Shown here in pieces: positions 1 to 64,000 of a DNA stretch of 64,000 nucleotides; the first letter of the stretch is position 1, and each line of letters begins with the position of its first letter. Source of the DNA: Streptomyces venezuelae (lineage in GTDB: Bacteria > Actinomycetota > Actinomycetes > Streptomycetales > Streptomycetaceae); contig NZ_CP029191.1 of NCBI RefSeq assembly GCF_008642335.1, forward strand, positions 5,456,001 to 5,520,000. The letters run 5' to 3'. The position numbers were made by a program, and so were the translations under genes. The notes beneath the pieces are model-generated. The model was not told the DNA's origin, did not search any database, and saw only the letters and a list, made by a program, of their open reading frames with translations.

Positions 1-735
1 GCCCTGGCCTGCGGTCCCGCCGTCGCGCACGCGCTTCCGCTGCTGTGGCGGCGCCGCGCGCCCTGGGCGGTGCTCTGCGCGGTCCTCGCCACGGCCTGGC
101 TCGCGCCGCTCGGCCTGGCGTTCGGGCTGCTCTCGCCCGATGTGGCGCTCTGTCTGGCGACGGCGGGTGCCGTCGCGGAGTGCGTCGCCGTGTACGCCGT
201 GGGGGCGTTCGCGGGCCCGGCGCGGGGCACATGGCCCGTCATGGCCGTGGCGGCCGCCGGCCTGTGCCTGTCCTTCCTCGCCCTCGCCGTGGCCGACGGC
301 ATGACGCAACTTGAAGAGGACGGCGGCGTCGGGCTGCTGCTGTTCCTGAACGTCATCGTCGGCGCCGCGTTCCTGCCGCCGATGGCCGCGTTCTGGGGCC
401 TCGGTGCCGCCGTACGGTCCCGGCGCGAACGCGTCAGGGCCTGGGAGGACCACGCGCTGACGGCCACGGTGTGGTCGGCGGTCGCCGAGGCGCACGAGGA
501 GCGGCGCCGCATCGCCGTGGAACTGCGCGGCCAAGTCCTGCGGCACGCCGACGCCGTGGTCGCGCGGGCCGAGGCGGGCGACCTGAGCGGCGTCGCCGCT
601 GAGGCGCGGGCGGGCCTCGCCGCGATGCGCGAGCTGCTGGCCGCGCTGCGCGAGGTGACGGCACCCGGTGACACCGAAGCCGCGCGCGCCGCCACGACGG
701 AGCGGAAGACGTCCCCTCAAGGAGCCCTCACATGA
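1..735 (+). CDS. Degenerate sensor-kinase-like membrane protein (5' end outside window)
   Basis: The reading frame is open from base 1, so the N-terminus lies outside the window; 244 residues are visible. Four hydrophobic segments are followed by a cytoplasmic helix that resembles the HisKA_3 dimerisation region (EERRRIAVELRG). The family motif is ELHD, so the phospho-accepting His is replaced by Arg here. The protein ends about 50 residues later with no HATPase domain, so it cannot autophosphorylate by the usual route. The stop overlaps the start of the response regulator gene (ATGA), which implies translational coupling. It probably acts as a degenerate signalling partner of that regulator. 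Membrane location is inferred from hydrophobicity. Confidence 0.7.
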   Translation, partial: ALACGPAVAHALPLLWRRRAPWAVLCAVLATAWLAPLGLAFGLLSPDVALCLATAGAVAECVAVYAVGAFAGPARGTWPVMAVAAAGLCLSFLALAVADGMTQLEEDGGVGLLLFLNVIVGAAFLPPMAAFWGLGAAVRSRRERVRAWEDHALTATVWSAVAEAHEERRRIAVELRGQVLRHADAVVARAEAGDLSGVAAEARAGLAAMRELLAALREVTAPGDTEAARAATTERKTSPQGALT

Positions 736-1424
736 TCGGTCCCGCCCCCACCCCCATCCGGGTGATGGTCGTCGACGACCAGGCCGTCGTCCGTGCCGGC
801 TTCGCCGCGATCGTCGACGCGGAACCGGACCTCCAGGTGGTGGCCGAGGCGGCGGACGGCGCCCACGCCGTGCAGCTCGCCTCCGAGCTCGCCACGGACG
901 TCGTCCTCATGGACATCCGCATGCCCGGCATGGACGGACTCACGGCGACCCGCCTGCTGACGGCGGACCCCGTCGCCGGCACCCCCCGCGTCCTCGTCCT
1001 GACCACCTTCGACCAGGACGCGTACGTCCACGACGCCCTGCGCGCGGGCGCCTCCGGGTTCCTCCTGAAGGACGCGCTGCCCGAGGAACTCCTCGCGGGC
1101 ATCCGCATCGTGGCCTCGGGCGAGGCGATGCTCGCCCCCACCGTCACACGCCGCCTCATCGACGCCTTCGCGGGCACGGTCCCGGCGCCGACGACCGCCC
1201 AGGACCCCGAAGTCCTGGAGTCCCTGACGCCCCGAGAGCGCGAGGTCCTGACCCTGGTGGCCGCGGGCCACACGAACGCGGAGATCGCCGACGCGCTGGG
1301 CGTGACGACCGGCACGGTGAAGTCCCACGTCAACGCGGTCCTCGGCAAACTGGGCCTGCGCGACCGGGTACAGGCCACGATCCTCGCGTACGACCTGGGC
1401 CTGGCCAGACCACGGACGAGGTGA
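732..1424 (+). CDS. NarL/FixJ-family response regulator (LuxR HTH)
   Basis: 230 residues. The N-terminal receiver domain has the acidic pair VVDD (residues 13-16), the predicted phospho-acceptor Asp61 in LMDIRMPGMDG and the conserved Lys in FLLKDA. The C-terminal LuxR-type helix-turn-helix follows (SLTPREREVLTLVAAG, then TVKSHV). It is a DNA-binding transcription regulator, usually dimeric after phosphorylation. The ATG lies 8 bases after an AAGGAG ribosome binding site and overlaps the upstream sensor-like gene by four bases. Because that partner lacks a kinase domain, its phosphate may come from another kinase, or it may work without phosphorylation. A hairpin terminator follows. Confidence 0.93.
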   Translation: MIGPAPTPIRVMVVDDQAVVRAGFAAIVDAEPDLQVVAEAADGAHAVQLASELATDVVLMDIRMPGMDGLTATRLLTADPVAGTPRVLVLTTFDQDAYVHDALRAGASGFLLKDALPEELLAGIRIVASGEAMLAPTVTRRLIDAFAGTVPAPTTAQDPEVLESLTPREREVLTLVAAGHTNAEIADALGVTTGTVKSHVNAVLGKLGLRDRVQATILAYDLGLARPRTR

Positions 1425-1430
1425 AACGCC

Positions 1431-1467
1431 GACAGCACCCGGCTCCGCGCGGATGCCGGGTGCTGTC
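1431..1467. terminator. Bidirectional hairpin terminator
   Basis: Perfect 12-bp stem, GACAGCACCCGG (1431-1442) pairing with 1456-1467, with a 13-base loop. It lies between the convergent response regulator and sodN genes and can end both transcripts. For sodN it forms the end of the 3' UTR. Confidence 0.8.
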
Positions 1468-1494
1468 AGTGAACGCGAAAGCGACGCGAGTGCG

Positions 1495-1890
1495 TCAGGC
1501 CTTCTTCGTCTCCCAGAAGATCTTGTCGATCTGGGCGATGTAGTCGAGCGCCTTCTGGCCCGTGGCCGGGTCGGTCGAACCCTTGGCGGCCGAGAGGGCC
1601 TTCAGGGTGTCGTTGACCAGCTGGTGCAGCTCCGGGTACTTCTCGAAGTGCGGGGGCTTGAAGTAGTCGCTCCACAGCACCGAGACGTGGTGCTTGGCGA
1701 GCTCGGCACGCTGCTCCTTGATGACCACGGCGCGCGCCTGGAAGTGCGCGTCGTCGTTGGCGGCCATCTTCTCCTGCACGGCCTTGACCGACTCCGCCTC
1801 GATGCGGGCCTGGGCCGGGTCGTACACGCCGCAGGGCAGGTCGCAGTGCGCGCTGACCTTCACCTTGGGGGCAAACAGGCGGGTGAGCAT
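1495..1890 (-). CDS. sodN: Nickel-containing superoxide dismutase precursor
   Basis: 131 residues, the normal family length. A 14-residue leader (MLTRLFAPKVKVSA) precedes the nickel hook HCDLPCGVYDP at residues 15-25. In the family the leader is cleaved so that His1, Cys2 and Cys6 of the mature enzyme bind nickel and dismutate superoxide in the cytoplasm. All these residues are present. A GAGGAGGA ribosome binding site precedes the ATG. The divergent neighbour is sodX, the processing protease. In Streptomyces sodN is induced by nickel, and its 3' UTR has been reported to yield a small RNA that acts on sodF mRNA; that is not demonstrated here. Confidence 0.97.
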   Translation of the reverse strand: MLTRLFAPKVKVSAHCDLPCGVYDPAQARIEAESVKAVQEKMAANDDAHFQARAVVIKEQRAELAKHHVSVLWSDYFKPPHFEKYPELHQLVNDTLKALSAAKGSTDPATGQKALDYIAQIDKIFWETKKA

Positions 1891-2034
1891 GTTGCTGTCC
1901 TCCTCGTGATCGTCTTCTCAGGTGGGACATTACTCCGTGAGAGACGGGTTTTCGCGAGGGCCCCCATGGGCTTAGGACAAAAGTCCAGGGTCAGACTGGG
2001 ACTGGTGGAGGATAGGACCGGGGAGGTGCCGGTG

Positions 2035-2469
2035 ATGCCGGAGCTGTCGCAGGAGAGCGAGCGCGGGAGGGCCCTCGTGCCGTGGGGCGCCGCGGAGGTG
2101 ACGGGCCCTTCGATGGTGCCGACGCTGCACCACGGGGACCGGCTGCTCGTGCAGTGGGGGGCGCGGGTGCGTCCGGGTGACGTGGTGGTCCTCCGCCACC
2201 CCTTCCAGCAGGACCTCCTCGTGGTCAAACGGGCCAAGGAGCGGCGCGCGGGCGGCTGGTGGGTGCTCGGCGACAACCCGTTCGCGGGCGGGGACAGCAC
2301 GGACTACGGAGTCGTTCCCGAGGAACTCGTCCTCGGGAAGGTCCGGTTCCGCTACCGTCCGCCGGCGCCGGGCCGCCGTTCGGCGTTCGCGCTGGCGCGC
2401 TGGGCGGTGGGCGCGGTGCGGCCGGTGCTCGCGGAACGTTCCGTCTCCAGGCGCTTGCGGGCGCGGTAG
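2035..2469 (+). CDS. sodX: Nickel superoxide dismutase maturation protease
   Basis: 144 residues of the S26 signal-peptidase fold. The catalytic Ser26 lies in GPSMVPTL and the general-base Lys65 in LLVVKR, the two boxes of this family. LGDN (box E-like) follows. It removes the SodN leader to expose the nickel-binding His. The ATG at 2035 is chosen because a GGGAGG site lies 8 bases upstream; an in-frame GTG directly before it (2032) is equally possible. It is divergent from sodN across about 145 bases that must hold both promoters. Its 3' end overlaps the convergent CGNR gene by 118 bases. Confidence 0.93.
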   Translation: MPELSQESERGRALVPWGAAEVTGPSMVPTLHHGDRLLVQWGARVRPGDVVVLRHPFQQDLLVVKRAKERRAGGWWVLGDNPFAGGDSTDYGVVPEELVLGKVRFRYRPPAPGRRSAFALARWAVGAVRPVLAERSVSRRLRAR

Positions 2470-3002
2470 GCGGCGACGTTGGCGCGGGTCGCGCAGCGGT
2501 CCGAGCAGTAGCGCCGGGAGCGGTTCGTCGACGTGTCGAGGTAGGCGTTGCGGCACGGCGCCGCCTCGCACAGGCCGAGGCGGTCCACGCCGTGCTCGGT
2601 GAGGTGGAAGGCGAGGCCCATCGCGGCGATCGCGGCGTACCCGGCGGTCGCGTTGGAGGGGTGGTCCGCCAGGTGCAGGTGCCACAGCGGGCGGCCGTCG
2701 TCGTCCCGGTGGTCGTGGCCCGAGATCTGCGGGCTGACGGGGAACTCCAGGAGCAGTGAGTTCAGCAGGTCGACCGCGAGGGTCTCGTCGCCGCCGTCGG
2801 CCGCCTCGAAGACGGCCCGGAGCCTGGCCCGCACGGACCGGAAGCGCGTCACGTCGGAGTCCGTGGCGCGGCGGGCCATCTGCGTGCTCGGTCCGAAGAG
2901 CTCCCTGATCGCCTCGACGGACGTCAGCGTGTCCTTGTTGCGGCCCGGCTCCTCGCTGTTGACCAGGCGTACGGCGTAGTCCGAGTAATAGGCCAGTTCC
3001 AC
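2352..3002 (-). CDS. CGNR zinc-finger / ABATE-domain regulator
   Basis: 216 residues. The N-terminal two thirds match the all-alpha ABATE domain typical of this family. Near the C-terminus is a treble-clef zinc finger: CEAAPCRNAYLDTSTNRSRR, then YCSDRC, giving four Cys ligands, with the asparagine-rich core of CGNR proteins. The role is likely ligand-responsive transcription control; the ligand is unknown. The GTG start is supported by an AAGGACT site 6 bases upstream. The last 118 bases, coding a low-complexity Ala/Arg tail, overlap the 3' end of sodX on the other strand. Confidence 0.88.
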   Translation of the reverse strand: MELAYYSDYAVRLVNSEEPGRNKDTLTSVEAIRELFGPSTQMARRATDSDVTRFRSVRARLRAVFEAADGGDETLAVDLLNSLLLEFPVSPQISGHDHRDDDGRPLWHLHLADHPSNATAGYAAIAAMGLAFHLTEHGVDRLGLCEAAPCRNAYLDTSTNRSRRYCSDRCATRANVAAYRARKRLETERSASTGRTAPTAQRASANAERRPGAGGR

Positions 3003-3093
3003 TTGTAGTCCTTACGAGGGCGGGCTAGGGTCATCTCGTCGGCCGGTAATGGCCGATTGCGGTACCAGGGTATTACGTAGTGGAGGGGTTCTG

Positions 3094-3879
3094 ATGACGG
3101 AAACGGGGACCGGAACAGAAGCCGGCGCCGCGCGCGGCACCGACTGGCGCGCCTGGCAGGACAGCTGGGACCGGCAGCAGCAGTGGTACCTGCCCGACCG
3201 CGAGGAGCGGTTCCGGATCATGCTCGACATGGTCGAGGCCGTGGTCGGGACCGCGCCGCGCATCCTCGATCTGGCGTGCGGTACGGGAAGTATTACGGAC
3301 CGGCTGCTCAAGAGGTTCCCGGACGCGACGAGCGTCGGCGTCGACCTCGACCCCGCACTGCTCACCATCGCCGAGGGCACGTTCGCCGGGGACGACCGGG
3401 TCACCTTCGTCACCGCCGACCTGAAGGACCCGGACTGGACGGCGGCGCTGCCGCACGACTCGTACGACGCCGTGCTGACCGCCACCGCGCTGCACTGGCT
3501 CTTCAGCGAGCCCCTGGCCGCGCTCTACGGCCAGGTCGCCGGGCTCGTCCGCGACGGCGGCGTCTTCATGAACGCCGACCACATGCCGGACCCGGCGACC
3601 CCGCGCCTGAACGAGGCCGACCGCGCCCAGCGCCACGCCCGTATGGACCGCGCCAAGGCCGAGGGCGCCGTGGACTGGAAGGAGTGGTGGCAGCTCGCAG
3701 CCAAGGACCCGGTGCTGGCCGAGCCCACCGCCAGGCGGTTCGAGATCTACGGCGAGCACGCGGACGGCGACACGCCGTCGCCCGAGTGGCACGCGCGAAC
3801 GCTGCGCGAGGCGGGCTTCGGCGAGGCGCGGACGGTGTGGGCGTCGCCCTCCGATGCGATGGTTCTTGGTCTCAAGTAG
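3094..3879 (+). CDS. SAM-dependent class I methyltransferase
   Basis: 261 residues. The glycine-rich SAM-binding motif I is clear (RILDLACGTGSITDRLL), followed by motif II (SVGVDLDPALL) and the motif around FVTADLKDPDW. The substrate cannot be read from the sequence; small-molecule methylation is most likely. The start at 3094 is preferred over an upstream ATG at 3049 because a GGAGGGG site sits 5-6 bases before it. The divergent neighbour is the CGNR regulator, with under 100 bases between them, so that regulator may control this gene. Confidence 0.88.
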   Translation: MTETGTGTEAGAARGTDWRAWQDSWDRQQQWYLPDREERFRIMLDMVEAVVGTAPRILDLACGTGSITDRLLKRFPDATSVGVDLDPALLTIAEGTFAGDDRVTFVTADLKDPDWTAALPHDSYDAVLTATALHWLFSEPLAALYGQVAGLVRDGGVFMNADHMPDPATPRLNEADRAQRHARMDRAKAEGAVDWKEWWQLAAKDPVLAEPTARRFEIYGEHADGDTPSPEWHARTLREAGFGEARTVWASPSDAMVLGLK

Positions 3880-3900
3880 CGGAACCCCGGCTGCGGGCCG

Positions 3901-3933
3901 GTGGGGGCTTGTCGCGCAGTTCCCCGCGCCCCT
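3901..3933 (+). repeat. 33-bp interspersed repeat, copy 1
   Basis: The unit runs from GTGGGGGCTTGTCGCGCAG to CCCCGCGCCCCT. The copy at 32941-32973 is identical in inverse orientation, and the copy at 32823-32855 differs at one base. This copy sits just after the methyltransferase stop codon and directly before the terminator hairpin at 3947-3981. Confidence 0.85.
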
Positions 3934-3946
3934 GACGGGGCACGCC

Positions 3947-3981
3947 GGAGGGGCCGGTACGGAATCCGTACCGGCCCCTCC
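3947..3981. terminator. Strong bidirectional terminator hairpin
   Basis: Perfect 16-bp stem, 3947-3962 pairing with 3966-3981, with a 3-base loop. It lies between the convergent methyltransferase gene and the ABC transporter operon. Confidence 0.85.
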
Positions 3982-4004
3982 GTGATCGCCCGATCAGCGA
4001 AGCG

Positions 4005-4766
4005 CTACAACACCTTCGACAGGAACGACTGCGTACGCTCCTGCTGCGGGTTCGTCAGGACGTCGCGGGGGTTGCCGGACTCGACCACCACGCCGCCGTC
4101 CATGAAGACGAGGCTGTCGCCGACCTCGCGGGCGAAGCCCATCTCGTGCGTGACGACGACCATCGTCATGCCGGTCTCGGCGAGGTCGCGCATCACGTCG
4201 AGGACGTCGCCGACCAGCTCGGGGTCGAGCGCCGACGTCGGCTCGTCGAACAGCATCAGCTTCGGGTCCATCGCGAGCGCACGGGCGATCGCGACGCGCT
4301 GCTGCTGGCCGCCGGAGAGCTGCGAGGGGTAGTTGCCCGCCTTGTCGGCGAGGCCGACCCGCTCCAAAAGCTGGCCCGCGCGCTCCCGCGCCTCGGCCTT
4401 CGCGACGCCCTTGACCTGCACCGGCGCCTCCATGACGTTCTCAAGGGCCGTCATGTGCGGGAAGAGGTTGAAGCGCTGGAAGACCATGCCGATGTCACGG
4501 CGCTTCAGGGCGACTTCGCTGTCCTTGAGCTCGTACAGCTTGTCCCCCTTCTGCCGGTAGCCGACCAGCTCCCCGTCGACGTACAGCCGACCCGCGTTGA
4601 TCTTCTCCAGGTGGTTGATGCAGCGCAGGAACGTCGACTTGCCGGAACCGGACGGGCCGATCAGGCAGAAGACCTCGCCCGTCTTGACCTCGAGGTCGAT
4701 GCCCTTGAGGACCTCTACGTTGCCGAAGGACTTGTGGACGCCCTCGGACTTCACCATGGCGGTCAT
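4005..4766 (-). CDS. Amino-acid ABC transporter ATP-binding protein
   Basis: 253 residues, the usual size for GlnQ-type ATPases. Walker A (GPSGSGKST), the Q-loop region ([18 protein letters not shown]), signature LSGGQQQR, Walker B ([14 protein letters not shown]) and the H-loop (VVVTHE) are all intact. It powers import through the permease encoded upstream. The ATG at 4766 shares one base with the permease stop (TGATG), and a GGAGGTG site precedes it. It is the last gene of the binding protein - permease - ATPase operon. Polar amino-acid specificity is inferred from the family. Confidence 0.95.
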
Positions 4767-5707
4767 CAGCGGACACCTCCCGCGCGGTTGCCCAGCGACA
4801 GCATGTTGGCCTTGATCTTCTGGAAGGGGGTGTCCGGCAGGGTGCGGGACGAGCCGCGGGCGTAGTACCGCTCGAGGTAGTACTGCCCGACGCTGAGGAT
4901 CGACGTCATGATCAGGTACCAGCAGGCGGCGAGCAGCAGCGTCTCGACGGTCGCGCCGGACGACGTGCCGATGTCCTGCGCGTACTTGAGGAGCTCGTAG
5001 TACTGCACGGCGGCCACCAGGGACGTCGTCTTCAGCATGTTGATGAACTCGTTGCCCGTCGGCGGCACCACGACGCGCATCGCCTGCGGCAGCACCACGC
5101 GGCGCAGCGTCTTGTTGTGGCTCATGCCGAGAGCGTGCGCCGCCTCGGTCTGGCCCTCGTCGACCGAGAGCAGACCGGCGCGGCAGATCTCGGCCATGTA
5201 CGCCGCCTCGTTGAGGCCGAGGCCGAGCAGCGCCGTCAGGAACGGCGTCATGAAGTCCGACCACTCGTCCTTGTAGACGGGCCCGAGGTTGATGTAGTCG
5301 AAGACGAAGCCGAGGTTGAACCAGACGAAGAGCTGGACCAGGACCGGCGTGCCGCGGAAGAACCAGATGTAGAACCAGGCGATCGACGAGGTCACCGGGT
5401 TCTTCGACAGGCGCATCACCGAGAGCAGCACACCGCCGACGACGCCGATGAGCATCGAGAGGAAGGTGAGGATCAGCGTCTCGCGGACACCCTTGAGGAT
5501 GCGCTCGTCGAAGAAATTGTCGGGGATCGCGCCCCAGTTGATGTCGCCCTGCGAGAAGGCGTAGACGATCGCGGCGAGCACGCCGATCGCGAGGACCGCG
5601 GCGACGTAGCGGCCGAAGTGCCGGACCGGGATGGCCTTGATGGCCTCCGCCGGGCGGGCCGCGGGGACGTCGTCCTCCGGGCCCTTCTTGGAGATGTCGG
5701 TGGTCAC
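4766..5707 (-). CDS. Amino-acid ABC transporter permease
   Basis: 313 residues. A cytoplasmic N-terminal tail with one extra transmembrane helix (about residues 31-50) precedes the HisM/GlnP-type core (about 75-290). The EAA loop that contacts the ATPase is visible as [20 protein letters not shown], at roughly residues 200-220. Only one permease is encoded, so a homodimer is likely. It is coupled to the ATPase gene by a one-base overlap and lies 40 bases after the binding-protein gene. Confidence 0.94.
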
Positions 5708-5747
5708 GTGAGTGGCCTTTCAGCGACTGGGAGGGAGGGGGAGGGGG

Positions 5748-6704
5748 TCACTTGCCGCCGTTGATGACGGCCTTCTCGACCGCGCCGTCCTCGACGCCCC
5801 ACTTCTTGATGATCTTTTCGTAGTCGCCGTTCTTGATGATCGCGTCGAGGGCCGCCTGGATCGCGTCGCGCAGCTCGGGGTTCTTCTTGGAGACGGCGAT
5901 GCCGTACGGGGCCGCCTCGACCTGCTCGCCGACCAGCTCGAAGTCCTTGCCGCCGCCCGAGGTCTTCACCGCGTACGCGGCGACCGGGAAGTCGGACGAA
6001 CCCGCGTCGGCGCCGCCGGAGCGCAGCCGGGTCTGGGCCTGCTGGTCGTTGTCGAACTGCTCGATCGCGATCTTCTTGCCGCCCTTGCACTTCTTCGACT
6101 CGGCCTTCGCCAGGTCGTGCGAGACGGTGCCGCGCTGGACGACGATCTTCTTGCCGCAGAGGTCCGCCCAGGTCTTGATTCCCTGGTCGTCGCCCTTCTT
6201 GGTGTAGATCGAGACGCCCGCCGTGAAGTAGTCGATGAAGTCGACGCCGTCGCCGACCTTCTTCCCGGTCTCCTCGTCGACGCCCTCCTGGCGGTTCTTC
6301 GTGTCGGTCATGGCCGACATCGCGACCTGGTAGCGCTTGGAGCGCAGGCCGCCGAGGAGGGTGTCGAAGGTGCCGTTCTCGAACTCGAACCGCACGCCGA
6401 GCTGCTTGCCCAGCGCCTCGCCCAGGTCCGGGTCGATGCCGACCGTGTCGCCGGACTTGTCCTTGAACTCGACCGGCGGATAGGCGATGTCGGACCCGAC
6501 CTTGATGACGCCCGCGTCGCGGATGTCCTTGGGCAGCTTGTCGGCGAGCGGGGCGTTGCTGACCGAGTCGCTTCCCTTGTCGTTGGTCTGGTCGCCGCAG
6601 CCGGAGAGCAGCAGCGAGCCGACGACCGCGATCGTGCCGACCGCGGCAATCCGGGACTTCGCGGACTTGCCGACGGTCCTACGACAAATGGAGCTTGCGG
6701 TCAT
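5748..6704 (-). CDS. ABC transporter substrate-binding lipoprotein (SBP family 3)
   Basis: 318 residues. The signal peptide ends in lipobox LLLSGC, so the mature protein is a lipid-anchored extracellular receptor. The mature part has the family 3 pattern: IKVGSDIAYPPVEFKDKSGD near the start and GIDPDLGEALG after it. This family binds polar amino acids or related cations; the exact ligand is not visible. The start at 6704 follows a GGAGG site and gives a proper signal peptide, unlike the longer frame upstream. It is first in the import operon, whose promoter must lie in 6705-7177. Confidence 0.94.
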   Translation of the reverse strand: MTASSICRRTVGKSAKSRIAAVGTIAVVGSLLLSGCGDQTNDKGSDSVSNAPLADKLPKDIRDAGVIKVGSDIAYPPVEFKDKSGDTVGIDPDLGEALGKQLGVRFEFENGTFDTLLGGLRSKRYQVAMSAMTDTKNRQEGVDEETGKKVGDGVDFIDYFTAGVSIYTKKGDDQGIKTWADLCGKKIVVQRGTVSHDLAKAESKKCKGGKKIAIEQFDNDQQAQTRLRSGGADAGSSDFPVAAYAVKTSGGGKDFELVGEQVEAAPYGIAVSKKNPELRDAIQAALDAIIKNGDYEKIIKKWGVEDGAVEKAVINGGK

Positions 6705-7177
6705 GGTGGGTCCTCCGGCGGATGAGGGAGTTGCCGAACGGTCGGGCACACACCTTCGGGTGTCGCGACCTCGTGTGATGAGCGCATCTTGCCATTCGGA
6801 CCGTCCGATTCTGGGTGCCGGAGATATCAAAATCGGATAACGGGAGAGCCTCGAAACGCGACATTGGTGGCTGAGTGGGCCGCAAAATGCCCTATTCGGG
6901 GAATCTGGAGGAATCGGGCATTCCCCAGTGACACTCGTCCCGGCCTCCAGGGACTTCTGCTGAGCATGCTGCAACCAATGTCACTCGCCCGTGCCCACCG
7001 CCTTCAGGTACAAAGGTTGGCTACACCCCTCATCCGGGGCCCAGGGCGCGTGTGCGGCGCGCTCGCGTGTCCGTACCTCCCTCCGCCGACAGGCGGGGAA
7101 CGGACGCGGTGCCCGCCCACTTCCCAACCGGGAGTGGACACCCTCAACTGATGAATAAGACTTAAGGGGTCAGACAA
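6705..7177. promoter_or_regulatory. Divergent intergenic region, transporter / malic enzyme
   Basis: This 473-base stretch holds no convincing gene. It must contain the promoters of the leftward transporter operon and the rightward malic enzyme gene. Nested inverted repeats lie about 100 bases before the transporter start: CGGAC-C-GTCCG at 6797-6807, and TCCGATT (6804-6810) pairing with AATCGGA (6831-6837). These are plausible operator sequences, but no regulator can be assigned. Confidence 0.45.
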
Positions 7178-8392
<1,215 letters not shown>

Positions 8393-8413
8393 CGTCCCCT
8401 CTCCGAGGCCGGT

Positions 8414-8453
8414 CGCGCCCCCTGCCCCGCCACACCGTGCGGCAGGGGGCGCG
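8414..8453 (+). terminator. Terminator after malic enzyme
   Basis: Perfect 13-bp stem, 8414-8426 pairing with 8441-8453, with a 14-base loop, starting 22 bases after the malic enzyme stop codon. Confidence 0.8.
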
Positions 8454-8500
8454 GTGCGTGTCACAGCCGTACGTGGTTCCGCCGGGGCACCCCGCCCGCC

Positions 8501-8512
8501 TAGGGTCGCCTC
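8501..8512 (+). promoter_or_regulatory. -10 element placed for a leaderless transcript
   Basis: TAGGGT at 8501-8506 ends 6 bases before the ATG at 8513, which has no ribosome binding site. That spacing puts the transcription start at or next to the start codon. No clear -35 box was found. The call is inference from spacing. Confidence 0.45.
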
Positions 8513-9475
8513 ATGTTCGCTGCCTACGCTGCTCGTATCGACCGTGACCAGCCGCTCGACGGCCTTGAGTTGGGGGAGCGGCCCGCCCCCGAGGCACGCC
8601 CCGGCTGGTCGACCGTGAACGTCAAGGCCGCCTCCCTCAACCACCACGACCTGTGGTCGCTGCGCGGCGTCGGCCTGGCCGAGGACAAGCTGCCCATGAT
8701 CCTCGGCTGCGACGCGGCGGGGATCGACGAGGACGGGAACGAGGTCGTTCTCCACTCCGTCATCGGACAGTCCGGCCACGGCGTCGGGCCGCACGAGGGC
8801 CGCTCCATCCTCACCGAGAAGTACCAGGGCACCTTCGCCGAGCGCGTCGCCGTCCCCACCTGGAACGTGCTGCCCAAGCCGAAGGAGCTCTCCTTCGCGG
8901 AGGCGGCCTGCCTGCCCACCGCGTGGCTGACCGCGTACCGCATGCTCTTCACCAACGCCGGTGTCCGGCCCGGCGACTCGGTCCTCGTGCAGGGCGCGGG
9001 CGGCGGCGTCGCCACGGCGGCGATCGTCCTCGGCAAGGCGGCCGGCCTGCGGGTCTTCGCGACCAGCCGCGACGAGGCCAAGCGCAAGCGGGCGCTGGAG
9101 CTGGGCGCCGTGGAGGCCGTCGAGGCGGGCGCGCGCCTCCCGCAGCGCGTCGACGCGGTCATCGAGACCGTCGGCGCGGCGACCTGGTCCCACTCGGTCA
9201 AGTCGCTGAAGCCGGGCGGCTCGCTGGTCATCTCCGGAGCGACCAGCGGCGACCGCCCCTCGCACGCGGAGCTCACCCGCATCTTCTTCCTCGAACTCAA
9301 GGTCGTCGGCTCGACCATGGGCACCAAGGACGAGCTGGAGGACCTGCTGGCCTTCTGCGCGACCACCGGCGTGCGGCCCGTGGTCGACGAGATCCTGCCC
9401 CTGGACCGGGCCAAGGAGGGCTTCCGGCGCCTGGAGTCGGGCGAGCAGTTCGGGAAGATCGTGCTGGCGGTCTGA
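8513..9475 (+). CDS. Zinc-binding dehydrogenase / quinone oxidoreductase-like protein
   Basis: 320 residues of the medium-chain dehydrogenase/reductase fold. A GroES-like N-terminal half carries the NHHDLWSLRGVG segment. A Rossmann half follows with the NAD(P)-binding motif VQGAGGGVATAAIVLGKAAG. The structural zinc Cys cluster of true alcohol dehydrogenases is missing, which points to the quinone oxidoreductase branch. The substrate is unknown. The start lacks a ribosome binding site and sits 6 bases after a TAGGGT box, so a leaderless transcript is likely. Confidence 0.85.
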   Translation: MFAAYAARIDRDQPLDGLELGERPAPEARPGWSTVNVKAASLNHHDLWSLRGVGLAEDKLPMILGCDAAGIDEDGNEVVLHSVIGQSGHGVGPHEGRSILTEKYQGTFAERVAVPTWNVLPKPKELSFAEAACLPTAWLTAYRMLFTNAGVRPGDSVLVQGAGGGVATAAIVLGKAAGLRVFATSRDEAKRKRALELGAVEAVEAGARLPQRVDAVIETVGAATWSHSVKSLKPGGSLVISGATSGDRPSHAELTRIFFLELKVVGSTMGTKDELEDLLAFCATTGVRPVVDEILPLDRAKEGFRRLESGEQFGKIVLAV

Positions 9476-9489
9476 CCTCGCCGACCTCC

Positions 9490-10554
9490 TCAGCTCTCGG
9501 GGGTGGGAGCGCGGAGGGCCGCGCCGATGTGTGCCGCCGCCTCCGACAGGTGGCGGCGCGCCTCCCGGAGCTGGGACTCCGACACGCCGTGGTCGCGGGC
9601 CGCGTCGCGGATGTCGTCCCGGAAGCGGTCCAGGAGACGGTCGAGGTCACGGCCGGGGTCGCCGGTGGTGTCCTCCTTGGCCCAGTCGGGTGCGTACTCC
9701 ACGGGGAGGTCCTCACGGGCGACGCTGAACGTGGGCCCCTTCCCGGCGGCGGCGGTCCCGGGGTCGGCGGTCCCGGGCTCGGCGGTCCCGGAGTCGGCGG
9801 TCCCGGAGTCGGTCCGGGTGCCGAACCCCTTGCCGAAGTCCTTGCCGAGCCGCGTCCCGAAGTCGCCGAACTCCTTGGCCAGTTCCGTCAGCCCCTCCCG
9901 CACGCCCGTCGGCCAGTCGCCCCGCGCGAAGTGGTCCTGCACCTGCTCCTGTACGTGCCTGACGATGCGCTGCGCCTCCGCCTGGGCCTGCCGCGCCTGG
10001 GCGTGGGCCTGCTCCTGGGCGTCCTTCGCCTGGCGCCGGGCACGCTGAGCCTCCTCGCGGGCACGGCGGCTCTCGTCCTTCGCGCGCCGGGCCTGCTCCT
10101 TCCACCCCTGCTTGGCGCGCTTGAACTCCTCCTTCGTCTGGTGCCAGCCCTCCGTACCCTCCGAGCTGAGCGCCTCCTTGGCGGCGGCCCGCATCTCGCG
10201 GCGCAGGTCGCCCGCGGCGCCCTGCACCCCGTCGCGGATCTCGGCGGCGAGCTCGGCGACCGACTCGCGGATCTCCAGCTCCAGGTCGGCCAGCTCACCG
10301 CTGCGGCCCGCCAGTTCGGCGCGGCCGGCGTCCGTGATGGCGTAGACCTTCCGGCCGCCCTCCGTGGTGTGCGTGACGAGACCCTCGGCCTCCAGCTTCG
10401 CGAGGCGGGGGTACACGGTGCCCGCGGAGGGTGCGTACAGCCCGTGGAAGCGCTCCTCCAGGAGCCTGATCACCTCGTAGCCGTGGCGGGGGGCCTCGTC
10501 GAGCAGCTTGAGCAGGTACAGGCGCAGGCGGCCGTGGGCGAACACGGGGGGCAT
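9490..10554 (-). CDS. PadR-family regulator with long coiled-coil extension
   Basis: 354 residues, roughly twice the usual PadR length. The winged helix occupies about residues 1-80 (LYLLKLLDEAPRHGYEVI, then GTVYPRLAKLEAEGLV). A long Ala/Arg/Glu-rich coiled-coil stretch follows (about 85-215), then a flexible spacer of GTAD/GTAE repeats and a C-terminal helical segment. It probably represses its own operon. The gene begins one base after the DUF4097 stop, so the two are co-transcribed with DUF4097 first. The spacer repeats are coded by four 15-bp tandem units at 9751-9810. Confidence 0.9.
   Translation of the reverse strand: MPPVFAHGRLRLYLLKLLDEAPRHGYEVIRLLEERFHGLYAPSAGTVYPRLAKLEAEGLVTHTTEGGRKVYAITDAGRAELAGRSGELADLELEIRESVAELAAEIRDGVQGAAGDLRREMRAAAKEALSSEGTEGWHQTKEEFKRAKQGWKEQARRAKDESRRAREEAQRARRQAKDAQEQAHAQARQAQAEAQRIVRHVQEQVQDHFARGDWPTGVREGLTELAKEFGDFGTRLGKDFGKGFGTRTDSGTADSGTAEPGTADPGTAAAGKGPTFSVAREDLPVEYAPDWAKEDTTGDPGRDLDRLLDRFRDDIRDAARDHGVSESQLREARRHLSEAAAHIGAALRAPTPES
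9751..9810 (-). repeat. Four 15-bp tandem repeats inside the PadR gene
   Basis: Four near-identical units on the plus strand read GGCGGTCCCGG followed by GGTC, GCTC, AGTC and AGTC. They encode the repeated (S/P)GTA(D/E) spacer near residues 250-270. Copy number is likely to vary between strains. Confidence 0.8.
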
Positions 10555-10555
10555 G

Positions 10556-11434
10556 TCAGAGAACCTTCTTGTCGGTCGAGCCGTCGTTCTTGTGTTCGTT
10601 CCCGGCGTCGTCGTACGGATCCTCCTCCATCTGTGGCCTGCGCAGGAGCGCGATGGAGCCGGAGACCGTCGTCGCCCTGAGCCGCCCGCGGCCCGCGCCG
10701 AGGCGCCCGGTGATCCGCTTGGCGCCCCACTGACCCCCGACCCGCAGGTCCTCGAAGGCGTTGGACACGGAGCCGCTCGCCGTGTCGACCTCGACCTCCG
10801 CGTCCGCGGGGTGGGGGAGCCGGATCGCCATCTCGCCGGAAACGCTCGTGAGGGCGACGTCGGTCGGGGTGCCCGCCGGGTCGAGGTCCACGATCATCGA
10901 GCCGCTCACGGAGTCGGCCCGGACGGAGTGGCCCGCCGCCTCGACGACCGTGAGGCCGCCGGAGACGGAGTTGAAGCGGAGGTCGCCGGTGACGCCCTGT
11001 GCCTCCACGTTGCCGGACACGGTGTCCGCGCGGACCTGCCCCGCGAGACCGAGCAGGGTCGTGTCGCCGGTGACGCCCTTCACCTCGGTGCGGCCCTCGA
11101 TGCCGGAGACCACGGCGCCGGCGCCGACCACGCCCACCTCGACGCGGGTGGCGGCGGGCACGGCCAGGGAGACGAGCGCGCTGCGGCGCCAGCCCTTGCG
11201 GTCGAGCCACTTGAGGAAGCCCTTCCAGGGCAGGTCCTCGTACGCGACGGTCAGCGTGCCGTCCTCGTGGGTCACCTTGAGGGGTGGCCCTTCTATCTCC
11301 GTGACCTCCAGGCGGGCGGCGCCCTCGTCCGTGCCCACCACGTTCACCGTCCCGTTGACGACACGGACGTGGAGTGCGGTCACGGGGGCGTCGAACGTGA
11401 GCTTCATCGGCTCGGCGACGGACCACTCCGACAT
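10556..11434 (-). CDS. DUF4097-family beta-helix repeat protein
   Basis: 292 residues built of repeated beta strands of the form VSGD/VSGS (TDVALTSVSGEMAIRLPH, VDTASGSVSNAFEDLRVG), the hallmark of DUF4097/DUF4098 adhesin-like proteins. There is no signal peptide, so a cytoplasmic or peripheral location is likely. The biochemical role of the family is unknown. A strong AGGAGGTCA site precedes the ATG. It is paired with the PadR regulator immediately downstream, a common pairing in actinobacteria. Confidence 0.85.
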   Translation of the reverse strand: MSEWSVAEPMKLTFDAPVTALHVRVVNGTVNVVGTDEGAARLEVTEIEGPPLKVTHEDGTLTVAYEDLPWKGFLKWLDRKGWRRSALVSLAVPAATRVEVGVVGAGAVVSGIEGRTEVKGVTGDTTLLGLAGQVRADTVSGNVEAQGVTGDLRFNSVSGGLTVVEAAGHSVRADSVSGSMIVDLDPAGTPTDVALTSVSGEMAIRLPHPADAEVEVDTASGSVSNAFEDLRVGGQWGAKRITGRLGAGRGRLRATTVSGSIALLRRPQMEEDPYDDAGNEHKNDGSTDKKVL

Positions 11435-11472
11435 GAGCTGACCTCCTGGGCGGCGGGCCGGATGCGACGCGC

Positions 11473-11507
11473 CATATCGCGTCTTCTGCTATTCACGATA
11501 TATCGCG
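11473..11507. promoter_or_regulatory. Candidate PadR operator upstream of the DUF4097-padR operon
   Basis: A perfect palindrome CGATATATCG lies at 11496-11505, with a related half site CATATCGCG at 11473-11481. Both sit 40-75 bases upstream of the DUF4097 start, in AT-rich sequence unlike its surroundings. Autoregulation by PadR proteins through such AT-rich palindromes is common. Assignment to this PadR is inference from position. Confidence 0.55.
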
Positions 11508-11591
11508 GTGCCGGGAAGTCAAGAACTCGTACGAGTGAGTGGGTTATGAGCCGTATAAGCCTATTAAGCCGTTCTGCCCTAGCGTGGGATC

Positions 11592-12401
11592 ATGTCGTCC
11601 GATGCTGTTTCCCCAGGTGCGCTGCTGCTCTGCCGGGCCGAGCCCGACGTCGTGGAGATCGCGGCCCAGCTGCTCCGCGAGCGGATGCTGCTCGCGGAGG
11701 CCGGCCGTGACTGGAGCGTGCTCGTGCCCGAGGGCAAGCCGTGGCTGCACGGCGAGGAGCCCGTCGACCGCGTGCTGACCGGTTGGGCCACCGCGCTCGC
11801 CGTCGGCTCGGCATGGCCCGTGCTCGCCCTGTGGTGGGACGGCGACCGCTCCGGCTACACCCTCGCCTCGGGGTTCCGGCGGACGGTCGGGTACGAATGG
11901 CTGGCCAACGGGACGCCCGTGGGGGAGGACGAGGCGATGCGCACGTTCGCCGCGCGGCTCGGCCTCGACCCCGTCCTGGACATGCAGTCACTGGAGGCGC
12001 TGGCCCGCCCCGACACGGAGGCGGACGCGCGGGCCAGGATGCTCGGACTCCTCGCCGTCCTCACGCGCGCGGGCCTCACCCTCCCGCCGGGCCTCGGCCC
12101 CGGCGAACCGGCGGACCGGCTGCGCGAGGCGGCCCGCGTCCAGCAGGGCGTGCGCCAGGTCGAGTGGCCCGGATGGCGGGACGCGGTCAGAGCGGAGTTC
12201 GGAGCGGTCGAGAAGGGCCCCCTGGGCCCCTGGGTGCGTGGACCCCGCGCAAGGGCCCTGGCGGCCGCTCAGCTCGCCGCGGGCCTCCCGTTGGCGGTAT
12301 GGGCCGTACGGCGCCGCAGCGGAGGCTGGGGCGCGGCGGCGGCCCTCCTGATGGCGCAGGGGGCGGCGGGGCTCGCGTACGACCGCGTGCGGAGCGCCTG
12401 A
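11592..12401 (+). CDS. Conserved hypothetical protein with C-terminal hydrophobic helices
   Basis: Not recognised as a named family. 269 residues. The first 130 residues are mixed alpha/beta with a Trp-rich stretch (WPVLALWWDGDRSGYTLASG). Residues 130-215 look helical. The C-terminus has hydrophobic segments (about 222-238 and 245-262) that could be membrane-associated. The ATG has no ribosome binding site and lies 6 bases after a TAGCGT box (11580-11585), so a leaderless transcript is likely. No functional link to its neighbours is apparent. Confidence 0.7.
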   Translation: MSSDAVSPGALLLCRAEPDVVEIAAQLLRERMLLAEAGRDWSVLVPEGKPWLHGEEPVDRVLTGWATALAVGSAWPVLALWWDGDRSGYTLASGFRRTVGYEWLANGTPVGEDEAMRTFAARLGLDPVLDMQSLEALARPDTEADARARMLGLLAVLTRAGLTLPPGLGPGEPADRLREAARVQQGVRQVEWPGWRDAVRAEFGAVEKGPLGPWVRGPRARALAAAQLAAGLPLAVWAVRRRSGGWGAAAALLMAQGAAGLAYDRVRSA

Positions 12402-12430
12402 GGCCCCGGCGTCCCGCGCCTACGACGCGA

Positions 12431-12613
12431 CTACTCGTCCTCGTCCTCGTCGTCCAGCCGCGCCAGCCACGTCGCCAGGCGCTCGACCGGGACCTCGAAG
12501 TCCGGGTTGAGGTCCACGAACGTGCGGAGCTGCTCGGCGAGCCACTCGAAGGTGACCTCTTCCTCGCCGCGCCGCTTCTCCAGCTCCTCGATGCCACGGT
12601 CGGTGAAGTACAA
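12431..12613 (-). CDS. Small acidic conserved protein (DUF6104-like)
   Basis: 60 residues, strongly acidic, ending in a DDEDEDE tail. A TTG start is supported by an AGGAG site about 7 bases upstream. It resembles a short streptomycete protein that I recall as DUF6104 and that is often found beside the 2-oxoglutarate dehydrogenase gene. The role is unknown. It lies downstream of that gene on the same strand, separated by a terminator. Confidence 0.7.
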   Translation of the reverse strand: MYFTDRGIEELEKRRGEEEVTFEWLAEQLRTFVDLNPDFEVPVERLATWLARLDDEDEDE

Positions 12614-12682
12614 CTCATGCTCCTGATGCGGACGGATCGTTCCACCTCAGGATAGGCGCCGGGCGGGCCCGGGAACGCCGGA

Positions 12683-12723
12683 GGGCCCGGCCTCCGAGTC
12701 CTGGAACTCGGGGGGCCGGGCCC
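12683..12723 (-). terminator. Terminator after kgd
   Basis: Two-part stem: 12683-12692 pairs with 12714-12723, and inside it CCGAGT (12694-12699) pairs with ACTCGG (12706-12711). It lies 23 bases beyond the kgd stop codon. Confidence 0.75.
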
Positions 12724-12745
12724 GCCTGCGTACGAGCGTCGAGGG

Positions 12746-15700
12746 TTACGCCTCGAAGACCTCGCTGATGAGCTGCTCCTGCTCGGCCTGGTGACGCTTG
12801 GCCGAACCGACCGCCGGGGACGAGCTGTGCGGCCGCGAGATGCGGCGCAGGCGCTCGCCGTGCGGGATGTCCGCGCCGACCGCCAGGTCCAGGTGGTCGA
12901 TGAGGTTGAGGGCGATGAACGGCCACGCGCCCTGGTTCGCCGGCTCCTCCTGCGCCCACAGGTACTTCTCGGCGTTCGGGTACTTGGCGATCTCCGCCTG
13001 GAGCTCGGCACCCGGCAGCGGGTACAGACGCTCGATGCGGATGATGGCCGTGTCGTCGGCGCCGCGCTTCTGGCGGGCGGCCTCCAGGTCGTAGTACAGC
13101 TTGCCGGCGCAGAAGACGACCTTGCGGACCGCCGACGGGTCGACGTGGCTGTCGCCGATGACCGGGCGGAAGCCGCCCGTCGTGAACTCCTCCGTCTTCG
13201 AGGCCGCCGCCTTCAGGCGCAGCATCGACTTCGGGGTGAAGACCACCAGCGGCTTGTGGTGCGGGTTGTGCACCTGCCACCGCAGGAGGTGGAAGTAGTT
13301 CGACGGGAGGGTCGGCATCGCGACCGTCATGTTGTTCTGCGCGCACAGCTGGAGGAAGCGCTCGATGCGGGCGGACGAGTGGTCCGGGCCCTGGCCCTCG
13401 TAGCCGTGGGGCAGGAGCAGCGTGACACCGGAGTGCTGGTTCCACTTCTGCTCGGCGGCGGAGATGTACTCGTCCACCACCGTCTGCGCGCCGTTGACGA
13501 AGTCACCGAACTGCGCTTCCCACATGACGAGCGACTCGGGGCGGGCCAGCGAGTAGCCGTACTCGAAGCCCATCACCGCGTACTCGGAGAGCAGCGAGTC
13601 GTAGACGTTGTAGCGCGCCTGGTCCTCGGAGAGGTACATCAGGGGCGTGTAGTCCTCGCCCGTCGCGCGGTCGATGAGGACCGCGTGGCGCTGGCCGAAC
13701 GTGCCGCGGCGGGAGTCCTGGCCCGACAGGCGGACCGGGGTGCCCTCCAGGAGCAGCGAGCCGATGGCGAGGGTCTCGCCCATGCCCCAGTCGATCGTGC
13801 CCTCTTCGACCATCGTCGCGCGGCGCTGCAGCTGCGGCAGCAGACGCGGGTGGACGGTGACCCGGTCGGGGATGTTGACCTGGGACTCGGCGATCCGCTT
13901 GACGACCTCCTGGGAGATCGCGGTCTCGACGTGCACGGGGAACTCGGCCTGCGGCGCCGGCACGTCGGCCTGCGCGGGCTGCGAGACGGCCTCGCGGACC
14001 TCGGTGAAGACCTTCTCCAGCTGGCCCTGGAAGTCCTGCAGCGCCTGCTCGGCCTCTTCCAGGGTGATGTCGCCGCGACCGATGAGGGACTCGGTGTAGA
14101 GCTTGCGCACCGAGCGCTTCTTGTCGATCAGGTCGTACATCAGCGGCTGCGTGAACGCCGGGTTGTCCGACTCGTTGTGCCCGCGGCGGCGGTAGCAGAT
14201 GAGGTCGATGACCACGTCCTTGTTGAACGCCTGGCGGAACTCGAAGGCGAGACGGGCGACGCGGACGACGGCCTCGGGGTCGTCGCCGTTCACGTGGAAG
14301 ATCGGCGCCTCGATCATGCGGGCCACGTCGGTGGCGTACATGGAGGAGCGCGACGACTCCGGGGCGGCGGTGAAGCCGACCTGGTTGTTGATGACGATGT
14401 GGACCGTGCCGCCCGTGCGGTAGCCGCGCAGCTGCGACATGTTGAGCGTCTCGGCGACCACACCCTGGCCCGCGAAGGCCGCGTCACCGTGCAGGGCGAC
14501 GGGCAGGACCGTGAAGTCCGTGCCGCCCTTGTTGATGATGTCCTGCTTGGCGCGGACGATGCCCTCGATGACCGGGTCGACCGTCTCCAGGTGGGACGGG
14601 TTGGCGGCCAGCGAGACCTTGATCTGCTCGCCGTCCAGGCCGGTGAAGGTGCCCTCGGCGCCCAGGTGGTACTTCACGTCGCCGGAGCCGTGCATGGACT
14701 TGGGGTCCATGTTGCCCTCGAACTCGCGGAAGATCTGGGCGTACGACTTGCCGACGATGTTGGCGAGGACGTTCAGGCGGCCGCGGTGGGCCATGCCGAT
14801 GACGACCTCGTCCAGGCGCGACTCGGCGGCGCTGTCGAGCACGGCGTCGAGCAGCGGGATGACGGACTCGCCGCCCTCCAGGGAGAAGCGCTTCTGGCCG
14901 ACGTACTTCGTCTGCAGGAAGGTCTCGAAGGCCTCCGCGGAGTTCAGGCGGCGCAGGATGCGCAGCTGCTCCTCGCGCTCGGGCTTGGTGGCGTGGGTCC
15001 GCTCGATGCGGTCCTGCAGCCACTTGCGCTGCTTCGGGTCCTGGATGTGCATGAACTCGACGCCGGTGGTCCGGCAGTACGAGTCGCGCAGCACGCCGAG
15101 GACGTCGCGCAGCTTCATCATCGACTTGCCGGCGAAGCCGCCGACCGCGAACTCCCGCTCCAGGTCCCACAGGGTGAGGCCGTGCTCGGTGATGTCCAGG
15201 TCGGGGTGCTTGCGCTGCTTGTACTCCAGCGGGTCCGTGTCGGCCATGACGTGGCCGCGGACGCGGTAGGAGTGGATCAGCTCGAAGACGCGGGCGGCCT
15301 TCGTGACGTCGTCGTCGTGCGAGGCGTCGATGTCCTTGAGCCAGCGGACCGGCTCGTAGGGGATCCGGAGCGCCTTGAAGATCTCGTCGTAGAACTCGTT
15401 CTCGCCGAGGAGGAGGTTCGCGACGATGCGCAGGAATTCGCCGGAGGCGGCGCCCTGGATGACCCGGTGGTCGTAGGTCGACGTGAGCGTCATGACCTTC
15501 GAGATGCCGAGCTTGTTCAGGGTGTCCTGCGAGGTGCCCTGGAACTCCGCCGGGTAGTCCATGGAGCCGACGCCCATGATGACCGACTGGCCGGGCATCA
15601 GGCGCGGGACCGAGTGGACGGTGCCGAGGCCGCCGGGGTTGGTCAGGGAGACCGTCACGCCGGTGAAGTCGTCCATGCCCAGCTTGCCGTCGCGGGCGCG

Positions 15701-16570
15701 GCGGACGATGTCCTCGTAGGCCTGCCAGAACTCGAAGAAGTTCAGGGTCTCGGCCTTCTTGATGCCCGCGACGACCAGCTGGCGGTCGCCGTTGGGCTTC
15801 ACCAGGTCGATGGCGAGGCCGAAGTTGACGTGCTCCGGCTTGACCAGGGTGGGCTTGCCGTCCTTCTCCACGAAGGAGTAGTTCATCGACGGCATGGCCT
15901 TGATGGCCTGCACCATCGCGTACCCGATGAGGTGCGTGAAGGAGATCTTCCCGCCGCGGGCGCGCTTGAGGTGGTTGTTGATGACGATGCGGTTGTCGAA
16001 GAGCAGCTTCACCGGGACCGCGCGCACCGACGTGGCGGTGGGGACCTCGATGGAGGCGTTCATGTTCTTCGCGACCGCGGCGCTCGGGCCGCGCAGCGTC
16101 ACGTACTCGGGGCCGGCCGGAGCCTCGGCCGCGGGCTCCGCCTTCGCGGCGGGCTTGGCAGCATCGGGCTTGGCGGCGGGCTTCGCGGCGGGCGCCGGAG
16201 CGGCGGCCGCGGGCTTCGCGGGAGCGGCCGGTGCCTGCGCCTGGGGAGCGGCGGGGGCGGCCTGGGCCTGGGCCGCGGGCTTCGCCGGGGCGGCGGGCGC
16301 GGCAGGGGCGGGAGCAGTGGTGGACGCGGCCCCCGCGGCCGTGTCACCCGCCGGCTTCGCCGGGGCGGCGGCTGCAGAGGCGGCCGTTCCTGGCTTGTAG
16401 TCGGCGAAGAAGTCCCACCAGGCTCGGTCGACCGAGTTCGGGTCCTGGAGGTACTGCTGGTAGATCTCGTCGACGAGCCACTCGTTGGGACCGAAGGCAG
16501 CAGCAGGGTCCTTGCCCTGACCGTCTTGGTCGGTCGAGATGCTCGAGCTACTGGGGGACTGTGACGACAC
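12746..16570 (-). CDS. kgd: Multifunctional 2-oxoglutarate dehydrogenase E1 / decarboxylase with fused E2 domain
   Basis: 1274 residues. The N-terminal segment carries the E1 signature ([20 protein letters not shown]). An Ala/Pro-rich linker of about 100 residues follows, then a dihydrolipoyl succinyltransferase catalytic domain (about 125-350, with [16 protein letters not shown] holding the catalytic His). The thiamine-diphosphate E1 domain makes up the rest ([21 protein letters not shown]). The fused E2 lacks a lipoyl domain, so the E2 of pyruvate dehydrogenase is expected to supply it. It feeds succinyl-CoA to the TCA cycle. The GTG at 16570 gives the usual MSSQSPS-type N-terminus; in-frame upstream codons are less likely. 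Confidence 0.96.
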
Positions 16571-16845
16571 GGCGGTAACCGCCCTCTTCCGCTTCACAAG
16601 GTGATGGACAGCGGAAATAAAGGCTACGCCTCCCGGAGCGTGAGGTGCAGACCGGGCCCGGCATCCGTCGCGTAAGTCACACTGGATCCGTGGTTTCGGC
16701 GCTGTAAATGGCGGGAAACAAGCGAGGTTCTGCAACGCCAGATGGCCGCGCGGGTACGTCGGTACGACGTCTACGCGCGGCGGCGCCCACCGGGTGCCCC
16801 GAAGTGGCCCCCGTGAATCGCTTCCACTCGAACCCTACGTCAACT
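16571..16845. promoter_or_regulatory. Region upstream of kgd
   Basis: About 275 bases without a gene, between the sensor-kinase stop (16846) and the kgd start. It must hold the kgd promoter. I see no clear operator; a weak repeat of GGTACG-type words near 16750-16775 is the only structure noted. Confidence 0.4.
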
Positions 16846-17928
16846 TCACGCCTCGGGCAGGCCCGGAAGAGTGACCTGGATCCGGCAGCCGCGAGGGGAT
16901 TCGGCCACCCCGATGTGACCCCCGTGGAGATCGACCGCCCAGCGCGCGATGGCCAGGCCGAGGCCCGTCCCGCCGTCGTTGCCGGAGCCCTTGACGGGGG
17001 CTCCGGCGTGGCTGCCGCGGTTGAAGCGCTCGAAGACGCGGTGCCACTCCGACTCCGGGATGCCGGGGCCCTCGTCGAGCACCTCCAGGTCCAGGGACTC
17101 GGGGTAGGGGCCGCGCCGGGCCCGCACCGTCACGCGCCCGTGCGGCGGGCTGTGCTTGACCGCGTTGTCGATGAGGTTCGCCACGACCTGGTGGAGCCGC
17201 TCCGCGTCCGCGTGGGCCGTCAGTTCAGGGGGTGACACGTCGAGGTGCAGGTGGACGTCCGTACGCGTGTGGCTGCCGGAGCCCGACGCGATGCCCGCGC
17301 GCGCGGAGGCCACCATGTTGGCCTCCTTCAGGACGCCCGACAGATACGGCCACACCTCGAAGCGGCGGGCCTTCAGCGGCACGACGCCGTTGTCCAGGCG
17401 GGAGAGGTCGAGCAGCGTCTCGACGAGCCGCCCCAGGCGCTCGGTCTGCTTCAGGGCCGTGCGCATCGTCTCGGGGTCGGCGGCCGACACCCCGTCGACG
17501 ACGTTCTCCAGGACGGCACGGAGCGCCGCGATGGGGGTGCGCAGCTCGTGCGAGACGTTGGCGACGAGCTCCTTGCGCTGCGTGTCCTGGGCCTCCAGGT
17601 CGTCCGCCATGGCGTTGATGGTGGCGGCCACGTCGCCCAGTTCGTCGCGCCGGTCGGCGCCACGGGCGCGGCGCGTGTAGTCGCCGTGCGAGACGGCGCG
17701 GGCCACCGCGTTCATCTCGTCCAGCGGGGCGGTGAGGCTGTGCGCCACGAACTGCGTGATGAGGAGCGTGGCGATCACCGAGAAGACGGTGATGAAGCGC
17801 AGCTCGGTCTGGGTCTTCATGGCCACGAGGAGCAGGCCTGTGGTGATGAACACCGAGACGACGACCAGGGCGCCGAGCTTGGTCTTGATGGAGAACGGCC
17901 GCAGTCCCCCGAAGGGCCCGTACATCAC
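16846..17928 (-). CDS. Sensor histidine kinase (HAMP-HisKA-HATPase)
   Basis: 360 residues. Two membrane helices (about 17-37 and 45-62) enclose a very short external loop, so the signal is probably sensed in or near the membrane. A HAMP domain follows (65-117). The phospho-accepting His127 is in VSHELRTP. The HATPase domain has the N box (NLIDNAVKHS), G1 box (VLDEGPGIP) and G2 box (GTGLGLAI). It phosphorylates the OmpR-type regulator encoded 16 bases upstream. GTG and ATG codons are adjacent at the start; either may be used. Confidence 0.95.
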   Translation of the reverse strand: MMYGPFGGLRPFSIKTKLGALVVVSVFITTGLLLVAMKTQTELRFITVFSVIATLLITQFVAHSLTAPLDEMNAVARAVSHGDYTRRARGADRRDELGDVAATINAMADDLEAQDTQRKELVANVSHELRTPIAALRAVLENVVDGVSAADPETMRTALKQTERLGRLVETLLDLSRLDNGVVPLKARRFEVWPYLSGVLKEANMVASARAGIASGSGSHTRTDVHLHLDVSPPELTAHADAERLHQVVANLIDNAVKHSPPHGRVTVRARRGPYPESLDLEVLDEGPGIPESEWHRVFERFNRGSHAGAPVKGSGNDGGTGLGLAIARWAVDLHGGHIGVAESPRGCRIQVTLPGLPEA

Positions 17929-17944
17929 GTCACGCGCCTCCGCC

Positions 17945-18682
17945 TCACGGGGTGGGGGTCTCCAGCGCGTATCCCACGCCGTGCACCGTGCGGATCCGCT
18001 CGGCCCCGATCTTGCGGCGCAGCGCCTTGATGTGGCTGTCGACGGTGCGGGTGCCGGACGCGTCGGCCCAGTCCCACACCTCGGCGAGCAGCTGCTCGCG
18101 CGACAGGACCGCGCGCGGGGTGTTGGCCAGGCAGACCAGCAGGTCGAACTCGGTGGGCGTCAGGTGGACGTCCTCGCTGCGCACCCGGACCCGCCGCTGG
18201 GCGTGGTCGATCTCCAGCTCGCCGAGGCGCAGGATGCCGCTGCGCGGCGTCGTCGCGGCCAGGGCGGCCCGCTCGACCCGGCGCAGCAGGACGTGCACGC
18301 GGGCCGCGAGCTCGCGCATCGAGAACGGCTTGGTCATGTAGTCGTCCGCGCCGACGCCGAGCCCGACCAGCATGTCCGTCTCGTCGTCACGCGCGGTGAG
18401 CATGAGGACCGGGACGGGCCGCTGGGCCTGGACCCGGCGGCACACCTCCAGGCCGTCGAAGCCCGGCAGCATGATGTCGAGAATCAGCAGGTCGGGCTGC
18501 CACGCCTGGGCGGTGTCGACCGCCGAAGGGCCGTCTCCGGCCGTTTGCACGACGAAACCCTCGGCGCGCAGCCGGGCCGCGATGGCATCGACGATCGTCG
18601 GGTCGTCCTCGACCACCAGCACCCGGCGCTGGGCGCCCGGCATCGCCGTGGCGCCGTTGTGGGAGGTGTGTGTCTGCTCCAT
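17945..18682 (-). CDS. OmpR/PhoB-family response regulator
   Basis: 245 residues. The receiver has the acidic pair VVEDD, phospho-acceptor Asp69 in LLILDIMLPGFDG and Lys in YMTKPFS. The C-terminal winged helix is complete (LTPTEFDLLVCLANTPRAVL, SHIKALRRKIG). First gene of a two-gene operon with the sensor kinase. The pair lies immediately upstream of kgd on the same strand, so a role near central metabolism or the envelope is possible but not shown. Confidence 0.95.
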   Translation of the reverse strand: MEQTHTSHNGATAMPGAQRRVLVVEDDPTIVDAIAARLRAEGFVVQTAGDGPSAVDTAQAWQPDLLILDIMLPGFDGLEVCRRVQAQRPVPVLMLTARDDETDMLVGLGVGADDYMTKPFSMRELAARVHVLLRRVERAALAATTPRSGILRLGELEIDHAQRRVRVRSEDVHLTPTEFDLLVCLANTPRAVLSREQLLAEVWDWADASGTRTVDSHIKALRRKIGAERIRTVHGVGYALETPTP

Positions 18683-18747
18683 CGCCCGCCCCTGACACTG
18701 ATCGCTTGTGTTCGGTCAGCAGAGTACGGGTCGCGAAGGCACCTCGG

Positions 18748-19425
18748 CTACGCAGCCCGGACGCCGAGGTGGACCACGTCAGGGACGCCTCGGGCAACGG
18801 GGATCTCTTCGGTTCGTACCCTCTGGAATCCGGCATTCCGTAGAGCGTCGTCGAAAGCGGACGAGGGCTGTGCGGACCACACGGCAAGCACTCCGCCGGG
18901 GTTCAGACGGGCTTTGCAGGCGGCCAGACCGGCAGGCGAGTAAAGGGAGTTGTTGCCCTCCGTCACCGTCCAGCCGGGGCCGTTGTCGATGTCGAGACAG
19001 AGCGCGTCGTAGGACTCCGTGGCTCCGGATACGTAGGAGACGAGGTCGGTGTGAAGAATCTGCGCACGTGTGTCGCGGAGTGCCGCTCCGGAGAGCTCGG
19101 CGAGGGGTCCGCCGTGGTGCCAGTCGATGATCGCCTGCTCGCGCTCGACGACGGCGATGCGTCCCCAGCGGGGGTCCGCGGCGGCGTGCGCGAGGGAGAA
19201 GCCGACGCCGAGGCCGCCGATGAGGAGGGCGGGGGCGGGACGGTCGTCGAGGGCGTCGCGGGCCGCGTCGACGAGCAGGCGCTCGGAGCGGCCGTCGGAG
19301 GTGTCCATCAGGAAACAGCCGTTGGCGATGATCTGCAGCAGCTCACCGTGGCGCCGCAGCACGACCTCGCCGTACGGGCCCTCGCGCCGGTCGAGGACGA
19401 CGGGGGCGGTGGTGTCGGTGCGCAT
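18748..19425 (-). CDS. Spermidine synthase-like methyltransferase-fold protein
   Basis: 225 residues. The Rossmann core has the GGLGVGFSL nucleotide-binding loop, IAVVEREQAIIDWH (acidic end of strand 2) and a DALCLDIDNGPGW segment in the position of the spermidine synthase catalytic Asp. It lacks the N-terminal tetramerisation domain of true SpeE. It may be an aminopropyl- or methyltransferase of unknown substrate. The ATG at 19425 was chosen because the upstream open frame is low-complexity. It is not clearly in an operon with the downstream regulator. Confidence 0.78.
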   Translation of the reverse strand: MRTDTTAPVVLDRREGPYGEVVLRRHGELLQIIANGCFLMDTSDGRSERLLVDAARDALDDRPAPALLIGGLGVGFSLAHAAADPRWGRIAVVEREQAIIDWHHGGPLAELSGAALRDTRAQILHTDLVSYVSGATESYDALCLDIDNGPGWTVTEGNNSLYSPAGLAACKARLNPGGVLAVWSAQPSSAFDDALRNAGFQRVRTEEIPVARGVPDVVHLGVRAA

Positions 19426-19610
19426 GGCGCACAGATTATTTCCGGGAGGTGCCCGAAGTCCGGTGGTTTTCGGTGCTGTCGCGGGCGTACGTGCGACGCA
19501 GGAGTCACCCGGCGGGTTGACGTGTGAGACGCACCTCACGTGGCGCCCGTCATAGACAGCGCCCGAAAAAAGGGCAAAGGGTGGAGTGGGACGGAAGGAG
19601 CGCCACCCCC

Positions 19611-20456
19611 GTGAACCAGAGCGTGCGGCCCGCCGGGGCCGTGTCCGACGCCGGGACGCCGGCTGTGTCCGACGTCGAGACGCCGGGCACCCTGAACGGA
19701 ATACCGCGGCAGCCGACGCCCCGGCCACCCCGAACGGGGGAGCGCCCCACGTCGGATACGGCGGACCGTGCGGCAGGTGCCTCAAGTGTGTCCGGTGCGC
19801 CCGGAACCTCCGCGCGGCGCCCGCGCCTGTGGCGGATCCTGCCGACGCCCACCGGCACCCCTTTCACCTTTGGGTACGCGGTGATCCTGGCCGCCACCTC
19901 GCTCCTGACCCAGTACGCGAACCCGGACCTCGTCGACTCGCTGCTCCACGGGTCGAGCACCGACGTCGCGCACCTCACGAAGAGTCCCCTCCTCGTCCTG
20001 GTCGCCAGCGCCCTGTGGATCGCGGGCGGCATCACGTCCCCGTACGCGATCGTCTTCCTGCTGGTGCTGACCGCGCTGGAGCGGCGCATCGGAGGGCTGC
20101 GCGCCGCCGGTGTCTTCCTCCTCGGGCACGTCGTCGCCACGCTCGCGACGGAGGTCCCGGTCGGCTTCTCCGTCCTCGCGGGCCATCTGCCCGACAGCTC
20201 GCTGCACCGGCTCGACTACGGCATCAGCTTCGGTGTCGCCGCGAGCGTCGGCGCGCTCGCGGGACTCCTCACACCGTGGCTCCGGTGGACCGTGCTGGTC
20301 TGCTTCGGCGGGATGCTGGTCGACGACCTCATCGCGTTCGCCGACCCCATGACGAACTGGGGACACCTGCTCGCCCTCACGATCGGCGTCCTCACCTGGC
20401 CCTTGCTTCGGCGCGTGCCCGTGCCCGCGCGGGGTCTACGGAACGGCGTCTCCTGA
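19611..20456 (+). CDS. Rhomboid-like multi-pass membrane protein
   Basis: 281 residues. A low-complexity N-terminal tail (about 85 residues) precedes about six hydrophobic helices. The organisation resembles rhomboid-like proteins (LLHGSSTDVAHL, a first-loop motif, then GISFGVAASVGALAG in place of the catalytic GxSG helix). The conserved HLLAL near the C-terminus could supply the His, but the catalytic Ser is not certain (GISFG). It may be an inactive or divergent rhomboid. The GTG start at 19611 is chosen for the GGAAGGAG site upstream; in-frame starts further upstream exist. Confidence 0.7.
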   Translation: MNQSVRPAGAVSDAGTPAVSDVETPGTLNGIPRQPTPRPPRTGERPTSDTADRAAGASSVSGAPGTSARRPRLWRILPTPTGTPFTFGYAVILAATSLLTQYANPDLVDSLLHGSSTDVAHLTKSPLLVLVASALWIAGGITSPYAIVFLLVLTALERRIGGLRAAGVFLLGHVVATLATEVPVGFSVLAGHLPDSSLHRLDYGISFGVAASVGALAGLLTPWLRWTVLVCFGGMLVDDLIAFADPMTNWGHLLALTIGVLTWPLLRRVPVPARGLRNGVS

Positions 20457-20503
20457 TCGCTCACAGCGAACACGCGTGAGGGAACATCTCGGCACTCACA
20501 AGC

Positions 20504-20524
20504 ATTGAGTCGGTACAGCTCAAC
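20504..20524 (+). promoter_or_regulatory. HAIR operator (HspR site) upstream of lon
   Basis: TTGAGT (20505-20510), seven bases, then GCTCAA (20518-20523). This matches the HspR-associated inverted repeat CTTGAGT-N7-ACTCAAG at 11 of 12 inner positions. It lies 22 bases before the lon start, where repressor binding would block transcription. HspR control of lon is established in Streptomyces; its use here is inferred from the sequence match. Confidence 0.85.
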
Positions 20525-20545
20525 TTGAATGCCGAAAGGGAGATC

Positions 20546-22960
20546 ATGGCTACTGAGTCCGCCTCGTACACTTCGCTCACTCTGCCTGTGCTGCCGCTCG
20601 ACGACGAGGTGGTCCTGCCCGGCATGGTGGTTCCGTTCGACCTGTCGGACGCCGATGTACGGGCCGCGGTGGAGGCCGCGCAGGCCGCCGCCCGGTCCAG
20701 TGGCGACAGCAAGCCGAAGGTGCTGCTTGTTCCGCGCATCGACGGGACGTACGCCGCGACCGGCGTCCTCGGCACCGTCGAGCAGGTCGGCCGGCTCTCC
20801 GACGGCGACCCCGGCGCCCTCATCCGCGGCCGCAGCCGCGTGCGCATCGGCGCGGGCACGACCGGCCCCGGCGCGGCCCTGTGGGTCGAGGGCACGAAGG
20901 TCGACGACGCCGTGCCGGAGCCCCTGCCGGGCGCCGTCACCGAGCTCGTCAAGGAGTACAAGGCGCTCGCCACCAGCTGGCTGAAGAAGCGCGGTGCCTG
21001 GCAGGTCGTGGACCGCGTCACGCAGATCGACGACGTCGCCGCGCTCGCCGACAACTCCGGATACTCCCCGTTCCTGACCACCCAGCAGAAGATCCAGCTC
21101 CTGGAGACCGAGGACGCGGTCGCCCGCCTCAAGCTCGCCACCGCGCAGCTGCGCGAGCACCTCGCCGAGCAGGACGTCGCGGAGACCATCGCCAAGGACG
21201 TACAGGAAGGCGTGGACAAGCAGCAGCGCGAGTTCCTGCTGCGGCGCCAGCTCGACGCCGTCCGCAAGGAGCTGCGCGAGATCAACGGTGAGCAGGAGGG
21301 CGAGGAGTCCGACGACTACCGCGCCCGCGTCGAGGCCGCCGACCTCCCCGAGAAGGTCCGCGAGGCCGCCCTCAAGGAGGTCGACAAGCTGGAGCGCGCC
21401 AGCGACCAGTCGCCCGAGGGCTCCTGGATCCGCACCTGGCTCGACACGGTCCTCGAACTGCCCTGGAACGAGCGCACCGAGGACGAGTACGACATCAAGG
21501 GCGCCCAGGAGATCCTGGACGCCGAGCACTCCGGGCTCCAGGACGTGAAGGAGCGCATCACCGAGTACCTCGCGGTGCGCAAGCGCCGCGCCGACCGCGG
21601 CCTCGGTGTCGTCGGCGGCCGGCGCGGGGGTGCCGTGCTCGCCCTGGTGGGTCCTCCGGGAGTGGGCAAGACGAGTCTCGGCGAGTCCGTCGCGCACGCC
21701 ATGGGCCGCAAGTTCGTGCGGGTCGCGCTCGGCGGCGTACGCGACGAGGCGGAGATCCGCGGCCACCGGCGTACGTACGTGGGGGCGCTGCCCGGACGCA
21801 TCGTGCGGGCCATCAAGGAGGCCGGGTCCATGAACCCGGTGGTGCTCCTCGACGAGATCGACAAGGTCGGCTCGGACTTCCGGGGCGACCCGGCCGCCGC
21901 CCTCCTCGAAGTCCTCGACCCGGCCCAGAACCACACCTTCCGCGACCACTACCTGGAGGTCGAGCTCGACCTCAGCGACGTCGTCTTCCTCGCCACCGCC
22001 AACGTCCTCGAAGCCATCCCCGAGGCGCTCCTCGACCGCATGGAGCTCGTCCGCCTCGACGGGTACACCGAGGACGAGAAGGTCGTCATCGCCCGTGACC
22101 ACCTGCTCCCGCGCCAGCTGGAGCGCGCGGGCCTCGACAAGGACGAGGTGGTCCTGGACGAGAGCGCGCTGCGCAAGCTCGCCGGCGAGTACACGCGCGA
22201 GGCGGGCGTGCGCAACCTGGAGCGGTCCGTCGCACGGCTGCTCCGCAAGGTCGCGGCCCAGCACGAACTGGGCGACCGCGAGCTGCCCTTCACCGTCACG
22301 GACGCCGACCTGCGCGGCCTGATCGGGCGCCCGCGCCACGTGCCGGAGTCCGCGCAGGACCCGGCGGAGCGACGCACGTCGGTGCCGGGCGTGGCGACCG
22401 GGCTCGCGGTCACCGGGGCGGGCGGCGACGTCCTGTTCGTGGAGGCGTCGCTCGCGGACCCGGAGACGGGGGCCTCCGGGCTCACGCTCACCGGCCAGCT
22501 CGGCGAGGTCATGAAGGAGTCGGCGCAGATCGCGCTGAGCTTCCTGCGCTCGCACGGCGCCGAACTGGAGCTGCCCGTCGGCGACCTGAAGGAACGGGGC
22601 GTGCACGTCCACTTCCCGGCGGGCGCCGTGCCGAAGGACGGCCCGAGCGCGGGCGTCACCCTGACGACCGCCCTCGCGTCGCTGCTCAGCGGCCGTCTCG
22701 TCCGTACGGACGTGGCGATGACCGGTGAGATCTCGCTGACCGGCCGCGTCCTGCCGATCGGCGGGGTGAAGCAGAAGCTGCTCGCCGCGCACCGCGCCGG
22801 GATCACCACGGTGATCATCCCGAAGCGGAACGAGCCGGACCTCGACGACGTCCCGGCCGAGGTCCTGGAGAAGCTCGACGTGCACGCGGTCACCGACGTG
22901 CGCCAGGTGCTCGAACTGGCCCTGACGGCGGCCGAGGTGAAGATCCCGGCCGCGGCGTAG
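20546..22960 (+). CDS. lon: ATP-dependent Lon protease
   Basis: 804 residues. The N-terminal substrate-recognition domain starts SLTLPVLPLDDEVVLPGM. The AAA+ module has Walker A (GPPGVGKT) and Walker B (VLLDEIDKVG). The C-terminal serine/lysine protease domain has Ser701 in KDGPSAGVT and the paired Lys744, spaced as in E. coli Lon. It degrades misfolded and regulatory proteins in the cytoplasm. The ATG at 20546 is preceded by AAAGGGAG; an in-frame ATG 21 bases upstream overlaps the HAIR site and is less likely. Heat-shock induction through HspR is expected. Confidence 0.97.
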   Translation: MATESASYTSLTLPVLPLDDEVVLPGMVVPFDLSDADVRAAVEAAQAAARSSGDSKPKVLLVPRIDGTYAATGVLGTVEQVGRLSDGDPGALIRGRSRVRIGAGTTGPGAALWVEGTKVDDAVPEPLPGAVTELVKEYKALATSWLKKRGAWQVVDRVTQIDDVAALADNSGYSPFLTTQQKIQLLETEDAVARLKLATAQLREHLAEQDVAETIAKDVQEGVDKQQREFLLRRQLDAVRKELREINGEQEGEESDDYRARVEAADLPEKVREAALKEVDKLERASDQSPEGSWIRTWLDTVLELPWNERTEDEYDIKGAQEILDAEHSGLQDVKERITEYLAVRKRRADRGLGVVGGRRGGAVLALVGPPGVGKTSLGESVAHAMGRKFVRVALGGVRDEAEIRGHRRTYVGALPGRIVRAIKEAGSMNPVVLLDEIDKVGSDFRGDPAAALLEVLDPAQNHTFRDHYLEVELDLSDVVFLATANVLEAIPEALLDRMELVRLDGYTEDEKVVIARDHLLPRQLERAGLDKDEVVLDESALRKLAGEYTREAGVRNLERSVARLLRKVAAQHELGDRELPFTVTDADLRGLIGRPRHVPESAQDPAERRTSVPGVATGLAVTGAGGDVLFVEASLADPETGASGLTLTGQLGEVMKESAQIALSFLRSHGAELELPVGDLKERGVHVHFPAGAVPKDGPSAGVTLTTALASLLSGRLVRTDVAMTGEISLTGRVLPIGGVKQKLLAAHRAGITTVIIPKRNEPDLDDVPAEVLEKLDVHAVTDVRQVLELALTAAEVKIPAAA

Positions 22961-22972
22961 GACCCGGGCAGG

Positions 22973-23011
22973 GGAAGGCGGCCACCCCCGCATCGGGGGT
23001 GGCCGCCTTCC
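22973..23011. terminator. Bidirectional terminator, lon / lysozyme
   Basis: Perfect 17-bp stem, 22973-22989 pairing with 22995-23011, and a 5-base loop. It is between convergent genes and serves both. Confidence 0.88.
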
Positions 23012-23019
23012 GTGCGCGC

Positions 23020-23853
23020 TCAGCCGTTGGCGAGCGCCACCACCCGGTCGAGGGCGCCGTTGAACTTGTTGTGGTCACCGACCGTCGGGCCCGACGAGGT
23101 GTACTGCCACATCGTCTGGAAGCCCCAGCCGGCCGGGAGTTCGCCCGGGCTCGTGTTGTAGCGGGCGATCCAGAGCGGGTTGCTCGCGCCGAAGCCGCTG
23201 TAGTTGCCGGTGCACTGCTTCCACCAGCTGGTCGCGGTGTAGATGACGGCGTCGCGTCCGGTGCGGGCCTTGTAGGTGTTCAGGAAGTCACGGATCCAGC
23301 TGACCATCCCGGACTGCGTCTTGCCGAAGCAGGCCGCCCCGTACGGGTTCCACTCGATGTCCAGTGCGCCCGGCAGCGTCCTGCCGTCGCGCGACCAGCC
23401 GCCGCCGTTGTCCACGAAGTAGTTCGCCTGTGCGGCACCGCTCGCGGTGTCCGGCGTCGCGAAGTGGTACGCGCCGCGGATCATGCCGACGTTGTACGAG
23501 CCGTTGTACTGCTGGGCGAAGTAGGGGTTCTTGTAGTACGTGCCCTCGGTGGCCTTGGTGTAGGCCCACTTCACTCCGCTGTTCCAGAGCGTCGACCAGG
23601 CGACGTTGCCCTGGTGGCTGCTGACGTCGACGCCCTCGGTCTGGGTCGCGTCACCGCCGGAGGGGCGGCCGCCCTGGCCGTCGTGTTCGATGACGCCCTG
23701 GCCGAGGCGGGCGGTGCCGCGCTCGGGGACGTCATCGGCCCTGGCCGCCGTGGGGAGCGTCAGGAGGAGGGAGAGTGCGGACAGTGCTGCGAGGAGAACC
23801 CCCGCCGGCGACAAGCGCGAGCGGCGGGCCGGTCCGGGTCTGTGCACGGGCAT
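23020..23853 (-). CDS. Secreted GH25 lysozyme (muramidase)
   Basis: 277 residues. An Arg-rich start and hydrophobic core (about 17-34) form a signal peptide with likely cleavage after AARA. The GH25 barrel begins at EGVDVSSHQGNV (Asp76) and carries the catalytic pair Asp165/Glu167 in ALDIEWNP. Family enzymes cut the beta-1,4 bond between MurNAc and GlcNAc. An unusual Gly-rich linker of about 35 residues lies between signal peptide and domain. A 7-bp inverted repeat lies 45-70 bases upstream. Confidence 0.95.
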   Translation of the reverse strand: MPVHRPGPARRSRLSPAGVLLAALSALSLLLTLPTAARADDVPERGTARLGQGVIEHDGQGGRPSGGDATQTEGVDVSSHQGNVAWSTLWNSGVKWAYTKATEGTYYKNPYFAQQYNGSYNVGMIRGAYHFATPDTASGAAQANYFVDNGGGWSRDGRTLPGALDIEWNPYGAACFGKTQSGMVSWIRDFLNTYKARTGRDAVIYTATSWWKQCTGNYSGFGASNPLWIARYNTSPGELPAGWGFQTMWQYTSSGPTVGDHNKFNGALDRVVALANG

Positions 23854-23897
23854 GGCGTGCCTCCGAAGGCCTCAGTGGTGCTCGGTGGGGACCTGCC

Positions 23898-23921
23898 GAC
23901 ATGTAGTGGTGTGAACATGTC
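23898..23921 (-). promoter_or_regulatory. Inverted repeat upstream of the lysozyme gene
   Basis: GACATGT (23898-23904) and ACATGTC (23915-23921) form a perfect 7-bp inverted repeat with a 10-base spacer. Each arm also contains the self-complementary word ACATGT. It lies 45-68 bases upstream of the lysozyme start, where an operator would act. No regulator can be assigned. Confidence 0.5.
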
Positions 23922-24110
23922 AGAAGAAACGCTACGCACGTAGACCGCTGCTAGGGAAGAGGTCCAGAGTTCTGCCGTTGGTCCACTCCAGTGGCGGTGG
24001 CACGGGAGCGGCACCGCCCGGACCTTGCGAAATACTGGTCAGACCGCTGCCGCCACGGCCGCGGCGCGAGGGCCTTCCGGCGATAACTTTCAGAATCGGG
24101 AAAGCGGGAC

Positions 24111-24620
24111 ATGGGTGCTGCAGAAGAGGGCGTGACGCCCGGCGCGCAGGACGACGACGGCGGACAGGAGACGCAGGAGGCACGGGGAGAGGACCGCGAG
24201 TTCCTCTCCTTGGAGCGGGAGTTGTCGCTCCTGCTGCGCCGCGCGCGGGCCTCCTCGGGCGAGATGGCCCGGCAGGTCCACCCCGACCTTGAGCCCGCCG
24301 CGTACGGGCTGCTCGTCTGCCTGGACGACTCGGGTCCGCAGCGGGCCACCGACCTCGCCGCCTTCATCGGCGTCGGCAAGGCCACGATGAGCCGCCAGCT
24401 GCGCGCCCTCGAAGAGCTCGGTCTGGTCGCGCGCGAGCCCGACCCGGCCGACGGCCGCGCCTGGCTCATCCGGCTCACGCCCGAGGGCCGCACCCGCTTC
24501 CGCACGGTGCGCGCCGCCCGCCGCGCCCGGTACGTACGGCGGCTCGCGAGCTGGGACCGCGCCGAGGTCGCCGAACTCGCCCGACTGCTCGGCCGCCTGA
24601 ACGCGAGCGCGGAGAACTGA
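24111..24620 (+). CDS. MarR-family transcriptional regulator
   Basis: 169 residues. An acidic 30-residue N-terminal tail is followed by the MarR winged helix: RATDLAAFIGVGKATMSRQLRALEELGLV, and the wing DPADGRAWLIRLTPEG. Family members sense phenolics, oxidants or antibiotics and usually repress an adjacent gene. The convergent neighbour is a PP2C-like gene; no obvious target lies directly downstream. Confidence 0.92.
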   Translation: MGAAEEGVTPGAQDDDGGQETQEARGEDREFLSLERELSLLLRRARASSGEMARQVHPDLEPAAYGLLVCLDDSGPQRATDLAAFIGVGKATMSRQLRALEELGLVAREPDPADGRAWLIRLTPEGRTRFRTVRAARRARYVRRLASWDRAEVAELARLLGRLNASAEN

Positions 24621-24683
24621 CCCGCGGCCGCCGAGAAGTGAACGCGGGCGCGGAGAGCCGAGCACGTACCCCGCTCGCGTACG

Positions 24684-25529
24684 TCACCACTCCGCGTAGA
24701 CGACCGCCGCGTCGTCGTGGCGCTTGCCGCGCGGAAAGGCCAGGCGGTCCGGGTCCGCGCGCTCCAATTCCCGCACCCGGTCCACCAGATGCCGCGGCCC
24801 CTGCTTGCGCAGCAGCGCGAAGCAGTCCGTCCAGTCGCCCTCGCGGAACGTCTCGACCCACCGCCCGGCCCCGTCGGTGAGCGCCGCCACCGCCGTGACG
24901 TCCGCACGCGGCAGCTCACCGGTGACCGCGCGCCCGGCGGCCGACGGGTCGGACGCGGCCGTGAAGAAGCCGTCCTCGGCGTTGCGCAGTGCCTCGACCG
25001 CCGTTCCGTAGGCGCGGGCCGCCACGTCCCGCTCCGCGGAGCCGCGGGGCAGGGCGCGCACCTGGTCGCGCAGGGCCTGCACGGCGGGCGGCAGTTCGGC
25101 GAGGCGCCGGTCGAGGACGGCCGTCACCTCCCCGTCGTGGCCCGCTATGAGGAGCGCCGAGTCGGACAGGACGAGGTGCTCGACGCGCTCGTCGTCCCAG
25201 CGCACGAGCACCACGGTTGCCTGTGGGGTGCGTGGGTGAGAAAGGTCACAGGTTGAACCATGTGCCTCGGCGGTACGCGTGATGCCGGCCGCCAGGACCT
25301 CAGTGAGCGTCATATCCCGGCGTGAAACGGACAGTTCCCCCAGCGCGCCGCCCAGTCGCGCAGTGAACCAAGGGACGGAATGCGGACAGCCCACCGACCC
25401 CTCCGGCGGGGTCACGCCGTCGAGCAGGACGAGCGATCCGCCCTGTCCGGACGCGGGAAGCGCGACCGACGCGTAGTCCTCGTTGGGACGTGCGGGGTCA
25501 CCGGGCTCGGTGGCGAGTTCGATACGCAT
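24684..25529 (-). CDS. PP2C-like serine/threonine phosphatase domain protein
   Basis: 281 residues. The N-terminus reads NEDYASVALP..LVLLDGVTPP, the metal-binding Asp pattern of PP2C enzymes (RNEDY, then DG). VLSDSALLIAG and TDGAGRWVE correspond to later PP2C motifs. Some metal ligands are degenerate, so activity is uncertain. A role in reversing Ser/Thr kinase signalling is the family expectation. The start at 25529 removes a low-complexity upstream frame. Confidence 0.78.
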   Translation of the reverse strand: MRIELATEPGDPARPNEDYASVALPASGQGGSLVLLDGVTPPEGSVGCPHSVPWFTARLGGALGELSVSRRDMTLTEVLAAGITRTAEAHGSTCDLSHPRTPQATVVLVRWDDERVEHLVLSDSALLIAGHDGEVTAVLDRRLAELPPAVQALRDQVRALPRGSAERDVAARAYGTAVEALRNAEDGFFTAASDPSAAGRAVTGELPRADVTAVAALTDGAGRWVETFREGDWTDCFALLRKQGPRHLVDRVRELERADPDRLAFPRGKRHDDAAVVYAEW

Positions 25530-25885
25530 CCGGCCAGTCTGCACGACCCCTTCACAGGGCCACCAGAAGCCGCGATGCGCCCCAGGGGAGTCGCGTACGG
25601 GCGGCGCGGGCGCCGGAATTCGGCCGGAATGATCACCTCCGGCAGGGGTGTGGCGGCGCATCCTGCCAAAGCCGGTCGGAGACGTCCAACCGGCGCTCCG
25701 CGGAGGCCCTCCGACGGCCGAGCCGGGACTTGCCCGCCAACTCCCCGCCGATGTTCACTCCTTCGGGTGGCCAGGCTGGCGATGCACGACCGCCACCAAC
25801 CGGCACTGGAAAGGTCAGGTGCCGTACCGGGGGAGCGCCCGTGTTGACAGGTCGTCACCCGGGTCAAGGGCAGACGAAAACAGGA
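25530..25885. promoter_or_regulatory. Divergent region upstream of the conservon
   Basis: About 356 bases without a convincing gene, between the leftward PP2C-like gene and the rightward conservon. A TTGACA word at 25844-25849 could be a -35 box for the conservon, but no good -10 box follows at the right distance. Confidence 0.4.
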
Positions 25886-28744
25886 ATGCGAGCACCGGTG
25901 CAGAAGATGCGGCCTCGGCGCAAAGGCAAGCAGACGGCCCCGGAAGGGGCCACGCCGGGCGCGACGACTCCAACCGAGCATGTGCCGGAGCGCACGGCCG
26001 CGGACGCCTCCGCGCCCGACGCCGCGCCGCCGCCGGTCAACAAGGCGCCCACCGCACGCGTACGCAATCGGCTGATCGTCGCCGTCGCGGTCGTGGCCGC
26101 CGCCATCGCGGGCGCGGGCGCACCCGCCGTCCTCGCGGCGTCCGCCGACCTGAACGACACGCAGAACCTGGTCACCCTCGCCGAACAGACCCAGCAGGCG
26201 GTCTCCCTCGGCCACTCGCTCGCCGACGAGCGGGACGAGGTCACCACCTTCATCGCCGCCGGGCGGCCGCAGGACAAGGGGCTCTCCCAGAGCCGCAGCG
26301 CCCGCGTGGACCGGCAGATCGACGAGCTCCGCGGCGCCGACGCGCCCGCCGGACTGCGCGGCGACCTCGCCGACATCGCCGCCGTGCGCAGAGCGGCGCT
26401 CACCGGCAAGAGCACCGCTCTCGAAGCCCACGAGGCGTACACGAAGGTCATCGCCGAACTGCACGGCCTCACCCGCGACCTGGCCGAGAAGCTGCCCCCC
26501 GAGGCCAACCAGGGCGCCCTCGCCCTCTCCGACCTCGACCACGCCGTCGAACAGGCCGCCGCCGCCCGCGGCCTCCTCCTCGCCGCCCTCGCCCTGCCCC
26601 GCCCCACCGGCACCTCCACCGTCGACCCGGTCACCGGCCTGCCGACCACCGTCACCGAGGAGTCGCCCACCGACGCCAAGCGGCGCGACGAGCTCAGCTC
26701 CGCCGCCCAGCAGGCCCGCGTCCGCGAGCTGGCCGCACTCGCCGACTTCCGTGACGCGGCGAGCGACCCGGCCCGCGCCACGTACGAGTCGACCGTCACC
26801 GGCTCCGAGGTCGGCGCCGCCGAGAAGTACCTGGAGCGCCTCACCGACCAGCCGAAGCTCTCCGCGGCCGAGCGGCGCTACGACCGGAAGAAGGTCGACG
26901 CCGCGCTCTCCGCCCGCATCGAGACGATGCGCGGCGCCGAGTCCGCGCTCGCCGTCGAGCGGACCAAGCACCTGGCCCAGCTGCGCGACGACGACGTCAC
27001 GGCACTGGAGATCCGGATCGCCCTCGTCGGCGTCTGCCTGCTCGTCGCCGTCGGCGTCGCCATGGGCGCGGCCCGCTCGCTGACCCGCCCGCTCGCCGTC
27101 CTGCGCCTCGGCTCGGCCCGCCTCGCCACCGACCCCGCGCCCCAGGAGCCGATCCGCTTCACCGGCCGCGACGACGAGTTCGCCCAGGTCGTACGCTCCG
27201 TCAACGCCCTGCACGGCCACGCGGCCGCCCTCACCGAGCGCCTCGCCACCCTCGAATCGGACCGCAAGCACCTCATCGGGCAGCGGCAGTCCATGGCCGA
27301 CGAGCGTGCCGCGCTGCGCGAGGAGCTCGCCGAGGCCTCCGCGCACCTGGAGCGGGTGCGCCAGTCCATCCACGGCACCTTCGTCAACCTCGCCCTGCGC
27401 ACGCTCGGCCTGGTCGAGCGCCAGCTCGCCGTCATCGAGCACCTGGAGGACCGCGAGCAGGACCCGGACCGCCTCGCCACGCTCTTCAAGCTCGACCACC
27501 TCGCCACCGTCATGCGGCGCCACAGCGAGAACCTTCTCGTCCTCGCCGGCGCGGAACACGGCCACCAGCACCCCGGCGCCGTCCCGCTCGTCGACGTGGT
27601 GCGCGCCGCCGTCTCCGAGATCGAGCGGTACGAACGCGTCCGCATCGCCACGCTGCCGCCGCACACGCACGTGGCGGGCTTCGCGGCGGACGACATCAGC
27701 CATCTCACCGCCGAACTCCTGGAGAACGCGACCTCGTTCTCGCCGCCGGACTCCTCCGTCGAGGTCTCCGGCTGGCTCCTGGAGAACGGCGAGGTCATGC
27801 TCTCCGTCCAGGACGAGGGCATCGGCGTCACGCAGGACCGCATGCGGGAGCTCAACGCCCGCCTCGCCGACTTCGACCCCGACGACGCGTACGACCAGGA
27901 GAGCGGGGACGGCCTCGGGCTCGGCCTGTACGTCGTCGCGCGGCTCGCCGCCCGGCACGGGGCGCGGGTGCGGCTGCGGGACCAGAAGCAGGGCGGGGTC
28001 GCGGCGGTCGTGGTGCTGCCCGAGGGCATCCTCGCGGACGCGCCCTCGCAGGCCCCGGTGGTCACGCCGCCGCGCGCGGGCGAGCCGCTGACCCATCTGC
28101 CGGGGTCGGAGGCGGAGGCCAACTCCAACGTGCTTCCGGGGCGGCTGGCCGGCGCGCCCGGCGAGGACCCGCTGATCGCGGCGGCGGAGCGGACCCTGGA
28201 GACGGAGCGGCCTTCGCCGTCGCCGGAACCGGGCCCCGGCCCGGGCCCAGACGCCGGCCCCGAGCCGGACACCGACCCGACCCCCGAGCCGGGCCCGGAC
28301 CCGGACACCGGGCCGTCCCCGTCGCCGGAGACGACCATGGAGCTGGCGGTCCCCCCGGTACCGGAGGAGACCGCAGAGGAGCTCGCCCCGGAGCCGCAGC
28401 CGCAGCCGCAGCCGGAGACGGAGCAGGAATCGGCGCCGCAGCCCGAGCCCGACTCCACCCGGCCCGCGCCCCCCAAGTGGGAGCGCGTCACCGACAAGGG
28501 CCTGCCCAAGCGCACCCCGAAGATCACCGCCCCGGCAGCCGCCGCGCCCACGCCGCGCACCGGCTCCGTGGACGCCGAATCGCTCCGGCGCCGCCTCGGC
28601 AACTTCCACCAGGGCGCGATCAGCGGCCGACGGGACGTGGAGGCCGAGATCGCGGGTGATGGCTCAGGTGACGACTCGGGTGACGAAAAGAACGAACGAG
28701 CCGCAGACGTAATGGGGGACCCAGTCGAGGAGGCAAGCAGTTGA
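25886..28744 (+). CDS. cvnA: Conservon sensor kinase CvnA-like (nitrate-sensor type, HATPase)
   Basis: 952 residues. A membrane helix (about 55-80) and a second (about 375-393) enclose a large extracellular NIT-type helical sensor. HAMP-like sequence and a coiled coil follow. The HATPase domain has LTAELLENATSFSPP (N box), VQDEGIGV (G1) and GDGLGLGLYVV (G2). No classical phospho-His motif is seen, as is typical of conservon kinases. The last 250 residues are Pro/Glu-rich and disordered. First of four overlapping conservon genes. The start is uncertain: ATG 25886, GTG 25898 and ATG 25907 are all in frame. Confidence 0.9.
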   Translation: MRAPVQKMRPRRKGKQTAPEGATPGATTPTEHVPERTAADASAPDAAPPPVNKAPTARVRNRLIVAVAVVAAAIAGAGAPAVLAASADLNDTQNLVTLAEQTQQAVSLGHSLADERDEVTTFIAAGRPQDKGLSQSRSARVDRQIDELRGADAPAGLRGDLADIAAVRRAALTGKSTALEAHEAYTKVIAELHGLTRDLAEKLPPEANQGALALSDLDHAVEQAAAARGLLLAALALPRPTGTSTVDPVTGLPTTVTEESPTDAKRRDELSSAAQQARVRELAALADFRDAASDPARATYESTVTGSEVGAAEKYLERLTDQPKLSAAERRYDRKKVDAALSARIETMRGAESALAVERTKHLAQLRDDDVTALEIRIALVGVCLLVAVGVAMGAARSLTRPLAVLRLGSARLATDPAPQEPIRFTGRDDEFAQVVRSVNALHGHAAALTERLATLESDRKHLIGQRQSMADERAALREELAEASAHLERVRQSIHGTFVNLALRTLGLVERQLAVIEHLEDREQDPDRLATLFKLDHLATVMRRHSENLLVLAGAEHGHQHPGAVPLVDVVRAAVSEIERYERVRIATLPPHTHVAGFAADDISHLTAELLENATSFSPPDSSVEVSGWLLENGEVMLSVQDEGIGVTQDRMRELNARLADFDPDDAYDQESGDGLGLGLYVVARLAARHGARVRLRDQKQGGVAAVVVLPEGILADAPSQAPVVTPPRAGEPLTHLPGSEAEANSNVLPGRLAGAPGEDPLIAAAERTLETERPSPSPEPGPGPGPDAGPEPDTDPTPEPGPDPDTGPSPSPETTMELAVPPVPEETAEELAPEPQPQPQPETEQESAPQPEPDSTRPAPPKWERVTDKGLPKRTPKITAPAAAAPTPRTGSVDAESLRRRLGNFHQGAISGRRDVEAEIAGDGSGDDSGDEKNERAADVMGDPVEEASS

Positions 28745-29250
28745 CTGCGCCCATGCGCACGCCCAGTTCTTCCGCCGAACCCGCCACGTACGGCCTGAGC
28801 AGGGAAGCACGCAACCTGCACTGGCTTCTGACGAACCTGGTGGAGGAGGTGCCCGGGCTCCTCTCCGTCGCGGTCGTCTCGTCCGACGGGCTGCTCCTGC
28901 TCTCCTCCGACCCCGGGCGGAACGCCGAGCAGCCCGCGGAGAAGCCCACGGGACCCAAGGGGTCGAGCGCCGACCTCGCGACCATCGTGTCCGGGCTCGG
29001 CTCCCTCACCATCGGTGCCGCGAAGCTCATGGACGGCGGCGGGGTCAAGCAGACCGTCGTCGCGATGGAAGAGGGCAGCCTCTTCGTCACGGTGATCAGC
29101 GACGGCTCGTTGCTCGGCGTGCACGCCACCCCGGACTGCGACATGAGCGTCGTCGCGTACCATATGGCCCTCTTCGTCGGCCGCGCCGGGCACGTGCTCA
29201 CCCCCGAACTCCGCAGCGAACTGCGCCAGTCGATGGAGAGTGCCCGATGA
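28741..29250 (+). CDS. cvnB: Roadblock/LC7-domain protein CvnB-like
   Basis: 169 residues. The roadblock/LC7 fold is recognisable (NLHWLLTNLVEEVPGLLSVAVVSSDGLLL, then the C-terminal LFVTVISDGSLLGVHA). In conservons this protein bridges the kinase and the small GTPase, which resembles eukaryotic GPCR-type complexes. The TTG at 28741 overlaps the cvnA stop (TTGA) and follows a GAGGAGG site at 7 bases; an ATG 12 bases later is too far from it. Confidence 0.93.
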   Translation: MTAPMRTPSSSAEPATYGLSREARNLHWLLTNLVEEVPGLLSVAVVSSDGLLLLSSDPGRNAEQPAEKPTGPKGSSADLATIVSGLGSLTIGAAKLMDGGGVKQTVVAMEEGSLFVTVISDGSLLGVHATPDCDMSVVAYHMALFVGRAGHVLTPELRSELRQSMESAR

Positions 29251-29681
29251 GCAGCAGCAGCCGCAGCACCGGCCGCAACAAGACGCCGAAGCTGCCGCAG
29301 CGCGGCGGCGACCGAAAACCCGCCCGCGTCCGCCCCTACTCGCTGACCGGCGGCAGGACCAGGTTCGGTCACGTCCTGCTCGTCGAGACGTTCGTGGCGA
29401 GCAACGCCGCGATCGAGGCGCCCGACGAGCGCCTGGAACTGCCCAAGGGCACGCTGTCGAAGGTCATGCCGGAGATGCGGGCGATCGTCGAGATCTGCCG
29501 TCGCATGCGCACGGTGGCGGAGATCGCCGCGCTCCTCAAGATGCCGCTCGGTGTCGTCCGCGTCCTGCTCAGCGACCTCGCCGACCAGGGAAAGATCCGC
29601 GTGTACGGAACGGGCCACGGCCCGGGACAGCCCGACCGCGCACTGCTGGAAAGGGTGCTGAGTGGACTCCGCCGTCTCTGA
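29247..29681 (+). CDS. cvnC: DUF742 protein CvnC-like
   Basis: 144 residues. The conserved part RVRPYSLTGGRT opens the DUF742 domain. A winged-helix-like segment follows (ICRRMRTVAEIAALLKMPLGVVRVLLSDLADQGKIRVYG). In conservons it accompanies the roadblock protein and GTPase. It overlaps cvnB by ATGA and cvnD by 20 bases, so translational coupling is likely. Confidence 0.93.
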   Translation: MSSSSRSTGRNKTPKLPQRGGDRKPARVRPYSLTGGRTRFGHVLLVETFVASNAAIEAPDERLELPKGTLSKVMPEMRAIVEICRRMRTVAEIAALLKMPLGVVRVLLSDLADQGKIRVYGTGHGPGQPDRALLERVLSGLRRL

Positions 29682-30285
29682 ACTCCTCGAGAACGAGAAC
29701 GAGGGTCAGTTGCAGGCCTGGCAGACGGACAGGTCACGCGCCCCGATCGCCACGAAGATAGTGGTGGCGGGCGGTTTCGGTGTCGGCAAGACGACGCTGG
29801 TGACCGCCGTCTCCGAGATCACGCCCCTCCAGACGGAGGCGCTGATGACGCAGGCGAGCGCCGACACCGACGATCTGACCGGGACCCCCGAGAAGACGAC
29901 CACGACGGTCGCCATGGACTTCGGCCGCATCACGCTCGACGACGACCTGGTGCTCTACCTCTTCGGTACGCCGGGCCAGCAGCGGTTCTGGTTCATGTGG
30001 GACGACCTGGTGCGCGGCGCGATCGGCGCCGTCGTGCTCGCCGACACCCGCCGCCTGTCCGACTGCTTCCCGGCGCTCGACTACTTCGAGAGCTGCGGCC
30101 TGCCGTACGTCGTCGCCGTCAACCACTTCGACGGCAGCGAGAAGTTCGAGGTGGCGGACGTGCGCGAGGCCCTGACGGTGCCGCCGCACATACCGGTGCT
30201 GATCATGGACGCCAGGCAGCGGATCTCGGTCGTCGAGTCGCTCCTCGCCCTGGTCGGCCACGCGCTCGACGTAACCCCTGAGTAA
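29662..30285 (+). CDS. cvnD: Conservon small GTPase CvnD-like
   Basis: 207 residues. P-loop GGFGVGKTTLV, switch region with TTTTVAMDFGR, G3-type DDLVLYLFGTPGQQRFW (DxxG region) and the NHFD base-recognition motif (NKxD variant). The protein belongs to the MglA/Arf-like bacterial GTPases. It probably switches on the roadblock complex. The GTG start lies inside the end of cvnC. Thirteen bases separate it from a StyA-like gene, which suggests that gene is the fifth member of the operon. Confidence 0.93.
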   Translation: MDSAVSELLENENEGQLQAWQTDRSRAPIATKIVVAGGFGVGKTTLVTAVSEITPLQTEALMTQASADTDDLTGTPEKTTTTVAMDFGRITLDDDLVLYLFGTPGQQRFWFMWDDLVRGAIGAVVLADTRRLSDCFPALDYFESCGLPYVVAVNHFDGSEKFEVADVREALTVPPHIPVLIMDARQRISVVESLLALVGHALDVTPE

Positions 30286-30298
30286 GAGAAGGACCCTC

Positions 30299-31537
30299 AT
30301 GCGGAAGATACTTGTCGTCGGAGCCGGGCAGTCCGGGCTCCAGATCGCTCTCGGGCTCCAGGCGCAGGGGTACGAGGTCACCCTGATGTCCAACCGCACC
30401 GCGGACGAGATCCGGTCCGGCCGGGTCATGTCCACGCAGTGCATGTTCCACACGGCGCTCCAGCACGAGCGCGACATCCAGGCGAACTTCTGGGAGTCGC
30501 AGGCCCCGAAGATCGAGGGCGTCGGCATCTCCGTCGCGGGGCCCGACGGCTCGCGGGTCATCGACTGGGTCGGCAAGCTCGACGGGTACGCGCAATCCGT
30601 CGACCAGCGCGTGAAGATGGCCGGCTGGATGGACACGTTCGCGCAGCGCGGCGGCCAGCTGGTCATCCACGGCGCGGCCGTCGGCGACCTCGACTACTTC
30701 TCGCGCACCTACGACCTGGTGCTCGTCTCCGCCGGCAAGGGCGAGCTGGTGTCCATGTTCGAGCGCGACGCGTCCCGCTCGCCGTTCGACACCCCGCAGC
30801 GCGCGCTCGCGGTGGCGTACGTGCACGGCCTCGGCCCGCGCCCGGAGCACCCCGAGTTCGACGCGGTCCGCTGCAACATGGTGCCCGGCGTGGGCGAGCT
30901 CTTCGTCATGCCGACGCTCACCACGTCAGGACGCGCGGACATCCTCTTCTGGGAGGGCATCCCCGGCGGCCCGCTCGACGTCTTCCAGGGCATCAAGGAC
31001 CCCAGCGAGCACCTGGCGCTCACCCTCGAACTCCTGGAGAAGTTCCTGCCCTGGGAGTACGCGCGCGCCACGAAGGTCGAGCTGACCGACGCGGGCGGCA
31101 CGCTGGCCGGGCGGTACGCCCCTACCGTGCGCAAGCCGATCGGGCACCTGCCCAGCGGCGGGCTCGTCCTCGGGGTCGCCGACGTCGTCGTCGCCAACGA
31201 CCCGATCACCGGCCAGGGCTCCAACTCGGCGTCCAAGTGCGCCGCGTCATACATCTCCTCCATCGTCGAGCACGGCGACAAGCCCTTCGACGCGGAGTGG
31301 ATGCAGTCGGCCTTCGACCGCTACTGGCAGACGGCGCAGCACGTCACCAAGTGGACGAACGCGATGCTGGGCCCCCCGCCGGAGCACGTCCTGAACCTCC
31401 TCGGCGCGGCCGGTCAGCTCCAGCCGGTCGCCGACCGGTTCGTCAATGGCTTCGACGACCCGGCGGACCTCGAGAACTTCTTCTTCGACCCGGAGAAGAC
31501 GGCCGCCTACCTGGAGTCCGTCGCGCCCGGCGCCTGA
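30299..31537 (+). CDS. StyA-like FAD-dependent monooxygenase (styrene/indole type)
   Basis: 412 residues, the length of styrene monooxygenase oxygenase subunits. The FAD-binding Rossmann motif VVGAGQSGLQIALGL is at residues 6-20, and the second FAD region is visible as GLVLGVADVVVANDPITGQGSN. StyA enzymes epoxidise styrene or indole with FADH2 delivered by a separate reductase StyB. No StyB gene is in the window. It follows the conservon with a 13-base gap, so co-transcription is likely. The stop overlaps the convergent NlpC/P60 gene by 31 bases. The true substrate is unknown. Confidence 0.87.
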   Translation: MRKILVVGAGQSGLQIALGLQAQGYEVTLMSNRTADEIRSGRVMSTQCMFHTALQHERDIQANFWESQAPKIEGVGISVAGPDGSRVIDWVGKLDGYAQSVDQRVKMAGWMDTFAQRGGQLVIHGAAVGDLDYFSRTYDLVLVSAGKGELVSMFERDASRSPFDTPQRALAVAYVHGLGPRPEHPEFDAVRCNMVPGVGELFVMPTLTTSGRADILFWEGIPGGPLDVFQGIKDPSEHLALTLELLEKFLPWEYARATKVELTDAGGTLAGRYAPTVRKPIGHLPSGGLVLGVADVVVANDPITGQGSNSASKCAASYISSIVEHGDKPFDAEWMQSAFDRYWQTAQHVTKWTNAMLGPPPEHVLNLLGAAGQLQPVADRFVNGFDDPADLENFFFDPEKTAAYLESVAPGA

Positions 31538-32658
31538 CTCCTGCCGTACCCGAGGTCGCTGCCCGAGCCGGCGCCCGCGGGCAGCTTCGGCGGCGTGTAG
31601 CCGCGCATGGCCCGGCCCCCGGGGTCGGGCCGCACGGCTCCGAGGACCGGGTTCGCCGCGATGGGGGAGACCTTGACGCGGGCGCCGGGACGCGGTGCCT
31701 GGACGACCTTGCCGTCGCCCAGGTACAGCGCCACGTGTGTGGCCTTCGGGAAGTAGACGACCAGGTCACCCGGGCGGAGCTTGGACAGGGGGATACGGCG
31801 CAGCTCCTTCCACTGCTCCTGGCTGGTCCGCGGGATCTTGCGGCCCGCGTGCGCCCAGGCGCGCTGGGTCAGCCCCGAGCAGTCGAACGCCTTCGGTCCC
31901 TCGGCGCCCCACTTGTAGGGCCGGCCGATCTGCCGTACGGCGTAGTCGACGGCCGTGTCGCCCTGCCGTGACGGAGCCCGGCGCGCCGGGCTGCCGCCGA
32001 GGGCGCGGGACGCCATGAACTTCTCCTGCGCCTCGGCCGTGTGGGCCTCCTCGGCCCGCCGCAGCGCGGCCAGCTGCTCGACGCTCAGCGAGGACAGCAG
32101 CTCCTCCACGTCCCGCAGCTGCCCGTCGACGCGGTCCCGCTGCTTCTTCTGCCGGGCGGCCAGGGCGGTCTGCGCGGTGAGGGCCCGCTTCGCGGCCCCC
32201 GCGAGATCACCTGCCTCCTTCTCCCCGCCGGTCAGCCGCCGCACGGTGGCGGCGCGGCCCGCGGCTGCCCGCTGCAGCACGTGGCCCTGGTCGAGGGCGC
32301 GCTGGGGGTCGCGGGCGAGCAGCAGACGCATGTACGGGGAGAGGTTGCTCGTGCCCTGGTACTGCTGGCGCACGAACCGTCCTGCGTCGCTCCGGCTGTC
32401 GCGCACGGAGGCGCGCGCCTTCGCCAGCTTCCGGTCGAGGTCGGCGGCTCGGGCCCGCTGCTCCTTCAGCTTCTCCGCGGTGGCGTTGTACGTCTCGGCG
32501 GTCTCCTCCGCGGATCGGTACAGCCGCTGAAGATCCGTCAGGAGCTGTCCGACGGACCGTTCTTCCGGCCCTGGGGCCGCGTGGGCGTTGGGTGCGGTTG
32601 TGCACAGGGCGCCGAGGGCGGCCCCGGTGCAGACCCACCGCAGCAGTGTGCCTGACAC
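31507..32658 (-). CDS. Secreted NlpC/P60 peptidoglycan hydrolase with coiled-coil N-terminus
   Basis: 383 residues. A signal peptide (about 1-28, cleavage after AHA) is followed by a long coiled coil (about 35-220), as in RipA/PcsB-type enzymes. The C-terminal NlpC/P60 domain has the catalytic Cys in FDCSGLTQRAW and the His in THVALYLGDGKVVQAP. It cleaves peptide bonds in peptidoglycan stem peptides. The coiled coil may keep it inactive or bind an activator. The GTG at 32658 lies 5 bases after a GGAGGTGA site. No c-di-AMP riboswitch was recognised upstream. Confidence 0.93.
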   Translation of the reverse strand: MSGTLLRWVCTGAALGALCTTAPNAHAAPGPEERSVGQLLTDLQRLYRSAEETAETYNATAEKLKEQRARAADLDRKLAKARASVRDSRSDAGRFVRQQYQGTSNLSPYMRLLLARDPQRALDQGHVLQRAAAGRAATVRRLTGGEKEAGDLAGAAKRALTAQTALAARQKKQRDRVDGQLRDVEELLSSLSVEQLAALRRAEEAHTAEAQEKFMASRALGGSPARRAPSRQGDTAVDYAVRQIGRPYKWGAEGPKAFDCSGLTQRAWAHAGRKIPRTSQEQWKELRRIPLSKLRPGDLVVYFPKATHVALYLGDGKVVQAPRPGARVKVSPIAANPVLGAVRPDPGGRAMRGYTPPKLPAGAGSGSDLGYGRSQAPGATDSR

Positions 32659-32822
32659 GTCATCACCTCCGGTGCGCGGAGGGCTCTCCTGCGCGCAGGG
32701 CGAGCATCCGGCCCGCCTGCCTGGTCCGCCTCCCGACGGGGGCGGTCGGCCCAACCCTGGTCACCCTTGCAGGGGGCGTCGGCGTGGCGGGTTGCGTCCC
32801 ACGGTCGTTCGCCTGCGGGCGG

Positions 32823-32855
32823 GTGGGGGCTGGTCGCGCAGTTCCCCGCGCCCCT
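32823..32855 (+). repeat. 33-bp interspersed repeat, copy 2
   Basis: Differs from the copies at 3901 and 32941 at one base (CTGG instead of CTTG near the start). Lies upstream of the NlpC/P60 gene, facing copy 3. Confidence 0.85.
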
Positions 32856-32940
32856 GAAGCGCCCCTGCGGGGCGCCCCAGGGGTGGCGCGTGACTGGTCA
32901 CGGGGTCGCTTTCCGGGGGGCGGGGCGAAGGTACGGGTTT

Positions 32941-32973
32941 AGGGGCGCGGGGAACTGCGCGACAAGCCCCCAC
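32941..32973 (-). repeat. 33-bp interspersed repeat, copy 3
   Basis: On the minus strand it is identical over all 33 bases to the copy at 3901-3933. It forms an inverted pair with copy 2. Confidence 0.85.
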
Positions 32974-33022
32974 ACAGCCGCAGGGGTGTGGCCAGCCCGC
33001 GCTCGCCCGCAGGGGCGGATCC

Positions 33023-33295
33023 TCAGCGGGGGCCCGGTTTGGACCACGGCCACTTCAGGCCCGTGGACTTCGCGCCGTCCGGGTCGTACTCGTACTGCCA
33101 CCTCGCCCCCAGCGAGACCCGGCTGCCGCCCGCCGCGGGGACACGGCGGTAGACGAGGACCGTCGGAGGGCCGCCCGCGTCGTCGGGGACGGGGACGCGG
33201 TAGACCTTCGGGGGGTGTCCGGTCGGGCCGAGGAGGACCGGGAGGACCCGGCCGTCCAGGGGGCCGTCCACGAACGGAGTCTCTTCGCTCTTCAC
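33023..33295 (-). CDS. Small conserved hypothetical protein
   Basis: Not recognised. 90 residues, predicted soluble and beta-rich, with the internal pattern VYRRVPAAGGSRVSLGARWQYEYDPDG. A GTG start begins the frame. It lies downstream of the TetR gene on the same strand with a gap of 24 bases, so the two may share a transcript. There is no signal peptide or cysteine pattern to suggest a role. Confidence 0.65.
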   Translation of the reverse strand: MKSEETPFVDGPLDGRVLPVLLGPTGHPPKVYRVPVPDDAGGPPTVLVYRRVPAAGGSRVSLGARWQYEYDPDGAKSTGLKWPWSKPGPR

Positions 33296-33319
33296 CGCTC
33301 CAGTGTCACACCGCCGAGG

Positions 33320-34048
33320 TCAGAGCAGGTGCGCCGCGTCCGCGACCACCGGCAGGACGCGGCGGGCGAGCGCGCCCACGGGGCCCTCCGGCGTCTCCAG
33401 GGTCAGCGCCCACCGGACGACCTCCGCGGTCTGCGGATCCCGCCCCGCCGTCGCCACGAGCACCGCCATGAACTGCTCCACGAGCATGTCCCGCAAGTCG
33501 TCGAGCGGCGGCTGCTTCTCCTCGTCGAGCCAGATCAGGGACGCCGCCTCGACCGCCGTGATCCACATGCGGACGGTCATCCGGAGCCGCGGCCCCGGCT
33601 CCGGCACGTCCAGGTGGCTGAGGATGTGCTCCGCGGCGGCCCTGCGCACGCCGTCCACGATCGCGGACGTCCGCGACGTCTCGACCACGCTGCCGCCCTG
33701 CAGCAGCGCGCTGAACCCCGTGTCGTGCTGGTCGACGAAGGCGAGGTAGCGGTCGAGGGCGCGGGAGAGCCGCCGGCTGAGCGGGCCCTCCGGCGGCTCG
33801 GCGAAGCACTGCTCCAGGTCGTCCGCGGCGGACCGCAGCGCGGCCTCGTACAACTGCTGCTTGCCGCCGGGGAAGTAGCGGTACACGAGGGGCCGCGAGA
33901 CACCGGCCGCCTCGGCGACGTCGTCGAGGTTGACCTCCTCGGGCGCGCGGTGCGCGAAGAGCGTGAGCGCGGAGTCGAGGAGCTGCCGCCGCCGTGCCTC
34001 GACGCTCAGGCGGCGGTACGCGGGCGTGGTGGCGGCAGGCGAGGTCAT
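33320..34048 (-). CDS. TetR/AcrR-family regulator
   Basis: 242 residues. The N-terminal HTH is typical: RRQLLDSALTLFAHRAPEEV, then DDVAEAAGVSRPLVYRYFPGG. The large C-terminal helical domain would bind a ligand, probably hydrophobic. It is near the end of a leftward group after a diiron-protein gene (47 bases away), and a second diiron gene diverges beyond that. This makes the two diiron genes its likely targets. Confidence 0.92.
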   Translation of the reverse strand: MTSPAATTPAYRRLSVEARRRQLLDSALTLFAHRAPEEVNLDDVAEAAGVSRPLVYRYFPGGKQQLYEAALRSAADDLEQCFAEPPEGPLSRRLSRALDRYLAFVDQHDTGFSALLQGGSVVETSRTSAIVDGVRRAAAEHILSHLDVPEPGPRLRMTVRMWITAVEAASLIWLDEEKQPPLDDLRDMLVEQFMAVLVATAGRDPQTAEVVRWALTLETPEGPVGALARRVLPVVADAAHLL

Positions 34049-34095
34049 GCCTCGCAGCGTAACCCGGGGTGCGCCCCCGCAGGGGTGCGGGGAAC

Positions 34096-35034
34096 TCAGG
34101 CCAGCAATCCCGAAGACCTCCAGAGCCGTCGCCCGACCCCCCGCATCACACCGATGTCGTCCAGGAAGTCCGTCAGTCGCTTCGCACCGGTCTGCATGAC
34201 CTCCCTGCGGTGCCCGCTCGCCTTCACCTGCGCGACGGCCTCCCTGCGGTCGAGGCCCACGTTCGTGTAGACCTTGGGGTTCACGAAGGCGAGGGAGAAG
34301 ACGCGGGCGGCCTCGCCGCAGCTGAGGCGGGTCAGCTGGCGCTCCCACGCGGGGGCGGTCACCATCTGGCGCCGCAGCTCCTCACGCGCGTACCGGACGT
34401 GCCGGGCCTCCTCGACGACGTGGATGCGGGTCACCCCGCGCACCAGTGTCTGGACGCGCTCGTCGGGGAACGTGAGGCGCTGCATCCAGTCGAGGATCTC
34501 CTCGCCGAGCAGCGTGCAGGCGAACGAACCGGGGGTCGTGGAGACCGTCTTCAGGACGCGCGCGAGGTTGTGGTTGAGGCGCGTGACGGGGTACGTCGGG
34601 GCGCCGCCCTTCTGGATCACCCGGGCGAACATCATGGAGTGCCGGCACTCGTCGGCGATCTCGGTGAGCGCGTACCGCACGTGGTTGCTGGTCACCGACT
34701 TGTCGTAGATGTGCCGCACGAGCAGCTGCATCAGGATGATCTCGAACCAGATGCCGAGCGAGGTGAGGGAAGCGGCCTCGTGGCGGGCCAGGTCGAACCG
34801 CTGCTCCTCGGACATCCGCTTCCACATCGGCGTGCCGTAGAGGGAGACGAGCTCCGGCGGCCAGAACCACTTGCCCTCTTCGAGCGGCGCGTCCCAGTCG
34901 AGTTCCTTGTCGGGGTCGAAGGAGTGCTTGGCGGAGGACTCCAGGAGCCGCAGGGCCACCTGCTCCCGGTCCTTGAGCAGTCCCAGCGCGTCCCGCAGGC
35001 CCTCGAGCGAAGCGTCTTCCGTCACGGTCGTCAT
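34096..35034 (-). CDS. AurF-like diiron oxygenase
   Basis: 312 residues, all-helical. Two diiron-ligand motifs are visible: EIADECRH (Glu129, His132) and HVVEEARH (Glu209, His212). Further acidic ligands are expected near Glu125 and Glu178-179. The spacing and length fit the AurF family, which holds the p-aminobenzoate N-oxygenase and relatives of unknown substrate. It is a cytoplasmic non-heme diiron enzyme, either an oxygenase or a desaturase-like protein. It is divergent from a second diiron protein and upstream of a TetR gene. Confidence 0.87.
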   Translation of the reverse strand: MTTVTEDASLEGLRDALGLLKDREQVALRLLESSAKHSFDPDKELDWDAPLEEGKWFWPPELVSLYGTPMWKRMSEEQRFDLARHEAASLTSLGIWFEIILMQLLVRHIYDKSVTSNHVRYALTEIADECRHSMMFARVIQKGGAPTYPVTRLNHNLARVLKTVSTTPGSFACTLLGEEILDWMQRLTFPDERVQTLVRGVTRIHVVEEARHVRYAREELRRQMVTAPAWERQLTRLSCGEAARVFSLAFVNPKVYTNVGLDRREAVAQVKASGHRREVMQTGAKRLTDFLDDIGVMRGVGRRLWRSSGLLA

Positions 35035-35077
35035 GACTGTTCCTGACTTGTCGCGGGTTACCGGCGGTCAACTCTTA

Positions 35078-35092
35078 TGAGACTGCCTGTCA
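35078..35092. promoter_or_regulatory. Candidate TetR operator between two diiron genes
   Basis: An imperfect palindrome, TGAGACTGCCTGTCA, lies in the 125-base divergent promoter region. Its outer arms match at 4 of 5 pairs. It is well placed to let the nearby TetR protein control both diiron genes. The assignment is inference from position. Confidence 0.4.
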
Positions 35093-35159
35093 GCAAGGCC
35101 GTCAATCCCTTGCGCACGACTTGTTGACCGCTTGTCCAGTAGCGTGTGAGCCTGCCGTC

Positions 35160-36266
35160 ATGGCGACGCACGAGCTTTACACCAGTCCACCGGACGGGCT
35201 CAACTGGCGCGTACCGTCCGCCAGTTCGGCCCGCTTCAGCTGGGAGTACGACGAAGGGCGCGACCGACTCCTCGCTCTCTACCAGAAGGGCAAGGACAAG
35301 CAGTGGGACGGCGCCAGGCGCATCGCATGGGACCTGGAGGTCGACCCGCTCGACCCCCTTGGCACCCCCGACGAGTCGATGACGCTCTATGGCACACCGC
35401 ACTGGGCGAAGATGACCGACCGCGACAAGGGTGAGCTGCGCAAGCACTACGCCTCCTGGCAGTTCAGCCAGTTCCTCCATGGCGAGCAGGGCGCGATGGT
35501 GTGCGCGGCCCGCATCGTCGAGTCGGTCCCCGACCTGGACGCGAAGTTCTACTCCGCGACCCAGACCATGGACGAGGCACGGCACGCCGAGATCTACAGC
35601 CGCTTCCTGCACGACAAGATCGGCATGCTCTACCCGATCAACGACAACCTCCAGGCGCTGCTCGGCGACACGCTCCGCGACTCCCGCTGGGACATGCCCT
35701 ACCTCGGCATGCAGGTCCTCATCGAGGGCCTCGCGCTCGCCGCGTTCGGCATGATCCGCGACACCACGGACAAGCCGCTGCCCAAGCAGATCCTCGCGTA
35801 CGTGATGCAGGACGAGGCCCGGCACGTGGCCTTCGGCAGGATGGCGCTGCGCGACTACTACAAGCAGCTCACCGACGCCGAACTCCGCGAGCGCGAGGAG
35901 TTCGTCATCGAGGGCTGCTACCTGATGCGCGACCGGCTGCGCGGCGTCGAGGTCCTGGAGAACTTCGGCATCCCCAGAGCGCAGGCCCAGGAGTACAGCG
36001 AGCAGTCCGAATTCCTCGCCATCTTCCGCCAGTTGCTGTTCTCCCGCATCGTGCCCTGCGTCAAGGACATCGGCCTGTGGGGCAAGCGCCTCCAGGAGGC
36101 CTACCTCGACATGGGCGTCTTCGAGATGGGCGACGCCAACCTCGACCTGCTCATGGCCCAGGACGAGGAGATCGCCGAGAAGCTGGACGCCGAGCGGTTC
36201 GCGGCCGAGGAGCGCGAGCGGGTGGCGGAGGTGCGGGACGCGATCGCGGCGGGCGAGGCGGGCTGA
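35160..36266 (+). CDS. Ferritin-like diiron protein (R2/AurF-related)
   Basis: 368 residues, helical. Paired ExxH motifs, MDEARHAE (Glu139, His142) and MQDEARHVA (Glu219, His222), together with Glu110 and Glu189 form a full six-ligand diiron site of the ribonucleotide reductase-like class. A charged C-terminal tail follows. It is divergent from the AurF-like gene, and the two proteins share the EARH pattern but little else that I can see. It may be an oxygenase acting on a fatty or aromatic substrate. The ATG at 35160 has no ribosome binding site and a TAGCGT word lies 14 bases upstream. Confidence 0.85.
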   Translation: MATHELYTSPPDGLNWRVPSASSARFSWEYDEGRDRLLALYQKGKDKQWDGARRIAWDLEVDPLDPLGTPDESMTLYGTPHWAKMTDRDKGELRKHYASWQFSQFLHGEQGAMVCAARIVESVPDLDAKFYSATQTMDEARHAEIYSRFLHDKIGMLYPINDNLQALLGDTLRDSRWDMPYLGMQVLIEGLALAAFGMIRDTTDKPLPKQILAYVMQDEARHVAFGRMALRDYYKQLTDAELREREEFVIEGCYLMRDRLRGVEVLENFGIPRAQAQEYSEQSEFLAIFRQLLFSRIVPCVKDIGLWGKRLQEAYLDMGVFEMGDANLDLLMAQDEEIAEKLDAERFAAEERERVAEVRDAIAAGEAG

Positions 36267-36281
36267 CACCACACAGGAAAG

Positions 36282-37742
36282 TCAGTGCGCGCCGATCGCC
36301 GCCTCCATCACCGCCTTCGCGATCGGTGCCGCGCTGCCGCCCCCGCTGATGTCCCCGCGGTCCGCCGCCGCGTCCTCCACGACGACGGCGACCGCCACCG
36401 ACGGCTCCGGGTCGTCGGGCGCCTGCGCCCAGGAGATGAACCAGGCGTACGGCGTACCGGAGTTGTCGATGCCGTGCTGAGCAGTGCCCGTCTTGCCGCC
36501 GACCGTCACACCCGGGATCGCCGCGTTCGTGCCCGTGCCCTCGTCGACGACCTGCGTCATCATCTCGCGCAGCTGCGCCGCCGTGCCCGGATTCATCGCC
36601 TGCCGCAGCGTCTTGGCGCCCGTCGCGTCGACGACGTCCCCGTCCTCCGTCGTCGTACGGTCCACCAGGTGCGGCGCCTTCACCGAGCCGCCGTTGGCCA
36701 CCGCCGCCGACACCATCGCCATCTGCAGCGGCGTCGCCCGCGTGTCGTACTGCCCGATCGCGGAGAGCCCGAGCTGCGCCCGGTCCATGGAGGTGTCGAA
36801 GTTGCTGGCCGCGACGGAAGACGGGATCCGCAGACCGCTGTCGTTGAAGCCGAAGTTCCGGGCCGTGCCGACCATCGGGGCGAGGCCCGTGTCCACGCCG
36901 AGCTTCGCGAAGACCGTGTTGCAGGACCACCGGAAGGCGTAGCGCAGGCTGGCGTTCGTGCAGCCGTCGACCTCGTTGGTCAGCTGGGTGCTCGTGCCCG
37001 GCAGCGTGTACGGGTTCGGGGACTTCGTCGGCGCGTCCGGGTCCGTCACCTCTCCCGAGTCGAGCGCCGCCGCGGCCGTCACCACCTTGAACGTCGAGCC
37101 GGGCGGATAGGTCTGCCGGATCGCCCGGTTCAGCATCGGCTTGGTCGCGCCGCCGTTCAGCTCCGCCCAGGTGTCGGCCACCGCCCGGTCCGTCCCCGAG
37201 AGCCGCTCGGGATCGTACGAAGGGGTGCTGACCAGCGCGAGGATCTTCCCGGTCGACGGTTCGAGCGCGGCGACCGCGCCCCGCTTGCCGCCCAGGCCCG
37301 CGTACGCCGCCTGCTGCACCGCCGCCTTGATGGTGGTCTCGACCTTGCCGCCGGGGTTCTGGGCGCGCGTGATGTCGTTCCACAGGGGGAGCGGGGCGAG
37401 CATCGGGTCGGTGCCGGAGAGGATGTCGTCCTCGGCGTGCTCCAGGAACGTCGTGCCGTACACCTGTGAGGCGTAGCCGGTCACGGGCGCGTACAACGGC
37501 CCGTTCTTGTAGGTCCGTTCGTAGCGGAGCTGCTCGCCGGTGTCGCGCGAGCCGGTCACGGGCCGCCCGTCGACGAGGATGTCGCCGCGCGGCTGCTCGA
37601 AGCGGACGATGGCGTTGCGGCGATTGGCCTCGTCGGCGTCGAGGGCGTCGGCCTGGAAGACCTGGACGCGGGTGGCGTTGACGAGCAGGGCGATGAGCAG
37701 CAGCGCGCAGAACGCGGCGGCGTGCCGGATGTACCTGGTCAT
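36282..37742 (-). CDS. Class B penicillin-binding protein (D,D-transpeptidase)
   Basis: 486 residues. One N-terminal membrane anchor (about 8-24) is followed by a dimerisation segment and the transpeptidase domain. The catalytic motifs are complete: Ser216 in STFK, SCN in WSCNTVF, and KTG in GKTGTAQHG. It cross-links peptidoglycan outside the membrane. It starts 1 base after the stop of the FtsW/RodA-type gene, so the two form a SEDS-PBP glycosyltransferase/transpeptidase pair. From memory the pair matches SCO5301/SCO5302 in S. coelicolor. Confidence 0.95.
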   Translation of the reverse strand: MTRYIRHAAAFCALLLIALLVNATRVQVFQADALDADEANRRNAIVRFEQPRGDILVDGRPVTGSRDTGEQLRYERTYKNGPLYAPVTGYASQVYGTTFLEHAEDDILSGTDPMLAPLPLWNDITRAQNPGGKVETTIKAAVQQAAYAGLGGKRGAVAALEPSTGKILALVSTPSYDPERLSGTDRAVADTWAELNGGATKPMLNRAIRQTYPPGSTFKVVTAAAALDSGEVTDPDAPTKSPNPYTLPGTSTQLTNEVDGCTNASLRYAFRWSCNTVFAKLGVDTGLAPMVGTARNFGFNDSGLRIPSSVAASNFDTSMDRAQLGLSAIGQYDTRATPLQMAMVSAAVANGGSVKAPHLVDRTTTEDGDVVDATGAKTLRQAMNPGTAAQLREMMTQVVDEGTGTNAAIPGVTVGGKTGTAQHGIDNSGTPYAWFISWAQAPDDPEPSVAVAVVVEDAAADRGDISGGGSAAPIAKAVMEAAIGAH

Positions 37743-37743
37743 G

Positions 37744-39108
37744 TCACGCCGCCTCCACGGGGACGGGCTGACCGCGGGCCGAGTCGCTGACCCGGATCAG
37801 CAGCGCCACGATGATCCAGTTGGTGACGACGGACGAGCCGCCCTGTGCGAGGAACGGCATGGCCATGCCGGTGAGCGGGATGAGCCCCATGACGCCGCCC
37901 GCGATCACGAACACCTGGAGCGCGAGGATCGAGGCGAGCCCGATCGCGAGCAGCCGCCCGAAGGCGTCGCGCAGGGCGAGCCCGGCGCGGAAGCCGCGCT
38001 CCACGAGCAGGGCGTAGAGCAGGAAGATCGCACAGAGCCCCGAGAGGCCGAGCTCCTCGCCCGCGGTCGCCAGGATGAAGTCGGACTTCGCGGCGAAGCC
38101 GATGAGGATGGAGTGCCCGAGCCCGAGCCCGGTGCCGAGCATCCCGCCGGCCGCGAACGCGAAGAGCGACTGCGCGAGTTGGTTCGGGCCGCGGCCCGCT
38201 TCGATCGAGGCGAAGGGGTGCAGCCAGTCCTCCACACGGCTGTGGACGTGCGGCTCCAGGGAGCCGACGGCGAACGCGCCGAGCGCGGCGAGGAGCAGGC
38301 CCACCGCGATCCAGCCGATGCGGCCCGTGGCGACGTACAGCAGGATCACGAAGAGCCCGAAGAACAGGAGCGATGTGCCGAGGTCGCGCTCCAGGACGAG
38401 GACGCCGACGCTGAGCAGCCAGATCGCCACGATGGGGCCGAGGACGCGCCCGGTGGGCAGCTGGAGCCGCCGGAACCGCCACAGGGTGCGGCCGGTGTAG
38501 GCGAGGGCGTTGCGGTTGGCCGCGAGGTAGCTGGCGAAGAAGACGGCGAGCAGGATCTTCGCGAACTCGCCGGGCTGGATGGAGAAGCCGCCGAACCTGA
38601 TCCAGATGCGGGCGCCGTTCACGGCGGGGAAGAAGATCGGCACGATCATCAGGACCAGCGCGGTGACAACGGAGAGATAGGCGTAGCGCTGCAGCACGCG
38701 GTGGTCGCGCAGGAAGAGGACGACGGCGATGAACAGGCCCACGCCGACCGTCGACCAGATCAGCTGCGCGGGCGCCGCCTCGTCGCGCGGGGTCTCCAGG
38801 TCGAGCCGGTAGATGAGGACCAGGCCCAGGCCGTTGAGCAGGACCGCGATGGGCAGCAGCAGCGGATCGGCGTAGGGGGCGCGCAGCCGGACGGCGAGGT
38901 GCGCGACGAGGGCGAGCACGCCGAGCCCGGCGCCGTAACCGGCGGCGCCGGGCGGGACGGTGTCGTTCTTGGCGAGGCCGACGGCGCAGTAGCCGTACAC
39001 GGAGAGCAGGACGGCGACGACGAGCAGGGTGAGTTCGGTGCCGCGGCGGCGCGGGACGCGGACAGCCGGGACCGCGGGGGGTGCGGTGCCCGCGCTGGTT
39101 CCGGCCAT
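37744..39108 (-). CDS. FtsW/RodA/SpoVE (SEDS) peptidoglycan polymerase
   Basis: 454 residues with about ten membrane helices. Typical SEDS segments are present: NGARIWIRFGGFSIQPGEFAKI and the later RDLGTSLLFFGLFV, and near the end TGMAMPFLAQGGSSVVTNW. It polymerises glycan strands from lipid II, working with the class B PBP encoded next. It is not in a cell-division (dcw) cluster here, so it is an extra SEDS copy. The role may be in sporulation or branching; this is inferred. Confidence 0.95.
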   Translation of the reverse strand: MAGTSAGTAPPAVPAVRVPRRRGTELTLLVVAVLLSVYGYCAVGLAKNDTVPPGAAGYGAGLGVLALVAHLAVRLRAPYADPLLLPIAVLLNGLGLVLIYRLDLETPRDEAAPAQLIWSTVGVGLFIAVVLFLRDHRVLQRYAYLSVVTALVLMIVPIFFPAVNGARIWIRFGGFSIQPGEFAKILLAVFFASYLAANRNALAYTGRTLWRFRRLQLPTGRVLGPIVAIWLLSVGVLVLERDLGTSLLFFGLFVILLYVATGRIGWIAVGLLLAALGAFAVGSLEPHVHSRVEDWLHPFASIEAGRGPNQLAQSLFAFAAGGMLGTGLGLGHSILIGFAAKSDFILATAGEELGLSGLCAIFLLYALLVERGFRAGLALRDAFGRLLAIGLASILALQVFVIAGGVMGLIPLTGMAMPFLAQGGSSVVTNWIIVALLIRVSDSARGQPVPVEAA

Positions 39109-39183
39109 GCCGGGAACGTAGCAAGCAATTCACCCTGAAGTCCGCTTATGTCGATTATGTCGGCCGGGCGAAGAGGGCTGCCG

Positions 39184-39543
39184 TCAGCACCAGCGCGGGA
39201 CCTTGCCGATGTTGGCGATGTAGTGCGCGGCGCCCCAGGCCCAGGTGCCGTCGGTGAGCAGGTACCAGATGTTGTTGTTGACGACGCGGTCGCCTCTGGT
39301 CTTGCAGAAGATGGTGACGACCTTGCCGCGCGGCACCGTGCGGATCACCTTGCTGCCGCGGGTCGGGGAGGTGTGGAGCAGCAGTCCGCTCTTGGCGGTG
39401 ACGCGGCCCTTGTAGACGGGCGGGTGGTTGTTCGTGTCGCCTGCGCTGTCCAGGGCGACGGCCGGTCCTGCGGCGGCGAGCGCCGCGAGGGCGCTGCCGG
39501 CGGCGAATATGCCGAGCCGGACGGTGGTGGTCCGCGGGGACAT
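39184..39543 (-). CDS. Secreted SH3-domain protein
   Basis: 119 residues. A signal peptide (about 1-32) precedes a single bacterial SH3-like domain of about 80 residues (VTAKSGLLLHTSPTRGSKVI, WYLLTDGTWAWGAAHYI). Such domains bind cell-wall peptides. One Cys pair (IFC and the C-terminal Cys) may form a disulfide. The ATG at 39543 follows GAGGAGG; an upstream frame to 39627 has no site. Confidence 0.88.
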   Translation of the reverse strand: MSPRTTTVRLGIFAAGSALAALAAAGPAVALDSAGDTNNHPPVYKGRVTAKSGLLLHTSPTRGSKVIRTVPRGKVVTIFCKTRGDRVVNNNIWYLLTDGTWAWGAAHYIANIGKVPRWC

Positions 39544-39637
39544 GGGGCCTCCTCGGGGGAAGGGGAGCGGGGCGGCCGATGCGGATGCCCGCAAGCCGCA
39601 ATTCACACTAAAAGCGGCACCTCGCACCCGCGCAAGC

Positions 39638-40966
39638 TCACGCTCCGTCGTGCGGAGCGCCCGTCTCCTCGCCGTCCCCGGCCGTCTCGTACGGCAGCCG
39701 CAGCGTCGCCACCGCCCCGCCGTCCGCCGCGTTCGAGAAGGTCAGCCGCGCACCGAGCACCGCCGCCTGGCCCAGCGCGATGGTCAGCCCGAGCCCGTGC
39801 CCCTTGCTCGTCCCCTTGCTGGTGCCCTCGGTCCTGAAGCGCTGCGGCCCGTGCTCCACGAGGTACTCCGGATAGCCGTCGCCGTGGTCCCGCACGGAGA
39901 CGACGGGACCGTCCACGGTCACGACCACCGGCGACCGCCCGTGCTTGTGCGCGTTGGCCACGAGATTGCCGAGCACCCGCTCCAGGCGCCGCCGGTCGGT
40001 GTCCACACAGACATCGCGTACGACGACGAGCTCGGTGCCCTCCCCGGAAGAACGCACCACGCGCTCCGCCAGTGGAGCGAGTTGATGGGCGTCCAGGTCC
40101 ACCGCCTCGCTCTTCGCGTCGAGCCGCGAGATCTCGAGGAGATCCTCCGTCAGCGTGCGCAGCGCGGCGACCCGGTCCCGCACCAGCTCGGTCGGCCGCC
40201 CCGGCGGCAGCAGCTCCGCCGCCGCGTGCAGCCCGGTCAGCGGCGTGCGCAGCTCGTGCGCCACGTCCGCGGTGAACCGCTGCTCGCTCAGCAGCTTGCC
40301 CTGGAGCGTGGACGCCATCGTGTCCAGGGCCCCGGCGACCGCGGCCACCTCGTCCTGGTGGCGCGGGAAACCCGTGTCGTCCGGCCGCGCGTGCGGGTCC
40401 CTGACGCGCGCGTCCAGGTCGCCCGCGCTGATCCGCCGGGCCACCTGCGCGGTCTGGTGCAGCCGCCGCGTCACCCGCGTCACCGCGAACGCGCCGACCA
40501 GCAGCGTCGCCCCGATCGCGAGGACCGACGAGCCGAGGATCGCCCGGTCGAGCCCGTCGATAGTGCGGGCACCCTGCGCGTAGTCGACCTGGACGGCGAT
40601 GGCGCGGCCCCCGTCGGCGGGCCCCGCCGCCCACATCGTCGGCCGCGCGTCGTGGGCGGCGACCATCGTGCCGCGCTGCCCGCTCACCGCGAGGTCCCGC
40701 AGCCGCGAGGGCAGGCCCACCGGGTCGACGCCCGCGCCGGGGCCGAGCCGGTCGCCCGCCTCGTACCGCTCGGTGGCCTCGTCGAGGCGGGAGAGGGCAC
40801 GGTCACGGGCCTGGCCCACGGTCTGGTTGGTCACCGAGACGTGCACGAGCGCGCCGAGCAGCGCGGCCAGCGCACAGCACATCACGGTGATGAAGACGGC
40901 GGCCTTCCAGGTGAGGGTCGCCGTCCAGGCGGGGAGCCGCGGCCCGCGCGGCTGACGGCGGCTCAT
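39638..40966 (-). CDS. Orphan sensor histidine kinase (HAMP-HisKA-HATPase)
   Basis: 442 residues. Two membrane helices (about 20-43 and 153-175) flank a periplasmic-side sensor of about 110 residues. HAMP follows. The phospho-His is in VAHELRTPLTG. The HATPase has a complete N box (NLVANAHKHG), G1 (VRDHGDGYP) and G2 (GHGLGLTIAL). No response regulator gene is adjacent. The start overlaps the upstream lipoprotein stop by one base (TGATG), so the two are translationally coupled. This lipoprotein-kinase pairing recalls CseA-CseC of the SigE system. Confidence 0.92.
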   Translation of the reverse strand: MSRRQPRGPRLPAWTATLTWKAAVFITVMCCALAALLGALVHVSVTNQTVGQARDRALSRLDEATERYEAGDRLGPGAGVDPVGLPSRLRDLAVSGQRGTMVAAHDARPTMWAAGPADGGRAIAVQVDYAQGARTIDGLDRAILGSSVLAIGATLLVGAFAVTRVTRRLHQTAQVARRISAGDLDARVRDPHARPDDTGFPRHQDEVAAVAGALDTMASTLQGKLLSEQRFTADVAHELRTPLTGLHAAAELLPPGRPTELVRDRVAALRTLTEDLLEISRLDAKSEAVDLDAHQLAPLAERVVRSSGEGTELVVVRDVCVDTDRRRLERVLGNLVANAHKHGRSPVVVTVDGPVVSVRDHGDGYPEYLVEHGPQRFRTEGTSKGTSKGHGLGLTIALGQAAVLGARLTFSNAADGGAVATLRLPYETAGDGEETGAPHDGA

Positions 40967-41709
40967 CACCCGCCGCTCCCCGAGGGCGAGGGCTGCGTGG
41001 AGGGCCGGGGGGTCGACGACTTCGGCGCCTTCTTCCTCGGCCCCTTCGCGGAGCGGACGATCTCGTCGCTGGTCGGCAGCATCGCCTTCTGGTGCGAGTC
41101 CCAGGACCACACCGTGTGGTACTCGTACCCGGCGAGGCTGGAGATGGCGCGGATGATGAGATCACGCCCGGCGAGCTCGACGCCGAGCACGGCATCGCTC
41201 ATCTCCATGATCTGCGTCAGCTGCCGCTTCTCCTCGGCGTAGACGCGGATGTCGAGGTTGTCGTCGGGCGTGGAGACGCCGACGATCAGGTCGTCCCTGC
41301 CGTCGCCGGTCAGGTCGCGGTAGTACGCCTTGAGGACCGGACACCGCCCCTGCTCGCCCGAGCCGTCCTCGGCGCAGTCCTTCAGCCGTTCGACGGTTTC
41401 CTTGTACGCCCGGTCGGTGGGCTCGTACGTCCCCGGGTTCTCCGTGAAGTCCGCGCGCACGACGTCGACCGGGTCCACCTTGCGCAGGTCGCCCTTCGGC
41501 ACCTCGACGCCCTTGACCTTGACGGCTTCTATGGCGCCGTAGTCCTCGGCGGGCACCGAAGGTGACGGAAGATCCGGCCAGAGGTGCGTGGGCCCCTCGG
41601 CGGTCGGCGTCGGGCCGGCGCCGCGCAGCCCGCCGGGGTCGCCGCAGCCACCGGCCAGCAGGACGGCGAGGACGGCGAAGGCGGCGGGCGCGAGCCGGCT
41701 GCGTTGCAC
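40966..41709 (-). CDS. Lipoprotein coupled to the sensor kinase
   Basis: 247 residues. The signal peptide ends in lipobox LLAGGC, giving a lipid-anchored extracellular protein. A Pro/Thr-rich linker follows, then a globular domain that contains RDLTGDGRDDLIVGV, similar to FG-GAP/VCBS-type calcium-loop sequences. The C-terminal tail is Lys/Ser/Pro-rich. It shares the one-base TGATG junction with the kinase gene and probably modulates its sensing. No family name is assigned with confidence. Confidence 0.82.
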   Translation of the reverse strand: MQRSRLAPAAFAVLAVLLAGGCGDPGGLRGAGPTPTAEGPTHLWPDLPSPSVPAEDYGAIEAVKVKGVEVPKGDLRKVDPVDVVRADFTENPGTYEPTDRAYKETVERLKDCAEDGSGEQGRCPVLKAYYRDLTGDGRDDLIVGVSTPDDNLDIRVYAEEKRQLTQIMEMSDAVLGVELAGRDLIIRAISSLAGYEYHTVWSWDSHQKAMLPTSDEIVRSAKGPRKKAPKSSTPRPSTQPSPSGSGG

Positions 41710-41775
41710 TGCACTCCTGCCTGCCGCGGACGCGCGGCCTGTCGTGGCACCAGGCCTGTCGTTACGTCACCATTG

Positions 41776-42435
41776 TTACGTCACGAGGTCGGCGTAGAGA
41801 ATGATGTTGTCCGAGCGGTGACCGCCCACGATGGGCCCGCCGCAGGTCAGCAGGCGCAACTCGGGTCGGTCGGTCGCCCCGTACACCTTATTGGTGGGGA
41901 AGTCCCTCTTGTCGACCTGCTGGATCTCCCGCACCTCGAACGTCGCCGTGCTGCCGTCCGCGCGGGGCACCTCCACAGTGTCGCCGACCTCGACCTTCGC
42001 GACGTTCTTCATCAGCGCCGGACCGTTCGCCGTGTCGTAGTGCGCGACGATCACGGCGGGCCCCTTCTCGCCGGGCGTGACCCCGCCGGTCCACCAGCCG
42101 GGCTCGTCCGCCTTGTCCACGGGCGGCACTTCCAGCTCCTGGTCCGCGCCCACGCCGAGGTCGAGCATCGACGTGGTGTCGACGCCCGCGGCGGGGATGC
42201 GCAGCCCGGTCGGCTTCGACGCCTTCAGCGGCGCGACGGTCTGGTGGGCCCGCGCGGTCGCGGCGTTGTGGACCTTCACGTCGGGCGCCGGGTCGCCGTT
42301 GCCGCCGCCGCTCTGCCCGCAGGCGATCATGCCGATGCCGAGGGCGGCGGTGAGGGCTCCGGCGGCGGCGATGCGGCCGGTGCGCCGGGGGCGGACGGCG
42401 GGCGCCTCGGGGGCGTCGGGCGTGCGGGGGGTCAT
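41776..42435 (-). CDS. Class F sortase
   Basis: 219 residues. One N-terminal hydrophobic anchor (about 22-40) and the sortase barrel. The catalytic triad can be read as His132 in VIVAHYD, Cys198 in LLTCGG and Arg207 in GHRSDN. Class F sortases are actinobacterial; they usually attach LPXTG-type proteins to the cell wall. It lies 48 bases after a surface-protein gene on the same strand. Coexpression with that protein suggests it is the substrate, although the motif is not canonical. Confidence 0.92.
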   Translation of the reverse strand: MTPRTPDAPEAPAVRPRRTGRIAAAGALTAALGIGMIACGQSGGGNGDPAPDVKVHNAATARAHQTVAPLKASKPTGLRIPAAGVDTTSMLDLGVGADQELEVPPVDKADEPGWWTGGVTPGEKGPAVIVAHYDTANGPALMKNVAKVEVGDTVEVPRADGSTATFEVREIQQVDKRDFPTNKVYGATDRPELRLLTCGGPIVGGHRSDNIILYADLVT

Positions 42436-42483
42436 GGGGGACTCCTGGGGTGGAGGGGAGGGCTGGGGGCGGTGCGGCCGGGG

Positions 42484-43050
42484 TCAGCCGTCCGAGCGGC
42501 CGCGGCGCAGCATCGCGAACCCGAGACCGGCCGCCCCGGCCGCCGCCATGCCGCCCCCGGCCACGAGGAACGCGGGGCTCCCGGCGTCCCGCACGCCCTC
42601 GGCACCGGCCTTCACCCCGCCCTTGGGGGCGCCGGCCGTGTCACCGGTGCGCGGGGCGGGCCGCTGCTTCTGGTCGTTCTTGCCGCCGTCCGTCCGGTCC
42701 TTGCCGTCGAGGTACGCGATGCCGATGTGCCCGTTCGAGGGGTGCAGCTCGTACTCCACACCGCCCTGGGTGACCGTCCGGTGCGTGGCGGAGAGGGTGG
42801 CGATCTCCTTGCCCTTCAGGGAGATCGTCGCCACGTACGCACCGCCGCGGTTCTGGATCCTCGCCTTCGCGCCGTTGCCGAGGACGACTTCGTAGACCTC
42901 GCCCTTCGCATGCGGCTTGAACGCCGTCGCCGTGGGCGTGGGAGCGGGTGAGTCCGCGAAGGCACCGGCGGCCGGCAGGAGCAGCGACCCGCCGACGAGG
43001 GCGGAGACGGCGGCGGTACGGAGGAGGGTGGGGCGGCGAGTGAGGCTCAC
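42484..43050 (-). CDS. Surface protein with C-terminal membrane helix, likely sortase partner
   Basis: 188 residues. A signal peptide (about 1-33, cleavage near AFA) is followed by a small globular domain (about 45-118), a Lys/Pro-rich linker and a C-terminal hydrophobic helix (about 158-179) ending in RRGRSDG. That tail layout is typical of sortase substrates. No LPXTG is present; APRTG near residue 133 is the closest match, about 25 residues before the helix, which is farther than usual. It could be an atypical substrate or a plain membrane-anchored protein. Confidence 0.78.
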   Translation of the reverse strand: MSLTRRPTLLRTAAVSALVGGSLLLPAAGAFADSPAPTPTATAFKPHAKGEVYEVVLGNGAKARIQNRGGAYVATISLKGKEIATLSATHRTVTQGGVEYELHPSNGHIGIAYLDGKDRTDGGKNDQKQRPAPRTGDTAGAPKGGVKAGAEGVRDAGSPAFLVAGGGMAAAGAAGLGFAMLRRGRSDG

Positions 43051-43314
43051 GGGACGTTCCTTACGGTCGGTCGGCTGATCGCTCCGGCGTGATCGGGGGG
43101 ACTCGTAAGAAGTTAGATGTCCGCTATTGCGGCAATTCGGCGGATATGTAACAACAGCCCATAACTGCGTGGGCAGTGCCGTTACGGGGTGGGTGGGACT
43201 TCACACCCGGACCGGGCGCACTCGGCGCAAAGACGCCCCCGCTCCTCCCGGCCGCGACCTGGTTCTTGCCGGGGAGCGTGTGGGCTGTTCCCATGGTCGA
43301 GGGGGTGAGGGCTC
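43051..43314. promoter_or_regulatory. Divergent promoter region with inverted repeat
   Basis: 264 bases between the leftward surface protein/sortase operon and the rightward NERD-like gene. A palindrome ATTGC-G-GCAAT at 43126-43136 is flanked by TCCGC and GCGGA, which gives a longer imperfect inverted repeat. It is a candidate operator without a known regulator. Confidence 0.4.
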
Positions 43315-44124
43315 ATGACCGGACTGCGTGTCGTACCGGCCTGGAGGCACGGCCAGGAGCGTTTGTACGTGTACCTCGCGGACGGCAGGAACGTGGCCTG
43401 GTACGACCGTGAGGCGTCCCGCGTCAACCTGCTCAGCGAGGAGAGCGAGGAGGACGTCCTCGACGTCCTGGCGCCTTTCCTTACCGGCCAGGTCACCGTG
43501 GGTCCGCCGCCCGTGCCGACCCCCGCCGAACTGGCCAGGCTCGCCCTCCACCCGGACGACGACCTCGCCCCCAACCGCCCCGGCGAGGCCCTGCGGATCT
43601 CCCTCGACCGCGACCCGGCGCCCGCCCGCAGGCTCCGCGCCGACCCCCGGCACCGCGCGCTCGCCGCCGAACAGGCGGTGGGCGAGGCGCTCGACGCCCT
43701 GGAGGGCGCGGGCTGGCGGGTCCTGCACTCCTTGCCGCTGCCCGGCGACGCCCGGATCCACCACCTGCTGATCGGCCCCGGTGGCCTGTTCTGCGTGGCC
43801 ACCCTCGCCGTCCGCAAGCAGCGGGTGCGCATCGCCGACCCGATGGTGACGGTCGGCCGCGCCGAGCCGTTCCCCCTCCTGCGCTCCCTCCGCTCGGACG
43901 CGGGCCGGGCGTCCTTCGCGCTGACGGCGGAGGTCCGCCCGGTCCTCGTCCTCGCCGGGTCGGGCGCCGCCGACCTGGACGTGGCGGCGCCGCCACGCGA
44001 TGTCCGGGTGCTGCGCGAGGCGGACCTGCCGGGCCTGGCCCGCCTCGGCGGGGTGCTGAAACCGGCCGATGTGGAGGCGCTGCACGCGCTGGCCAGGGAC
44101 CGTAGGACGTGGGAACGGGTCTGA
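43315..44124 (+). CDS. NERD-like domain protein
   Basis: 269 residues. The middle part (about 115-225) contains a nuclease-related (NERD) pattern: AAEQAVGEALDALEGAGWRV, HHLLIGPGGLFCVATLAVRK. In NERD proteins a conserved Asp/Glu and Lys follow this segment. Whether catalytic residues remain is unclear, because HHLL replaces the usual IDHL. The N-terminal 100 residues are unrelated and unknown. A GGGTGAGGG site supports the ATG. Confidence 0.72.
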   Translation: MTGLRVVPAWRHGQERLYVYLADGRNVAWYDREASRVNLLSEESEEDVLDVLAPFLTGQVTVGPPPVPTPAELARLALHPDDDLAPNRPGEALRISLDRDPAPARRLRADPRHRALAAEQAVGEALDALEGAGWRVLHSLPLPGDARIHHLLIGPGGLFCVATLAVRKQRVRIADPMVTVGRAEPFPLLRSLRSDAGRASFALTAEVRPVLVLAGSGAADLDVAAPPRDVRVLREADLPGLARLGGVLKPADVEALHALARDRRTWERV

Positions 44125-44137
44125 CGGTCGGGCTGAC

Positions 44138-44572
44138 CTACAGGTTGTCGCCCCAGCCGCCCTGGATCATGGTCTGGAAGGCCCAGGAGCCGCCGCGCCT
44201 GATCAGGATGTCGGCGTAACGCAGCCGCTGCGTCTCGCCGTTCGCCGTCATCACCGAGTCCGTGAAGACGACGGCCATCGCGGGGGAGAGGAAGACGGGC
44301 GTGCGCGTGGACTCGAACGAGATGTCCTCGCCGCCGTCCCCCATGACGTGCGTCATGGTCCCGACGAACTGCTCCCGGTCCCACTGCGCCGCCCGCCCGT
44401 CACCGGCGGAGTCGTCGCTGACCAGGTTGAGCGGGAAGACGGCCAGGTCCGCCATCCGCTCGACATCGCGCTTCGCGCTGTGCGCGTCGTACTCGGCGAA
44501 CCAGGCGTCCAGGCTCGCGCGGTCCTCGTCGGTCGGGACGTATCCGGTGTCGGTGTCGGGAAGACGGGTCAC
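44138..44572 (-). CDS. SnoaL/NTF2-like protein
   Basis: 144 residues. The cone-shaped NTF2 fold is recognisable (DAWFAEYDAHSAKRDVERMADLAVFPLNLV, then ending SWAFQTMIQGGW). Members are either polyketide cyclases/ketosteroid isomerases or regulators of stress. The active residues are not conserved enough to assign a substrate. A GTG start follows a GAGGAGC site. It is divergent from a hydrolase gene, with two long inverted operators between them. Confidence 0.8.
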   Translation of the reverse strand: MTRLPDTDTGYVPTDEDRASLDAWFAEYDAHSAKRDVERMADLAVFPLNLVSDDSAGDGRAAQWDREQFVGTMTHVMGDGGEDISFESTRTPVFLSPAMAVVFTDSVMTANGETQRLRYADILIRRGGSWAFQTMIQGGWGDNL

Positions 44573-44593
44573 GCGGGCTCCTCTGTGTCTCTA

Positions 44594-44608
44594 ATCAACT
44601 TTGACTAC
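44594..44608. promoter_or_regulatory. Operator half 1 of a 15-bp inverted pair
   Basis: ATCAACTTTGACTAC is the inverse of the site at 44644-44658 except for one base. The core, TCAA-NN-TTGA, is itself nearly palindromic, so each site could bind a dimer. It lies in the SnoaL/hydrolase divergent promoter. Confidence 0.65.
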
Positions 44609-44643
44609 GTGTCTCGGTGGGAAAGGTATGCCACGGAGGAGGA

Positions 44644-44658
44644 GTAGTCAAACTTGAT
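44644..44658. promoter_or_regulatory. Operator half 2 of a 15-bp inverted pair
   Basis: GTAGTCAAACTTGAT pairs with the site at 44594-44608 at 14 of 15 bases. The centres are 50 bases apart, about five helical turns, so bound regulators would face the same side of the DNA. The pattern resembles MarR-type sites, but no regulator gene is adjacent. Confidence 0.65.
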
Positions 44659-44752
44659 TAACGAAAAAACCTATGGATGTCCGCGGCGGCCGTTGCTACG
44701 TTTCCTGCGCCGCCCGGGAGCGCCGTACCGCGCATTCCCGAAAGGCACGACC

Positions 44753-45514
44753 ATGCACTTCACTTCCGACAAGCACCTCGACACCGAGGTCCCAGGCCGC
44801 AGCGTCCGAGAGCGAGAGTTCACGCTCGGCGAGGTCCAGGTCCCCGGCATCCTGTGGACGCCCGCCTCCGAGCCGTCCACCGAGGCACCGCTGATCCTGC
44901 TGGGGCTCCCGCCGCTCGGGCTGGACAAGATGTATCCCAGGCTGGCGGCGAGGGCCCGGCACGTCGTGGCGGACGGTTTCGCCGCCGCCACCATCGAGCT
45001 CCCCGGCAGCGGAGCCCGTCCGCGTATGCCCGTCGTCGACGAGGCCCGTGCCGAGCTGCGCCGGGCCCTGGCGGCCGGCGAGCCCGTCGGCGACGACATC
45101 GTGGACCGGCTCGTCCTCCCGCTGGTGGAACAGGCGGTCCCGGAATGGCAGGCGGCGCTGGACGCCCTCCTGACACTGCCCGGAATCGGTGGCCCGGTCG
45201 GATACTCGGGCGGTGTGATCTCCGTCGGGGTCCGCCTTGCGGCGGTCGAGCCGCGCGTCGCGGCCGCGGTCCTGTTCGCGGGGAGTCTCGTACCGCGCGC
45301 GGTGTTCGAGGAGGCCCGGCGGGTCACCATCCCGCTGCACGTCCTGTTGCAGTGGGACGACGAGGGCAACGACCGACAGGCCTCCCTGGACCTGTTCGAC
45401 GCCTTCGGCTCCGAGGAGAAGTCCCTGCACGCGAACATGGGCGGGCACACGGGGGTCCCGGAGTCGGCGGGGGAGGAGGCGGGACGGTTCCTCGCGCGGC
45501 ATCTGAAGTCCTGA
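44753..45514 (+). CDS. Alpha/beta hydrolase (dienelactone hydrolase-like)
   Basis: 253 residues. The nucleophile elbow is GYSGG (in GPVGYSGGVISVG). The His is probably in NMGGHTGVP near the C-terminus and the acid in QWDDEGND. The N-terminus has no signal peptide, so it is cytoplasmic. The substrate is unknown; an ester or lactone is expected. The ATG at 44753 follows GAAAGG at 8 bases. It is divergently transcribed from the SnoaL-like gene, sharing the two inverted operators. Confidence 0.82.
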   Translation: MHFTSDKHLDTEVPGRSVREREFTLGEVQVPGILWTPASEPSTEAPLILLGLPPLGLDKMYPRLAARARHVVADGFAAATIELPGSGARPRMPVVDEARAELRRALAAGEPVGDDIVDRLVLPLVEQAVPEWQAALDALLTLPGIGGPVGYSGGVISVGVRLAAVEPRVAAAVLFAGSLVPRAVFEEARRVTIPLHVLLQWDDEGNDRQASLDLFDAFGSEEKSLHANMGGHTGVPESAGEEAGRFLARHLKS

Positions 45515-45561
45515 AGTGAGGTCCGGCCGCCGGGTCCGACGCGGGGGCGGCCGAATGGCCG

Positions 45562-46452
45562 TCAGGACGGCAGCGGGCGCGCCCGGCCGGGGTCGTCGAG
45601 GGGCTCGATCAGGTCCCCGTACTCCTCGAGCCGCGGCGCGATGTCGTCCGCGGCGAAGACCAGCCGGCCGGGCTCGTCACAGGCCTCGACCTCGTCCCAG
45701 GTCACGGGGGCGGAGACGGTCGGCTCCCGCCGCGCCCGCAGGGTGTAGGGCGCGGCGGTGGTCTTCGCGGCCGCGTTCTGGCTGAAGTCGACGAAGACCT
45801 TGCCGGGGCGCAGGCTCCGCGTCATGCGGTGCACGACGAGTTCGGGCAGCTCGCGCTCGGCCGCGACAGCCAGTGATTTGGCGTACGCCGTGACCCGTTC
45901 GGAGGGGGTCGGCTCCAGCGGTACGAGGAGATGCAGTCCCTTGCTGCCCGACGTCTTCGCGTACACGTGGAAACCGTCGGCCGCCAGCCGCTCCCGCAGC
46001 CAGAGCGCCGCCCGGCAGCACTCCACGACCGTGGCGGGCGGCCCCGGATCCAGGTCGAAGACCATCCGGTCGGCCTGCGCGGGCGCGTCCGCCCGCCACT
46101 GCGGCACGTGGAACTCGGTGACCAGGTTGGCCGCCCACATCAGCGTCGGCAGGTCCTGTACGAGGACCTGCCGCGCGGTCCCCTCGGAGCGGGAGCGCGG
46201 CACCTCGGCGGTATGCACCCAGTCGGGGGTGCCCGGCGGCACGTTCTTGGAGAAGAACTGCTGGCCGTCGGGGCCGTCCGGATAGCGCAGGAAGGAGACG
46301 GGTCGGTCGCGGAGGTGGGGGAGGAGGGCGTCGGCCGTGGAGGCGTAGTAGTGCAGGACCTCGGCCTTGGTGAAGCCGCTCGCGGGATACAGGACCTTGT
46401 CCAGGTTCCTGAGCGCGAGCCGCCGCCCCTCCACCTCTGTGATCGGCGTCAT
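45562..46452 (-). CDS. ligD: LigD-type NHEJ polymerase domain protein
   Basis: 296 residues, a free-standing LigD polymerase (primase-polymerase) domain without ligase or nuclease modules. The catalytic metal-binding motif is DLDPG (Asp133, Asp135), and SKGLHLLVPL supplies the nucleotide-binding His. With Ku it fills and repairs double-strand breaks. The ATG at 46452 is preferred over a TTG at 46479. It is divergent from ku with about 60 bases between, implying a shared promoter zone. Confidence 0.94.
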   Translation of the reverse strand: MTPITEVEGRRLALRNLDKVLYPASGFTKAEVLHYYASTADALLPHLRDRPVSFLRYPDGPDGQQFFSKNVPPGTPDWVHTAEVPRSRSEGTARQVLVQDLPTLMWAANLVTEFHVPQWRADAPAQADRMVFDLDPGPPATVVECCRAALWLRERLAADGFHVYAKTSGSKGLHLLVPLEPTPSERVTAYAKSLAVAAERELPELVVHRMTRSLRPGKVFVDFSQNAAAKTTAAPYTLRARREPTVSAPVTWDEVEACDEPGRLVFAADDIAPRLEEYGDLIEPLDDPGRARPLPS

Positions 46453-46514
46453 AGGATGAGAGTCCCATATAACGCCCAAAGCGTCACAAATCAGCTCTCA
46501 GTGAGGTGCCGGAC

Positions 46515-47582
46515 GTGCGATCCATATGGAACGGTGCGATCTCCTTCGGGCTGGTCAGCATCCCGATCAAGCTCGTGAACGCGACCGAGAACCACGCGGT
46601 CTCCTTCCGCCAGATCCACACGGAGGACGGCGGCCGCATCCGCTACCGCAAGGTGTGCGAGCTGGAGGAGCGCGAGGTGCCGACGGCGGAGATCGGCAAG
46701 GGGTACGAGGACGCGGACGGCTCGATCATCCCCATCACCGACCAGGACCTGGCCACGCTGCCCATCCCCACCGCCAAGACGATCGAGATCGTCGCCTTCG
46801 TCCCGGCCGACCGCATCGACCCGCTCCAGATGGGCGCCGCGTACTACCTGGCGGCGAGCGGAACCCCGGCCGCCAAGCCGTACACGCTGCTGCGCGAGGC
46901 GCTGAAGCGGAGCCAGAAGGTGGCCATCGCGAAGTTCGCGCTGCGGGGCCGGGAGCGGCTCGGCATGCTGCGCGTCGTCGACGACGTGATCGCCATGCAC
47001 GGACTGCTCTGGCCGGACGAGATCCGTGCGCCCGAAGGGGTGGCCCCGGACGCGGACGTCACCGTGCGCGAGGCCGAGCTCGACCTGGCGGACGCGCTGA
47101 TGGACACCCTCGGCGAGGTCGACATCAACACCCTCCACGACGACTACCGCGAGGCGGTCGAGGAACTGGTCGCCGCCAAGGTCGACGGCGTGACCCCGGC
47201 GGAGAGGGCCCCGGCCGGGGACGGCGGCGGCAAGGTCATCGACCTGCTCGCGGCCCTGGAGAACAGTGTCCGCGAGGCGCGGACGGCGCGGGGCGAGGAC
47301 CAGGACCCGGAGGCGGTGGCCGAGGTGACGCCGCTCGCCCGCAAGTCGTCGCGGGCGACGCCCAAGCAGGTGGGAGGGAAGAAGTCGACGTCGACCGCGG
47401 CGAAGAAGAAGGCCGCCCCCGCCGCGAAGAAGGCGTCGGCCAAGTCGACCGCGCGCAAGACGACCACGGCGAAGCAGACAGGGTCGGCGAAGAGCGGGGC
47501 GGCCAAGAAGACGGCGTCCAAGAAGACAGCGGCGAAGAAGACGACGGGGACGGGGACGGGAAGGCGCAGGGCTTCCGCCTGA
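46515..47582 (+). CDS. ku: DNA end-binding protein Ku
   Basis: 355 residues. The N-terminus RSIWNGAISFGLVSIPIKL and the barrel core are typical of bacterial Ku (about 1-255). A long C-terminal tail of about 85 residues rich in Lys, Ala and Thr follows; such tails bind DNA in some streptomycete Ku proteins. Ku rings thread onto DNA ends and recruit LigD. The GTG at 46515 lies 6 bases after GAGGTG and gives the conserved N-terminus. Confidence 0.96.
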   Translation: MRSIWNGAISFGLVSIPIKLVNATENHAVSFRQIHTEDGGRIRYRKVCELEEREVPTAEIGKGYEDADGSIIPITDQDLATLPIPTAKTIEIVAFVPADRIDPLQMGAAYYLAASGTPAAKPYTLLREALKRSQKVAIAKFALRGRERLGMLRVVDDVIAMHGLLWPDEIRAPEGVAPDADVTVREAELDLADALMDTLGEVDINTLHDDYREAVEELVAAKVDGVTPAERAPAGDGGGKVIDLLAALENSVREARTARGEDQDPEAVAEVTPLARKSSRATPKQVGGKKSTSTAAKKKAAPAAKKASAKSTARKTTTAKQTGSAKSGAAKKTASKKTAAKKTTGTGTGRRRASA

Positions 47583-47616
47583 ACGTAGGGGTCCGGGCTC
47601 GCGTCCGTGTACGCGC

Positions 47617-48378
47617 CTACGCCGTCGCGCCCCGGCCCGCCGGTGAGGAGGCGATGACCTCGGCGACGTACGGCAGGTGATCGTCGAGGAAGAAGTGGCC
47701 CCCGGGCAGTACGTGGCAGGAGAAGTCGCCGCGCGTCTCGCTTTCCCAGGCCCGCGCGCCCTCGACGGTGACGCGCGGGTCCGCGTCTCCGGTCAGCGCG
47801 ACGACCGGGCAGCCGAGCGGGGGACCGGCGCGGTGGACGTGGGAGTCGAGGAGCCGGTAGTCGGCGCGCACGGGCGGAAGGATGAGCGGCAGCAGGTCGG
47901 GGGAGGAGAGGAGCTCGTTCGCGGTGCCGGACAGCTTGCGCATCTCGTCCACGAGTTCGCCGTCGGACATCTCGTGCACGGGCCGCTCGGCCGCGGCGGG
48001 GCGCCAGGGCAGCGAGGGGGCCTGCCGTCCGGAGACGAAGAGGGTGACGGGGGGCCGCCCCTCGGCCGTCATGCGCCGCGCGGTCTCGAAGGCGAGGACC
48101 GCGCCCATGCTGTGCCCGAACAGGGCGGTGGGCCTGATGTCGGACGGCCCGGAGAGCGCGGCGAGCACCGCGTCGACGACGTCGTCCGCGCGCTCGGCGA
48201 ACGGCTCGCCGTACCGCTCCTGGCGCCCCGGGTACTGCACGACCATCGGGTCGACGGTGCCGGAGACGGCGGCGGACAGCGCGTGGAAGGCGCTGGCGGA
48301 GCCGCCCGCGTGCGGGAAGCAGACGAGGCGGGTCCCGGCGGCGGGCGCGGGGTGGAAGCTGCGTATCCAGTCGCCCAC
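47617..48378 (-). CDS. Type II thioesterase (alpha/beta hydrolase)
   Basis: 253 residues. The nucleophile Ser90 lies in GHSMG, preceded by VCFPHAGGSASAFHAL, the standard opening of the family. Asp in GDADPRV and His in PGGHFFLDDH complete the triad. Such enzymes edit stalled chains on NRPS or PKS carrier proteins. No megasynthase is in the window, so the partner system lies elsewhere. The GTG at 48378 follows AAGGAAGG at 9 bases. It is divergent from an ArsR gene. Confidence 0.9.
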   Translation of the reverse strand: MGDWIRSFHPAPAAGTRLVCFPHAGGSASAFHALSAAVSGTVDPMVVQYPGRQERYGEPFAERADDVVDAVLAALSGPSDIRPTALFGHSMGAVLAFETARRMTAEGRPPVTLFVSGRQAPSLPWRPAAAERPVHEMSDGELVDEMRKLSGTANELLSSPDLLPLILPPVRADYRLLDSHVHRAGPPLGCPVVALTGDADPRVTVEGARAWESETRGDFSCHVLPGGHFFLDDHLPYVAEVIASSPAGRGATA

Positions 48379-48511
48379 GAGCGCGACCTTCCTTTCGCTG
48401 CCGCGCGGGGCGGCGATGTGCTGGGTGACGAGTGCTGAGGTGCTGTGTCCGTCCAACCTAGACTGACGGCGGACGCCGATGACGAGGCGGTGGACGAGAA
48501 GGGCGAGGGTT

Positions 48512-48949
48512 GTGAGAGCGGGAGGCCGACGGACGGCGCCGGACGGCGCGGTGGCTCCCGCGGAGGCTGTCGCCGGCGGCCACGACGGCCACGACGGCCA
48601 CGACGGCCACGACGACCCGTCCCCGGAACTGCTCACGGAAGCGGCCGCAGCCTTCGGTCTGCTCGCGTCGTCCGCGCGGCTGCACATCGTGTGGGCCCTG
48701 GCGCAGGGCGAGAGCGACGTGAGCGGCCTCGCGGAGCGGGTGGGCGGCGCGCTGCCCGCCGTGAGCCAGCACCTCACCAAGCTGAAACTGGCCGGGCTCG
48801 TCGGGTCGCGCCGCGAGGGCCGCCGCATGGTGTACTTCGTCGCCGACCCCGACGTGGTGACGGTCGTACGTCTCATGGTCACCCAGCTCGCGTCGCGGGC
48901 CGAGGCGTCCACCGCCCCGGCCCGCCGTTTCCGCGGAACCGGTGCCTGA
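48512..48949 (+). CDS. ArsR-family regulator with His-rich repeat
   Basis: 145 residues. A short N-terminal region contains a GHDGHDGHDGHDD run that may bind metal. The HTH follows: AFGLLASSARLHIVWALAQGE, GGALPAVSQHLTKLKLAGLV, with the wing SRREGRRMVYFV. The usual ELCVCDL-type cysteine motif is absent, so the sensing site is not the classical one. The GTG at 48512 follows GGCGAGGG; an ATG at 48479 is an alternative without a good site. It is followed after 10 bases by the P-type ATPase. Confidence 0.88.
   Translation: MRAGGRRTAPDGAVAPAEAVAGGHDGHDGHDGHDDPSPELLTEAAAAFGLLASSARLHIVWALAQGESDVSGLAERVGGALPAVSQHLTKLKLAGLVGSRREGRRMVYFVADPDVVTVVRLMVTQLASRAEASTAPARRFRGTGA
48578..48613 (+). repeat. Four 9-bp tandem repeats in the ArsR gene
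   Basis: GGCCACGAC repeated four times exactly, coding GHDGHDGHDGHD. The repeats keep frame, so copy number changes would only lengthen or shorten the His-rich run. Confidence 0.85.
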
Positions 48950-48959
48950 GGGTCCTCCG

Positions 48960-51578
48960 ATGTCCGGACCGACCACGCACCAAGTCCTGCGCTCGCTGGA
49001 GACGGGACCGCGCGGCCTCACGGACGAGGAGGCCGACGCGCGCCTGGCCCGGTACGGCCCGAACGTGCCGCCGACCCGGGGCAGGGTGTCCTGGCCGCTC
49101 CGTTTCGTACGAGGGCTGCGCGACCCGTTCACCGCGGTCCTGTTCTGCCTGGGGCTCGTCTCGGCCGCCACGGCGGCCTGGGGCACGGCCTCCGTGATCA
49201 CGGTCCTGGTGGCGGTGAGCTGTGCGCTTCGCGCGACCGGTGAGCACCGGGCCGACCGCGCGATGACGGCGCTGCGCGACCTGGTGCCGACGACGGCGAC
49301 GGTCGTGCGCCGCCCGACGCCCGGGCAGGGGGCGACGTCCCGCGAAGTCCCCGCCGAGGAACTGGTCCCCGGCGACGTCATCCGGCTCGCCGCCGGGGAC
49401 GTGATCCCGGCGGACGTGCAGGTGCTCACGGCGACGGGGCTGTCCGTGAACGAGGCACCGCTGACGGGCGAGTCGTCCCCGACGCCCAAAGAACCGTGGA
49501 CGTGGACGGCGGCCGGGCCGGGGGAGCGGACGGAACACCTCTGCTTCCAGGGCGGCAGCGTCACCGCGGGCATCGGCACGGCGGTGGTGACGGCGACGGG
49601 CGGGCACACGCGGTTCGCCGGTACGACGTACGAGGCGACCGGCGCGACCGGCGGCGAGCGGTCAGGTGGAGTCGGCGCCTTCGACCGCTCCGTGTCCGGC
49701 ATCTCCTGGACCCTCGTCCGCTTCATGCTGCTCACGCCCCCGCTGGTGCTCGTGGCGGACGCGGTGCTGCGCGGCCGGGGCCTGGAGACGCTGCCGTTCG
49801 CCGTGGCCGTGGCGGTGGGACTGACCCCGGAGATGCTGCCGGTCGTGGTGACGACGTGCCTGGCCCGGGGCGCCGCCCACCTGGCCCGCGCCCACGGCGT
49901 GATCGTCGGACGCCTGCCCGCGCTGCACGACCTCGGCGCCATGGACGTCCTGTGCGTGGACAAGACCGGCACGCTCACGCAGGACCGCCCCGTGGTCGAC
50001 CGCAGCCTCGACGCGGCGGGCCGCGACACCCCCGAGGCGCTGCACTGGGCGGCGGTGAACGCGTGGTGGACCCTGCAGCTGGCCGACCCGCCCACGCCGG
50101 ACGCGCTGGACGAGGCGATCCTGACCGCGCGGGAGCACTACGAGGGGTACGAGGCGTACGAGGCGTACGAAGGCATCGCGGCCCTGCCCTTCGACCCCGT
50201 ACGCCGCCTCGCCACCGCAGTGGTCACCCGTCCCGGCGCGGACCTGGGAGTCCACACGCTGGTGGTCAAGGGCGCCGTGGAGAACGTACTGGAACTCTGC
50301 GCCCTGCCCGAGGAGGAGCGAGCACGCCTCCAAGCCCTGGCAGCCCACCAGGCGGCGGAGGGCCTGCGCGTCCTGGCCGTGGCGACGAAAGACCACGACC
50401 GCCCGGCACGGCGCCGACACAACGCGCCCCGACCCCCACCGGACCCGCACGGGCTCACCCTCATCGGCTTCGTCACCTTCCACGATGCCCCGGACCCGGC
50501 AGCGGGCCCGGCCCTGCGCGCGCTCGCCGACCGAGGCGTCACCGTCAAGATCCTCACCGGCGACCACCCCGGCACGGCCGCCCGCATCTGCCGAGACCTG
50601 GCCATGCCGCCCATGGCCCCCGACGCCACCCGCACGGCCGAGGACATGGACGCCGTGCCTCCCACCGACGTCGCGGCCTTGGCGGATCTAGCTGACCGCA
50701 CCACGGTCTTCGCCGGCTGCACCCCCGCCCACAAAGCCCGCGTCGTGGCGGCCCTGCGCGCCAACGGCCGCACCGTGGGCTTCCTCGGCGACGGCGTCAA
50801 CGACCTGCCGGCCCTGCTCGCGGCCGACGTGGGCGTGGCCCCGCACGACGCGGTGCCGGTGGCGAGGGAGGCGGCGGATGTGCTGCTGCCTCAGGCGGGC
50901 GGCCTGGCAGCCATCGACCACGCCGTCACCGCGGGCCGGAGCAGCGGCACGAACATAGCCACGTATCTGCGCATCACACTCTCCTCGAACCTCGGCAATG
51001 TGATCGCGATGCTCACCGCGGCGCTGCTCCTGCCCTTCCTGCCGATGCTCCCGGCCCAGGTACTGGTCCAGAACCTCTGCTTCGACGTGGCCCAACTCGC
51101 CTTCGCCCACGAACGCCCCGCCCCCACCGCCCTGCGCCGCCCCACCACGCTCCGCCCCCGCGCCTTCCTCCGCGTCATCACGGGCTTCGGCGTGCTCAAC
51201 GCGGTGGCGGACCTGGCGACCTTCGCGGTCCTCGCGCTCGCGGCACCGGGCCCGACGGGAACGGAGGACGAGTCCCTGTTCCACGCGGGCTGGTTCACGG
51301 AGAACCTGCTCACGCAGGCACTCGCCATGCTGCTCCTGCGCGGCGCGGCCTACGCGACGACCGCCCCGGCCGGAACAGCCACCACCACCCCTGTCACCCG
51401 CGCGGCACTGGCCCTGGCGGCCGCAGGCATCCTCGTCCCCCTCTCCCCACTGGGCCCACCGCTGGGCATGACGCCCCTGCCACCCCTCTACTACGCACTG
51501 CTGACCGTGGTCCTGACGCTCTACGCGACGACAGTTGTACAGTTGCGCAACAAGGCAACTATAGGAGGGCCCAAATGA
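48960..51578 (+). CDS. mgtA: MgtA-type magnesium-translocating P-type ATPase
   Basis: 872 residues. The actuator has TGESSPT, the phosphorylation site is Asp334 in DKTGTLT, and the hinge [11 protein letters not shown] is intact. The C-terminal helices ([39 protein letters not shown]) match MgtA-type transporters rather than copper pumps. It moves Mg2+ (or another divalent cation) across the membrane. It follows the His-rich ArsR gene by 10 bases, so metal control by it is likely. The start lacks a strong site. It overlaps tatA by ATGA. Confidence 0.9.
50139..50174 (+). repeat. Four 9-bp tandem repeats in mgtA
   Basis: TACGAGGGG, TACGAGGCG, TACGAGGCG, TACGAAGGC in tandem, coding a [12 protein letters not shown] run in the nucleotide-binding domain. 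It keeps the reading frame. Confidence 0.8.
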
Positions 51579-51805
51579 TCCGCAACGCCCTGCAGCCCTG
51601 GCACCTACTGGTCGTGCTGCTCGTGGTCGTCGTGCTGTTCGGCAGCAAAAAACTCCCGGACGCCGCCCGCTCGGTGGGCAAGTCCCTGCGCATCCTCAAG
51701 AGCGAGACGAAGGCGCTGAGGGAAGAGGACGCCCAGCGGGAGCAGGAGTGGGAGCAGGAGCGGGGGCAGACCGGACGGCGAACCGGTGCGGACGTCACCT
51801 CATGA
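51575..51805 (+). CDS. tatA: TatA/E-family twin-arginine translocase subunit
   Basis: 76 residues. One N-terminal membrane helix (about 9-22) is followed by the hinge [17 protein letters not shown] and an amphipathic helix, the TatA plan. An AGGAGG site precedes the ATG, which overlaps the mgtA stop by four bases. TatA oligomerises into the pore that exports folded proteins. A copy coupled to a metal ATPase gene is unusual; the main tat genes are expected elsewhere. Confidence 0.9.
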
Positions 51806-52456
51806 CGTGGCGCGAATCGCCGAGATGTCGAACTGCAGCCGCACCTTCTCGCTGACCATCGTGCCGCCCGCGGCGAGGCGCTGGTTGTAGACGAGTCCCC
51901 AGTCGGTGCGGTCGATGGTGGTGGTGCCGTCGAACCCGACGCGCTCGAACCCGAAGGGGTCCACGACCGACCCCAGGTAGTCGAGTTGCAGCTCGACGGG
52001 CCGCGTGACGTCGCGGATGGTCAGATCCCCGGTCATACGGAAGGTCTCACCGCCTTCGTGGACGGTGGACGTGCTGCGGAACACCATCTCCGGGAAGCGG
52101 CGCGCGTCGAAGAAGTCGGTGCCGACGAGGTGCGCGTCCCGCTGCTCCACGCCCGTGTCGACGCTGCCGACCCGGATGACGATCTCGGCCCGCGACGCGG
52201 AGGGCCGGTCGCCGTCGAAGTGCAACGTGCTGTCGTAGTCGGCGAAGGCGCCCCGGACGGTCGTCACCATCGCGTGCCGCACGGAGAATCCGACGCGGCT
52301 GTGCGGCCGGTCGATGGTCCACTGCCCGGTGAGCCCGCGCAGCGCGGAGTCGAGCGCGACACCGCCACCGGTCGAGGGGTACGCGCCGGACGCGCCGGAG
52401 CCCCCGGCCGACGTCGGCTCGATGGTGGCGGTCTGACGACGGCTGAAGATGCCCAC
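51800..52456 (-). CDS. YceI-family lipid-binding protein
   Basis: 218 residues. The YceI barrel (about 45-218) has the motif [26 protein letters not shown] and ends [14 protein letters not shown]. These lipocalin-like folds bind isoprenoids. No typical signal peptide is seen, so it may be cytoplasmic or exported by another route. The GTG start at 52456 is chosen over longer low-complexity frames. Its end overlaps tatA by six bases. Confidence 0.9.
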
Positions 52457-52882
52457 GGGTTTCGTACCCTCCCTCGACGATGATCGCTCCGTGCTATCAC
52501 GCGGCCCACGCCCACCACCTCGCAAGATGGGCGGCCTCGTCCGGGTTCCATGGTGCCGACGGCAAAGCTGCACAGGATCGACATGATGTGGATGCACGGT
52601 CGGACGCCGTACGTGACGCACGGTTACGACACGGAGTGCCGGGGCGGGGGAGGGCGCCGACGCCCCGAGTTGCCCCCCGGCCGGGCCCGGCGCCCCCGGG
52701 CGGCGTGCCGGAGCCACCGACACGCACGCACCGCACGCACCGGGACATCGTCGGCCGACACACCGCCCCATCCCTCACCAGGTGTACGCGCCCCTACGCC
52801 CTCCCCCGTTCCTTCGGGCGCAGTGGCGGACACAGGCGGCGAACCCCCGACCTCGCCGCCGCCCCAAAGTCTTCCGGCCCGT
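52457..52882. other. Gene-free gap
   Basis: 426 bases between the YceI gene and the end of the AraC-type regulator gene. I see no convincing coding frame, RNA gene or terminator. It may hold the YceI promoter near 52460-52560. Confidence 0.5.
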
Positions 52883-53923
52883 TCACTCGACGTCGTTGAC
52901 CATGGGCGCACTCTTGTTGACCGCCAGCGCACTCCCGTCGCTCAGCAACGTGCGCGCGCGGACCTCGCTGGGCGTGAGCCCGTACGCGGCACGGAACGCG
53001 CGGGTGAAGACGGCGGGCCGGGTGAACCCCCACCGGGCCGCGATGGCGCCGACGGGCACGGCGGCGAGGGCGGGATTGGCGAGCGCCCGCCGACACCGCT
53101 CGAGCCGCAGCTGCCGTATCCAGGAGGACACGGTCAACCCTTGCTCCTGGAAGAGCCGATGCAAATACCGCGTAGAAATATGATGAGCAGCAGCAATGCT
53201 GTCAGGATTCAATCCTGGATCACGCAGATGCCGCCGCACATGACTCTGTACCCGCAACAACAGGGCGCGCGTACGGCTCTCGGCCGGTAACGAGAGGTCG
53301 TTGTCGAGGTGCTGGGCGGCAAGATGTCCCACGAGGTCGACGAGCGTATGAGTGAGCCGATCAGCGGCAGCGGCCGTATCCCCGAACTGCCCCGGATCGC
53401 CCACCACTTGGCACATGAAATGAGAAAGCAGTGCCCCGAACCCGTCCTGCCCGGACAGGGGCCGGGAGACGAGATCGGGAAGACGGTCGACGGGAAACGG
53501 CAACAGATGCATGGGCAGGGTGGCCACGATGCTCCGCGTCGGAGCACCACTCTCGTCCATCCGCCGCATCCACCCCGCAAAGGGCGAGGAGGACTCGTAG
53601 AACAGAAAATTCCCGGCCCCGAACTCCACATTCCGCCCACCCTGCTCAAACCCGCTGAGCCCCTGCAGGGTAAGAGAAACCTGCAGACTCCCAGGATCCC
53701 CTCTCCGAATATGCCGAGCGGTCCGCCGCACCTCGGCCGACGGATAGGACATGGTGGTCAACGTAGCGGCACCGAGGTCCACATGATCGACGGCCACAGG
53801 AAAGTCATCGGTGAAGTCACTGCGCAAGGTAGTCGCGATCGGCGAAGCGGACTTCAACCCGAACCACCAGTCAAACCGCTCCGCCGGGGGCACACCCTCA
53901 CTGGACAGACCCGCTCGAATCAT
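52883..53923 (-). CDS. AraC-family transcriptional regulator
   Basis: 346 residues. The C-terminal pair of HTH motifs is clear: DSIAAAHHISTRYLHRLFQEQGLTV and PVGAIAARWGFTRPAVFTRAFRAAYGLTPSEVR. The N-terminal 200 residues fit the AraC-binding-like cupin domain that senses small molecules. The coding sequence is visibly more AT-rich than its neighbours. No target gene is obvious; the divergent NUDIX gene is a candidate. Confidence 0.9.
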   Translation of the reverse strand: MIRAGLSSEGVPPAERFDWWFGLKSASPIATTLRSDFTDDFPVAVDHVDLGAATLTTMSYPSAEVRRTARHIRRGDPGSLQVSLTLQGLSGFEQGGRNVEFGAGNFLFYESSSPFAGWMRRMDESGAPTRSIVATLPMHLLPFPVDRLPDLVSRPLSGQDGFGALLSHFMCQVVGDPGQFGDTAAAADRLTHTLVDLVGHLAAQHLDNDLSLPAESRTRALLLRVQSHVRRHLRDPGLNPDSIAAAHHISTRYLHRLFQEQGLTVSSWIRQLRLERCRRALANPALAAVPVGAIAARWGFTRPAVFTRAFRAAYGLTPSEVRARTLLSDGSALAVNKSAPMVNDVE

Positions 53924-54051
53924 GACCCAACCCTCTCGCTAGCACACGCCCCCTCAGGCCCCCACCCCCCACCCAAGCCTGCAACCCCCACCCCCGAACG
54001 GGGAAGCCTCCACTACGCCTGCCCGGCACACCTACAAGACCGGCACAGACG

Positions 54052-54081
54052 TTGGTCAACAACCCAACGCCCGCATAGCGT
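54052..54081 (+). promoter_or_regulatory. Promoter of the NUDIX gene
   Basis: -35 TTGGTC at 54052-54057, an 18-base spacer, and -10 TAGCGT at 54076-54081. The ATG at 54089 is 7 bases later with no ribosome binding site, so the transcript is probably leaderless. Confidence 0.55.
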
Positions 54082-54088
54082 CCCGAAG

Positions 54089-54583
54089 ATGGACTCACCA
54101 ACGCCGCGCTCCGCAGCCCGAATCCTCTGCCTGGACGCCTCCCACCGCCTGCTCCTCATGCGCTGGCAGGACCCGTTCGACGGTTCATGGCTCTGGGAGC
54201 CGCCCGGCGGCGGCATGGAGCCGGGCGAGACCCCACTGGCGGCAGCAAGACGCGAACTGACCGAGGAAACGGGCCTGGACCCGGCCGCCGTCCTGAACGA
54301 GTCGATACTCGTAGACCGAGATTTGTACTGGAACGGCAAGCGGCACACAGGAACGGAACACTTCTTCCTCGCCCGCTACACGGAAGACGAACCACCCCTG
54401 ACCCGGACGGGCCTGCTCCCCGCCGAAAAAGCCAGCCTGGACAGGCACATTTGGATCGCCCGGCCGAACTTGCACGCCCTGGAGGACCCGGTCGAACCCC
54501 CACAACTGCTGACCCTGCTCGCGACATTGGCCCCGGCCGGCCCGTGGCGCGACCGCGCCCGCGACGGGCGTGCAACGCCGTAA
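54089..54583 (+). CDS. NUDIX hydrolase
   Basis: 164 residues. The NUDIX box is complete: GGMEPGETPLAAARRELTEE, then TGL, giving the GX5EX7REUXEEXGU pattern that binds metal and cleaves a nucleoside diphosphate-X bond. The substrate is unknown. The leaderless-type promoter sets the start at 54089. It is convergent with the DUF4231 gene. Confidence 0.92.
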   Translation: MDSPTPRSAARILCLDASHRLLLMRWQDPFDGSWLWEPPGGGMEPGETPLAAARRELTEETGLDPAAVLNESILVDRDLYWNGKRHTGTEHFFLARYTEDEPPLTRTGLLPAEKASLDRHIWIARPNLHALEDPVEPPQLLTLLATLAPAGPWRDRARDGRATP

Positions 54584-54592
54584 ACGGGTCGG

Positions 54593-55438
54593 CTAGATGA
54601 CCTCCTGCCGGCCCTGGTGGGGCTGGTCCAGTTGCTGTTCCCGTTTGCGCTGTTCATCCCGCAGGGATTCCACGGTCTCGGCGAACCGCGCCAGGTTCTG
54701 CTTTTCGTCGCTGTCGCCGTACGGGGGAATCGCGAGATCCAGGGCAGTGAGGTGCTGTTCGATGGAGTCCGCGGTCTGCTGCAAGTTGAAACTGCGCTCA
54801 CGGAACTTGTAGTAGCCCATCGTGGACGTGATGACCGATACGCCGGCTCCGAGGCCGATGAGCAGGCCTTTGCCGGGCTGCGGCGGATCGTATAGGGCGG
54901 CGACGGCGGGAATGGCGGCGGAAGAGAGGATCAGCAGCCACTGCAGACCGTTGTGCCAGCGGCTGTACCGCCGCCCCTCGGAACGGAGCCGCCCGACCTC
55001 CGCCGGGATGGCGTCCCGATAGGAGTACCGGCGCTCGTACGCGGGACGAGCGACGTACGCGGCTACGAGGACACGCTGTTCCTCGGCCAGCTCGAGATCG
55101 AGCCGCAGGTCAGGCACGGACTTCGACGCCTTGGCGCCGTTCTCGCCGACGACCTGCAACGAAGAGGACCGAACAACGAGCAGAACCCCTGCCGCAGTCA
55201 GGCCACCGACCGCGATCAGCCCGAGGAAATTGACCATGCCCATGTCGTAGCGGCCCCAGGTACGGGCGGTGACGACGATCAGAGTCGCCAGCAACGCCAT
55301 GGCCAAGCCCACCACGAGCACCCCGGCCAGAGTCCCTCTGCGCATGCGGGAAATGTCCCGCTTGAGCTGAGCCACCTCCCGCTTGTGCGCGATCAGGGTC
55401 CGTATCTGGTCGTCGAAGGCAGGGGCAAGCTGAGTCAT
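54593..55438 (-). CDS. DUF4231 (SLATT-type) membrane protein
   Basis: 281 residues. Two pairs of membrane helices (about 39-60 and 73-92; 168-184 and 191-208) are separated by a soluble helical part, a layout of the SLATT/DUF4231 group. SLATT domains are predicted to be effectors in nucleotide-linked defence systems. Here it stands alone, with no SLOG or nucleotidyltransferase partner in view. It is the last chromosomal gene before the mobile element, with the tRNA-type terminator upstream. Confidence 0.8.
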   Translation of the reverse strand: MTQLAPAFDDQIRTLIAHKREVAQLKRDISRMRRGTLAGVLVVGLAMALLATLIVVTARTWGRYDMGMVNFLGLIAVGGLTAAGVLLVVRSSSLQVVGENGAKASKSVPDLRLDLELAEEQRVLVAAYVARPAYERRYSYRDAIPAEVGRLRSEGRRYSRWHNGLQWLLILSSAAIPAVAALYDPPQPGKGLLIGLGAGVSVITSTMGYYKFRERSFNLQQTADSIEQHLTALDLAIPPYGDSDEKQNLARFAETVESLRDEQRKREQQLDQPHQGRQEVI

Positions 55439-55536
55439 GTACGGGGGTCCCTCGTGCTCGTACGACGCCTGATGACTGGTCAGGCGGTCTCGGGAGGGTA
55501 CCGGGCGCGTCGGACTGATCCGCCCGCACATACGCG

Positions 55537-55576
55537 AAGACCCCGGCCTCAGCGTTTCCGCTGGTGACGGGGTCTT
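55537..55576 (-). terminator. Hairpin downstream of the tRNA fragment
   Basis: Outer stem AAGACCCCG (55537-55545) pairs with 55568-55576, and inner stem CAGCG (55550-55554) pairs with CGCTG (55559-55563). It lies 16 bases beyond the tRNA 3' end and is probably the original tRNA terminator. Confidence 0.7.
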
Positions 55577-55592
55577 TGGGCACCTAATACAA

Positions 55593-55635
55593 GGTGCCCC
55601 CGGCAGGATTCGAACCTGCGCACACGGCTCCGGAG
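55593..55635 (-). other. att site: 3' fragment of tRNA-Arg(CCG)
   Basis: On the minus strand this 43-nt stretch contains the anticodon loop CTCCGGA (anticodon CCG), the 3' anticodon strand, the T arm with GTTCGAATC, and the acceptor CGGGGGC-A-CC. Similarity stops at the 5' side of the anticodon loop: the following bases cannot pair with the anticodon stem. This is the displaced 3' end that remains after integration into a tRNA gene. The intact gene should lie at the far end of the element. Confidence 0.85.
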
Positions 55636-55733
55636 AGAGCGCGCCGATCACTATCAACACCCCTTCTGACCTGCGGTGGAGCCCCACCCGGGCACGGCTG
55701 GCAGTGTGGCGTGTCGGGCGTGTGTCGCAGGGG

Positions 55734-55765
55734 CCTCTGCACGCTGTCGGGGGAGCGTGCAGAGG
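55734..55765 (-). terminator. Terminator after the GNAT gene
   Basis: Perfect 12-bp stem, 55734-55745 pairing with 55754-55765, with an 8-base loop, 20 bases after the GNAT stop codon on its strand. Confidence 0.8.
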
Positions 55766-55784
55766 GTTGGTTCCGGCCCTCGTC

Positions 55785-56354
55785 TCAGGCCGCGAAGGGG
55801 AGCCGTGCCGGAGCTGGCGTGAGGTCGTGGAAGTCGTGAACCGAAGGACGCGCTTCGCGCTGCGCGAGCCATCCGGAAACGCGAGGGCCGCCGTTCACCG
55901 CAGTGCCCTCACTGACCGTGCGCACATGCGTGAACCCCTGCGCGAGGTAGTAGCGCTGCAACGCCTCGTTCGCAGTCCACGCGTCCAGACGCAGCCATTT
56001 CGCCCCGGCGCGGTGAGCCCGGTCACCGGCCCAGTCGAGAAGGCGGCCGCCGATGTTCTGTCCGCCGTACTCGCGTCCCACAGTGAGCTTGTTGACGAAC
56101 ATGCAGGGTTCCCGCAGCTCGTCTTCAGTCCAGAGACCTTCTTCGGCATCCGGGGTCAGCGTGATCGTGGCGGCAGTCATGTGTCCGTCCTGGAGCATGA
56201 AGACGTGCCCGGATTCGATCGTGGCGAGCAGCTTGTCAGCCGGGTACGGGCGCTGCCACTGGTCCGTTCCGAGCTGAGACAGCCAAGCCGCCGCCTCCTC
56301 TCGGAAGGCAAGCAGCTTGGCCACGTCATGCGGTTCCGCAGGGCAAATCTTCAC
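55785..56354 (-). CDS. GNAT-family N-acetyltransferase
   Basis: 189 residues. The acetyl-CoA-binding part is recognisable: CMFVNKLTVGREYGGQNIGGRLLDWAGDRA, with the Q/RxxGxG/A-type loop in GGQNIG, followed by LRLDAWTANEALQRYYLAQGF. The substrate is not predictable. The GTG start overlaps the GntR stop by four bases (GTGA), so the two are translated together. In an AICE, the GNAT may modify a host or element protein, or be cargo. Confidence 0.85.
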   Translation of the reverse strand: MKICPAEPHDVAKLLAFREEAAAWLSQLGTDQWQRPYPADKLLATIESGHVFMLQDGHMTAATITLTPDAEEGLWTEDELREPCMFVNKLTVGREYGGQNIGGRLLDWAGDRAHRAGAKWLRLDAWTANEALQRYYLAQGFTHVRTVSEGTAVNGGPRVSGWLAQREARPSVHDFHDLTPAPARLPFAA

Positions 56355-57124
56355 TGGGGTTCGTTCTCTTCCCGTCCGGCCAGATTGCCGATCTCGTAGT
56401 TCATCTGGTTCAGGTCGCCGCGGAAGGTCGTGACTGTGCAGCGAATCGGCCGGTCCTCCGAGTAACCGGTACGGGTCCACAGGAGCACAGGCACCCCGGC
56501 GCCGATCTCCAAGAGCCGCGCCTCTTCGGGCGTCGGCATTCGCGCGGCGATCTCGTCGAAGTAGCCGATCTGCTCGATGCCGTACGACGCGAGGTAGCGG
56601 GTGGTGCCTTCCTCGATATCGCCGGGCTGAGCGAGCCGGGGAGACTGCTCTGCGAGCCACCCCGGGTACCAGGTGGCTTGTGTGGACCACGGCACGTCAT
56701 CGACGTACCGGTGGCAGAACCGCAGGACCGTAGTCGAACCAGCATCGACCTTGAGTCGTTCGGCGACGTCCGGGGACGCGGGGGTCATCTCCACTCGGAA
56801 GGTCTGATGCGGGCGGCGGCCGGCGTTCGTGACGTCGGTTCTGTACGCGTCCCCGTTCTGAGGGAAGCTCAGGTTCTCGAACCGCGACGCGTTCAGCTTG
56901 AAGACCTCGTGGGACCGAACCTCGTACCCCAACCCCTGGCTCGACGAGACGAGCCCTTGGGTCACCAGGAGGCTCAGCCCGTTCCGGACCGTGTTCCGCG
57001 AAGCGTCAAAACGCTTCATCAGCTCGCTTTCAGAGGGCAACCGCGCACCCGGCGCGTACGTGCCGCTGTCGATCTCTCGGCGCAGGGCGTCGGCCACCTG
57101 TTGGTACTTCGGTTGCTTACTCAT
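56351..57124 (-). CDS. GntR/HutC-family repressor, KorSA-like
   Basis: 257 residues. The N-terminal winged helix (PKYQQVADALRREIDSGTY, GARLPSESELMKRFDASRNT) is followed by a UTRA ligand domain. In pSAM2-type elements the KorSA protein of this family represses the transfer and replication genes. Two operators of CTTGT-N4-ACAAG form lie immediately upstream, between this gene and the divergent transfer operon. The start at 57124 gives the correct HTH N-terminus. Confidence 0.9.
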   Translation of the reverse strand: MSKQPKYQQVADALRREIDSGTYAPGARLPSESELMKRFDASRNTVRNGLSLLVTQGLVSSSQGLGYEVRSHEVFKLNASRFENLSFPQNGDAYRTDVTNAGRRPHQTFRVEMTPASPDVAERLKVDAGSTTVLRFCHRYVDDVPWSTQATWYPGWLAEQSPRLAQPGDIEEGTTRYLASYGIEQIGYFDEIAARMPTPEEARLLEIGAGVPVLLWTRTGYSEDRPIRCTVTTFRGDLNQMNYEIGNLAGREENEPQ

Positions 57125-57150
57125 GCGCCCATCATGACGCACTCGGTCAA

Positions 57151-57164
57151 CTTGTTGGTACATG
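57151..57164. promoter_or_regulatory. GntR operator 1
   Basis: CTTGTTGGTACATG, matching CTTGT-N4-ACAAG with one change, 27 bases upstream of the repressor start. AACTTGTTGGTACA (57149-57162) is the perfect inverse of TGTACCAACAAGTT at operator 2. Confidence 0.7.
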
Positions 57165-57219
57165 TGGGCCCCAATCCCTTGACGACTCACCGTCCGTGGG
57201 TGCAACATCACTGCATCAG

Positions 57220-57233
57220 CTTGTACCAACAAG
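57220..57233. promoter_or_regulatory. GntR operator 2
   Basis: CTTGTACCAACAAG, an exact CTTGT-N4-ACAAG palindrome, 69 bases centre to centre from operator 1. It probably overlaps the rightward transfer promoter. Confidence 0.7.
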
Positions 57234-57630
57234 TTGAGCAAGCGGTGCAATTCCTTTGAGTTGCCGTCGTCTGCACTGAACGCGCTCGGTGAGCCCCGTG
57301 AAGACGGGAGCCCCTGACCTGGGGGTTACCGCGCTCATCGAAAGCGATCGTGGCGCCCTCGCGGCGTCTTGAGAACTCAACAGAGTGCTGAGGATTCCCG
57401 CCCCACCTCGCAGCAAGAGGGCGGACGCGCACCGGTCCTCTCCGGTGCGCGGTACAGCACAACCCGACCCCTCCGCAGTGCTGCGTGTGCTGCGGCCGGT
57501 TGCCTCCGCTGCTCGTCTCGCACGAGCAGCGCTGAGGGGAGCCGGAATTACCGACTTCAACGGCGCGCGACCCCGGTGCTGAACACCGGGGTCGCTGCTC
57601 ATGCCGTTGCGTCCACGAGAGGACCTCGTC
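57234..57630 (+). ncRNA. Structured non-coding leader of the AICE transfer operon
   Basis: About 400 bases without a plausible gene, between operator 2 and the first small gene. It contains three perfect hairpins: 57427-57450 (9 bp), 57507-57531 (10 bp) and 57567-57595 (12 bp, GC-rich). Before them lies TTGAGAACTCAACAGAGTG (starting at 57369), which resembles a processing/antitermination motif of actinobacterial rRNA leaders. A structured leader, not a discrete known RNA, is the best description. Confidence 0.45.
57567..57595 (+). terminator. 12-bp hairpin before the first AICE small gene
   Basis: GCGACCCCGGTG (57567-57578) pairs exactly with 57584-57595 around a CTGAA loop. It could act as an attenuator in the leader rather than a final terminator. 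Confidence 0.6.
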
Positions 57631-57816
57631 ATGTTCGGCAAGCGCAAGGCCGCGACCACTCCCACCGCACAGACCGACCAGTACCGTCTCAAGGCCACCG
57701 GCCGACGGGTCACCGTCCTTGAGCACCTCAGCGGCGGTGAGGTCCGTATCGCCATGGACAGCGGCCACATCACGCGGGACGACATCGTCAGTGCCCGCGA
57801 CATCACCCCCGCCTGA
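57631..57816 (+). CDS. Small AICE protein of unknown function
   Basis: 61 residues. The Lys-rich start (MFGKRKAATT) leads into a short mixed fold (YRLKATGRRVTVLEHLSGGE). Not recognised. The ATG at 57631 follows AGAGGA at 7 bases; an upstream ATG at 57601 is less likely. It is the first gene of the transfer block and lies between two hairpins. Confidence 0.6.
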   Translation: MFGKRKAATTPTAQTDQYRLKATGRRVTVLEHLSGGEVRIAMDSGHITRDDIVSARDITPA

Positions 57817-57922
57817 CCCGACATTCAGTCCCGTCCCGGCACCGGATCGGCGCCGGGGCATTCAGGTCGCTGTCAGCGGCCGTGCCGCGCATAGTTCGCG
57901 GCCATTCAACCGATAACGGTGC

Positions 57923-57952
57923 GAGCCCCCGGAGCTGGAACTCCGGGGGCTC
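57923..57952 (+). terminator. 12-bp hairpin between AICE small genes
   Basis: GAGCCCCCGGAG (57923-57934) pairs exactly with 57941-57952 around CTGGAA. The loop closely resembles that of the 57567 hairpin. Confidence 0.7.
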
Positions 57953-57992
57953 TGTTGGGGCCGTTGCTACCTGCTAGGGAGAACTCCGACCC

Positions 57993-58256
57993 ATGATGCA
58001 CATCGCTGCACTTCAGGCGGCCGTTACCGCCGACGGAATCGAGGGCGAGCCGACGGCCGCTGAGCTGGACGCCATCGAACACGAGCTGCCCGCGATCCTC
58101 GCCGACGTCGAGTTGCTGGACGCACAGATCATTACCCTGGACCGGGTTCCGAACGAGGTCGACGCCCGACGTCTCCGTCGGGCCCACCGCAAGGTGCTCG
58201 CCGCCCGACGCGCCCTCACCAACACGCCCCACGGCATGGCGGGGGGCGCGGCATGA
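57993..58256 (+). CDS. Small AICE protein (possibly DUF6284-like)
   Basis: 87 residues, helical and acidic in the middle (TAAELDAIEHELPAILADVELLDAQI), ending in a basic helix. It resembles small proteins that precede DUF2637 genes in streptomycete elements, which I recall as DUF6284. No enzymatic motif. The stop overlaps the next start by ATGA. Confidence 0.7.
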   Translation: MMHIAALQAAVTADGIEGEPTAAELDAIEHELPAILADVELLDAQIITLDRVPNEVDARRLRRAHRKVLAARRALTNTPHGMAGGAA

Positions 58257-59146
58257 ACCGCAAGGGCAAGACCCTGCTGGTGCTCGCGCTGGTCGGCGTG
58301 GTCGGCATGGCCTTTCGGGTCTCGTGGAACGCATTGCGGGACATCGCGAACGCGGTCGGTGCCGACGAGCGGGCCGCGACGCTGTACCCGTTCGTGGTCG
58401 ACGGTCTGATGGCGCTGGCCCTGGTCGCCACCCTCGTCCTGGTCGGCGACGACCGCAGGTTCGCGCTGCGGGTGCTGGGCACCTACACCGTCGCCTCGCT
58501 GGTCCTGAACTACGTGCATGGTCTGGTGCCGGAACTGCACGACCAGACCGTGGCCTGGGGTCGACTGGCCGACTGGGACCTGGCCAACTGGGTGCTGGTG
58601 CTGCTGGCCACGTCGCTGCCGGTCGGGTCGATCTACTTCGGATCGGATCTGGTCGCCAAGGTGCTCCACCACCGCCCCGCCCCGATCGACCCGCCGATGA
58701 TGAATGCGGAGGAATCTACTGAGACTGTCGTAAAACGGTCTACGGCTGACCTGCCGGTATCGACTCCGGCGCCGATCAACGCCAGCGCGATGACGCTGCC
58801 CCGACCTGTGCCTGTCGGCTTTGTGAAGTCGGCCCTTCCGGCCAAGCCGCCCCGCTCGATCGCTCCGGCTCCGGTCGTGCCGATCGAGCGGGGCGTGGTG
58901 GCTGCCGAGTCAGCCCGACCGCGTCGCGCCACCGGCCGCGTGCCAGACGCGGCGAAGCCGCGACAGCCCAAGCGCACGCCGGAACAACTGCTCGCCGAAG
59001 CACGGGCGGCGACGGCTGCTTGGCCGGACGCGAAGGTGACCGGCGAGGGCATCCGCCGCGCGATCCGCACCTCCCCGGCCAACGCCCGGGTGCTGCGGGA
59101 CACGCTCCTTGCGGAGCGGGCCCGCATGGCGGGGGTGGCCACATGA
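58253..59146 (+). CDS. spdB: DUF2637 membrane protein, SpdB-like spread protein
   Basis: 297 residues. Four membrane helices in the N-terminal 130 residues (LLVLALVGVVGMAFRVSWNAL and onward) form the DUF2637 domain. A Pro-rich linker follows, then a helical domain (RTPEQLLAEARAATAAWPDAKVTGEGIRR) that looks HTH-like. Spd proteins move transferred DNA between hyphal compartments after conjugation. It is joined by ATGA overlaps to the genes on both sides, so it is firmly part of the transfer operon. Confidence 0.85.
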   Translation: MNRKGKTLLVLALVGVVGMAFRVSWNALRDIANAVGADERAATLYPFVVDGLMALALVATLVLVGDDRRFALRVLGTYTVASLVLNYVHGLVPELHDQTVAWGRLADWDLANWVLVLLATSLPVGSIYFGSDLVAKVLHHRPAPIDPPMMNAEESTETVVKRSTADLPVSTPAPINASAMTLPRPVPVGFVKSALPAKPPRSIAPAPVVPIERGVVAAESARPRRATGRVPDAAKPRQPKRTPEQLLAEARAATAAWPDAKVTGEGIRRAIRTSPANARVLRDTLLAERARMAGVAT

Positions 59147-59967
59147 GCACGCCCACCACCGCGGCGGTGAAGTCGTTCAGCTTCGGCGGGGGCTGGCAGT
59201 CCATGGCCGCCCTGGTCCTCGCCGCCCGTGGGGAGCTGGACTATCGCACGTTCTTGATGGCGAACGTCGGGGACGACTCCGAGCACCCCGGCACCCTCGC
59301 TTACCTCAAGCAGTACGCCCTCCCCTACGCCAAGGCCCACGGCCTTGAGCTGGTCGTCCTGGATCGGGTGATGAAGCGCTCGGGTGAGGTCCGCACCCTG
59401 TTCCAGGACCTCACCCGCGAGGGCTCGCGGTCGCTGAAGATCCCGGTACGGATGTCGAACGGGGCCCCCGGCACCCGCTCGTGCACGGCTCAGTTCAAAA
59501 TCAAGGTCGTTGGCGACGAACTCAAGCGCCGCGGTGCCACCAAGGACGCCCCGGCCACGGTCGGGATCGGCATCAGCCTCGATGAGATTCACCGGGCGAA
59601 CAAACGGCGCTGCGAGCCGCACGAGATCATCGAATACCCGCTGCTCGAACGCGGTATCCGCCGCATCGACTGTGCCCGGATCATCCGCAGCGCGGGCCTA
59701 CCGGTGCCGCCGAAGTCCTCGTGCTGGTTCTGCCCCTTCAAGCGGCCGGAAGCCTGGCACGACATGCGCCGCGACGAGCCGGAGCTGTTCGAGCGGGCGT
59801 GCCAGCTCGAAGAGCTCTTGAACCGCCGCCGAGATGAACTCGGCAAGGACCATGTCTGGCTGACCCGGTTCAACCGGCCGCTACGGGCCGCGATCCCGGA
59901 CGGCGTGGACACGCTGCCGTTCGACGAATTCGACTCCGGCTGTGACTCCGGCTGGTGCATGACCTGA
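59143..59967 (+). CDS. PAPS reductase-like (adenine nucleotide alpha-hydrolase) protein
   Basis: 274 residues. The N-terminal P-loop-like motif SFSFGGGWQSMAAL is that of the PAPS reductase/ATP-pyrophosphatase family, and a cysteine pair (SSCWFCPFK) lies at about residues 200-206. The C-terminus has another cysteine pair (CDSGWC). It could activate a substrate with ATP for sulfur transfer, for example in nucleic-acid modification, but no partner (such as dnd genes) is seen. It overlaps spdB by ATGA, so it is embedded in the transfer operon. Confidence 0.8.
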   Translation: MSTPTTAAVKSFSFGGGWQSMAALVLAARGELDYRTFLMANVGDDSEHPGTLAYLKQYALPYAKAHGLELVVLDRVMKRSGEVRTLFQDLTREGSRSLKIPVRMSNGAPGTRSCTAQFKIKVVGDELKRRGATKDAPATVGIGISLDEIHRANKRRCEPHEIIEYPLLERGIRRIDCARIIRSAGLPVPPKSSCWFCPFKRPEAWHDMRRDEPELFERACQLEELLNRRRDELGKDHVWLTRFNRPLRAAIPDGVDTLPFDEFDSGCDSGWCMT

Positions 59968-59985
59968 CCTCCGCTTCATCCCCTC

Positions 59986-60011
59986 GTGCGGGGCCTTTGC
60001 GCGCCCCGCAC
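59986..60011 (+). terminator. Hairpin after the PAPS reductase-like gene
   Basis: GTGCGGGG (59986-59993) pairs exactly with CCCCGCAC (60004-60011), with a 10-base loop, 18 bases after the stop codon. Confidence 0.6.
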
Positions 60012-60042
60012 CTCCTCTCTCTGCCTCTCCTAGGAGTGAGTG

Positions 60043-60369
60043 ATGGGCAAGCCCGACACGCGCCACCTCGACCGCCAGATTCGCGAGACGACCCGCAAGC
60101 TCGACGCGGCCCGGCAGCGCCAGATGTGGCCGCTGAACGGACGTGAACGCCGCGCCATCCTCGCCGCTATGACCAGCGTTTCCGTCAAGGTGGCGCGGCA
60201 CAAGAGCACCGATCGCGACGTCACGAAGGCCGACCAGGCGTGGGAGTCGGCCGCGACGCGGCTTCAGGCGGAGATCACCGCCCTGGAGACGGAGCGGCAG
60301 AACGTCGTGAACGCGGCGGCTGCTGAGAAGGCGGCCAAGACCGCGAAGAAGTCTTCGGGGTGGTGGTGA
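60043..60369 (+). CDS. Small AICE protein ending in GWW
   Basis: 108 residues, strongly helical with coiled-coil character (HLDRQIRETTRKLDAARQRQ, then WESAATRLQAEITALETERQ). It ends KKSSGWW. The function is unknown. AGGAG lies 6 bases before the ATG. The stop overlaps the next small gene (GTGA). Confidence 0.65.
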   Translation: MGKPDTRHLDRQIRETTRKLDAARQRQMWPLNGRERRAILAAMTSVSVKVARHKSTDRDVTKADQAWESAATRLQAEITALETERQNVVNAAAAEKAAKTAKKSSGWW

Positions 60370-60539
60370 CCGTGGCTGCCAAACCGGCGCCTCCCGGTGA
60401 GTGCCCGCAGTGCTGGGCGCACGCGCACGACAAGAGCATCCACAGGGCCCTCAAGGGCGAGCAGTGCCTGCCGTGCCTGGACCACATGAACAACGGCCAC
60501 CCCGTCCTGGTGCCCAAGAAGCCGTCCAGCTGGTGGTGA
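60366..60539 (+). CDS. 57-residue zinc-ribbon-like AICE protein
   Basis: 57 residues. Two CxxC pairs, CPQC (13-16) and CLPC (34-37), flank His-rich sequence, which fits a small zinc ribbon. The C-terminus ends KKPSSWW, matching the KKSSGWW end of the preceding protein. The GTG start overlaps that gene's stop by four bases. Probably a small DNA- or protein-binding partner in transfer. Confidence 0.6.
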   Translation: MTVAAKPAPPGECPQCWAHAHDKSIHRALKGEQCLPCLDHMNNGHPVLVPKKPSSWW

Positions 60540-60606
60540 CCACCCCCGCCCCTGCTCTTCCCCTCGCCTTCCCGCCCCGTCTGGGGCAGTCAGGAGTGAT
60601 GCCGTC

Positions 60607-62745
60607 ATGAGCGGCAACGTCGTACCCCTGCACAAGACCCCCGCCCCGCCCGACATCGCGCCCAGCAGCGAGCAGGGCCCGAACCTGACCGTGGTGCCCG
60701 AGCCCGCCCCGGCGCCGGTCGCTCCGCTGTGGGTGCGCTCCGGGCGTGCCGTGCGGCATGCGGTCACCCACGAACGCACTGTTGAGGTCGGCCGGTTGGC
60801 CGTGCGGCACAGCATGTACGTAGTCGGTGGCACGAGGATCGTGACCCGTCGGGCTTGGGATGGCCGTACCGGTGCCCGCTACGAACGCCTCCTCCGCGCT
60901 GCTGAAGCCACCGGGAACTATGAGGTGGCCGCGGAGTGGGAGGAGCGGCTGCAGCGCTTCCGCGAAGCCCGTCACCGCCGCCGCATGGACCTCCTGAAGT
61001 CCCCCGTGGACGTGGCCAAGGGACTCGCGGTCGGGACCGGCGCCGGCATCGGCACGCTCGTCGGGCTCGGGGTCGTGCTGGCCATCGCGAACGAGGACAT
61101 CACTGACGTCCTCACGCCGTTGCTGGCGGTCATCGAGTTCATCCGCCTGCTCATCACCATCGTGTCCGTCGTCTGGGGCCCCGCGCTGAAGATCGGACCG
61201 CTGCTGGTGCTGCTCGCGCTGTGGAGCGTGGGCCGCAAGCAGCAAGCCGCACCGAACTGGGTGCTCCCCGCCAACGCACGCTCCGGCGAGGGCGAACCCA
61301 TCACCCCATCCATCGTCGTCAAGGCCCTGGGCGACCTCGGCGTGCCCGCGCTGCGCAACGCCATCAAAGAGATGGGCGATGCGGGCGCGGCGATGCTGGG
61401 ACCGATCCGGATCGCCGGATGCGGCGTCGAAGTCGACGTCACCCTCCCGTCCGGAGTGTCCACGGTTGAGGTGCAGCAGCGGCGGCGCAAGCTCGCCGAG
61501 AACCTGACCCGGCACGAGCACGAGGTGTTCATCACCATCCCCGAAGCCGCCCGAACGGTGCGCCTGTGGGTCGCCGACTCCGGTGCGCTGGACGAGCCGA
61601 TCGGTCCGTCTCCGCTGGTCACCGACGAGACGATGACCGCGGACTACTGCAAGGGCAAGGCGCCGTGGGGTCAGGACCTGCGCGGCGATGCCGCCGCGCT
61701 CAGCCTCTACCAACGCCACCTGCTCATCACCGGCCTGTCCAACCAGGGCAAGACCGTCGCCCTGCGCTCCCTGGCCCTGTGGCTGGCCCTGGACAAGTCG
61801 GTGCAGTTCCTCATGGGCGACCTCAAGGGCGTGGGCGACTGGGCCATGTTCGACGGCCTCGCCACGACGCTCATCCAGGGGCCGACCGACGAGCACGTCA
61901 TCGAGGTCACCGAGATGGTCGAGGCCGCGGTCGAGGAGATGAACCGTCGCATCCAAGCCCCGCCCGGCACCACCTTCCCGCCCCTGATCGTCCTCGTCGA
62001 CGAGGCGCAGGTGGCGTTCATGTGCCCCGCCAAGGACGAGGACCGGCGCCCCTACGGCGGCTCGAAGGCCAACTCCCGCTACTTCATGGCCGTCCGCAAG
62101 ATTCACAACCAGGGCCGTGCGGTGAACGTCCTGATGTGGCAGGGCACCCAGGACCCGACAAACGAGAACCTGCCCAAGCTCGTGCGCGAGGGCGCCCACA
62201 CCCGCGCCTCCCTCGCGCTGGGCACGGAGTCGCAGGCGCGGATGGCGCTCGGCGATAAGGCGGTGGATGGGGGCGCGGCCCCGAACCTGCTCCGTCCCGG
62301 CTTGGATCAGGGAACCCTGATCCTGGCATCCAGCGGCATCGACATCCCACAGGGCCAGTCGTCCATCACGGTGCGCACGCACTACATCAACGACGACGAC
62401 GCCAAGGCCATCACCGAGCGCGCGAAGGCCCTGCGGGACGGGGTCACCACCTTGCACGCCATCGACCGGAGTGAGCAGCGCGACCCGCTCACGGACATTC
62501 TCTCCGTGCTCGGGGACGCGCCCCGCGTGCGGACCAAGGACGTGCTTGCGCGGCTCGCCACGCTCGACGCGGGCACGTACGGCGAGTGGTCGTTCATCAA
62601 CCTCAAGCGGGTTCTCGACAACGCGGGGGCGGAGCCGTACAAGTCCGATGGCGTCATGGTCGTCTCCCGTGACCGGGTCGCCCGCGCCCTCGCCAACCGC
62701 CCCGAGGACGAGGGTCCGGACGCTTCCATTTCGCACATCGACTAG
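60607..62745 (+). CDS. tra: FtsK/SpoIIIE-type DNA translocase, TraB/TraSA-like
   Basis: 712 residues. Membrane helices lie at about 140-165 and 195-215. The motor domain has Walker A GLSNQGKT (376-383) and Walker B LIVLVDEAQ (Asp465, Glu466). The last 80 residues (RVRTKDVLARLATLDAGTYG) form a winged helix expected to recognise repeats in DNA. Such proteins move double-stranded plasmid DNA between mycelia without a relaxase. The repeat cluster just downstream is the likely recognition site. Confidence 0.93.
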   Translation: MSGNVVPLHKTPAPPDIAPSSEQGPNLTVVPEPAPAPVAPLWVRSGRAVRHAVTHERTVEVGRLAVRHSMYVVGGTRIVTRRAWDGRTGARYERLLRAAEATGNYEVAAEWEERLQRFREARHRRRMDLLKSPVDVAKGLAVGTGAGIGTLVGLGVVLAIANEDITDVLTPLLAVIEFIRLLITIVSVVWGPALKIGPLLVLLALWSVGRKQQAAPNWVLPANARSGEGEPITPSIVVKALGDLGVPALRNAIKEMGDAGAAMLGPIRIAGCGVEVDVTLPSGVSTVEVQQRRRKLAENLTRHEHEVFITIPEAARTVRLWVADSGALDEPIGPSPLVTDETMTADYCKGKAPWGQDLRGDAAALSLYQRHLLITGLSNQGKTVALRSLALWLALDKSVQFLMGDLKGVGDWAMFDGLATTLIQGPTDEHVIEVTEMVEAAVEEMNRRIQAPPGTTFPPLIVLVDEAQVAFMCPAKDEDRRPYGGSKANSRYFMAVRKIHNQGRAVNVLMWQGTQDPTNENLPKLVREGAHTRASLALGTESQARMALGDKAVDGGAAPNLLRPGLDQGTLILASSGIDIPQGQSSITVRTHYINDDDAKAITERAKALRDGVTTLHAIDRSEQRDPLTDILSVLGDAPRVRTKDVLARLATLDAGTYGEWSFINLKRVLDNAGAEPYKSDGVMVVSRDRVARALANRPEDEGPDASISHID

Positions 62746-62765
62746 AGGGAGCCGAGCCGCTTCGG

Positions 62766-62924
62766 GGCAGGGAGGCAGGGAGAACTCCCTGACCGCCTCC
62801 CTGCCCCGCCTCCCTGCCCCTGACCTGCACAAATGATCGTTCAGGGAGGCAGGGAGGCACCACAGGTCACCCCCCTGAAACCCCCTCCTGAGAGCCCCCG
62901 GAAGGGGGTGTCTCTGCCTCCCTG
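62766..62924. repeat. clt-like CAGGGAG repeat cluster
   Basis: The heptamer CAGGGAG occurs eight times within 157 bases: forward at 62768, 62776, 62842 and 62850, and inverted at 62785, 62797, 62810 and 62918. The first pair is an exact tandem GGCAGGGA repeat of 8 bp. In Streptomyces plasmids such 8-bp repeats next to the tra gene form the clt locus recognised by TraB. The stretch to 62947 has no gene. Confidence 0.7.
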
Positions 62925-62947
62925 AACGCTTGATGAAGGGATTCCGC

Positions 62948-63382
62948 ATGCATTCCGACACCACCCCCGAGGCGGCCGTCACGGGCGCCGATCTGAGCGA
63001 GGCGCAGGCCGACGTTGAGGCACGCCGGATCATCGCCGACGCCTACCGCGACACCACGCCCGTCGCTCAGCCCGGACGGCCCCCGATGAGTCAGGGCGCC
63101 ACCGATGCCAGCGTGCTCCTGCTCGCCGGGGGCGCCACCACCGTCATGGTCGGCGGCACCGCGAGCGCGCTCATGTATGTCTCGCAGTTCGCCGACCCGA
63201 TCGTCTGCGGCCTCGTCTTCGGCGCCCCGAGCTTCCTCGTGCTCGCCCTGGCCCGCCTCGCCCGACGGGCCAAGCCCGCCCCGGACATCCACCACCACTA
63301 CGCCGGTCCGGTCCATCAGGACCAGCGCACCGTCCACAGCCGCACCAGCGGCGTGTGGGCCAAGACCACCAACCAGCACTGA
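62948..63382 (+). CDS. Small membrane protein of the AICE
   Basis: 144 residues. Two adjacent membrane helices (about 58-80 and 88-108) follow a polar N-terminus; a His-rich segment (DIHHHYAGPVHQ) and a basic tail end it. Not recognised by name. It may be a Spd-type partner of the translocase, by position only. AAGGGA precedes the ATG at 6 bases. Confidence 0.65.
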   Translation: MHSDTTPEAAVTGADLSEAQADVEARRIIADAYRDTTPVAQPGRPPMSQGATDASVLLLAGGATTVMVGGTASALMYVSQFADPIVCGLVFGAPSFLVLALARLARRAKPAPDIHHHYAGPVHQDQRTVHSRTSGVWAKTTNQH

Positions 63383-63406
63383 CCAGCCCGGGGAAGGAAA
63401 TCCACT

Positions 63407-63814
63407 GTGAGCAGCGGACAACACTGCAAGACCATCCGCTACATCGCCCCGACGGAGGCGTACGCGCTGGCCCCGAGCATCCTCAGCGAGATCGGTTGGA
63501 CGACACGCACCGTCGCCGACGCGGAGTGCTTCGACGAGTTGGAGCGGGAGTACTACCTGCGCAAAGCCGCGCTGCTCGACCGCATCGCGCTGCTGGATGA
63601 GCCCGACCTGTTCAGTGACGATGACGTCACGGAGACCGCGCTCGCCGCGGCCCTGATGCTGCTGGACATCGACCGGCCGCACCTCGCCGCGCACCTCGCG
63701 GCAGAGGGCGAGAAGGACCCGCGCGGCTACGTCCGCCAGCAGTACGACCGGCAAGCCGTCTGTGTCTGCGACGACCCCGGCGAAGGCCCCTGCTTCCTGC
63801 ACCCCGACCGCTAG
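63407..63814 (+). CDS. AICE protein of unknown function with C-terminal cysteines
   Basis: 135 residues, helical in the middle (ALAAALMLLDIDRPHLAAHLA). The end has three cysteines in CVCDDPGEGPCFLH, which with His might bind metal. The GTG start begins 24 bases after the preceding stop. The function is unknown. Confidence 0.65.
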   Translation: MSSGQHCKTIRYIAPTEAYALAPSILSEIGWTTRTVADAECFDELEREYYLRKAALLDRIALLDEPDLFSDDDVTETALAAALMLLDIDRPHLAAHLAAEGEKDPRGYVRQQYDRQAVCVCDDPGEGPCFLHPDR

Positions 63815-63820
63815 CTACGC

Positions 63821-63865
63821 CAAGGGCGGCCCCCGCATCTCGCCAAAGAACCGGGGCCGCCCTTG
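63821..63865 (+). terminator. Terminator before the replication gene
   Basis: CAAGGGCGGCCCC (63821-63833) pairs exactly with 63853-63865 with a 19-base loop, directly after the 63814 stop codon. Confidence 0.75.
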
Positions 63866-63900
63866 TCACCAGCACCTATCAGAACTGGAGACATCCAGCA

Positions 63901-64000
63901 TGACGCAACCGACCGACATCCGGCGAGAGAGCCTGCTCACCGCCGCTTTGAACGCTGCGGAACGGGGCTGGCACGTCTTCCCGCTCCGTCCCGGCACCAA
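63901..64000 (+). CDS. Prim-pol replication protein (3' end outside window)
   Basis: 33 residues are visible before the window ends. The start TDIRRESLLTAALNAAERGW followed by HVFPLRPGTK is typical of the N-terminal bifunctional primase/polymerase domain of AICE replication initiators (RepSA/Prim type). The catalytic residues lie beyond the window. ATG follows CTGGAGA. Confidence 0.75.

Follow-up and report, generated by a model that had tools for sequence, protein, structure and literature searches.

A heptamer repeat array behind tra is probably the clt locus of a Streptomyces venezuelae AICE, and its word co-varies with the predicted winged helix of Tra

The window, the whole stretch of DNA analyzed here, is 64 kb long (bases 5456001-5520000) and comes from the 8.05-Mb, single-contig genome of Streptomyces venezuelae; coordinates refer to the window unless stated otherwise. 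It reaches into an AICE of 12.75 kb that is integrated in tRNA-Arg and bounded by a 42-bp direct repeat. Repeat comparison placed attL, a copy of the tRNA-Arg(CCG) 3′ end without assigned strand, at 55594-55635, and the other copy, again the 3′ end of tRNA-Arg, at L005 12305-12346, where the complete tRNA-Arg(CCG) gene occupies 12305-12377. The element encodes a GntR regulator, a DUF6284 protein, an SpdB-type protein, Tra, a prim-pol, a DUF3631 ATPase, a xis-like protein (HTH_17) and an integrase candidate of 491 aa, which gave no Pfam integrase match and is therefore named by position, as in L276. The SpdB-type protein (DUF2637; Pfam PF10935) is encoded on the forward strand at 58253-59146, and the gene after DUF6284 in the plasmid NZ_CP108827.1 is named spdB. 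The element thus combines tRNA integration, end repeats, int (by position) and xis, replication genes and a TraB-type tra, as is characteristic of AICEs.

The tra gene (60607-62745, forward strand, stop codon 62743-62745) encodes a 712-aa FtsK/SpoIIIE-type DNA translocase of the TraB type (Pfam PF01580, E 1.3e-7), the kind of FtsK-like protein that an element with a clt locus is expected to encode. Tra matched the FtsK motor, 2iut, by profile and by structure model, and its match to the NCBIfam plasmid TraB model was weak at 21.7 bits (cut-off 800). AlphaFold2, run on the full-length protein and on the domain alone, predicted a C-terminal winged helix at codons 625-700 (62479-62706, forward strand) with helices at 627-635, 643-653 and 663-672 and strands at 678-680 and 683-687; pLDDT was at least 90 for 70 of 98 residues of the C-terminal domain modeled alone. 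The FtsK gamma domain was not among the matches listed when this domain was compared structurally. We presume that the winged helix is the reader of the repeat array that follows. Beyond the array are a forward 144-aa ORF that is rare in relatives (62948-63382) and the start of the primase/polymerase gene (63900-64000, forward strand; Pfam PF09250, E 3.4e-46), which continues at L005 7900-8814.

The array sits between the tra stop (62745) and the ATG of the next ORF (62948). It carries the heptamer CAGGGAG four times forward and four times inverted (CTCCCTG) in 157 bp, counted from the first to the last base (62768-62924), which confirms the eight repeats directly after tra that the original prediction had described. 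With both strands counted, CAGGGAG is the densest 7-mer of the window, all its starts falling within 152 bp. A chance origin was rejected, since 2000 dinucleotide-preserving shuffles of 62746-62930 contained at most three copies (mean 0.31) against the real eight; any 7-mer at all reached eight copies in 11 of the 2000. The exact 8-bp tandem unit proposed earlier, GGCAGGGA, does occur five times in the array, but relatives keep mainly the 7-mer, and the apparent tandem arises from the 8-bp spacing of boxes 1-2 and 6-7.

The plan of the array recurs as nine box positions in 154 loci with Tra identity of at least 68%. It opens with box 0 at the stop codon, here a degenerate GAGGGAG (62745-62751, forward strand) that overlaps it; a full [N][AG]GGGAG box stands at this position in 115 of the 154 relatives, and 110 have CAGGGAG or CGGGGAG. 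A direct pair 8 bp apart follows, consisting of box 1 (62768-62774, kept in 147 relatives) and box 2 (62776-62782, kept in 149), and then three inverted boxes on the reverse strand, box 3 (62785-62791; 147), box 4 (62797-62803; 152) and box 5 (62810-62816; 120). Between the array halves a motif count placed an unstranded anchor, TGACCTGCACAAA, at 62821-62833, which in the plan is near TGACCTGC. After the anchor come a second direct pair, box 6 (62842-62848; 149) and box 7 (62850-62856; 150), and the last inverted box, box 8 (62918-62924; 152), separated in the window by 23 bp from the start codon that follows. Conservation is lowest for boxes 0 and 5 (115 and 120 of 154); each of the others is found in 147-152.

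Relatives were drawn from 239 tra loci, made up of the best 80 of 193 candidates in the GTDB collection (these 80 all Streptomyces) and further sets of 30 (the window itself dropped), 27 new loci, 100 found by coordinates and 3 own copies. Among the 205 distinct loci with Tra identity of 33% or more (three lie in this genome; the fragment L143 was left out), the 250 nt after tra hold at least five boxes of the GGGAG type in 200, while a control stretch of 250 nt inside tra had at least three boxes in none. The commonest XYGGGAG box of a locus begins with CA in 151, CG in 28, TG in 8, AG in 7, GA in 7 and TT in 2, and two have none. Word switching is concerted, as 1262 of 1281 boxes agree with their own locus at base 2. 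The five loci without GGGAG arrays carry changed words behind tra, CAGTGG- or CAGTGA-like in L132, L133, L237 and L138 and TGATGGA in L239. At 27-29% Tra identity, 13 loci (L145-L157) have palindromic words at the corresponding position, of the GCTACCGGTAGC or CTAGC type as judged by eye, which suggests that arrays behind tra may be general in AICEs.

This genome holds two further tra-array copies, at genome positions 4434318-4434578 and 3938906-3939148, with Tra 96% and 84% identical; one has the same word, and the boxes of the other, the third copy of the genome, are CGGGGAG or a close form. Two addresses, that is two array words, are therefore found within one genome. When the chromosome was searched for clusters of CA words with two three-word patterns (gaps of at most 30), only the two CA arrays and position 2169898 matched.

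A wider search of 150 genomes from the genus of the window with CAGGGAGNCAGGGAGNNCTCCC gave 31 matches, spread over 28 genomes, and none with the reversed control. Compared by eye, 29 of the 31 are no more than 80 bp from a match to tra; the remaining two, L260 and L261, lack any match to this Tra over 20 kb. The array of L260 stands in front of an integrase gene, and L261 (2695-10687) is an island in which a full clt-like array is found together with genes for an integrase, a prim-pol, a phage capsid protein and an HNH protein. This capsid gene was considered as a marker of array islands and discarded, as its two closest relatives, L288 and L289, are without such an array. Among viral contigs with the array, tra is present in 13 of 14, the one without it being L267 (5.2 kb). 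For the tra-less arrays, decayed AICEs and passengers are both possible origins. A separate contig, L290 (21-15971), combines a TraB-like gene of 33% identity and a repeat array with downstream phage genes for portal, prohead protease, capsid and tail tube; it is possibly a conjugative phage hybrid.

For the 126 of 187 loci that have at least 4.5 kb of sequence downstream, tblastn gave matches to this prim-pol in 44, to the DUF3631 ATPase in 34, to int in 24 and to the next ORF in 9, and by this sequence comparison the array is a companion of tra rather than of the other modules. These counts bear on the idea that the repeats are iterons, the replication origin of the excised circle, which the nearby replication genes and the occurrence in L261 of the array with a prim-pol gene and without tra would favor. 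Iterons would travel with a replication module, and the array does not, so far as tblastn, which misses divergent prim-pols, can tell: 81 of the 126 array loci have neither this prim-pol nor this ATPase. One of the 81, L024, does have a divergent prim-pol, so not all of them are free of one. Eight candidate replication proteins from such loci comprised one D5-type protein (L227) and seven without a Pfam match. Moreover, the ATPase gene is followed by a distinct array, built of CCGCTACC (L005 10271-10424), and clusters of CGCTAC are present in 30 of the 126 loci, namely in 30 of the 34 with the ATPase and none of the 92 others. Because the array occurs beside different replication modules, we consider it extremely improbable that it is the origin. 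The CCGCTACC repeats themselves, present in both orientations at genome positions 5522271-5522424 just beyond the window, are a probable replication origin of these AICEs.

We also considered that the words might repeat because they are stems, the array forming RNA or single-stranded DNA hairpins that act as a terminator or attenuator separating tra from the gene that follows, or as a cruciform. The RNA fold of 62746-62940 is stable (-108.5 kcal/mol, z -5.1), with none of 200 shuffles as stable, and the predicted fold joins box 0 to box 5 and boxes 6-7 to box 8, which allows all boxes to be paired. At 62763-62808 and in relatives, the bases just outside box 1 and box 4 co-vary (T-A, G-C, C-G). 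The base before box 1 can pair with the base after box 4 in 108 of 152 relatives (59 expected), and the next bases outward in 136 (121 expected), which points to selection for a hairpin or cruciform within the array. However, the flanks of boxes 6 and 8 do not co-vary (81 against 77), nor do those of boxes 0 and 5 (six pairs, p 0.05 to 1.0), and a control pair, position -3 of box 1 with +3 of box 5, also scored above its shuffles (103 against 93), so that a small excess carries little weight. A terminator was rejected, as a consensus scan found no T-run terminator and Rfam gave no match in 60000-64000. Hairpins would also leave the link to the Tra wing, described below, unexplained. We therefore view a hairpin as a second property, since the other tested flanks do not co-vary and the wing would not follow from it. 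Some of the array probably doubles as a structured inverted repeat, much as in the pIJ101 clt, and it is quite improbable that structure is the main function of the repeats.

That link was found by comparing the array word with Tra. By base 2, 151 of the 205 loci class as CA and 30 as CG (181 in all), while the others have mixed or other words, and the best single Tra column separating CA from CG loci is 681. In this Tra it is an Asp (codon at 62647-62649, forward strand), placed in the wing turn by the AlphaFold2 models. CA loci have Asp in 136 cases, Asn in 5, Glu in 4, Ser in 3, Gly in 2 and a gap in 1, and CG loci have His in 26, Gly in 2, Asn in 1 and Ala in 1; exceptions to the pairing number 15 CA (N, E, S, G) and 4 CG (G, N, A) of the 181, besides one gap. 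Counted by box in the 187 loci with Tra identity of at least 53% (L141 left out), Asp681 loci (134) have 997 CA and 14 CG boxes and His681 loci (26) have 8 and 140. The corresponding numbers are 34 and 12 for Asn681 (12 loci), 40 and 8 for Glu681 (6), 7 and 6 for Gly681 (4) and 18 and 1 for Ser681 (4), with none for Ala681 (1). Two or more boxes of both kinds occur together in the arrays of 1 of 134 Asp loci, 0 of 26 His, 2 of 12 Asn, 2 of 6 Glu and 0 of 9 others. In the major groove, contacts of Asp tend to be with A or C and those of His with G.

Shared ancestry was accounted for with a FastTree tree of Tra residues 1-600, on which the word switched 17 times independently; residue 681 changed concordantly in 14 switches, in the opposed direction in none and not at all in 3 (p 0.00012). 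Columns 675, 687 and 690 also follow the word (687: 14.6 with, 1.0 against). The original prediction had proposed a comparison with the recognition helix in related AICEs; the residue that best tracks the word falls in the wing turn, outside that helix.

Another DNA-binding protein could in principle own the word, with the array as the operator of a GntR/KorSA-type regulator or of the small protein upstream of tra; the array is indeed intergenic, and the element encodes a GntR regulator. Yet no column of the upstream 109-aa protein accounts for more than 0.22 of the word entropy (102 loci), against 0.94 for Tra 681 (175 loci). Values for the integrase (0.87, 23 loci), the 135-aa ORF (0.60, 21), the ATPase (0.52, 34) and SpdB (0.48, 50) are inflated by the few CG loci (5 to 7), and usable columns were lacking in GntR (35 loci, 2 CG), DUF6284 (53, 2 CG) and the 144-aa ORF (10, 3 CG). 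A GntR reader is less economical than a Tra reader, and we hold the operator explanation to be highly improbable.

Because the C-terminus of Tra adjoins the array, neutral co-transfer of the two could mimic co-variation. We therefore measured how well the word is predicted from neighboring sequence, as the nearest-neighbor balanced accuracy. Over 142 loci, 26 of them CG, accuracy by amino acids of Tra was 0.84 at residues 500-519, 0.87 at 630-649, 0.99 at 670-689, 0.96 at 680-699, 0.89 at 690-709 and 0.63 at 700-712. In the same set, third codon positions gave 0.82 at 670-689 and 0.56 at 690-709, the array without its words reached 0.95, the 30 nt after box 8 reached 0.65 and the start of the next ORF 0.48. 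By all nucleotides, accuracy was 0.96 for codons 670-689, 0.72 for codons 692-712, 0.79 for the gap before box 1 and 0.65 for these last two together. Prediction is thus best from the wing and worsens towards the array, which argues against plain hitchhiking, if not conclusively, and the low accuracy beside the array may partly be noise, given how short and variable the tail is. Even with residue 681 left out, the wing follows the word (0.92 for codons 670-680, 0.94 for 682-691), so the signal points to the whole wing with 681 as its best column.

In a tree of the C-terminal part made without 681, only 2 supported switches are left (7 on all branches), which indicates that wing and array largely move as one cassette with few local replicates; the single residue 681 is accordingly no more than a candidate cause. 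The closest opposed pair, L095 and L094, is 91% identical from residue 601, with D681H one of 10 differences, and in the alignment of the two loci the words are changed while much of the surrounding sequence is shared.

KOPS and SRS are polar, genome-wide words that are read by the C-terminal winged helix of FtsK and SpoIIIE. The resemblance to KOPS noted in the original prediction did not survive comparison, as GGGNAGGG is not conserved, occurring at least once forward in 33 of 187 arrays and reversed in 89. In contrast to KOPS/SRS, the array is local with boxes in both orientations, and we rejected a KOPS-type polar motif because GGGNAGGG is not kept in one orientation.

The closest parallels are the clt loci of Streptomyces plasmids, which are short direct and inverted repeats of 5-9 bp, as is the array. 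For pSVH1, the TraB word is given as GACCCGGA in PMC5133688, which also reports chromosomal clusters of this word; the pSVH1 clt is likewise covered by PMC4170104. In the pSVH1 sequence (NC_007431.1) traB lies at 5824-8142, and GACCCGGA follows within 115 bp, forward at 8158, 8180, 8212 and 8233 and reversed at 8249; two further copies lie at 10791 and 12316, and the plasmid's densest 7-mer, CCGGGTC, is contained in the word. A cluster of short words directly behind traB, the order GntR, Spd, TraB and the downstream anchor TGACCTGCNNAAA, which pSVH1 carries once at 8289, are shared with our element. The word itself differs, as does orientation (4:4 here, 4:1 in pSVH1), and the two Tra proteins are 25% identical over 370 columns. 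The strict anchor TGACCTGCNNAAA was found in 49 of 187 loci (Tra identity of at least 53%) and in no locus of two more distant sets of 17 and 13; a looser form was found in 69, 9 and 9 loci of these three sets in order of falling Tra identity, and TGACCTGCNNAAA in none of the control stretches inside tra. According to PMC3583192, TraB of pSVH1 reads its word by helix alpha3, whereas for this Tra the co-variation lies in the wing.

The same paper, PMC3583192, describes the pWTY27 clt as 159 bp behind traA plus 16 bp inside it, with 7-bp direct and inverted repeats that are footprinted by TraA and needed for transfer. Our array has likewise 7-bp direct and inverted repeats behind the tra gene, but the pWTY27 words, compared here by that description, are TGACACC and CCCGCCC. 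The pIJ101 and pJV1 clt loci are there said to have short direct and imperfect inverted repeats needed in cis, an inverted repeat being essential in pIJ101; they differ from the array in their words (5 and 9 bp) and in that the pIJ101 clt is close to korB. A further parallel is the free plasmid NZ_CP108827.1 of Streptomyces sp. NBC_00859, with Tra 55% identical, an array behind the FtsK-type gene and the same gene order (prim-pol, DUF3631, HTH, integrase). Its word is TGGGGAG, Asn aligns with 681 (by eye), and a clt is not annotated.

Taken together, we conclude that the array is very probably a clt locus read by Tra, by analogy with the plasmid systems. The proposal that a candidate clt read by a TraB-type translocase lies at the expected place draws support from the family-wide conservation of the array, its co-variation with the wing and the position of GACCCGGA in pSVH1. 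In the mechanism we propose, Tra would dock on the array by the winged helices at the C-termini of its subunits, with one 7-bp word per helix, and the docked protein would pump the excised double-stranded circle into the recipient hypha. Binding, hexameric docking and the need of the array for transfer are here inferred from the TraB paradigm of pSVH1 and pWTY27. The wing, chiefly residue 681, would help to choose base 2, Asp going with A and His with G, with Asn and Glu looser.

A fuller reading, on which we are evenly divided, joins several of these points. Wing residues, chiefly 681, would set base 2 of clt and perhaps base 1, so that the address could be read from Tra; wing and array would be exchanged as a cassette; the three tra-array copies of this genome would represent two addresses; and elements with a tra-less array would be passengers on the pump of a co-resident AICE. 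That clt loci have repeats behind tra is already known, and what is new is this word and its pairing with a residue. In the accessible parts of the open-access literature we found no report of the CAGGGAG word, of a family-wide array or of a TraB residue-to-base pairing, and a search by word gave no title on Streptomyces transfer loci among the matches listed, in keeping, within that literature, with the earlier statement that the word had not been described for other elements.

The DNA that the TraB pump accepts decides which elements, and perhaps which parts of the chromosome, move between Streptomyces. With some 200 arrays and natural Asp and His variants, both of which occur in one genome, the specificity of TraB becomes testable.
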